A DNA stretch of 36,609 nucleotides, taken from Gammaproteobacteria bacterium. GTDB lineage: Bacteria > Pseudomonadota > Gammaproteobacteria > Xanthomonadales > Xanthomonadaceae. The stretch's first letter is position 1. Every line of letters starts with the position of its first letter. The notes under the pieces were generated by a model that was given only the letters and a program-made list of their open reading frames with translations, had not been told where the DNA came from and did not search any database. The stretch spans positions 1 through 36,609 of the forward strand of contig JANXUD010000105.1 of the NCBI GenBank assembly GCA_025352045.1, written 5' to 3'. The position numbers were made by a program, and so were the translations under genes. Shown one piece after another: positions 1-36,609 of this stretch.

Positions 1-2558
1 CGCGACAGGCACAGGGCCATCACGTCCTGCAGCTGGTCGCGAAAACCGAACGCGCCGCTGGCCTGGTAATACCCTGTGCGCGCCCAGACCCGGCAGCCCA
101 GCACCTGGTAGGGCAGCCAGTGGTTGAGCAGGATGTCCATGGCGCGGTCGGGCGTGCGCACCTGCACGGTGTCCAGGATCCCGCTCCACAAGCCGGTGGC
201 TTCGGCGAGCACGGCATCGACGTCGGCATCGCGATAGCGCGCGACGAGCGCGCTCGCCTCGGCGGCGGAACCTGCATCGCCCAGCAAGGTGAGCAGTTCC
301 ACCCCCTCGCCAGGCTCCAGCACGACGTCGCACTGCAGCGCCGCGCAGGGATCGAGTCCCGCACCGAGGCGCCCGGACAGGGCGCCGCCGTTGACCAACG
401 CGGCCGGCAGGGCTTCGTCGCCGAGCGTGCCGAGGAACTCGCGCCGATCGCCGGTGCAGCTTTGCTGGCAACCGCCAAGGTCGAGGAAGGCCACGCGGTC
501 GGCGAAATCCGGGCGCCAGGCATTGCGCGCGAACACCGCACCGGTCGCCACGTCGAGTTCGGTGCTGACGAAGGGCGCCGGCACGGTGCCATTGGCGCCG
601 AGCGCCCACTGCGCGTACGCCGTCACCGAGAGTCGGCGCCTGCGTTCGCTGCGGTTGTGCAGGCGCAGGCGGCCGATTTTCACCGGATCCCCGGTCGGCA
701 CCAGCAGCAACAGGTCCGAGGCGATGCCGTGCGCGTCGGCGTGCAGGCGGCTGAAGCCCTGGCCGTGCACGATGCCGTAGCGCCCGCCCGGCGCGCGCGC
801 GGGCGAGGCGGTCGCGCTCCACAACGCGCCATCGTCGAGGTCGCGCAGGTAGATGCAGTCGCGGGGCACGTCGCTGACCGGATCGTTCGGCCAGGGCGTC
901 AGCGGATTCTGCTGGCTATTGATCGACCAGCTGTAGCCGCCGCCTTCGGCGGTCACCAGGAAGCCGAACTCGGCGTTGGCGACGACATTGCTCCAGGGCC
1001 CGGGCGTGCAGTCGTCGCCCTCCAGGGTGATCGCGTAGGAGGCGCCGTCGTCGGCGAAGCCGCCCCAGCTGTTGTCGAACTCGCGCACGCCGGCGGATTC
1101 GGGAGGACGCGCGCCGTCCATGTGGCCTGGCGGGAGGCGACGCGGGGTGCGGGGGATCGCGGCTGGCTTCAAGCAGGCGGATGTCTGGTCAGCCGCTCCC
1201 ACAGTGGGCGGGGACGACCAGCCAGTGCGGCCGTCGAGCACGATGCGCGCCGCGGTGGACAGGCCATCGCGGAGGCCGGCATCGGTGGCCGCCGCATCGA
1301 GCACGAACACCGCGCCTGCGGCCTGCACCTTGCCGGCCTCGAGCGTCGCGGACTGTCGCGCAGCCACGGCCTTCAGCGACGCAAGTGCGCTCGCATCGCC
1401 ATCGACCAGCAGCACCACATCGGCGCCCAGGCCCTTGGCCTGCCAGTAGCGCTGCGCGGCGAACAGCGGTTCGACCGCGGCGCCGTCGCGCGCCGCGTCC
1501 ATGCGCAGCAGGACGATCGGGCGATCGCCCGAGATGCCGGCGGCCCACAGCGTTGGTGCGCCGCCGCGGCCACGCACGAGCACCTCGGCCGGTGCGCGAC
1601 GCGCCGGATCCGGATGCAGCAGGGCGCCGGCGAGTTGGTCGAAGCGACGGGCGTCGTCGGCCGACACGCCCAGGCGCGCAAGTTCCTGCAGCGCATAGCG
1701 CTCGGCGCCGGCAAAGACCGCATCCATGCCCTCGTCTGCCTGCAGGCGCCCGGCCAGGGCCAGCACGGCCTCGCGCGAGTCGGCCATCGCAGTCCACAGG
1801 GCAAGCTCGACGCGCTCGCCAGGCGCCAGCACGATGCGTCGGCGCAGGCTCAGCACCGGGTCGAGCACGCAGCCGCTGGTGCCCGACAGTGCGCCGCCGG
1901 GCTGCAGCGCGACGGCGCGGCGCAGGCTGCGGCCGCGGCCGAGGAACTGCAGGCGGTCGCTCTCGAACTGCGTTCCCGCGGCATCGGCCCCGGCAGCCGC
2001 GCCGAAGAAATGCGCGCACCAGGGCTGGGCGTCGCTGGCGGCGCGCTTGCGCCGCGTGGCCAGCAGGGTCGCACTCGCCGCCAGCCACTCGGTCTGCACG
2101 AACAGTTTGGAAAAGGCCGGGTGCCCGGCGTCCGCACCGCCGCTGCCGATCACCGGTTCGGCGTAGCTGGTGAGCACCAGCTCGCGCGCGACCTTGCCCG
2201 TGTTTTCCAGCGTCAGCCGGCGCAACTCCGCATCGCAGTCGGCATGCACGGCCACTTCCAGGCGCATCGCGATCTCGCCATGGCGACGCTCGAGCATCGC
2301 CATGCCGGGCGTCCAGTGCGTGGCGAGGGCGTCGTCGGGATCGGGGAAGGGCTGCGCGGCGACCGACCAGGGCGCGCCGCCCGCGGCATCGGCGAGCACC
2401 AGGAAGCTGCCCCAGGGATTGCGCACCGGATCCTCGCGCCAGCGCGTGACCTCGAACTGGCGCCAACGACTGGCACCTGCGCCGGCCCCGTCGAGCAGCA
2501 CGCGGTAGGCACCATTGGAGAGGAGGCGGAAAGATCCGGTTTCGGGATTTGGGGGCAT
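1..2558 (-). CDS. GH94 family protein, NdvB-like beta-1,2-glucan/oligoglucan phosphorylase (partial)
   Basis: Open to the left edge, so the C-terminus is missing; about 852 residues are visible. The protein starts MPPNPETGSFRLLSNGAYRV; the ATG is the first start after an in-frame TGA. Two tandem beta-supersandwich domains can be read. The first (about 1-450) has the WRQFEVTRWRED and NPWGSFLVL motifs, and the second has GGYSWSINSQQNPLTPW. They are followed by the start of the (alpha/alpha)6 catalytic domain (NHWLPYQVLGCRVWARTGYY, then GAFGFRDQLQD). This is the order seen in the C-terminal half of cyclic beta-1,2-glucan synthase, but the GT84 synthase and membrane part is absent. That is closer to stand-alone 1,2-beta-oligoglucan phosphorylases, which release glucose-1-phosphate. 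No signal peptide is visible, so it is probably cytoplasmic. It diverges from a GH144-type glucanase. A palindromic repeat is embedded in frame between the two domains. Family is confident; exact substrate is inferred. Confidence 0.85.
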   Translation of the reverse strand, partial: MPPNPETGSFRLLSNGAYRVLLDGAGAGASRWRQFEVTRWREDPVRNPWGSFLVLADAAGGAPWSVAAQPFPDPDDALATHWTPGMAMLERRHGEIAMRLEVAVHADCDAELRRLTLENTGKVARELVLTSYAEPVIGSGGADAGHPAFSKLFVQTEWLAASATLLATRRKRAASDAQPWCAHFFGAAAGADAAGTQFESDRLQFLGRGRSLRRAVALQPGGALSGTSGCVLDPVLSLRRRIVLAPGERVELALWTAMADSREAVLALAGRLQADEGMDAVFAGAERYALQELARLGVSADDARRFDQLAGALLHPDPARRAPAEVLVRGRGGAPTLWAAGISGDRPIVLLRMDAARDGAAVEPLFAAQRYWQAKGLGADVVLLVDGDASALASLKAVAARQSATLEAGKVQAAGAVFVLDAAATDAGLRDGLSTAARIVLDGRTGWSSPPTVGAADQTSACLKPAAIPRTPRRLPPGHMDGARPPESAGVREFDNSWGGFADDGASYAITLEGDDCTPGPWSNVVANAEFGFLVTAEGGGYSWSINSQQNPLTPWPNDPVSDVPRDCIYLRDLDDGALWSATASPARAPGGRYGIVHGQGFSRLHADAHGIASDLLLLVPTGDPVKIGRLRLHNRSERRRRLSVTAYAQWALGANGTVPAPFVSTELDVATGAVFARNAWRPDFADRVAFLDLGGCQQSCTGDRREFLGTLGDEALPAALVNGGALSGRLGAGLDPCAALQCDVVLEPGEGVELLTLLGDAGSAAEASALVARYRDADVDAVLAEATGLWSGILDTVQVRTPDRAMDILLNHWLPYQVLGCRVWARTGYYQASGAFGFRDQLQDVMALCLS
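1156..1202 (-). repeat. REP-like palindromic repeat inside the GH94 coding frame
   Basis: On the minus strand the element begins GTGGGAGCGGCT and ends AGCCGCGAT, matching the outer parts of the repeats at 28136 and 32961. The central part differs. It is translated in frame as a proline/alanine-rich linker between the two beta-supersandwich domains, roughly PTVGAADQTSACLKPAAIP. Confidence 0.6.
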
Positions 2559-2667
2559 GGGGTCTGGAGGGCTGGCAACGCGGTTGGGTCAGGGTCTTGC
2601 GAGGATACGCCGCTGCCCCACGCGCTGGCAGGGCGCGTCCAACCGGCGTTCAGTCCCCGGGAGTAGG

Positions 2668-3984
2668 ATGTCGCCGGTGACTGCCGAGCCGGACATCGCC
2701 GACGCCGACCTGTTCGATCGCTTGCAGCGCGCGGCCTGGGACTATTTTCCCGGGAACACCAGCGCGACCACTGGCCTGGCGTACGACAATTCGCGGCCCG
2801 GCGTACCGGTCAGCATCGCCGTGGTCGGTTTCGCCCTGGCCAGTTGCCCGGTCGCGGTGCGCCGCGGCTGGATCGGGCGCGAAGCGGCCGTGGCCTACTG
2901 CCTGAAGGCGCTGCGCTTTTTCCGCGACAGCGACCAGTCCGGCAGTCCCGACGCCACCGGCTACATGGGCTTCTACTACCACTTCCTGCACCGCGAGACC
3001 GGCCGCCGCGAATGGCGCTCTGAACTGTCCATGGTGGACACCGCCCTGCTGATCGCCGGCGCGCTGGCGGCGGCGCAGTTCTTCGACGCCGCAACGGGCG
3101 ACGAGCCTGAGCTGCGCGCCCTGGCGGACAGCCTGTACCGGCGCATCGACTGGGACTGGGCGCAGGACGGACGACTGACCATCTGGCAGGGCTGGAAGCC
3201 GGAATGCGGTTTCCTGCACTACGGCTGGGAGGGCTACAGCGAAGCGATCCTGCTCTATGCGCTGGCACTCGGCTCGCCGACCCATCCGGTGGGCGACTGC
3301 TATGGCGCGTGGACCTCGACCTACCAGTGGGAAAACCTCTACGACCAGGACCTGTTGTATGCGGGGCCGCTGTTCGTGCACCAGTTTTCGCATGCCTGGC
3401 TGGACCTGCGCGGGATCCGCGACGAGTTCATGCGCGGAAAGCGCTCGGACTATTTCGAGAACAGCCGGCGCGCCACCCTGGTGCAGCGCGAATATGCGCG
3501 ACGCAACCCGATGGGCTGCAGCGGCTACGACGAGGATTGCTGGGGCCTGTCCTCCGGCGATGGCCCCAGCGACGAACAGCCGCAGCTCAGCAACGAGTCG
3601 CGGCGGCTGTTCGGCTATGCAGCGCGCGGCGTTCCCTTCGGACCGGACGACGGCACGCTCTGCCCCTCGGCCGTGCTGGCGTCGGTGCCGTTTGCGCCCG
3701 AGCTGGCGACGCAGTGCCTGCGCACGATCCTGCAGCGCTATCCCGATGTCCTCAGCGAGGGCCGGCTCACCAGCAGTTTCAATCCCGGGCTGGCGGATGC
3801 GAGCGGGCGCGCCTGGGTGTCGCCGGGGCACTACGGGCTCGACCAGGGCATCGCCGTGCTGATGCTCGAGAACCAGCGCAGCGGCCTGCCCTGGGCGCTG
3901 ATGCGCGACTGCGCCTACGTGCGCACGGGGCTGCAGCGCGCCGGATTCTCCGGCGGCTGGCTGGATGCCGGGGCGCCGGCATGA
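2668..3984 (+). CDS. GH144-type endo-beta-1,2-glucanase (Glycoamylase domain)
   Basis: A 438-residue protein of the Pfam Glycoamylase (PF10091)/GH144 type, whose characterised members cut beta-1,2-glucan internally. Supporting stretches are the N-terminal LQRAAWDYFPGNTS, the DRDS-like FRDSDQSG region, MGFYYHFLH, and a catalytic-barrel core with WGYEGYSE-like YGWEGYSEA, QWENLYDQDLLYAGPLF, and CWGLSSGDGP followed by a conserved CPSAVLASVPFAPE segment. I chose the ATG at 2668, preceded by GGGAG, because the longer open frame upstream would run into the divergent GH94 start. No signal peptide is visible, unlike many secreted family members, so the enzyme may act on imported or endogenous glucan in the cytoplasm. 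Its stop overlaps the next gene by ATGA, implying translational coupling. The divergent GH94 neighbour supports a shared beta-1,2-glucan pathway. The family call is strong; the substrate is inferred from family and context. Confidence 0.82.
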   Translation: MSPVTAEPDIADADLFDRLQRAAWDYFPGNTSATTGLAYDNSRPGVPVSIAVVGFALASCPVAVRRGWIGREAAVAYCLKALRFFRDSDQSGSPDATGYMGFYYHFLHRETGRREWRSELSMVDTALLIAGALAAAQFFDAATGDEPELRALADSLYRRIDWDWAQDGRLTIWQGWKPECGFLHYGWEGYSEAILLYALALGSPTHPVGDCYGAWTSTYQWENLYDQDLLYAGPLFVHQFSHAWLDLRGIRDEFMRGKRSDYFENSRRATLVQREYARRNPMGCSGYDEDCWGLSSGDGPSDEQPQLSNESRRLFGYAARGVPFGPDDGTLCPSAVLASVPFAPELATQCLRTILQRYPDVLSEGRLTSSFNPGLADASGRAWVSPGHYGLDQGIAVLMLENQRSGLPWALMRDCAYVRTGLQRAGFSGGWLDAGAPA

Positions 3985-5537
3985 GCGAGCGCCTCCGGGT
4001 CGTCGCTGCGGCGGAATCGACCGCGCCGCTGGATCCGTTCGAGCGGGACCGGCTTGCGCGCGTCGGTCCTGCGGACTGGCACAACCCGGAGCCGGCAGCG
4101 CGCTACGACCTGGTCGTGCTGGGCGCCGGCCCGGCCGGCCTGGCCGCCGCCGAATCCGCGGCCAACCTGGGCGCGCGGGTCGCCCTGGTCGAGCACAAGC
4201 TGCTGGGCGGCACCAGCCTCAACAACGCCACCATTCCGTCCAAGACCCTGCTGCGCACGACGCGCCTGTACGCCGACATGGCCAATGCGCGCCGCTACGG
4301 TGCCGACGAGCCGGTCGTTGCGCCGGATTTCGCCCGGGCGATGGCGCGGCTGCGCCACATCCGCAGCCATCTGAGCCGGGAGGACTCGGTGCGCCGGGTC
4401 GCCTCCTTCGGCGTGGACCTGTTCTTCGGTGCCGGCCGCTTCATTGCGCCCGATGCGATCGAGGTCGAGGGCGCGCGCCTGGAATTCGCGCGCGCGGTGA
4501 TCGCGACCGGTGCCAGTTCGGCGGTGTCGCCGATCCCGGGCCTGGTCGATGCCGGCTTCCTCACCAACGAGACGGTGTTCGACCTCGAGCGCCTGCCGGC
4601 GCGGCTGGTGGTGATCGGCGGCGGCCCGCTCGGCTGCGAACTGGCCCAGGCGTTCCGGCGCATGGGCTCGCGCGTGACCATCGTGCAGGACATGCCGTTG
4701 TTCCTGGACAACGAAGAGCGCGATGCCGCCCAGCTGCTGTCGGATGCCTTCGCCCGCGACGGCATCGAGGTACGGCTCAACACCACGGCGGTTCGCGTGC
4801 GGGTAGTCGATGGCGAGACGCTGGTGGACCTGCGCAACGACGACTACGAGAGCACGGTCGCCGCCGACGCGATCCTCACCGGCATGGGCCGACTGCCGAA
4901 CGTGCAGGGCCTGGCCCTGGACGTCGCCGGCGTGGACTTCACGCCGGACCGGGGCGTGGTAGTGGACGACTTCCTGCGCACCAGCAATCCGGCCATCTAT
5001 GCCGCCGGCGATGTCTGCCTGCGCGACAAGTTCGCGCACACCGCGGTGGCCTCGGCGCGGATCGTGGTGCGTAACGCGTTGTTCGGAGGCCGTGAGCGCA
5101 TGGGCGCCCTGGTCGTGCCCTGGTGCACCTACACCGATCCAGAAATCGCCCACGTCGGCCTGTACGTGCGCGAGGCGAACCGGCGGGGGTTGCCGGTCAA
5201 GACCTTCACCATCCCGATGCATGAAGTGGCGCGGGCGGTGACGGACGGCGAGGACGTGGGCTTCGTCAAGATCACCGTCGCCGAGGGCAGCGACCGCATC
5301 CTCGGCGCGACGATCGTGGCGCGCCACGCCGGTGAGATGATCAACGAGATCAGCCTGGCCATGGTCGCCGGCCTCGGCCTGCGCGGCCTGGCCAAGGTCA
5401 TCCACTCCTACCCCACCCAAGCGGACGCGATCCGCCAGGCGGCGCAGGCCTATAACCGCACACGGCTCACGCCCCGGGTCCGCGCACGCCTTGCGCGCTC
5501 GTTGCGGGAACGATTTCCCACCAAGGATATTCCATGA
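3981..5537 (+). CDS. FAD-dependent pyridine nucleotide-disulfide oxidoreductase family protein lacking the redox cysteines
   Basis: 518 residues. A 42-residue leader precedes the FAD-binding GAGPAG (48-53). A second Rossmann motif, VVIGGGPLGCELAQAF, marks the NAD(P) domain. YAAGDV and the C-terminal dimerisation domain ending in HSYPTQADA complete the class I fold of lipoamide dehydrogenase, mercuric reductase and soluble transhydrogenase. The normal CxxxxC active site is replaced by GGTSLNNATIPSK (76-88), so both cysteines are lost (Ser79, Thr84). The second position resembles the GTIPSK of soluble transhydrogenase SthA, but SthA keeps the first cysteine. Dithiol chemistry is therefore unlikely. 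Hydride transfer between nicotinamide cofactors through FAD, or another flavin reaction, is possible. It overlaps the GH144 gene before it and gnd after it by 4 bases each, so it is co-translated with sugar catabolism genes. Confidence 0.8.
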   Translation: MSERLRVVAAAESTAPLDPFERDRLARVGPADWHNPEPAARYDLVVLGAGPAGLAAAESAANLGARVALVEHKLLGGTSLNNATIPSKTLLRTTRLYADMANARRYGADEPVVAPDFARAMARLRHIRSHLSREDSVRRVASFGVDLFFGAGRFIAPDAIEVEGARLEFARAVIATGASSAVSPIPGLVDAGFLTNETVFDLERLPARLVVIGGGPLGCELAQAFRRMGSRVTIVQDMPLFLDNEERDAAQLLSDAFARDGIEVRLNTTAVRVRVVDGETLVDLRNDDYESTVAADAILTGMGRLPNVQGLALDVAGVDFTPDRGVVVDDFLRTSNPAIYAAGDVCLRDKFAHTAVASARIVVRNALFGGRERMGALVVPWCTYTDPEIAHVGLYVREANRRGLPVKTFTIPMHEVARAVTDGEDVGFVKITVAEGSDRILGATIVARHAGEMINEISLAMVAGLGLRGLAKVIHSYPTQADAIRQAAQAYNRTRLTPRVRARLARSLRERFPTKDIP

Positions 5538-6442
5538 AACTCGGCATGATCGGACTCGGCAAGATGGGCGCCAACATGGCGCAGCGGCTGTTGCAGGGCG
5601 GGCACGCGGTGGTCGGCTTCGACCCGAAGGCCGAGGCCCGCGCTGCGCTGGAAAAGGTCGGCGGCGGCTCGGCGGAGTCGCTGCAGGTGCTGGTCGACAA
5701 GCTTCCGGCGCCGCGCGCGCTGTGGATGATGGTGCCGGCAGGCGCGATCACAGAAGGCACCGTCGCCACGCTGATCTCCATCCTCGCGCCGGGCGACATC
5801 GTGGTGGACGGCGGAAACTCCAACTACAAGGACACGCTGCGGCGGGCCGCCCTGTTCGCCGCCCACGGCATCGGTTTCGTCGATTGCGGCACTAGCGGCG
5901 GCGTCTGGGGCCTGGCCGAGGGCTACAGCATGATGGTCGGCGGCGATGCCGCGGCGGTGGAAACGCTGCGGCCGGTGTTCGAAGCGCTGGCGCCCTCCGC
6001 CACCTCGGGCTGGGGCCGGGTCGGGCCGGTCGGCAGCGGGCACTTCACCAAGATGGTCCACAACGGCATCGAGTATGGCCTGATGCAGAGCTACGCGGAG
6101 GGTTTGTCGATCCTCAAGCACAAGACCGATTTCGCGCTCGACCTGCACCAGGTCGCCGAGATCTGGCGCAATGGCAGCGTGGTGCGCAGCTGGCTGCTCG
6201 ACCTGACCTCGGCGGCGCTCAAGGCCAACCCGGAGATGGCCGACATCGCGCCCTTCGTGGTGGACTCCGGCGAGGGCCGCTGGACCGTGGCCGAGGCGAT
6301 AGACCTCAACGTGCCGGCGCCGGTGATCACCGCCTCGCTGATCGAACGCATCCGCTCGCGCGACGACGATTCGTTCACCGACAAGCTGCTGTCCTCGATG
6401 CGCAACCAGTTCGGCGGTCACGAGGTGAAGAAGGAGCGCTAG
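5534..6442 (+). CDS. gnd: 6-phosphogluconate dehydrogenase, decarboxylating, short NAD-type
   Basis: 302 residues, the length of the short (GntZ/YqeC-like) class rather than the 470-residue E. coli form. It converts 6-phosphogluconate to ribulose-5-phosphate and CO2. The N-terminal Rossmann motif is GLGKMGANMA (7-16). Strand beta-2 ends in an acidic residue (Asp30 in VGFDPKAEA), where NADP enzymes carry Asn-Arg, so NAD+ is the likely cofactor. Family signatures GGNSNYKDTLRR, CGTSGGVWGLAEGYSMM and the catalytic FTKMVHNGIEYG are intact. The ATG overlaps the stop of the flavoprotein gene (ATGA). Its 3' end overlaps the convergent small secreted gene by four bases, leaving no room for a separate terminator. 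zwf, which supplies the pathway, lies in the opposite-strand operon. Confidence 0.93.
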   Translation: MKLGMIGLGKMGANMAQRLLQGGHAVVGFDPKAEARAALEKVGGGSAESLQVLVDKLPAPRALWMMVPAGAITEGTVATLISILAPGDIVVDGGNSNYKDTLRRAALFAAHGIGFVDCGTSGGVWGLAEGYSMMVGGDAAAVETLRPVFEALAPSATSGWGRVGPVGSGHFTKMVHNGIEYGLMQSYAEGLSILKHKTDFALDLHQVAEIWRNGSVVRSWLLDLTSAALKANPEMADIAPFVVDSGEGRWTVAEAIDLNVPAPVITASLIERIRSRDDDSFTDKLLSSMRNQFGGHEVKKER

Positions 6443-7122
6443 GGTTGGGGCACTGCGCCGGAGTGCTCGGGTCGACCGAATCCTTGCATTCCCGCCCGGC
6501 TGGCGTGGCGGACGCGCGCGAGCTCCGTGGCTTCGCAGAGATTATCTGTGTTGAACCAGGGCGGCTCCGGCGCAACTGCTGCCGGCGTGGGCGTGGTGGC
6601 AGTCGCATCGGGTCGAACGTCATAGCTCAGTCGGAATCTACTGACGTAGAAGGGATTGTTCCTGGCGTCCACCCTCACCTGATCGACCGCCAGCCGCAGC
6701 CTCATTCCTCGCAACTGGAACGTGCGCGAGGCGCCGTAGTCAGGCGTTGCACCACACGGTCCGACAACATCCCCGAGGAAGAAGCGAGCACGGCCTTCCC
6801 AGTCTCTTGTGCTGTCGTTCGGCTGCAAAAGAGTTCGGGGCCAGGTTTGCGGCTTCGGCTCGCGCAGGCGACAGTGGACGAATCCCGAGTAATCGAACTC
6901 CTCGTCCCCGGAATCGGCTCCTGAATCGCCGGTCATGCAAGTCAGCAAATACAGCACGTTCCCCCGCTTGCCACGGATGACTCGTCTGATCCCTTGCTGG
7001 GGTTGTTCGATGATCACGACAGCCCCGGACTGCGCGGTCACTCGGGGCCATGCCTTCGCGCCAGCGACCAAAGGTGCCCCGGCAACCAGGCCGGCGAGTA
7101 GTGCAACTCCAACCATCCGCAT
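6439..7122 (-). CDS. Hypothetical secreted protein
   Basis: 227 residues, product unrecognised. It begins MRMVGVALLAGLVAGAPLVA followed by GAKAWP, a typical Sec signal peptide, so the protein is probably periplasmic. I prefer the ATG at 7122, six bases after AGGAAGGG, over a TTG at 7143 that overlaps the tkt stop. The mature part has four cysteines (LLTCMTG, FVHCRLR, VGPCGAT, DNLCEAT), perhaps two disulfides. A Thr/Pro/Ala-rich stretch (ATATTPTPAAVAPEP) precedes a charged C-terminal tail. It is the last gene of the zwf-tkt operon, but nothing in the sequence links it to sugar metabolism. The ending is unusual because it overlaps the end of gnd. Its reality is supported by the signal peptide and ribosome-binding site. 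Confidence 0.65.
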   Translation of the reverse strand: MRMVGVALLAGLVAGAPLVAGAKAWPRVTAQSGAVVIIEQPQQGIRRVIRGKRGNVLYLLTCMTGDSGADSGDEEFDYSGFVHCRLREPKPQTWPRTLLQPNDSTRDWEGRARFFLGDVVGPCGATPDYGASRTFQLRGMRLRLAVDQVRVDARNNPFYVSRFRLSYDVRPDATATTPTPAAVAPEPPWFNTDNLCEATELARVRHASRAGMQGFGRPEHSGAVPQP

Positions 7123-7139
7123 TGAATGCCCTTCCTGGT

Positions 7140-9209
<2,070 letters not shown>

Positions 9210-9232
9210 GGTTGCCTCCGTTGCAGCGGGCG

Positions 9233-9248
9233 CGCCGGCAAACCGGCG
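9233..9248 (-). other. Intercistronic hairpin between pgm and tkt
   Basis: On the minus strand CGCCGG - TTTG - CCGGCG forms a perfect six-base stem with a four-base loop. There is no T-run after it, so it is not an intrinsic terminator. It may stabilise or process the mRNA ahead of tkt. Confidence 0.35.
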
Positions 9249-9263
9249 GGCGGGCTGGCGATG

Positions 9264-10907
9264 CTATTGCAGGGCGCGATCCACGATCGCCTGCGCCTGC
9301 GCGAGCAGGTCCTGCAGGTGCTGCGGGTCGCGGAAACTTTCCGCGTAGATCTTGTAGATGGCCTCGGTGCCCGAGGGGCGCGCCGCGGCCCAGCCGCTGG
9401 CCGACACCAGCTTGATGCCGCCGATCGGCGCGCCGTTGCCCGGCGCGCGCACCAGCACCTGGGTGATCGGCTCGCCTGCGAGCATCGTGCCCTGCACCTG
9501 GTCGGGCGTGAGTTGCGCCAGCTTGCGCTTCTGTTCGGGCGTGGCGGGCGCTTCGACGCGGTCGGAGAACGGTTCGCCGAGCTCGCCCACCAGGGCGCGA
9601 TAGGCGACACCTGGATCATGGCCGGTGCGCGCGGTCATCTCCGCACTCAGCAGGGCCGGCACGATGCCGTCCTTGTCGGTGGTCCAGACGGTGCCGTCGC
9701 GGCGCAGCAGCGAGGCCCCGGCGCTTTCCTCGCAGCCAAAGGCCAGCGAGCCGTCGAACAATCCGGGTGCAAACCACTTGAAGCCTACGGGCACCTCCAG
9801 CAACTTGCGTCCGAGCCGGGCGACGACGCGATCGATCAGCGCCGTGGTCACCACCGTCTTGCCCATCGCCGCGGCCGCCGGCCAGCCGGGCCGATGCTTG
9901 CCGAGGTAATCGACCAGCACCGCGAGGTAGGCATTTGGCGGCAGCAGTCCGACGCTGCGGGTCACCACGCCGTGGCGATCGTGGTCGGTGTCGCAGGCGA
10001 AGGCCACGTCGAAGCGATCCTTCAACCCGACCAGGCGCTGCATCGCGTCGCTGGACGAGGGGTCCATGCGGATCCGGCCGTCCCAGTCCAGGGTCATGAA
10101 GGAAAAGGTCGGATCCACGGCATCGCTGACCACCGTCAGTTCGAAGCCATAGCGTTCGGCGATGGGCGCCCAGTAATGCACGCCGGCGCCGCCCAGCGGA
10201 TCCACGCCCAGGCGCAGCCCCGCCCCGCGGATGACGTCGAAGTCCACCACATAGCCCAGGTCGGTGACATAGGTATTGAGATAGTCGTGTTCGCGCACGC
10301 CGTCGGCGGCGCGCGCCTGCGCCAGCGGCAGCCGGTGGACTTCCCGCAATCCTCCCGCAATCAGGGCATTGGCGCGATCCTGGATCCAGCCGGTCGCCTC
10401 GGCCTCGGCCGGGCCGCCGTTGCTCGGGTTGTACTTGAAGCCGCCGTCGCGCGGCGGGTTGTGCGAGGGCGTGATGACGATGCCATCGGCCAGACCCGTC
10501 GTCCGGCCGCGGTTGTGCACCAGGATCGCGTGCGAGACCGCTGGCGTCGGCGTGAATTCGCCACCGGTGGACATGCGCAGTTGCACGCCGTTGGCCGCCA
10601 GCACCTCGAGCGCGCTCTCGAAGGCGGGCCGCGACAATGCATGCGTGTCGCAGCCGATGAACAGCGGTCCGTCCACGCCCTGCGCGCTGCGGTATTCGCA
10701 GATCGCCTGGCTAATCGCCAGTACATGCCATTCGTTGAAACTGGTGTCCAGCGCACTGCCGCGATGGCCCGAGGTGCCGAAGGCGACGCGCTGCGCGGGC
10801 ACCGACGGATCCGGGCGGCGGTCCACGTAGGCAGCCAGGAGGGCGCCGATGTCGACCAGGTCCGACGGCTGCGCGGGCTGGCCCGCGCGCGGGTCGCGAT
10901 GGCTCAC
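9264..10907 (-). CDS. pgm: Phosphoglucomutase (alpha-D-glucose phosphate-specific)
   Basis: 547 residues. It interconverts glucose-1-phosphate and glucose-6-phosphate. The phosphoserine loop is [19 protein letters not shown]; the metal-binding loop is DTDHDRHG; the sugar-binding loop is [16 protein letters not shown]; and [16 protein letters not shown] and [14 protein letters not shown] are present, all matching the E. coli Pgm type. Translation starts at a GTG that overlaps the pgi stop (GTGA). It can channel glucose-1-phosphate, for example from a GH94 phosphorylase, into the glucose-6-phosphate pool used by pgi and zwf in the same operon. Confidence 0.96.
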
Positions 10908-12550
10908 GGCGACGGGCCGGCGCCGCGCTGCGGCCGCAGGCGACGGTAGCGCTGGATCAGCGCGTTGGTGGAACTGTCGTGCTTGAGAACCGGCGCATCG
11001 GCGGCGGCGAGCTCGGCACCAGTCTGCACCGCCAGCGACTTGCCGAGTTCAACCCCCCATTGGTCGAAGCTGTCGATGTCCCAGACCACGCCCTGCACGA
11101 ACACGCTGTGCTCGTATAGCGCCACCAGCAATCCCAGGGTGTGCGGGTCCAGTCGCTGCGCGAGCAGCGTGCTGCTGGGCCGGTTTCCCTCGAAGGTACG
11201 ATGCGGGATCAGCGCGGGCGCGACGTCTTCGGCCGCCAGCTGGGCCACGCCCTTGCCGAACGCCAGCGCCTCGCCCTGCGCGAACAGGTTGGCCATCAGC
11301 AGGTCGTGCTGTTCGCCGACCGGATTGTCGGTCTCGATGAAGCCGATGAAGTCGCAGGGCACCAGGCGCGTGCCCTGGTGCAGCAACTGGTAAAAGCTGT
11401 GCTGGCCATTTGTGCCCGGCTCGCCCCAATACACCGGCCCGGTGGCGTAGTCCACGCGTTCGCCGGACAGGGTCACCGACTTGCCGTTGCTCTCCATCGT
11501 CAACTGCTGCAGGTAGGCGGGGAAGCGCTTGAGGTATTGCGCATACGGCAGCACGGCCACGGTGTCCGCGCCGAGGAAGTTGCTGTTCCAGATGCCGATC
11601 AGGCCCATCAGCGCCGGCAGGTTGCGCTCCAGCGGCGTGTGCCGGAAGTGCTCGTCCATGGCATGGAAGCCGGCGAGCATCTCGCCGAAGGCCTCCGGGC
11701 CGATCGCGATCATGGTGGACAGGCCGATTGCAGAATCCATCGAATAGCGGCCGCCGACCCAGTCCCAGAAGCCGAACATGTTGCCCGGGTCGATGCCGAA
11801 GGCGCGCACCCGCGCTTGGTCGGTGGACACGGCGACGAAGTGCTTCGCCACCGCGGTCTCGTCGCCCAGCGCAGCCAGGCACCAGGCGCGCGCGGCGCGC
11901 GCATTGCTCAGGGTCTCGATCGTGCCGAAGGTCTTGGAGCAGACGATGAACAGCGTCTCGGCCGGGTCGAGGTCGCGCGTGGCCTCGCTGAAATCGGTGC
12001 CATCCACGTTGGACACGAAACGAAACACCATGTCGCGCGCGCTGAAGTGGCGCAGCGCCTCGTAGGCCATCACCGGCCCGAGGTCGGAGCCGCCGATGCC
12101 GATGCTGACCACGTTGCGCACGCGCTTGCCGGTATGACCCGTCCAGCGCCCATCTCGCACGCGGCGCGAGAAGTCCGCCATGTGATCCAGCACGGCATGC
12201 ACGTCGGGAACCACGTTGCGCCCATCCACCAGGATGCTCGCGTCCATGGGCGCGCGCAGCGCGACATGCAGCACGGCGCGGTCTTCGGTGGCGTTGATCT
12301 TCTCGCCGTTGAACATCGCCTCGATCCGCGCCGGGAGGCCGCAGGCCACGGCGAGCTCGCGCAGCAAGGCAAGGGTGTCCTCGCCGACGCGCTGCTTTGA
12401 ATAGTCCAGGAACAGCCCCAGGCCCTCCGCGCACAGGCGCTCGCCCCGGCCCGGTTCCGCGGCAAAACGATCGCGCAGCGTCAGCGCCTGCTGCGCCTGG
12501 GCGTGCGCCTGCAGCGCCTGCCATTGCGGGCGCTCGGTCAGCCGGCTCAT
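10904..12550 (-). CDS. pgi: Glucose-6-phosphate isomerase
   Basis: 548 residues, close to E. coli Pgi. It interconverts glucose-6-phosphate and fructose-6-phosphate in the cytoplasm. The PROSITE-type regions are visible: [20 protein letters not shown], the central [20 protein letters not shown], the MESNGKSVT segment, [20 protein letters not shown] with the catalytic His, and the C-terminal [16 protein letters not shown]. The start ATG overlaps the tal stop (ATGA) and the stop overlaps the pgm start (GTGA). The product fructose-6-phosphate is also the substrate of GlmS, encoded further right in the window. Confidence 0.97.
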
Positions 12551-13628
12551 GCGGCGGCCCCGGCCTTGGTGCGGATGCGCCCGAGCAGGCTGGTCCAGGA
12601 CTTGACGAAGGCAGCGGCGCCATCCACCTGCAATTTCGTCGCCAGCGCGCTGATGTCCACGCGCGCCTCGGCAAAACGCGCCAGCATCGCGTCGGCATCC
12701 TCGCCGTCCGCGGCCATCGCCACCGGCGCCGGCGCGGCGGCATCGGAATCGAGTGCGAGCAGGGTTTTTTCCGGGATGGTGTCGACGGTCTCCGGCGCGG
12801 CCAATGCGTTGACGTAGTAGTCGGCCGGCAGCGCCGGATCCTTGGCGCCGGTACTGGCCCAGAGCAGGCGTTGCGGCAGCGCGCCGGCCGCGGCGAGCTT
12901 TTGCCAGCGCGGCGAATCCAGCAATTCCCGATAGGCGCGATACGTGCGGCCGGCCACCGCCAGGCCAAGCTGGTTGCGCAGGTGCCCGGGCACGCTGTCA
13001 TGGCTGGCCGCATCCCAGCGGCTGATGAACAAGGATGCGACCGAGCCCACGCGCGGGTCGAGGCCGGCGGCGATGCGCCGCTCGATGCCGCGCAGATACG
13101 CGCCCGCACTGGCCAGGTACTGCTGCCAGTCGAACAGCAGGGTGACGTTGATCGGCACGCCGGCGAAGATCGCCTCCTCGATCGCCTGCACGCCGGCCGG
13201 CGTGCCCGGGATCTTGACGAACAGGTTGGCGCGCCCGGCAGCGGCCTGGATGTCGCGCGCGGCCTGCGCGGTGCCGGCCGCGTCGTCGGCAAGCAGGGGC
13301 GAGACTTCCATCGACACCCAGCATCGACGCCGCCGGTGCTTGCATGCACCGGCGCGAACAGATCGGCGGCACGGCGCAGGTCGGCAAGCGCGAGCTCCAT
13401 GAACAGCGGCTCGGTGGCGACGCCCCGCGCGGACAGCGCGCGGATGTCGGCGTCGTAGCTGGCGCCCTTCTCGATGGCCGCGTCGAAGATGCTCGGGTTG
13501 GAGGTCAGCCCGGTGACCGAGCGCTCGTCGATGTAGCGCTGCAGGGTGCCGTCGTCGAGCATGTCGCGGGTGATGTTGTCCAGCCACAGGCTCTGGCCGA
13601 GCGCGTGCAGGGCTTGGGTCTGTTTCAT
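12547..13628 (-). pseudogene. tal: Transaldolase, interrupted by a one-base deletion
   Basis: Reads as a tal of about 360 residues in two frames. The N-terminal part ([20 protein letters not shown], then SVTGLTSNPSIFDAAIEKG, to FAPVHASTGGVDA) is in one frame. From about 13320 the frame continues as WVSMEVSPLLADD, with LFVKIPGTPAGVQAIEEAI, the Schiff-base lysine in VKIPGT, and ASTGAKDP. Restoring one base near 13322 (minus strand GATGCTGG to GATGGCTGG) would give the expected VDGWVSMEVS. The deletion is either a sequencing error or a recent mutation. No slippery sequence is seen, so programmed frameshifting is unlikely. The ends overlap the HAD gene and pgi by four bases each. The enzyme moves three-carbon units between sedoheptulose-7-P and glyceraldehyde-3-P. 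Confidence 0.88.
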
Positions 13629-14338
13629 GCGCGATCCTCGTGGGTAGCGGCCGCCGACGCGGCGGCAGCGGGTTGGAAGTCTTGCCGCGAGAACGCCAGC
13701 AAGTCGCCGATCCGGGCGATCGTCCGATCGGGCGGCGGGTCGAGCGTCGCGGCATCGGTGGCGGCGGCGTAGTGGCCCTGGCGCACGAAGATCGCCTGCA
13801 GCGGGAAGCCGGGCACGCGAAGCATCTCGGACAGCAGCAGGGGCTTGTCGTCCACCATCGCGTAGCGGTCCGCCGGATAGCGGCGGCGGACATCGTCGAG
13901 GGACTGCTGCTTGTGCACGTAGATCAGCACCTGCTGGCCCACCGCATCCGCGATGCCGCTGCGCTGGACCTTGCGCGGCTGGAACACCATGTCGCCGTCG
14001 GACAGGACCAGCACCGGCGCGATCGTGCGCAGGTGCGCGATCGCGGCGAGCGCATCGGGATAGAGCAGGTCGCGGAACGGGAAGTCCAGCATGAACTCGC
14101 CCGCCTGTTGCAGCCGCGCCTGGTCGCCGTTGCCGGCGCGGAAGGCCTGCAGCGCGCCGAGGTAGTCGGCATAGCCCAAGCTCTTCTTCAGGCCGTCGTA
14201 GATCGCCCAGTAGCGGTCGCGTTCCGCCTCGCCGAATGCCTGTTCGAGCCAGTCGCCCAGCTCGGCCGTGAAGCGGTCGTTGTCGAGCAGGGTATTGTCG
14301 ACGTCGAGCATGATCAGCAGCGGCACGGCCTGGCTCAT
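13625..14338 (-). CDS. HAD-family hydrolase (sugar-phosphate phosphatase-like)
   Basis: 237 residues. HAD motif I is [11 protein letters not shown] (DxDxT), motif II the Ser in [10 protein letters not shown], motif III a Lys in PRKVQRSG, and motif IV the acidic pair in [10 protein letters not shown]. The helical cap lies between motifs I and II. These are the complete catalytic residues of a magnesium-dependent phosphatase. The substrate cannot be read from sequence. Its place between zwf and tal, with four-base overlaps on both sides, suggests it acts on a sugar phosphate or clears a side product of the pathway. It sits where other bacteria often have 6-phosphogluconolactonase, but the fold is different and it has no lactonase features. 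The C-terminus ends in an Ala-rich tail. Confidence 0.85.
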
Positions 14339-15720
14339 GCCAGTGGCTCCGGCGCCGGGTCATGCCAGGTTTCGCGGCCCGCCACCAGGGCATCGCTGCC
14401 GGCCGGCCCCCAACTTCCGGGTGCATAGGGCTGCACCGGCACCACGTCGCCGACCACCCCGTCCACCACGCGCCAGGCCGCTTCGACGCAGTCATCGCGG
14501 GTGAACAGCGAGGTGTCGCCGCGCAGCGCATCGCCCAGCAGGCGATGGTAGGGCGACTTGCCGCGTGGCAGCGCACTGCGCGCGACCAGTTCCACGGGTT
14601 CGCCGCGCATGGCTTCGCCCGCGGTCTTCACCCGCGCGCCGGCGGAGATCTCCACCTGCGGGCTGAGCCGGAAGCGGAAGTAGTTGGCGCGATCGGGCGG
14701 CGGTTCGTCGAACAGCGACACCGGCGTCTGCTTCAGGTCCACCAGCACCTCGGTACTGGTGATTGGCAGGCACTTGCCGGTGCGGATGTAGAACGGGACC
14801 CCGGCCCAGCGCCAGTTGTCGATCCACATGCGCACCGCGGCGAAGGTCTCCACGGTCGAGTCGGCCTTGACGCCCGGCTCGTCGCGATAGCCGGCGAACT
14901 GCCCGCGCACCACGTCCTCCGGACGCAGCGGACGCATGGAGCGCAGGATGCGCAGTTTCTCGGCGTGCATGGACTCCGCGTCGCGGCCAACCGGCGCATC
15001 CATCGCCAGCAAGGCCACGACCTGCAGCAGATGGTTCTGCACCACGTCCCGGATCGCACCGACTTCGTCGTAGAAGGCGCCGCGGCCCTGCACGCCGAAG
15101 TCCTCGGCCATGGTGATCTGCACGTTGTCCACGTGGTCGCGGTTCCAGACCGGCTCCAGGAAGGCATTGGCGAAGCGGAAGTACAGCAGGTTCTGCACCG
15201 CTTCCTTGCCCAGGAAATGGTCGATTCGGAAGATCGAGGACTCGGGGAAGACGGCGTGCAGGGCGTCGTCGAGCGCCTGCGCGCTGGCGCTGCTTCGGCC
15301 GAACGGCTTCTCCACCACCACCCGTGCGTTGCTGTCGCATCCTGCCGCATGCAGGCCGTTGACCACGGTCGGGAACAGGCTGGGCGGGATGGCCAGGTAG
15401 TGCAGCGGCCGCTGCGCCGGCCCGAGCGCGGTGCGCAGGCGGGTGAAGGTTTCGGCGTCGGCATAATTGCCGCGCAGGTAGGTCAGTCGCGCTGAAAGCT
15501 TGGCGAAAGCTTCGGCATCCACGCCGCCGTGTGCTTCGCAACTGGCGCGGGCGCGCTCGCGCAGCTGGGTGTCGGTCCAGTCTTCGCGGGCGACGCCAAT
15601 GACCGGGATGTCGAGCTCCCCATCCGCGGCCATGGCCTGCAGCGCGGGGAAAATCTGCTTGAAGGCCAGGTCCCCGGTGGCGCCGAAGAAGACCAGCGCG
15701 TCGGAGCGCTCGTTGCTCAT
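14335..15720 (-). CDS. zwf: Glucose-6-phosphate 1-dehydrogenase
   Basis: 461 residues. It oxidises glucose-6-phosphate to 6-phosphogluconolactone. The N-terminal cofactor motif is [17 protein letters not shown]. The active-site signature is [20 protein letters not shown], with the usual Tyr of RIDHYLGK replaced by Phe. [11 protein letters not shown] and [10 protein letters not shown] are also present. It is the first gene of the minus-strand sugar-phosphate operon and overlaps the HAD gene (ATGA). The 165 bases upstream, shared with a divergent DUF2127 gene, must hold the operon promoter. I could not find a convincing HexR-type palindrome there. Confidence 0.96.
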
Positions 15721-15885
15721 CGAAAACGGGGCTGCGTCATGGCAAGGGCGTCCGGATGTCGCGCATGGTGGCGAACGCCCAGCTTAATCGACTGCAAATG
15801 AACGCGCACCGGACGATCGCGGGCCCCGGCCGTCCCAAGTAACGTGTGCGCGACGCCGGCCGCCGTGGCCGCCGCGGGACGCGCA

Positions 15886-16374
15886 ATGGAAGACACCACC
15901 AACCAAAGGGTCCTGCACGACCTCTTCCTGGCCAGCGTCTGGACCAAAGGCGCGGTCGGGCTGCTGCAGGTCGTCGGGGGTGCGCTGCTGGGCCTGGTCA
16001 GCCGTGCCCAGCTGACGCGGCTGGCGGTGCTGGTGACGCGGCCCGAGTTGTCCGAGGATCCCGGCGATGCGATTTCCACCTTCCTGCGCCATTCGGCAGA
16101 ACAGTTCGGATCGGGCACCCAGGCGTTCGCGTCGTGGTACCTGGTGGCGCACGGCTTGATCAAGATCGTGCTCGTGGTTGCCCTGCTACGCCGGAAGATG
16201 TGGTCGTACCCGGCTTCGATCTGGATCCTTGGCGGCTTCATCGGCTACCAGTGCTGGCGCTATGCCCAGACGCACTCGCCCTGGCTGGTGGCCTTGACGG
16301 CGCTCGATATCCTGGTGGTGGCACTGGTCTGGCGCGAGTGGAAGTTGCGCAAGACGATTGGCTTCGTGCACTGA
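15886..16374 (+). CDS. DUF2127 family membrane protein
   Basis: 162 residues. Reading from MEDTTNQRVLHDLFLASVWT, there are hydrophobic helices at about 18-38 (KGAVGLLQVVGGALLGL), 86-105 (YLVAHGLIKIVLVVALL), 113-127 and 130-150 (LVALTALDILVVALVW), and a basic end (KLRKTIGFVH). The pattern of LHxLFxxSxxxKGxxGLLQ at the start and HGxxKIxLVxALLRxKxWxYP in the middle matches the DUF2127 inner-membrane family of unknown function. The ATG at 15886 has GGGA upstream; an in-frame GTG at 15844 is less likely. It diverges from zwf and stands alone on its strand. Confidence 0.8.
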   Translation: MEDTTNQRVLHDLFLASVWTKGAVGLLQVVGGALLGLVSRAQLTRLAVLVTRPELSEDPGDAISTFLRHSAEQFGSGTQAFASWYLVAHGLIKIVLVVALLRRKMWSYPASIWILGGFIGYQCWRYAQTHSPWLVALTALDILVVALVWREWKLRKTIGFVH

Positions 16375-16399
16375 CCGGCGTGCGGCGCGGCCCGCCTAC

Positions 16400-16756
16400 T
16401 CACCGCGATCGCATCGGCGACCGGCGTCGCCGGGGCAGGTCGTCGAGCCGCGCCGGCCAGTAGCCGAACCAGGCATCGCCGTCTTCGAGCGTGGCATGGC
16501 GCCGGCGCACCCCGTACAAGATGGCGATGATGCCGGCGGCCGGCCCGGAAGCCCGCGTGAACGAAATCCGAGCTGAGGTACTGGTACCAGTGCGGATCAT
16601 TCGGTGACAGGCCCCAGGTCGTGATCCAGTCTTACGAGGAGCCGGAGGAGAGCAGCATCATCACGAAGGCGATCACATTGAGCGCGACCAGCAGCCAGGT
16701 CGCCCACGGCGTGTGCTTGGGGCCGTCTGCTTGTCCCACGGCAGGAACCAGATCAT
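16400..16756 (-). pseudogene. Degraded rhomboid-family intramembrane protease gene
   Basis: This fills the otherwise gene-free gap 16375-16771. On the minus strand a GGGGAG site precedes ATG and MIWFLPWDKQTA. After a frameshift the frame reads PWATWLLVALNVIAFVMMLL, then an in-frame TAA at 16634-16632, then DWITTWGLSPNDPHWYQYLS and SDFVHAGF. This is the typical start of a rhomboid protein. The catalytic GxSG and His helices are missing. A second frame change leads to GPAAGIIAILYGVRRR and a charged tail ending at 16400. Two frame changes, a stop and a deleted core indicate real decay rather than a sequencing error. It lies 15 bases after the lnt-like gene, so it was once the operon's last gene. 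Confidence 0.6.
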
Positions 16757-16771
16757 CCAGAACTCCCCGGT

Positions 16772-19066
16772 TCAGGGCCAGAGTCGAATCAGCAACCAGG
16801 CGGGCACGCCAATATAGAAGACCAGGCGGCCCAGTGCCTCGAGCGCGCGCCTACCGTCCACGGCACGCGCAGGCGCAGCCATCAGCACGACCAGCGCGGC
16901 TGCCTCGATAAGCACGCGCAGCGCCGCGGCCACCAGGGCCAGGCTGATCGCCCAGCCCGCCCACCAGATGGCGAAGGTGGTGAGGTAGGCCTGCAAGCCG
17001 AAGCTCTGGTATTCCCCGAAGGTCCCGCCGAACGCGATGTGCTGGTGCAGGCGGAAGGCCGGCAGGGCCGGCACCAGCGGAAACAGCACGAAGCGCAGCC
17101 ACGGCCGCTCGAACACCGTCGCGGGCACCGCGCGGCGAGTGCGCACACAGGCGATCGCGAGCGCGGCAAGCCAGGCAGGTCGCACCGACACGGCGATGGC
17201 GTCGGACTGTGGCGGGCGCGTCGTCCCCGTCGCCCGGCCGATCACCCAGGCCAGCGCCTGCGGTGCGAGGACGAGGGCGGCGAACCAGCGGATCTGCGCG
17301 AGTGGATTGGCGAACGGGTTGTCGCTGCGCAGCAGCGCCGCGCCCATGCACAACATGCCGGCCCCCGCGGCGAGCCGGAGCACACCAACGATCAGCCGCC
17401 ATCCGCGCAAGGGCACGACGCGCTCGTCCGCCTGCGCGGCCAGTCCTGCGGCAGGCTCATCCGACGCATGCCCGCGACGCATTGCCCGTCGCACTGCCAG
17501 CGCGGCCAGCCCAAGCAGGAAGGCCAGTCCTGCCCGCCCCACCCAGTCACCCCAGGCCACCATGCGCGTCGGCTCCGGTTGCGCCGGCTGGACTTCGCCG
17601 ACCAGCAGCTTGCGCTCGCCTACCGCAGTCCTGGCGCGCACCGTGCCGCTGGCGTCGATCACGGCGCTGATGCCGTTGGCGGTCACGCGCAACTGCGGCA
17701 GCCGCGTCTCGATGCTGCGGAACGCCGCCACGGCCAGGTGCAGGCGCGCGCCCTCGGGATGGGTCGTGAACCAGGAATCGTTGGACATGCCGACGATCAC
17801 CTGCGCGCCCAGCCGCGCGCCGTCGATCGCCAGCCCGGTGTCGACGTCGTCCAGGCAGATCAGGGGCAGCACCGGGATCTCGCGCCCATCGGGCAGGCGC
17901 AGCGGAAACACGCGCGCGCCATCGCCGCGTTGCCAGGTACCGGTCCAGGGGAGCCAGCGCCGGAAGCGCGGGCCATCCAGCCAGGGCGGCACGTACTCGG
18001 TGAGGGGAAACAGGTCGGTTTTGCGGTAGTAGCCCAGTGCTTTCGTCGCACCGGGGTCAAGGAAGGCGGCCGCGTTGTATTCGCCGCGTCCGTCGCGGTC
18101 GTAGGTACCAAACACCAGCGGGACTCCGTTGCGCGTCACGAAGTCCATCAGCTCGCGATCCAGCGCGGCACCATCGGCGCTCTTGGGCTGGCCGAAGGTG
18201 GTGGGATAGACGGTCTCCGACCACAGCAGCGCGTCGACCTGGTGCACGCCCACGGCTTCGCGCGACATGGCGTAGTGGGTATCGAGCACCTCGCGGACCA
18301 CGGCATAGGCGCCCATTTCGCGGCGCCGGCGCTCGTAGTCCACGATGTTCGACTGCACCAGTCCCACGCGCAGGGGCGCGCCGCCCGACGACGCGGCGAG
18401 AACGTCGATCCCATGCAATCGCACGGCCCCGTAGACCGCCATGATCGCCAGCAGGGCCGCGCCGGAAGCGAGCTGCCGCACCACAACGCCTGAGCCCTCG
18501 CGGCGTCGCGCGATGGCGGCGGCGATGGCCTCGTTGACCAGGATCAGGACGAACGTGATCCCCGCCGCCCCGCCGAATTCGGCAAACTGGCGCAGCAGGC
18601 GCGAAGGATAGAGGCCGTGTCCCAGGGTATCGCCGAGCAGCTTGGGCAGGAGCCATTCGGTCGCCACCCAGGCCGAGGCACCCGCCAGCGCGCGCACGAC
18701 ACGACCGTGGCCACGGCCGGCAAGCTGGCGCACCAGCGCGAAGGCCAGCACCTGCGGCTGCAGCAGCGGTGCGCCGACAAGCAGCAGGAGCAGGCCGGTG
18801 ATTGGCGGCAGGCCGGTGAAGTCTGCAACGGCGAATCCAAACCACCAGAATGCGGCCGCGACGAAGGTCACGCTCATCGCCCAGCCGTTGCGCAGGGCGC
18901 CCTCGGCGCTGTCAATCGCATCCAGCGCCAGAAGCCACGGCGCCAGCGCGACGAAGCCCAGCGCATCGGCTGCGCCGCCGAGCGCATAGAGGCCAAGCAG
19001 CGTCGCGCTGGCGAGGACAGCGGCGGAGGGGCGCCAGTCGCTGCGGAACCACCGGCCCAGGCTCAG
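16772..19066 (-). CDS. Apolipoprotein N-acyltransferase-like protein with C-terminal membrane extension
   Basis: 764 residues if translation starts at the CTG at 19066, which overlaps the upstream stop as CTGA and has GGGAG nine bases before it. The first ATG, at 18877, would remove the N-terminal helices RPSAAVLASATLLGLYALGG and GFVALAPWLLALDAI that the Lnt family has. A nitrilase-like domain follows with the triad Glu284 (LLWSETVYP), Lys349 (YYRKTDLFPLTEYVP) and Cys404 (PLICLDD), plus SNDSWF and ANGISAV. Lnt adds the third acyl chain to lipoproteins in the inner membrane. An ordinary Lnt would end near residue 535; here about 230 further residues carry roughly five more membrane helices of unrecognised type. 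It may be a second Lnt paralogue with another acyl acceptor. Confidence 0.75.
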   Translation of the reverse strand: MSLGRWFRSDWRPSAAVLASATLLGLYALGGAADALGFVALAPWLLALDAIDSAEGALRNGWAMSVTFVAAAFWWFGFAVADFTGLPPITGLLLLLVGAPLLQPQVLAFALVRQLAGRGHGRVVRALAGASAWVATEWLLPKLLGDTLGHGLYPSRLLRQFAEFGGAAGITFVLILVNEAIAAAIARRREGSGVVVRQLASGAALLAIMAVYGAVRLHGIDVLAASSGGAPLRVGLVQSNIVDYERRRREMGAYAVVREVLDTHYAMSREAVGVHQVDALLWSETVYPTTFGQPKSADGAALDRELMDFVTRNGVPLVFGTYDRDGRGEYNAAAFLDPGATKALGYYRKTDLFPLTEYVPPWLDGPRFRRWLPWTGTWQRGDGARVFPLRLPDGREIPVLPLICLDDVDTGLAIDGARLGAQVIVGMSNDSWFTTHPEGARLHLAVAAFRSIETRLPQLRVTANGISAVIDASGTVRARTAVGERKLLVGEVQPAQPEPTRMVAWGDWVGRAGLAFLLGLAALAVRRAMRRGHASDEPAAGLAAQADERVVPLRGWRLIVGVLRLAAGAGMLCMGAALLRSDNPFANPLAQIRWFAALVLAPQALAWVIGRATGTTRPPQSDAIAVSVRPAWLAALAIACVRTRRAVPATVFERPWLRFVLFPLVPALPAFRLHQHIAFGGTFGEYQSFGLQAYLTTFAIWWAGWAISLALVAAALRVLIEAAALVVLMAAPARAVDGRRALEALGRLVFYIGVPAWLLIRLWP

Positions 19067-19677
19067 GTCGACGGACTCCCGGGTTCCAGCGCCGGTGGAA
19101 GATCGATCAGATGGATCGGCAAGCCCGGCGGCGCCAATTCGGCGGGCACGACGCGATTGCGCGGGATCGCGATGCGATGCCCGCCGGCATCGTAGAACGC
19201 GTAGTCGGGCGAGAACATCAGGATGGGAGGAATTCGCTGGCCATCATCGGTCGCCTGGTAATGGCGCACGTAGCCCGGCGGCAGCACGAAGTCCTCGGGC
19301 ACGGCCAGCCCCAGCAACGGCGGGCTGGTGCCGGGCGGCGGAAAGGCGCCGAGGCCGGAATGGATACCGGCCTCGTGCAGTTTCGCGATCACCACCGCCA
19401 TCGATGGCGCCTCACCCTGCGGGACGAAGTACGACAGGTCGTCCGGGCCATTGTGTTCGCTGTCGACGACCGCGCGCGCAGTCTCCTGCCGATGCGCAGC
19501 GGAGCGGGTGTCGCCCTGCCTCGCCTCGGCGATCGGGTCAGCGCCTTCGGGCCCTGCCGATGCGCTTCCCGTCTCCGGCTTGCCAGACTCCAGCCGACCA
19601 CCGGCGAGGAAATAACCCGCCACCGCTGCCGCCAGCAGGAAGGCGAGCACCGCCAGGATGGGGAACTTGCGGCTCAT
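19063..19677 (-). CDS. Hypothetical membrane-anchored periplasmic protein
   Basis: 204 residues, family not recognised. It starts MSRKFPILAVLAFLLAAAVAG, one N-terminal helix without a clear cleavage site, so it is probably anchored with the rest in the periplasm. The region at about 30-75 is charged and likely disordered. The C-terminal 120 residues (DDLSYFVPQGEAPSM, GLAVPEDFVLPPGYVRHYQ, PILMFSPDYAFYDAGGHRI) look folded. I chose the ATG at 19677 because the longer open frame upstream has no membrane or domain features. Its stop overlaps the CTG start proposed for the Lnt-like gene, and a 34-base gap separates it from the SGNH hydrolase gene, so the three are probably co-transcribed. Confidence 0.68.
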   Translation of the reverse strand: MSRKFPILAVLAFLLAAAVAGYFLAGGRLESGKPETGSASAGPEGADPIAEARQGDTRSAAHRQETARAVVDSEHNGPDDLSYFVPQGEAPSMAVVIAKLHEAGIHSGLGAFPPPGTSPPLLGLAVPEDFVLPPGYVRHYQATDDGQRIPPILMFSPDYAFYDAGGHRIAIPRNRVVPAELAPPGLPIHLIDLPPALEPGSPST

Positions 19678-19711
19678 GCCGTGTCCACGCCTGCGCCTGT
19701 CGCGGCGCGCG

Positions 19712-20803
19712 TCAGAACGGACTCGGTGGATCGAAGAATGACAGGCCCCAGCCCATGCGCTCGTGGCCGTACTGGTTCCAGATCGGGTTCTTGCCACCGG
19801 TGATCGTCGGATAGCGCGGCGCGCCGGATCCCGTCGTCCCACCGAACAAGCCCGCCGTCACGGTGCCACCGGAATAGGTGGGATGGGTATCGTCGGACTG
19901 GATGTAGTCGTAGCTGGAGGAGGAGGACACGAAGTGCGTGTTCGCATCGCGCAGGGTCGAGCGCAGCGTGCCGGTGATGCGGGCGACGTAACTGGCCTGG
20001 GTTTCCCCCGCGACGTATTTCAGCGCCTCGGAGTCAACCAGGCCATCGCCATTGCTGTCGTAGTCCGAGCCCATGTACTGGGCGAAGTTGTCCACGCACT
20101 GGAAGCCCTTCTGCAGGGCCGTGGCGCACATGTTCCAGTTCATCCTCGCCAGCACCGGCAGGAAGGTATCGCGCATGTTGACCTTGGCGCCGGTGGTCGC
20201 GTCGGTGCAGCCACTGAGCACGTTGTCGGCGTTGAAGCCGGGATAGTGCAGGTTGGAAATGACCTTCAGCTTCGTCCCGGCATAGGCATTGGCGTTGATG
20301 AAGTCCATCGCGGCGGCGACGTAGGTCTTGCAGTTGTTCTCGGCGGTGGTGAGTACGCCGTAGTTGCAGGTTCCGGACTGGCCCTTGAAGCTGCTGCGCG
20401 CCTGCAGGCCGTCGTTGCCGCACATCTCGAAGGTCACCACGCGGGTGCTGGCGGCCTGCATGTAGGACTTCTCGCCGACGATCTTGCTGTTGTACACGTC
20501 CGACGCGACCGCGCCGGACTTGGCGCGGCGCACGCTCACAAGGTCCGTGCCCCAGAGCGCGGACAGGTACTCGGCATCCACGGTCGGCGCGGAATACTTC
20601 GCGGCATTGATCGTCGAGCCGTTGTAGCCGGCATAGATGGAATCGCCGTAGGCGACGATGCCGTACTTGGTGGTCGTGTTGGCGCGGTCGATGGTCCAGG
20701 ACACGTTCTGGTTGAGCGTGTTGGCCCGGGCCGGCGAGGCGGCGACAAGCAGGGCCAAGGTCGAGAGCAATGCGGTGACGGTCTTGCCGGTGCGGAAGGT
20801 CAT
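19712..20803 (-). CDS. Secreted SGNH/GDSL-type hydrolase
   Basis: 363 residues. The signal peptide MTFRTGKTVTALLSTLALLV with an ASPARA cleavage site at about 27 shows export. The SGNH blocks are visible: block I with nucleophile Ser55 in IVAYGDSIYAGYNG, block II Gly near 97 (KSGAVASDV), block III FEMCGNDGLQ with Asn130, and block V SDDTHPTYSGG with Asp305 and His307. This predicts an esterase, lipase or carbohydrate deacetylase; the substrate is not evident. An EF-hand-like loop DYDSNGDGLVDSE lies between blocks III and V and may bind calcium. Six Cys in the mature part could form disulfides. The ATG has GAGGAAG upstream. Confidence 0.87.
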   Translation of the reverse strand: MTFRTGKTVTALLSTLALLVAASPARANTLNQNVSWTIDRANTTTKYGIVAYGDSIYAGYNGSTINAAKYSAPTVDAEYLSALWGTDLVSVRRAKSGAVASDVYNSKIVGEKSYMQAASTRVVTFEMCGNDGLQARSSFKGQSGTCNYGVLTTAENNCKTYVAAAMDFINANAYAGTKLKVISNLHYPGFNADNVLSGCTDATTGAKVNMRDTFLPVLARMNWNMCATALQKGFQCVDNFAQYMGSDYDSNGDGLVDSEALKYVAGETQASYVARITGTLRSTLRDANTHFVSSSSSYDYIQSDDTHPTYSGGTVTAGLFGGTTGSGAPRYPTITGGKNPIWNQYGHERMGWGLSFFDPPSPF

Positions 20804-20986
20804 GACGGCTTCCTCGTGCGAGCGGTGTCCCGGGAGAGCCAGGCGGCTTGCAACGACCAAGCTCCTGGCCTGCATCGCCATGCGGACCGGTACGGTTCGC
20901 CTGCGAGGGCCCAAACCTACGCCTTCACCCCATCGGGGGTCAACACACAGGTCGGCGCCGTCTCAATCTTGCGCCAATCGGCAGAA

Positions 20987-21487
20987 TCATCCGGTTTTCT
21001 GGATCAGGTCCGCCAGCATCTCCAGAAGCTCGGCGTCCTGGTCCAGCATCGGACCCGGGGCGTAGTCGAAGTGGCAGGCCGAGCCGAACATCCGCCCCTC
21101 GCGGTCGCGCAACGGCACGCCGCAATACGAGCGCACCACGCCGCGCTTGGGATGAATTGACACGCGCGGATCGGTCCGCGAGTCCGCCATGCGGAACGAC
21201 GCGCCGGAGTCGCGCACGAATACGCAGTACGAGGCCATCACCGGAACGGACTCGCAGTCGTCCAGCAGTGGCTGTTCGCGATCAAAGAATGTGATTGCCC
21301 GCAGGGTGGCGTCGTCGAACCGGTACAGTGAACTGAAGCGGAATCCGGTCAGTGAATTGAGGAACGCCAGCGCCTCGCGCGCGCCGCCGCCGGCAAAGAC
21401 CCGCCTGAGTTCGGCCGTGGCGATGTCTTGCGGCATGCGCCTGGGCAGGGAGGAACCGGAGTCGTTCGGATCGAATTCTGGCGTCAT
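20987..21487 (-). CDS. GAF domain protein
   Basis: 166 residues, a single GAF sensory domain at about 25-160. Typical stretches are FRFSSLYRFDDATLRAITFF, the ASYCVFVRDSGASFRMADSR strand-loop, and VRSYCGVPLRDREGRMFGSA. No output domain is attached, so it is probably a stand-alone ligand- or redox-sensing protein. The two cysteines (SYC before VFV, SYC before GVP) are worth noting in that light. The ATG lies two bases after the glmS stop, so the two are translated together. The DNA 20804-20986 that follows contains no gene. Confidence 0.85.
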   Translation of the reverse strand: MTPEFDPNDSGSSLPRRMPQDIATAELRRVFAGGGAREALAFLNSLTGFRFSSLYRFDDATLRAITFFDREQPLLDDCESVPVMASYCVFVRDSGASFRMADSRTDPRVSIHPKRGVVRSYCGVPLRDREGRMFGSACHFDYAPGPMLDQDAELLEMLADLIQKTG

Positions 21488-21489
21488 CG

Positions 21490-23313
21490 CTACTCGACCG
21501 TCACCGACTTGGCCAAATTGCGCGGCTGGTCCACGTCGGTGCCGCGCAACACGGCAATGTGGTACGCCAGCAACTGCAGCGGAATCGTCGACACCACCGG
21601 CGCGGCGATGATGCCGGTCGCCGGCAGCTTGACCACGTGCCGGCCTTCCATGCCATGCGCGGCGCTCTCGTCGGCGAACACGTACAGCTCGCCGCCGCGG
21701 GCTCGCACTTCCTCCATGTTCGACTTGAGCTTGTCGAGCAGGGCGTCGTTGGGCGCCACGGCAATCACCGGCATGTCCTTGTCCACCAGCGCCAACGGAC
21801 CGTGCTTGAGTTCGCCGGCGGCGTAGGCCTCGGCGTGGATGTAGGAGATTTCCTTGAGCTTGAGCGCGCCCTCCATCGCCACCGGCCAGTGCGTGCCGCG
21901 GCCCAGGAACAGAGCGTGGTGCTTGCCGGCGAAATCACCAGCCATGGCGCGAATCTGCGGGTCGAGCTTGAGCGCCTCGCCGATCAGTCCCGGCAGCAGC
22001 TCGAGCTGGTGCACGCCGTCGGCATAGCGCGCGGCGGCCAGGCCCTTGATGCGGGCAAGCTCCAGCGTGAACAGGGCCAGCGCGACCAGCTGCGTGGTGA
22101 AGGCCTTGGTCGACGCGACGCCGATCTCCGGACCGGCGCGGGTCATCAGCACCAGGTCAGCCTCGCGCACGATCGAGGACTCGGGCACGTTGCAGATGGC
22201 CATGCGCGCCAGGTAATCGCGCTGGCGTGACAGCTTGAGCGCGGCCAGGGTGTCGGCGGTTTCGCCGGACTGCGAGATGGTCAGGAACAGCGTGCCGGCG
22301 CGCACCACCGGGTCGCGGTAGCGGTATTCGCTGGCGATTTCGGCCGTGCAGGGAATGCCGGCCAGCTGCTCGATCCAGTACCGCGCCACCAGCCCCGCGT
22401 GATAGCTGGTGCCGCAGGCGATGATGTGCACCGCGTCGGTCCTGGCCAGCAACTCGACCGCGTCCACGCCGAAGATCTGGGTCAGGATCTTGCCGCCGCT
22501 GATGCGGCCTTCGAGCGTGTCGGCCACGGAATTGGGCTGCTCGTGGATTTCCTTGAGCATGTAGTGCGGGTACTCGCCCTTCTGGGCGGCGTCGGCGTTG
22601 TAGGCGGAGATGCGCTTGGCGCGCACGACCTCCTTGCCTGCGACATCGACAATATGCACGGCCGTGAGCGTGATCTGCGCGACGTCGCCTTCTTCCAGGT
22701 AGCTGAACTCGCGGGTGAGCGGGATCAGGGCCTGCACGTCGGAGCCGAAATAATTCTCGCCGTCGCCATAGCCCACCACCAGGGGCGAGCCCAGGCGCGC
22801 GCCGACCAGGGTGCCCGGCTCGCGTGCGGAGATCGCCACCAGCGCATACGCGCCATGGAGGCGACGCACCACCACTTGCAGCGCCTCGAACAGCGAGCGC
22901 CCGCCGCGCTGTTCGCGCTCGAGCAGATGCGCCACCACCTCGGTGTCGGTCTGCGATTCGAACACATAGCCGTCGGCGATCAGGCCGGCGCGCAGTTCAG
23001 CATGGTTTTCAATGATGCCGTTGTGCACCACGCTCACCTCGCCCGAGGCATGCGGATGCGCATTGATCTCGCTGGGCACGCCATGGGTGGCCCAACGGGT
23101 GTGGGCGATGCCGGTGACCCCGTCCAGGCCGGTCTGCTTCTGCAGCGCGGCCAGCTCGCGGACCTTGCCCTTGGTGCGCAGGCGCTCGATGCCGTTCGCG
23201 GTGAGCATCGCGATGCCCGCGGAGTCGTAGCCGCGGTATTCCAGCGACTGCAGGCCGGCCAGCAGGTGGTGGACGATGGAGCGCTGGGCGCTGATGCCGA
23301 CGATTCCGCACAT
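21490..23313 (-). CDS. glmS: Glutamine--fructose-6-phosphate aminotransferase (isomerizing)
   Basis: 607 residues. It makes glucosamine-6-phosphate, the first step to UDP-GlcNAc for peptidoglycan and LPS. The N-terminal Cys2 nucleophile (MCGIVGISAQRSIV) and glutaminase motifs GYDSAGIA, TRWATHG and HNGIIENHAELR are present. Two SIS domains follow (CGTSYHAGLVARYWIEQLAG, SQSGETADTLAAL, RGTHWPVAMEGALKLKEISY), and the end is LAKSVTVE. The start has GGAAGGA upstream. No GlmS ribozyme-like structure is expected in this group, and none is seen. glmU, its pathway partner, is 8.2 kb to the right beyond an oppositely oriented export module. Confidence 0.97.
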   Translation of the reverse strand: MCGIVGISAQRSIVHHLLAGLQSLEYRGYDSAGIAMLTANGIERLRTKGKVRELAALQKQTGLDGVTGIAHTRWATHGVPSEINAHPHASGEVSVVHNGIIENHAELRAGLIADGYVFESQTDTEVVAHLLEREQRGGRSLFEALQVVVRRLHGAYALVAISAREPGTLVGARLGSPLVVGYGDGENYFGSDVQALIPLTREFSYLEEGDVAQITLTAVHIVDVAGKEVVRAKRISAYNADAAQKGEYPHYMLKEIHEQPNSVADTLEGRISGGKILTQIFGVDAVELLARTDAVHIIACGTSYHAGLVARYWIEQLAGIPCTAEIASEYRYRDPVVRAGTLFLTISQSGETADTLAALKLSRQRDYLARMAICNVPESSIVREADLVLMTRAGPEIGVASTKAFTTQLVALALFTLELARIKGLAAARYADGVHQLELLPGLIGEALKLDPQIRAMAGDFAGKHHALFLGRGTHWPVAMEGALKLKEISYIHAEAYAAGELKHGPLALVDKDMPVIAVAPNDALLDKLKSNMEEVRARGGELYVFADESAAHGMEGRHVVKLPATGIIAAPVVSTIPLQLLAYHIAVLRGTDVDQPRNLAKSVTVE

Positions 23314-23373
23314 GGGTTTGGGGTCCTTCCAGAAGCCGCGAGTTTAGCGCGAAGCGCCCGGCGGACCGGTCGG

Positions 23374-23409
23374 CGGACACCGTCCGGACGCCCGCCGGAC
23401 AGCGTCCGG
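23374..23409. promoter_or_regulatory. Tandem palindromes, candidate enhancer (UAS) for the NtrC-type regulator
   Basis: CGGAC-ACC-GTCCG at 23374-23386 and CCGGAC-AGC-GTCCGG at 23395-23409 are both perfect dyads with a three-base spacer. Their centres are 22 bases apart, two helical turns. They lie about 81 and 103 bases upstream of the start predicted from the sigma-54 promoter at 23458, the usual place for enhancer-binding-protein sites. The binding protein is inferred; they could instead serve glmS. Confidence 0.5.
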
Positions 23410-23457
23410 TCATTCCGGATGGACTGGAAAATCATTTCGGAACAACCACTTGCGCAT

Positions 23458-23473
23458 TGGCACGCTTCCTGCT
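23458..23473 (+). promoter_or_regulatory. Sigma-54 (RpoN) promoter of the export operon
   Basis: TGGCACGCTTCCTGCT fits the -24/-12 consensus TGGCACG-N4-TTGCT with one mismatch (C for the first T of TTGC). GG and GC are at exact spacing. The predicted start, about 23483, is 20 bases before the adaptor ATG. The operon also encodes a sigma-54 activator with a GAYTGA loop, which supports the call. Confidence 0.65.
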
Positions 23474-23503
23474 GAGTGATCTTCGACTCCACGAGCCCCG
23501 GCC

Positions 23504-24775
23504 ATGATCAAAGACACTTCCGGCACCGATACCGTCCTCGCCTCCACCGCCAGCTCTGGCGGCAGGCGGCGACCGCTGCTGCTGGCCGCTGGCGCCGCGG
23601 CCGCCGTGGTCGCGGTGGTGGTGTTGCTGTCGGGCTGGTTCGGCAGTTCGCGCTCGGTGGATGCGGCGCGACTGCGCATCGCCGAGGTCACCCGCGGCAC
23701 CCTGGTGCGCGATGCGTCGGTCAATGGCCGCGTGGTCGCCGCCGTCAGCCCCACTCTGTACGCGCCCGCCGCCGCCACCGTCACGCTGAAGATCCGCGCC
23801 GGCGATGCGGTGAAGAAGGGCGACCTGCTGGCCCTGCTCGACTCGCCGGACCTCAGCAACCAGCTCGCCCGCGAACAGAGTTCGCTGGCCGAACTCGAGG
23901 CCGAGGTCGCACGCCAGCGCATCCTGGCCGAGAAGCAACGGCTGGTGGCACGCCGCGATGCCGACGAGGCCGACGTCGCGCGCCTGGGCGCCGAGCGCCT
24001 GCTGCAGCGCACCGAGGGCGGCTACAAGGCCGGCGCCATCGCCGAGATCGATTACCTGCGCGCGCAGGACGCGCTCAAGACCGCGCAGATCCGCAGCAAG
24101 CAGGCGGCGCAGGCCTCGGGCCTGGAAAACCGCGACGTGGCGCTGGAAACCAGCACCAAGCTCAGCCAGCTGCAGCGGCAACGCCTGGTGGTCCAGGACA
24201 AGCAGCGCCAGGTGGACGAATTGAACGTGCGCTCGCCGGTGGATGGCGTGGTCGGCACGCTGTCGGTGGCCGACCGCAGCGTGGTCGCCGCCAACACCGC
24301 ATTGATGACGGTGGTCGACCTGTCGCGGCTGGAAGTGGAGCTCGAGGTCCCGGAGAGCTATGCCGACGACCTGGGCCTGGGCATGACGGTCGAGGTGAAC
24401 ATCGGCGCGACCCAGGCCATGGGCAAGCTGAGTGCGCTCTCGCCCGAGGTCGTGCGCAACCAGGTGCTGGCGCGCGTGCGCTTCGACGGCGCCCAGCCTC
24501 CCGGCCTGCGCCAGAGCCAACGGCTCACCGCCCGCGTGCTCATCGAAGAGAAGCCGAACGTGCTGATGCTGCCGCGCGGCTCCTTCGTCGAGAACGAGGG
24601 CGGGCGCGCCGCCTACGTCATGGACGGCCACGTCGCCGTGCGCCGGCCGATCCAGATGGGCGGCACCAGCGTGTCCTCGGTCGAGATCCTGTCCGGCCTC
24701 AAGCAGGGCGACCGCGTGGTGATCGCCGGTACCGACGCCTTCGACGGCGCCCAGCGCATTTCCATCAACGATTGA
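23504..24775 (+). CDS. MacA-like periplasmic adaptor subunit of an ABC/efflux system
   Basis: 423 residues. One N-terminal membrane helix lies at about 24-44 (PLLLAAGAAAAVVAVVVLL), with no lipobox. A half-lipoyl motif follows (LYAPAAATVTLKIRAGDAVK, then KGDLLALLDSPDLSNQL). A long alpha-helical hairpin (about 115-235) has heptad-like repeats, then the second lipoyl half (LNVRSPVDGVVGTLSVADRS), beta-barrel and membrane-proximal domains (RGSFVENEGGRAAYVMDGHV). This is the membrane fusion protein fold that bridges an inner-membrane transporter to an outer-membrane channel. It is the first gene after the sigma-54 promoter and is followed at 31 bases by the ATPase. No TolC-like gene is in the window, so an outer-membrane partner must be encoded elsewhere. 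Confidence 0.88.
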   Translation: MIKDTSGTDTVLASTASSGGRRRPLLLAAGAAAAVVAVVVLLSGWFGSSRSVDAARLRIAEVTRGTLVRDASVNGRVVAAVSPTLYAPAAATVTLKIRAGDAVKKGDLLALLDSPDLSNQLAREQSSLAELEAEVARQRILAEKQRLVARRDADEADVARLGAERLLQRTEGGYKAGAIAEIDYLRAQDALKTAQIRSKQAAQASGLENRDVALETSTKLSQLQRQRLVVQDKQRQVDELNVRSPVDGVVGTLSVADRSVVAANTALMTVVDLSRLEVELEVPESYADDLGLGMTVEVNIGATQAMGKLSALSPEVVRNQVLARVRFDGAQPPGLRQSQRLTARVLIEEKPNVLMLPRGSFVENEGGRAAYVMDGHVAVRRPIQMGGTSVSSVEILSGLKQGDRVVIAGTDAFDGAQRISIND

Positions 24776-24806
24776 TCCACCGCAACGCTACCCGAGGAGA
24801 CGCCCG

Positions 24807-25550
24807 ATGCTTCGCATGACCAACCTGAGCAAGGTCTACCGCACCCACATGATCGAGACCCATGCGCTGCGCGGGTTCGACATCCACGTGCGCCAGGGCG
24901 AGTTCGTCGCCGTCACCGGTCCGTCGGGCTCGGGCAAGACCACCTTCCTCAACATCGCCGGCCTGCTGGAGACCTTCACCGGCGGCGACTACGTGCTCGA
25001 TGGCGTCAACGTCAAGGGCATGGACGACAACGCGCGCAGCCGGCTCAGGAACGAAAAGCTCGGCTTCATCTTCCAGGGGTTCAACCTGATTCCCGACCTC
25101 AACCTGTTCGACAACGTCGACGTGCCGCTGCGCTATCGCGGCTTCGACTCGGCCGAGCGCAAGCGCCGCATCGAAGCTGCCCTTGGCCAGGTCGGCCTGT
25201 CGTCGCGCGTGCGCCACTACCCGGCCGAGCTGTCCGGCGGCCAGCAGCAGCGCGTGGCGATCGCCCGCGCCCTGGCCGGCTCGCCCAAGCTGCTGCTCGC
25301 CGACGAACCCACCGGCAACCTGGATTCGCAGATGGCCCGCGGCGTGATGGAACTGCTCGAGGAGATCAACGAGCAGGGCACCACCATCCTGATGGTGACC
25401 CACGATCCGGAACTCGCAGCGCGCGCCCAGCGCAACGTGCACATCATCGACGGCCAGGTGTCCGACCTGCTGCGCGAGACCACCGCCTCGCTCGCGGCCG
25501 CGGTGGCCAACGCCGGCGCGCCGCGCGACAACGACAACGCCAACGCCTGA
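24807..25550 (+). CDS. ABC transporter ATP-binding protein, MacB/LolD-type
   Basis: 247 residues, a stand-alone nucleotide-binding subunit. Walker A is GPSGSGKTT (about 38-46), the Q-loop is IFQGFNLIPDLN, the signature is LSGGQQQRVAIARAL, Walker B is LLLADEPTGNLDS, and the H-loop is MVTHDPELAAR. The DEPTGNLDS and FQGFNLIP strings are typical of the MacB/FtsE/LolD group, which powers mechanotransmission rather than classical transport. A 25-residue Ala/Asn-rich tail follows the fold. GAGGAG lies before the ATG. The gene is separated from both FtsX-type permeases, unlike MacB where they are fused. Confidence 0.93.
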   Translation: MLRMTNLSKVYRTHMIETHALRGFDIHVRQGEFVAVTGPSGSGKTTFLNIAGLLETFTGGDYVLDGVNVKGMDDNARSRLRNEKLGFIFQGFNLIPDLNLFDNVDVPLRYRGFDSAERKRRIEAALGQVGLSSRVRHYPAELSGGQQQRVAIARALAGSPKLLLADEPTGNLDSQMARGVMELLEEINEQGTTILMVTHDPELAARAQRNVHIIDGQVSDLLRETTASLAAAVANAGAPRDNDNANA

Positions 25551-25569
25551 CCGGCCCGGGAGCGACGCC

Positions 25570-26889
25570 ATGTTCCGCTACTACTTCCAGCTCGGCCTGC
25601 GCAGCCTGCGCCGCAACCCGATGCTCACCGCGCTGATGGTGGTGACGCTGGCGGTTGGCGTCGCCGCCAGCATGGCCACCTTCACCGTGCTGTACGTGAT
25701 GTCCGGCGATCCGATCCCGTCCAAGAGCGATCGCCTGTTCGTGCCGCGGCTCGACAATGCCCCGCTCGTTGGCTACGCCGCGGGCGACGAACCCAGCGAC
25801 CAGCTGACTTACCAGGACGCAACCAACCTGCTCGCCAGCGGCCAGGGCCTGCGCCGCACGGCTGTGTACGGCGTCGGCACCGGCATCGACAGCGGCCGCC
25901 CCGACGTCCCGCCCTTCCTGGTGCAGGGCGTGGCGCCGACCCGTGATTTCTTCGCGATGTTCGAGGTCCCCTTCCTCTACGGCTCGCCGTGGGATGCCGC
26001 CTCCGAGATCGCCAAGGCGGACGTGATCGTGCTCAACCGCGAGACCAGCGAGAAGCTGTTCGGCCAGGTGAATCCTGTCGGCAGGACCATCCGCATGGAG
26101 AACGAGGCGTTCAAGGTGGTTGGCGTGACCGACACCTGGAACCCGCTGCCGCGCTACTACCGTCTCATCAACGGCAATGGCGGCAGCTTCACCGGCGCCG
26201 ACCAGTTCTTCATCCCGTTCCAGACCGCGATCCGGCTGGAGATGGGCAACAACGGCAACAACAACTGCTCTGGCGCCGGCCCGAGCGAGCCGGGCTGGCA
26301 GGGCTGGCTGAAGTCAGAGTGCGACTTCATCCAGTTCTGGTTCGAGGGCAAGACCGCCGCCGACCAGCCGCGCCTCAAGGAATTCCTCGGCGCCTATGTC
26401 ACCGACCAGAAGAAGCTGGGCCGCTACCCGCGCCCGATCAACGTGCGGATGGAAAACGTGATGGAGTGGATGAAGCACCTCGGCGTGGTGAGTGCCGACG
26501 CGAAGCTGTCCACCTGGCTGGCCTTCGGCTTCCTGCTGGTGTGCCTGGTCAATACCGTCGGCCTGCTGCTGGCCAAGTTCTCGGCCCGTGCCGGCGAGGT
26601 CGGCGTGCGCCGCGCGCTCGGCGCGACCAAGCGCGAGATCTTCCGCCAGTTCCTGATCGAGGCCGCGGTGATCGGACTGATGGGCGGCATCCTGGGCTTG
26701 TTGCTGAGCTTCGGCGGCCTGGCCCTGATCTCGCTGCAGTCCGAGGAGATGGCGACCGTCGCGAAGATGGACTGGTCGATGCTCGCGATGACCTTCGGCC
26801 TGGCCGTCGGCGCCAGCATCCTCGCCGGCCTGCTGCCGACCTGGCGCGCCTGCCAGGTCACGCCCGCCCTGCAACTGAAGACGCAATAA
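25570..26889 (+). CDS. ABC transporter permease, MacB/FtsX-type (first of two)
   Basis: 439 residues. The first membrane helix (about 18-43, LMVVTLAVGVAASMATFTVL) is followed by a large periplasmic MacB_PCD domain of about 270 residues. Three C-terminal helices (WLAFGFLLVCLVNTVGLLLA, AAVIGLMGGILGLLLSFGGL, MTFGLAVGASILAGLLPTW) then complete the four-helix FtsX topology. The conserved cytoplasmic EVGVRRALGATKREIFRQFL coupling segment and the end ACQVTPALQLKTQ are typical. A Gly/Asn-rich stretch with two Cys (NNGNNNCSGAG ... KSECDF) in the periplasmic part is a local feature. It probably forms a heterodimer with the next permease. No substrate can be named from sequence; the family exports peptides, antibiotics or lipoproteins. 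Confidence 0.88.
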   Translation: MFRYYFQLGLRSLRRNPMLTALMVVTLAVGVAASMATFTVLYVMSGDPIPSKSDRLFVPRLDNAPLVGYAAGDEPSDQLTYQDATNLLASGQGLRRTAVYGVGTGIDSGRPDVPPFLVQGVAPTRDFFAMFEVPFLYGSPWDAASEIAKADVIVLNRETSEKLFGQVNPVGRTIRMENEAFKVVGVTDTWNPLPRYYRLINGNGGSFTGADQFFIPFQTAIRLEMGNNGNNNCSGAGPSEPGWQGWLKSECDFIQFWFEGKTAADQPRLKEFLGAYVTDQKKLGRYPRPINVRMENVMEWMKHLGVVSADAKLSTWLAFGFLLVCLVNTVGLLLAKFSARAGEVGVRRALGATKREIFRQFLIEAAVIGLMGGILGLLLSFGGLALISLQSEEMATVAKMDWSMLAMTFGLAVGASILAGLLPTWRACQVTPALQLKTQ

Positions 26890-26899
26890 GGAGCCCGCC

Positions 26900-28132
26900 A
26901 TGGAAATCCGCCCGATCTTCTCCTCCTTGCTACGCAACAAGACCGGCGCGCTGCTGATCGCCGCGCAGGTCGCGCTCAGCCTGGCCATCGTCGCCAACGC
27001 GCTGTACATCATCAAGGACCGCGTCGAGCGCACCGCGCGCCCGAGCGGCGTCGCCGACGAGAGTTCGCTGTTCCGCATCGGCATCGCGCAGCTCAAGGAT
27101 CCGGAGACGCCCGAGGGCAAGGTCGACCTGCAGGAACGCAATGCCGCCGTGCTGCGTGCCATCCCGGGTGTCGCGGCCGTGGCGTGGACCAACCAGACGC
27201 CGCTGTCGACCTCCGGCTGGAACATGGGCCTGTCGCTGGACACCAAGCAGGCGGAGACAACGACCAATACCGCCGTGTATTTCGGCCCGGATTCCTTCGT
27301 GAAGACCTACGGCCTCAAGCTGGTGGAGGGTCGCGACATCACCCCCGACGACGTCGAGCTGATCGACCCGGACAAGAGCCAGTCGCTGGGCAAGGTCGCG
27401 CTTTTCACCCGCGCCCTTGCGAAGAAGCTGATGCCCACGGGCTCGGTGGTCGGCAAGACCTTCTACATCGGCACCGGCGCCAGTGCGTTGCCCCTGCAGG
27501 CCGTGGGCGTGGTCGAGCGCCTGCAATCGCCCTGGGCGCAGTCAGGGGAGCGCGGCGAACTGAGCATGATGCTGGCCGCGCGCCGCACCGAGGGCTACTC
27601 GAGGTTCAGCGTGCGCACCGAACCGGGCCAGCGCGACCGCGTCATGAAGGAAGCCGAAGCCGCCGTCGCCAAGGCGATCCCCGGGCAGATGGTGGTGCAC
27701 AACGACTCGATGGACAAGGATCGCCATGACCTGTATCGCAACGACCTGGCGATCGCCTGGATGCTCGGCGTGGTGACCGTGCTGTTGTTGCTGGTCACCG
27801 CCAGCGGCATCGTCGGCATGGCGACCCTGTGGGTGAACCAGCGGCGCAAGCAGATCGGCGTGCGTCGCGCGCTGGGTGCGCGCAAGGTGGACGTGCTGCG
27901 CTATTTCATCTTGGAGAACTTCATCATCACCACCGGCGGGGTGGTGGCCGGCCTGCTGCTGGCAGTCGGGCTCAACCAGTTGCTGGTCAGCCAGCTCGAG
28001 TTGACCAAGCTGCCACTGGGTTACCTCGCGATCGGCTCGCTGGTGCTGTGGCTGGTCGGCGTGGCGGCGGTGTACGCCCCGGCATGGCGCGCGTCCGGCA
28101 TCTCGCCGGCCATCGCCACGCGCAGTGCCTGA
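26900..28132 (+). CDS. ABC transporter permease, MacB/FtsX-type (second of two)
   Basis: 410 residues, the same topology as its neighbour: one N-terminal helix (LLIAAQVALSLAIVANALYI), a periplasmic domain of about 240 residues (from RVERTARPSG to the SMDKDRHDLYRN segment), and three C-terminal helices. The coupling segment is KQIGVRRALGARKVDVLRYF and the end is WRASGISPAIATRSA. It starts 10 bases after the first permease with a clear AAGGAG site. The two permeases are clearly divergent, pointing to a heterodimer. A palindromic repeat starts right after its stop and may separate the transporter genes from the regulator genes. Confidence 0.87.
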   Translation: MEIRPIFSSLLRNKTGALLIAAQVALSLAIVANALYIIKDRVERTARPSGVADESSLFRIGIAQLKDPETPEGKVDLQERNAAVLRAIPGVAAVAWTNQTPLSTSGWNMGLSLDTKQAETTTNTAVYFGPDSFVKTYGLKLVEGRDITPDDVELIDPDKSQSLGKVALFTRALAKKLMPTGSVVGKTFYIGTGASALPLQAVGVVERLQSPWAQSGERGELSMMLAARRTEGYSRFSVRTEPGQRDRVMKEAEAAVAKAIPGQMVVHNDSMDKDRHDLYRNDLAIAWMLGVVTVLLLLVTASGIVGMATLWVNQRRKQIGVRRALGARKVDVLRYFILENFIITTGGVVAGLLLAVGLNQLLVSQLELTKLPLGYLAIGSLVLWLVGVAAVYAPAWRASGISPAIATRSA

Positions 28133-28135
28133 GTC

Positions 28136-28194
28136 GTGGGAGCAGCGTCGGCCGCGATGTCCGGCAGCGGCATCGCGGCTGAAGCCGCTCCCAC
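28136..28194. repeat. REP-type palindromic repeat (large hairpin)
   Basis: Arms 28136-28159 (starting GTGGGAGCAGCGTCGG) and 28171-28194 (ending GAAGCCGCTCCCAC) pair at 21 of 24 positions around an 11-base loop. The sequence belongs to the GTGGGAGCGGCTTCAGCCG repeats also seen at 1156 and 32961. It lies between the second permease and the response regulator and may act as a transcript-stability or attenuation element. Confidence 0.8.
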
Positions 28195-28228
28195 ATGGCG
28201 CAAGCACGACATGTCGTAAGCTAATGTG

Positions 28229-29581
28229 ATGCCGACAGTCCTTGTCATCGACGACAACCCCTCGGTCGCCACCGCGCTCGAGGTCCTGTTTTCCCTGCAG
28301 GACATCGACACCCTGCGCGCGCTCTCGCCCGAGCAGGGCCTGGCCCTGCTGGAGTCGAACGACGTGGACCTGGTGCTGCAGGACATGAACTTCACCGCCG
28401 ACACCACCTCCGGCGAAGAAGGCGTGGCCCTGTTCCGCGAGATCCGCCGGCGCCATCCCGACCTGCCGCTGATCCTGCTCACGGCCTGGACCCACCTCGA
28501 CGCCGCGGTGGACCTGGTCAAGGCCGGTGCGGCCGATTACCTGGCCAAGCCCTGGGACGATCGTCGCCTGCTGACGGCGGTGGAGAACCTGATCGAGCTC
28601 GGCCAGGCCAGCCGCGCCCTGCGCCAACGGGTGCAGCGGGAGCAGCGCCAGCGCCGCGAACTCGAACGGCAATACGACTTGCGCGGCGTGGTGTGGGGCG
28701 ATCCGGCCACCGAGCGCGTGATCGCGCTGGCCTGCCAGGTCGCGCGCGCCGACGTGCCCGTGCTGATCACCGGTCCCAATGGCGCCGGCAAGGAGCGCAT
28801 CGCCGAGATCATCCAGGCCAATTCGGCGGTGAAGGATGGTCCCTTCGTGACGCTCAACTGCGGCGCGCTGCCGTCGGAGCTGATCGAGGCCGAACTGTTT
28901 GGCGCCGATGCCGGCGCCTACACCGGCGCGACCAAGGCGCGCGAGGGCAAATTCGCCGCGGCCGATGGCGGCACGCTGTTCCTGGACGAGATCGGCAACC
29001 TCCCACTCGCGGGGCAGATGAAACTGTTGCGCGTCCTCGAGACGGGCCGCTTCGAGCGCCTCGGTTCGAACAGGGAACGGCAAGTCAAAGTGCGCGTGAT
29101 CAGCGCGACCAATGCCGACATCGCCGCGATGATCCGCGCCGGCACGTTTCGCGAGGACCTGTACTACCGCCTCAACCTGATCGAACTGCGCCTGCCCCCG
29201 CTGGCCGAACGCCCCGGCGACATCCTTCCCCTGGCCGACCATTTCCTGGCCGGCGGAAAGCCGCTCGGCGACGCGGCGCGCGCACTGCTCCTGCGCCATG
29301 CCTGGCCGGGCAATGTGCGCGAGCTCAAGAACACGATGCAGCGCGCCAGCCTGCTTGCCGCCAGCGAGCGCATCGCACCGGTGGACCTCGGCATCGCGGT
29401 GAATGCCGCGTCGCCGCCCCCTGCCACGCCCGCGACGACCGAGGCCGAACCGGATCGCGAGGCGATCGAAGCTGCGCTCGCGCGCGCCGGCAACGTCGTC
29501 GCCCAGGCCGCCGCCGAGCTGGGACTCAGCCGCCAGGCCCTGTACCGGCGCATGGAGCGGCTGGGCCTCAGCCGCCCCTGA
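28229..29581 (+). CDS. NtrC-family sigma-54-dependent response regulator
   Basis: 450 residues in three domains. The receiver (1-125) has Asp8/Asp9, phosphoacceptor Asp52 (LVLQDMNF), Thr85 and Lys107. The AAA+ domain (about 155-385) has Walker A GPNGAGKE (182-189), the sigma-54 contact loop GAYTGA (229-234), Walker B GGTLFLDE and the arginine-finger region FREDLYYRLN. The C-terminal Fis-type helix-turn-helix ends in AAAELGLSRQALYRRMERLG. GAYTGA is a Phe-to-Tyr form of GAFTGA, a substitution found in active members, so it should contact RNA polymerase sigma-54. The receiver loop after Asp52 is longer than usual (TADTTSGEEG). Its likely target is the sigma-54 promoter at 23458. The kinase gene follows after two bases. 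Confidence 0.95.
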   Translation: MPTVLVIDDNPSVATALEVLFSLQDIDTLRALSPEQGLALLESNDVDLVLQDMNFTADTTSGEEGVALFREIRRRHPDLPLILLTAWTHLDAAVDLVKAGAADYLAKPWDDRRLLTAVENLIELGQASRALRQRVQREQRQRRELERQYDLRGVVWGDPATERVIALACQVARADVPVLITGPNGAGKERIAEIIQANSAVKDGPFVTLNCGALPSELIEAELFGADAGAYTGATKAREGKFAAADGGTLFLDEIGNLPLAGQMKLLRVLETGRFERLGSNRERQVKVRVISATNADIAAMIRAGTFREDLYYRLNLIELRLPPLAERPGDILPLADHFLAGGKPLGDAARALLLRHAWPGNVRELKNTMQRASLLAASERIAPVDLGIAVNAASPPPATPATTEAEPDREAIEAALARAGNVVAQAAAELGLSRQALYRRMERLGLSRP

Positions 29582-29583
29582 CA

Positions 29584-30903
29584 ATGGCCGCCAGGCGCCT
29601 CCACATGTCGTTGTCGGCGCGCTACGCGGCGCTCGCGGCGCTGCTCGCGGCCGGCACCGTTATCGTCACGGTGGCGCTGGGCGCCTGGTTCCAAGACAGT
29701 CCGCTGCTGGTCGGCGCGCTTGCCCTGCTGATGGCGCTGCCGATGGTGCTGTGGCTGGTGCGCAGCCAGTTCCGGCCGATGCTGTCCCTGTTCCGCGCCC
29801 TCAACGGCACGGTGAGCAGCTATCGCGACGGGGATTTCAGCTTCGGCCTGCGCTGGCCGAGGAACGATGAGCTGTCCGAGCTGGTGGACGCGCACAACGC
29901 GCTGGGCGATGTATTGCGCGAACAGCGCCTGGGCCTGGTGCAGCGCGAGCTGCTGCTCGACACCATGGTGCAGAACACGCCCGTGGCGATGCTGCTGGTC
30001 GCCGAGGGCGGGCCGATCGTGTACGCCAACATCGCCGCCCGGCAACTGCTGCACCAGGGCCGCAAGCTCGAGGGGCACCGCTTCGACGCGATCCTCGCGC
30101 AGGCAAATCCCGCGCTGCGCGATGCCGTCGAGCGCGGCGGCGACGGCCTGTTCTCGGTCGGCGCCGAGGACGATGAGGAAATCTACCACCTGGCGCGGCG
30201 CGGCTTCCGCCTGAACGGGCGCGCGCACGAGCTGCTGCTGCTGCGCCAGATCACGGTGGAATTGCGCCGCCAGGAAGTGCAGACGTGGAAGAAGGTCATC
30301 CGGGTGATCAGCCACGAACTCAACAACTCGCTGGCGCCGGTGGCGTCGCTCGCGCACTCCGGCGGCGAACTCGTGCGGCGCACGCAGTACGAGAAGCTCC
30401 CGGCCATCTTCGCCACCATCGAGGAGCGCGCGCGCCACCTGGAGGGATTCATCCGCGGCTATGCGCACTTCGCCAAGCTGCCGATGCCCCGGCGCGAGCC
30501 GATCGCCTGGCCGGAATTCGTCTCGCGCCTGCACAGCCAGATCCCCTTCGCCGTGGACGGCGAGCTGCCGACGGGGCCTGCCCAGTTCGACCTCGCGCAG
30601 ATGGAGCAGGCGCTGCTGAACCTGTTGAAGAACGCGCACGAGTCCGGCTCCGCCGACGACCAGGTGTCGCTGCGCGTGCGCCATGCCGGGCAGATGCTGC
30701 GCATCGAGGTGATGGACCGCGGCAGCGGCATGAGCGACGCGGTGCTGTCCAACGCGCTGGTGCCGTTCTACTCGACCAAGCGCAGCGGCACGGGGCTGGG
30801 GCTGGCGCTGGCGCGCGAAATCGCCGAAGCGCATGGCGGCCGGATCAGCCTGGGCAACCGCGAAGGCGGCGGGCTGGCCGTGGCCATGGTCCTGCCGGCG
30901 TAG
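29584..30903 (+). CDS. Sensor histidine kinase with intramembrane-type sensor, HAMP and PAS
   Basis: 439 residues. Two membrane helices (about 14-36 and 41-59) are joined by only a few residues (QDSP), so there is no periplasmic sensor domain. HAMP (about 60-115), PAS (about 122-220, LLDTMVQNTPVAMLLV and GGPIVYANIAARQLL), then the H-box VISHELNNSLAP with His244. The ATPase domain has the N-box LLNLLKNAHESGS, G1 MDRGSGM and G2 KRSGTGLGLALAREI. NtrB-like H-box wording fits pairing with the NtrC-type regulator two bases upstream. Without a loop, the signal is probably sensed in the membrane, through the neighbouring transporter, or by the cytoplasmic PAS. Confidence 0.93.
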   Translation: MAARRLHMSLSARYAALAALLAAGTVIVTVALGAWFQDSPLLVGALALLMALPMVLWLVRSQFRPMLSLFRALNGTVSSYRDGDFSFGLRWPRNDELSELVDAHNALGDVLREQRLGLVQRELLLDTMVQNTPVAMLLVAEGGPIVYANIAARQLLHQGRKLEGHRFDAILAQANPALRDAVERGGDGLFSVGAEDDEEIYHLARRGFRLNGRAHELLLLRQITVELRRQEVQTWKKVIRVISHELNNSLAPVASLAHSGGELVRRTQYEKLPAIFATIEERARHLEGFIRGYAHFAKLPMPRREPIAWPEFVSRLHSQIPFAVDGELPTGPAQFDLAQMEQALLNLLKNAHESGSADDQVSLRVRHAGQMLRIEVMDRGSGMSDAVLSNALVPFYSTKRSGTGLGLALAREIAEAHGGRISLGNREGGGLAVAMVLPA

Positions 30904-30920
30904 TCGGGCACACTACGCCG

Positions 30921-31496
30921 ATGGGACTGTTGCGCGACGAACTGGGCAAGCCACGCTGGAGCGGCGGCGGCCTGGTGCTGCTTGGACTGCTGGTGATCCT
31001 GGTCGCCGTGCCGCTGCTGCGACACGGCCGCGGCATGGGACATCCCCTCGCCGGCAGCCAGCGCATCGACCTGTGCCCCTTCCTGCCGCGGCCGCCCGCG
31101 CTGCTGGAGGGCGCAACGCATGCGCCCCAACCGGGCGAGATGCATGCGGCAACCTGTGAGTTCCGGACTGCGGACGGCCAGGTCGCCCTGCGCGCTTCGC
31201 TCTCAAGCACCCGCCAGATCTCCGCCGATGGCCCGGTACGGACTGACAAGTATTTCGAGACATGGAAGAAGGAAAACGCCGCCACCACGGGGACGGTCAT
31301 GCGCGACCTGCCCGGTGTCGGCAACAAGGCGTTCGCGTATCGCGATGGACAGCGCAACCTGGTGGTGGTCGAGGACCACGGCGTGATGCTGGTGTTCGAA
31401 TCGCGCCTGCTTGGGGCGCCTGCGCTCGAGGACTGGGCGAAAGCAGCGACGCTGGCGATCCGCGGGTCGCCGAAGGAACACGCGGACCTGGACTGA
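30921..31496 (+). CDS. Hypothetical membrane-anchored protein
   Basis: 191 residues, unrecognised. A single helix at about 17-33 (LVLLGLLVILVAVPLL) follows a short cytoplasmic start (MGLLRDELGKPRWSGGG). The rest is probably periplasmic, with two Cys (RIDLCPFLP and ATCEFRT) that could pair. The core CEFRTADGQVALRASLS, DLPGVGNKAFAYRDGQRNLV and VEDHGVMLVFES resembles small periplasmic beta-rich proteins that measure or bind a ligand, but I cannot assign a family. It starts 17 bases after the kinase stop in the same direction, so it is probably the last gene of the export-module operon and a possible accessory to signal sensing. It converges with glmU. Confidence 0.7.
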   Translation: MGLLRDELGKPRWSGGGLVLLGLLVILVAVPLLRHGRGMGHPLAGSQRIDLCPFLPRPPALLEGATHAPQPGEMHAATCEFRTADGQVALRASLSSTRQISADGPVRTDKYFETWKKENAATTGTVMRDLPGVGNKAFAYRDGQRNLVVVEDHGVMLVFESRLLGAPALEDWAKAATLAIRGSPKEHADLD

Positions 31497-31514
31497 CGCG
31501 TGTCCCGCCTGTGC

Positions 31515-32900
31515 TCAGTCCGCCTTGGGCGGCTCGGGCTTTTTCACCGGGCGTTTCCAGCCCTCGAGGCTGTGCTGCCGGCCGCGCGCCACGGTGAGCT
31601 GCCCGGCCGGGGCATCGTGGGTGATCACCGAGCCCGCGCCGATCGTTGCCTCGCGCCCGATCGTGACCGGCGCGACCAGGGCGCTGTTGGAGCCGATGAA
31701 GGCGCCGTCCTGGATCGTGGTGGCCGCCTTGTTCACGCCATCATAGTTGCAGGTGATGGTGCCGGCCCCGATGTTCACGCGCTCGCCGACTTCGGCATCC
31801 CCCAGGTAGGCCAGGTGGTTGGCCTTGGAACCGCGGCCGATGCGGGAGTTCTTGGCTTCGACGAAATTGCCCAGGTGCACGCCTTCCGCCAGCACGGTGC
31901 CGGGGCGCAGGCGCGCGTACGGGCCCATGCTGCAGGCGCCGGTGGTGCGGGCGCCGTCGAGGTCGCAATGCGCATGGACCACCGTGCCGGCGGCCAGCGA
32001 GGTGTCGCGGATCCGGCAGAACGGGCCGATGCGCACGCCGTCGCCGAACTCGACCGCGCCCTCGAGGATCACGTCCACGTCGATCTCGACGTCGCGGCCC
32101 ACGTGCACGCTGCCGCGGATGTCCACGCGCGCCGGATCGGCGAAGCGCACGCCCGCCATGGCCAGTTCGCGCGCCGCGCGCAACTGGAAGGCGCGTTCGA
32201 GCTGGGCCAGTTGCCAGCCGTCGTTGGCGCCCTCGGTCTCGACCGGATCGCGCACCACCACGACGGCGGCCGGATCGGCCTCGTCATTGGCCATGGCGAA
32301 GACGTCGGTGAGGTAGTACTCGCCCTGCGAATTGCCGCGGCCAAGCCGCGACAGCCAGTCGCGCAGGCGCGCGGCATCGGCGGCCAGGATGCCGGTGTTG
32401 ACCAGCTTGATCGCGCGCTGCGTCGCGTCGGCGTCCTTGTGCTCGACGATGGCGGCGACGCGGCCATCGTGGTCGAGCTGCAGGCGCCCATAACCGGTCG
32501 GATCGGCCAGGTTGGCGCCGAGCACCGCCAGCGGGCCTGGCTCGGCAAGCAGGGCGCGCAGGCTGTCGGCGCGGATCAGCGGCACGTCGCCATACAGCAC
32601 CAGCACCCGCGCCTCGTCGGGCACGCCGGGCATGGCCTGCTGGACCGCGTGCCCGGTGCCGAGCTGGTCGGCCTGCCTGGCCCAGCGCAAGTCTGCCTGG
32701 TCGGCGAAGGCGGCCTGCACCTGGTCGCCGCCGTGGCCGTGCACCACGTGGATCGCGGCCGCGCCGAGCGCCCGCGACGCGTCGATGACATGGGCCAGCA
32801 TCGGCCTGCCCGCGATCGGCTGCAGCACCTTGGGCCGTGCCGACTTCATCCGCTTGCCTTCGCCGGCGGCCAGGATCACCACGTGGAGTGCGTCGCTCAT
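31515..32900 (-). CDS. glmU: Bifunctional UDP-GlcNAc pyrophosphorylase / glucosamine-1-phosphate N-acetyltransferase
   Basis: 461 residues. The N-terminal uridyltransferase domain has [37 protein letters not shown] and [12 protein letters not shown]. The C-terminal left-handed beta-helix (about 255-445) has hexapeptide repeats, with catalytic-region [14 protein letters not shown] and [14 protein letters not shown]. The ATG at 32900 ([13 protein letters not shown]) is preferred to a GTG six codons earlier. It makes UDP-GlcNAc from glucosamine-1-phosphate, downstream of GlmS. It follows atpC after a terminator, the usual order in gammaproteobacteria; the end converges with the hypothetical gene at 31496. 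Confidence 0.97.
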
Positions 32901-32930
32901 GGCATCAGGTTGCCACAATCGGGCGCAAAC

Positions 32931-32958
32931 GAAAAACGCCGGCGATAGGCCGGCGTTT
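32931..32958 (-). terminator. Intrinsic terminator after atpC
   Basis: On the minus strand AAACGCCGGC - CTATC - GCCGGCGTTT forms a perfect ten-base stem, followed by further T residues (TTTTTCG). It lies 30 bases after the atpC stop and 30 bases before the glmU start, so glmU needs read-through or its own promoter. Confidence 0.85.
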
Positions 32959-32960
32959 CG

Positions 32961-32979
32961 GTGGGAGCGGCTTCAGCCG
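32961..32979 (+). repeat. Half REP-type repeat next to the atp terminator
   Basis: GTGGGAGCGGCTTCAGCCG is one arm of the family seen complete at 28136. The partner arm is absent. It sits between the terminator and atpC. Confidence 0.65.
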
Positions 32980-32988
32980 AGAAGCGCG

Positions 32989-33414
32989 TCAGTGCTTGAG
33001 GGTCTGCCGCAGGCGTTCGAGGGCCTGCAACTGCACCAGGCTCATCACCAGGTGCGCCTGTGCCTCTTCCACGCTCATCGAGGCATCCTGGTTGGCCAGC
33101 ACGCGCTCGGCCTCGGCCTTGGCGGCCAGCACCTTGGCCTCGTCGATGTCCTTGGCGCGGATCGCGGTGTCGGCCAGGATCGTGACCACCTGCGGCTGCA
33201 CCTCGAGGATGCCGCCGGACACGACGATGTCGAGCTTCTCGCCATCGGCAAGCGTCAGCACCAGCTTGCCTGGCTTGAGCCGGGTGATCAGCGGGGCGTG
33301 CCGCGGCGCGATGCCGAGTTCGCCCATCTCGCCGGTGGCGACGACCATGGTCACGTCGCCGTGGAAGATTTCTTCCTCGGCGCTGACGATGTCGCAACGG
33401 ATGGTGGTGGTCAT
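32989..33414 (-). CDS. atpC: F1 ATP synthase subunit epsilon
   Basis: 141 residues. The N-terminal beta-sandwich is [20 protein letters not shown] with [19 protein letters not shown] and [18 protein letters not shown]; the C-terminal helical hairpin is rich in Ala/Glu ([12 protein letters not shown] ... [21 protein letters not shown]). It forms part of the central stalk and inhibits ATP hydrolysis. The gene is last in the atp operon, 33 bases after atpD, and is followed by an intrinsic terminator. Confidence 0.96.
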
Positions 33415-33447
33415 GCGGGCTTCCTATGGATGGCCAGGGATCGTCGC

Positions 33448-35759
<2,312 letters not shown>

Positions 35760-35804
35760 CGCTATTCCTTATTCCCAGACGGGAACGTGTCTATCAGGGC
35801 CGCT

Positions 35805-36609
35805 TTACCAGGTGCCGGTGGTCTTGAACTCGCTGACCATCTGCTTGAAGACGGCCTCGATGTCCTTGTCCCAGGCGCCGGTCTGCACGATGCGGTGCAT
35901 CAGCTCGCCCTGCGTGTTGGCCATGTGCGCATGCAGGCCTTCCTCGAACGCGAGGATCTTGTTCATCGGCACGTCGTCGAGGTAACCCTCGTTGACGGCG
36001 TAGATGGACAGGGCCATCTGCGCGATGGACATCGGTGCGTACTGCTTCTGCTTCATCAGCTCGGTGACGCGCTGGCCGCGCTCGAGCTGCTTGCGGGTCG
36101 CTTCGTCGAGGTCGGAGGCGAACTGCGCGAACGCGGCGAGCTCGCGGTACTGGGCGAGCGCGATGCGGATGCCGCCCGACAGCTTCTTCATGATCGTAGT
36201 CTGGGCCGCGCCGCCGACGCGCGACACCGAGATGCCGGCGTTCACGGCCGGGCGGATGCCGGCGTTGAACAGGTCGGTCTCGAGGAAGATCTGGCCGTCG
36301 GTGATCGAGATCACGTTGGTCGGCACGAACGCCGACACGTCGCCGGCCTGCGTCTCGATGATCGGCAGCGCCGTGAGGGACCCCGTCTTGCCCTTGACCG
36401 CGCCGTTCGTGAAGGCCTCGACGTAGTCGACATTGACGCGCGCGGCGCGCTCGAGCAGGCGCGAGTGGAGATAGAACACGTCGCCCGGATACGCTTCGCG
36501 GCCCGGCGGGCGGCGCAGCAGCAGCGAGACCTGACGATACGCGACGGCCTGCTTCGACAGGTCGTCGTAGACGATCAGCGCGTCTTCGCCGCGGTCGCGG
36601 AAGTACTCG
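35805..36609 (-). CDS. atpA: F1 ATP synthase subunit alpha (partial, C-terminal half)
   Basis: Open to the right edge, so only about the last 267 residues are visible. They begin [20 protein letters not shown], pass through [18 protein letters not shown], the [20 protein letters not shown] region and the [11 protein letters not shown] signature, and end in EFKTTGTW before a TAA. These are the nucleotide-binding and C-terminal domains of the non-catalytic alpha subunit. The rest of the atp operon (B, E, F, H and the start of A) must lie to the right of the window. Confidence 0.98.

Follow-up and report, generated by a model that had tools for sequence, protein, structure and literature searches.

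The genes described here most probably form a dedicated export module that is autoregulated through its own sigma-54 two-component system, a reading to which we assign a probability of roughly 0.88. The window (the whole 36.6-kb stretch of DNA that was analysed, from an Arenimonas-like genome) carries a gene run on the + strand between positions 23504 and 30903 that encodes a periplasmic adaptor, an ABC ATPase, two permeases (P1 and P2), an NtrC-class response regulator, and a histidine kinase. At the level of sequence comparison, the gene set, the predicted promoter, the putative operator, and the agreement between operator and regulator are all established.

In the proposed mechanism, the kinase would phosphorylate the response regulator, which would bind an array of TGTCCG-type half-sites upstream of the promoter and activate sigma-54 RNA polymerase at the -24/-12 element. 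The resulting transcript would span the adaptor, the ATPase, and both permeases, and then the regulator and kinase. Because all the genes share one orientation and are separated by short gaps, the regulator and kinase are probably co-transcribed with the transporter, which would give positive autoregulation. The transporter is predicted to be a Type VII (MacB-like) pump that is assembled from a free-standing ATPase and two unlike permeases and cooperates with the adaptor; its outer-membrane channel is presumably encoded elsewhere.

Gene run and relation to known exporters

The elements of the locus, by position in the window, are the following.

23362-23409: putative operator (enhancer) array, with CGGAC at 23362, 23374, 23385, and 23396 and GTCCG at 23382 and 23404
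23458-23472, + strand: predicted sigma-54 (-24/-12) promoter TGGCACGCTTCCTGC, one mismatch to TGGCACG-N4-TTGC
23504-24775, + strand: periplasmic adaptor (membrane fusion protein), HlyD_D23 and RND_mfp matches
24807-25550, + strand: ABC ATPase resembling MacB/LolD/DarD, with no fused permease, ABC_tran match
25570-26889, + strand: permease 1 (P1), MacB_PCD and FtsX (Pfam)
26900-28132, + strand: permease 2 (P2), MacB_PCD and FtsX (Pfam), predicted model nearest to MacB
28136-28194: inverted repeat, presumably REP-like, between the transporter and regulator genes, arms 28136-28159 and 28171-28194, 88% complementary
28226-29581, + strand: NtrC-class response regulator, REC-AAA+-HTH_8, GAYTGA in the translation, recognition helix SRQALYRR
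29584-30903, + strand: histidine kinase, HATPase_c, PAS slightly below cut-off, HELNN H-box
30921-31496, + strand: small ORF with no Pfam or NCBIfam match

Domain matches and translation bear out the preliminary description of a one-direction block of adaptor, ATPase, two FtsX/MacB permeases, GAYTGA regulator, and kinase. From the adaptor through the small ORF, the intergenic gaps are 31, 19, 10, 93, 2, and 17 bp, and the inverted repeat lies in the longest of these, which separates P2 from the regulator gene. The small anchored protein that had also been counted as a member (30921-31496) is ruled out as a component: it is present at none of 80 loci, and within the genus in two of 27 genomes, one of them the window's own. 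The proper 3′ limit of the module is 30903, rather than 31496.

The full order from adaptor to kinase (A-B-P1-P2-RR-HK) is found at 61 of the 80 named loci, and at least one transporter gene lies upstream of the regulator at 77. The module occurs in many Lysobacterales, Burkholderiales, and Alteromonadales and in a few other MAGs. For two regulator loci (L077 and L078), the transporter operon lies away from the regulator gene and still carries the palindrome described below and the promoter (L213, L212).

Both permeases combine a MacB periplasmic core domain with the FtsX permease fold (by Pfam for each, and by a fold search for P2), and the permeases are MacB-like proteins of 410-439 aa. The P1 sequence matches MacB, and the nearest structure to the predicted P2 model is MacB 5gko (Foldseek E 1.1e-17). 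Against the ADOP duplicated-permease model, each permease also gives a match to one half, scoring under the cut-off. As in MacAB-TolC, the module pairs an adaptor with a Type VII ABC transporter, but the ATPase is a separate gene and the permeases are two distinct genes, rather than a MacB-style fused ATPase with a single homodimerising permease, and the module has its own sigma-54 two-component control. No TolC-type outer-membrane partner is encoded within the gene run. The palindrome is found close to a TolC-family gene in two Dyella genomes.

SmaCDEF (Smlt1651-4) of Stenotrophomonas maltophilia, a related bacterium, is likewise a four-gene ABC efflux pump according to passages of PMC12189255 and PMC11356428. 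Across nine loci of the module from Stenotrophomonas and Xanthomonas (strain K279a lies outside this set), no position matches the published smaCDEF primers with fewer than five mismatches, so SmaCDEF is probably another locus rather than the same operon. A 2025 study (PMC12316311) predicts, in the passages considered here, sigma-54 control for COG0577 FtsX-like permeases of gammaproteobacteria, Opitutia, and Bacteroidia. This is a computational promoter link to the module's permease family at the COG level, whereas those passages describe neither a linked regulator or operator nor the gene order or autoregulation. Given this prediction, the earlier remark that most MacAB-type systems are not known for sigma-54 control is now only partly true. 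Passages of PMC7970052 and PMC10782981, on Xanthomonas expression and RpoN, contain nothing on the module operon.

Promoter, operator, and regulator

The near-consensus -24/-12 promoter first noted at 23458 holds up well. Specifically, TGGCACGCTTCCTGC is the sole site in the 36.6-kb window with at most one mismatch to TGGCACG-N4-TTGC, and similar sites recur before orthologous adaptors. The best adaptor-upstream site has no more than one mismatch in 38 of 62 regions, compared with 0.45% of 3100 dinucleotide shuffles of the 300-bp upstream regions (215 bp only for L040) and 0.53% of 3010 random windows. Within the genus, all 18 genomes with the adaptor, the window's among them, have a site with at most two mismatches. 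In a larger set of 136 loci, for which the Arenimonas control windows were taken from one locus end irrespective of strand, sites with at most two mismatches occur at 107 loci and GG-N10-GC at 113, and the best site has three or four mismatches at 29. The window's genome encodes rpoN elsewhere. A separate sigma-54 promoter for the regulator gene is ruled out, since none of 62 regions before that gene has a site with at most one mismatch, and neither a sigma-70-like promoter nor a terminator was found at 28000-28350 of the window.

The regulator is an NtrC-class enhancer-binding response regulator with a REC domain (Response_reg, 2.3e-21), an AAA+ domain with a GAFTGA-type loop (Sigma54_activat, 2.2e-64; GAYTGA present), and a Fis-type HTH (HTH_8, 5.6e-12). 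The exact GAYTGA motif is found in only 100 of 161 regulator sequences. The best NCBIfam matches of the window's regulator are PrsR (PEP-CTERM), NtrC, and AtoC-type response regulators, and the 25 scores listed are all far under their cut-offs (best 325.7 versus 502.6 bits).

The putative operator array precedes the -24 element by 49-96 bp. Its CGGAC repeats have an 11-12 bp period, and nowhere else in the window do GTCCG/CGGAC reach six per 120 bp. The paired palindromes of the preliminary description are present within it as the dyads CGGACACCGTCCGG (23374-23387) and CGGACAGCGTCCGG (23396-23409), spaced 22 bp, but their exact pattern is found in none of 17 other adaptor-bearing congeners. 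The two exact dyads are peculiar to the window's sequence and are ruled out as a conserved element. The conserved feature is a cluster of putative TGTCCG/CGGACA half-sites. At least two of these per 120 bp occur in 93.5% of 62 adaptor upstream regions versus 0.3% of 2386 control windows; for this count the promoter of L081 was placed by hand, 50 bp before the gene, and the script's choice was kept in the 136-locus counts. Conservation of the -24/-12 motif or the dyads upstream of orthologous operons had been proposed as a test of the reading, and the outcome favours the promoter and the half-sites.

Measured from the promoter, the centres of 61 TGTyCGCGrACA palindromes fall mostly into two distance classes, 57-63 bp (45 palindromes) and 69-73 bp (12), which differ by about one helical turn. 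The exact palindrome TGTCCGCGGACA is present as a single copy in nine of the 12 genomes whose operon has it. In a further set, it occurs once in each of nine genomes of one genus code, and in none of three other permease-bearing genomes or of 18 genomes without a permease match. This negative control is weak because the 18 genomes, drawn from 92 without a permease match, are all from families other than the window's. The window's own operator is weak: it has two exact hexamers, and any inward palindrome in it has at least two mismatches. The only exact palindrome in the window's genome (L122) lies elsewhere, and no promoter site with fewer than three mismatches is close to it.

The operator also changes with the regulator's recognition helix. 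Across 136 loci, residue Q accompanies TGTCCG at 120 and residue S accompanies TGTTCG at 11 (118 and 11 of 134 after removal of near-copies). Three loci were left out of the 136-locus counts: L046 and L108, in which the adaptor is cut off, and L138, which shares its genome with L089. The other five loci (L063, L081, L157, L189, and L211) are unclassed or pattern-free, and some of these likely have a wrong adaptor start or a missed site. In six genomes with two paralogues (L138/L190, L139/L195, L135/L160, L140/L178, L137/L175, and L104/L161), each operator stays with its own regulator. On a tree built without L111 (38% identity, no orthologue), L063 (truncated regulator), and L138, the Q-to-S switch maps to one clade with support of 98, giving one independent pair. 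Because the switch happened once, the covariation of operator and helix represents one event, and the tree shows no series of independent operator switches.

Another sigma-54 activator, such as NtrC or a different enhancer-binding protein, might drive the promoter while the linked regulator acts elsewhere; the window's genome encodes four further strong Sigma54_activat proteins, all of which would rely on the same kind of promoter. This is very improbable given that the operator varies with the linked regulator's recognition helix, even between paralogues in one genome, and that the palindrome is absent from all 18 same-order genomes without a permease match (a control limited to other families). 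That the motifs reflect chance in GC-rich DNA beside a merely adjacent gene cluster is scarcely credible, because, although sites with at most three mismatches are common (134 in the window, yet fewer than in shuffles), the promoter comparisons with shuffles and random windows and the half-site comparison with control windows contradict it, and promoter, operator, and gene order co-occur across several bacterial groups. The promoter, the half-sites, and the agreement between helix and operator make it very probable that the regulator encoded last in the block drives the transporter at its start via sigma-54, as originally suggested.

Signal perception by the kinase

At its N terminus, the window kinase has two predicted TM helices with about 7 residues between them. 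By hydropathy alone, 69 of 77 kinases have two such helices with loops of 2-26 residues, most commonly 7, and a single TM helix is called in the other eight, probably because of misassigned starts. Loops of this length indicate that the kinases have no periplasmic sensor domain. With practically no periplasmic part, the kinase most likely takes its cue from within the membrane or from the state of the transporter, two options that jointly have slightly better than even odds. The weak PAS region of the kinase could sense a cytoplasmic signal. The feedback loop first envisaged, between export load and transporter synthesis, stands in part: gene order and operator imply autoregulation, but neither implies sensing of export load.

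It is possible, though we would not favor it, that the kinase reads the transporter itself through flux sensing as in BceAB-BceS, such that expression would follow export load. The short TM loops of 69 of 77 kinases and their lack of a periplasmic sensor domain fit this mechanism, as do the transporter gene upstream of the regulator at 77 of 80 loci and the solved BceAB-BceS entries, which by their titles show the kinase held by a related permease. Against it, BceB-type permeases are larger and differently built, and the regulator gene is apart from the transporter at L077 and L078, where contact would still be possible. Bce-type systems have a large BceB permease, an OmpR-type regulator, and no adaptor. 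The module differs in having a sigma-54 activator as regulator, MacB-like permeases, and an adaptor. It resembles them in its same-superfamily ABC transporter, its linked two-component system, and its intramembrane-sensing type of kinase, for which hydropathy predicts two TM helices joined by a very short loop outside the cytoplasm in 69 of 77 cases. BceRS-BceAB-type systems are called Firmicutes-specific in a passage of PMC3023708.

Somewhat less probable is that the kinase directly binds a membrane-dissolved substrate or lipid that the pump merely clears, as proposed for HssS-HrtBA. The short-loop topology of the kinases suits this mechanism, and HrtBA, a fold relative of P2, is described in part of PMC11237747 as extruding heme from the membrane. 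However, HssS has an extracellular domain, which the module kinases lack.

Candidate regulon and significance

Nine Rhodanobacteraceae genomes carry this operator and promoter also in front of a gene for a small membrane peptide of 62-71 residues with two cysteines and no family match. We speculate, at rather long odds, that the module is a Gram-negative, independently evolved counterpart of the Firmicutes flux-sensing modules. It would be sigma-54-based, with a MacB-type pump that signals how heavily it is working to a kinase lacking any periplasmic sensor domain, and the Rhodanobacteraceae peptide, made under the same regulator, would be a feedback brake, partner, or cargo.

The dedicated, autoregulated module proposed here means that a type of transporter usually discussed for drugs, peptides, and lipoproteins would come with its own sigma-54 switch and a readable DNA code. 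This code (Q for TGTCCG, S for TGTTCG) allows a clean test of DNA choice by such regulators, and of how they stay insulated in a cell with two copies. As a search tool, the operator finds further likely regulon members, including the family-less small membrane peptides, which are leads to both signal and substrate. Finally, the DNA comparisons indicate that the regulator recognises a specific short word before the pump genes, which makes the proposed export feedback loop directly testable.

Gene set and distribution of the export module

The host genome of the window (3.0 Mb in 141 contigs) carries the module as six genes with the following features.

23504-30903: six same-direction genes, for an adaptor, an ABC ATPase, two MacB/FtsX permeases (P1 and P2), an NtrC-class response regulator and a histidine kinase
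23362, 23374, 23385 and 23396: CGGAC half-sites
28136-28194: REP-like inverted repeat separating P2 from the regulator gene

P1 and P2 each fit one half of the ADOP duplicated-permease model, with scores under the cut-off. The closest fold to the predicted model of P2 (mean pLDDT 90.0) is MacB (5gko, E 1.1e-17), followed by LolCDE, HrtBA, YbbAP and BceAB. The REP-like repeat may set the pump and control genes at different expression levels.

An alignment of twelve regulators, used as query, gave at least 585 confirmed stretches, of which the best 80 were kept as named loci (L-numbers). These best 80 come from Lysobacterales, Oxalobacteraceae and other Burkholderiales, and Alteromonadales and other Gammaproteobacteria, with one MAG each of Thermoanaerobaculia, Deltaproteobacteria and Myxococcales. 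The full order adaptor-ATPase-P1-P2-regulator-kinase, for which the preliminary description proposed a check across genomes, recurs in 61 of the best 80 loci. The small protein that it counted as a seventh member must be dropped: the ORF (30921-31496), for which no family match was found, occurs in 0 of the 80 named loci and in two of 27 genomes of the genus, the window's own included.

By our reading of the locus maps, ten of the 19 incomplete loci are multi-permease-pair arrays whose first genes lie beyond the fetched sequence, five end at contig edges, and one (L103) has no detectable adaptor. Transporter genes are absent beside the regulator in L077 and L078; the last of the 19, L111, is not an orthologue. 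More broadly, a P2 match (E up to 1e-30) is present in 108 of 200 genomes sampled from the order, counting the window's genome.

The control parts are more strongly conserved than the adaptor and permeases. Compared with the window, the 61 complete loci have a median identity of 77% for the ATPase, 68% for the regulator and 60% for the kinase, versus 47, 46 and 40% for the adaptor, P1 and P2. Two to four tandem P1-P2 pairs precede a single regulator-kinase pair in L046, L048, L057, L058, L060 and L061, and likewise in L062, L064, L065, L066, L075 and L080; in these arrays several permeases would come under one control unit. Genes are also inserted between P2 and the regulator (L057:9112-9909, L041:9451-9882 and L064:8042-9844), and encode PDZ-domain proteins and a DUF885 protein.

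The window adaptor is about 60-65% identical to Oxalobacteraceae versions versus about 46-49% for those of Xanthomonas and Stenotrophomonas, and the window regulator sits near Oxalobacteraceae regulators in the tree. Thus, acquisition of the module by horizontal transfer is possible.

Promoter, operator and their match to the regulator

When the 300 bp ahead of each adaptor were scanned for TGGCACG-N4-TTGC, the best site had no mismatch in 8 of 62 loci, 1 in 30, 2 in 19 and 3 in 5. Conservation of the proposed sigma-54 promoter is therefore borne out, with at most one mismatch in 38 of the 62 loci. Sites this good turn up in 0.45% of shuffled sequences (n = 3100) and in 0.53% of windows drawn at random from the same loci (n = 3010). 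No such site precedes the regulator gene in any of the 62 loci. In a set of 136 loci, 107 have at most two mismatches and 29 have three or four; GG-N10-GC is kept in 113, and the promoter lies 40-110 bp ahead of the gene in 101. An adaptor was detected in 18 of the 27 genus genomes, all 18 with a site of at most two mismatches.

The operator zone, 30-150 bp upstream of the promoter, contains on average 3.34 TGTCCG/CGGACA half-sites per 120 bp versus 0.070 in 2386 control windows, and 93.5% of loci have at least two per 120 bp versus 0.3% of control windows. Of these 62 loci, 20 carry TGTCCGCGGACA as an exact palindrome. Among 61 TGTyCGCGrACA palindromes in the 136-locus set, the centre lies 57-63 bp from the promoter in 45 and 69-73 bp in 12 (44 and 12 of 60 with near-copies removed), and the two distances differ by one helical turn. 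In Arenimonas and Oxalobacteraceae-like loci, the palindrome is replaced chiefly by direct repeats of half-sites 9-11 bp apart, an arrangement that the four window half-sites fit. The paired dyads described before the window's adaptor are real, but are a local product of this array. Among the matches listed from the open-access literature, the operator in the exact spelling TGTCCGCGGACA occurs in one paper only, on an unrelated human gene.

In a first comparison, TGTTCG replaced TGTCCG in three loci, the same three whose regulators open the recognition helix with R-S rather than R-Q. A wider sample from the family of genome G587 gave matches (E up to 1e-115) in 113 of 295 genomes, and 80 regions covering part of these were fetched. 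The upstream region could be read in 136 loci, of which 120 pair Q with TGTCCG and 11 pair S with TGTTCG (118 and 11 of 134 with near-copies left out). The exceptions are three Q loci with neither motif, L189 (a Q locus with one TGTTCG only and a promoter with four mismatches) and L063 (a TGTCCG operator with a truncated regulator). Both types coexist in six genomes, where every operator is paired with its own regulator; a seventh genome (L141/L211) could be read on one side only. Because S-type regulators form one clade (support 98) in a tree computed without the DNA-binding domain, the switch from Q to S is a single evolutionary event.

The last position of the GAYTGA loop is usually conserved in sigma-54 activators. 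Here it is variable (I, S or L) in many orthologues, including L036, L039, L054, L087 and L089.

Other palindromes and a two-cysteine peptide

The exact palindrome is single-copy in nine of 12 genomes whose operon carries it. The window's genome has one, located elsewhere (L122) with no good promoter near, and the genome of L091 has none. Another 30 genomes were scanned for it: nine that share a genus code have a single copy each, whereas three others with the permease have none, and neither do 18 (of 92) that lack a permease hit, all 18 from other families. As a control, the pattern read backwards occurs in three of these 30 genomes.

Nine Rhodanobacteraceae genomes (Dyella, Rhodanobacter and Luteibacter) carry 2-6 palindromes each, 30 in total. 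Of these and seven from other genomes, 17 of 37 precede transporter genes, 12 precede a small peptide gene (all in Rhodanobacteraceae), three lie ahead of other genes, and five have no promoter of fewer than three mismatches. One of the three other targets encodes an S10 peptidase (L217), which together with the PDZ and DUF885 inserts possibly forms a peptidase theme. In L226 and L258, both Dyella, an exact palindrome with no clear -24/-12 site sits upstream of a PCMT gene, with a TetR-like gene on its other side; after PCMT comes a gene for outer-membrane efflux (OEP; TolC family, above cut-off, in L258). This could be a link to an outer-membrane partner, or chance. Separately, a palindrome and promoter in Stenotrophomonas precede a 134-aa protein (L223:1755-2159) with three VQVRP/VNVRP-like repeats, which by its look is secreted.

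Primary peptide copies, one per Rhodanobacteraceae genome
L129, L215, L218, L220, L221, L255, L257, L262, L265

These nine peptides, of 62-71 residues, have a C-terminal CxLPxDGxxC motif and, judged by eye, a single hydrophobic stretch; in plan they are similar to MgrB. Their genes follow their own sigma-54 promoter and palindrome, and in at least five of the nine loci, L218 among them, adjoin a trmL-like SpoU-methylase gene. Diverged second copies occur in L214, L259 (with an internal stop) and L267. No match was found in Pfam (two copies scanned) or NCBIfam (five copies scanned), and the motif was not found among the open-access papers listed.

Signal input and proposed control

Hydropathy places two membrane helices 2-26 residues apart, mostly 7, in 69 of 77 kinases; the other eight, with one helix called, probably have a misassigned start. 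With so short a spacing, the kinase apparently lacks a sensor domain in the periplasm, and we therefore speculate that it responds to the membrane, the transporter or a ligand that its weak PAS region would bind in the cytoplasm. In BceRS-BceAB of Firmicutes, a permease of the same superfamily is reported to be required for signalling (PMC3023708), and HssS-HrtBA is reported to sense at the membrane face (PMC11237747); neither system is identical to this module.

Sigma-54 control of COG0577 permeases has been predicted in a study that terms this the first evidence (PMC12316311). Among the matches listed, the open-access literature does not describe the operon's two-component system, operator or peptide. 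The comparison across loci shows the gene set, promoter, operator and regulator-operator agreement. In the control scheme that we propose, the kinase would phosphorylate the regulator, which would activate the sigma-54 promoter before the adaptor, such that regulator and kinase would be autoregulated from the same promoter.
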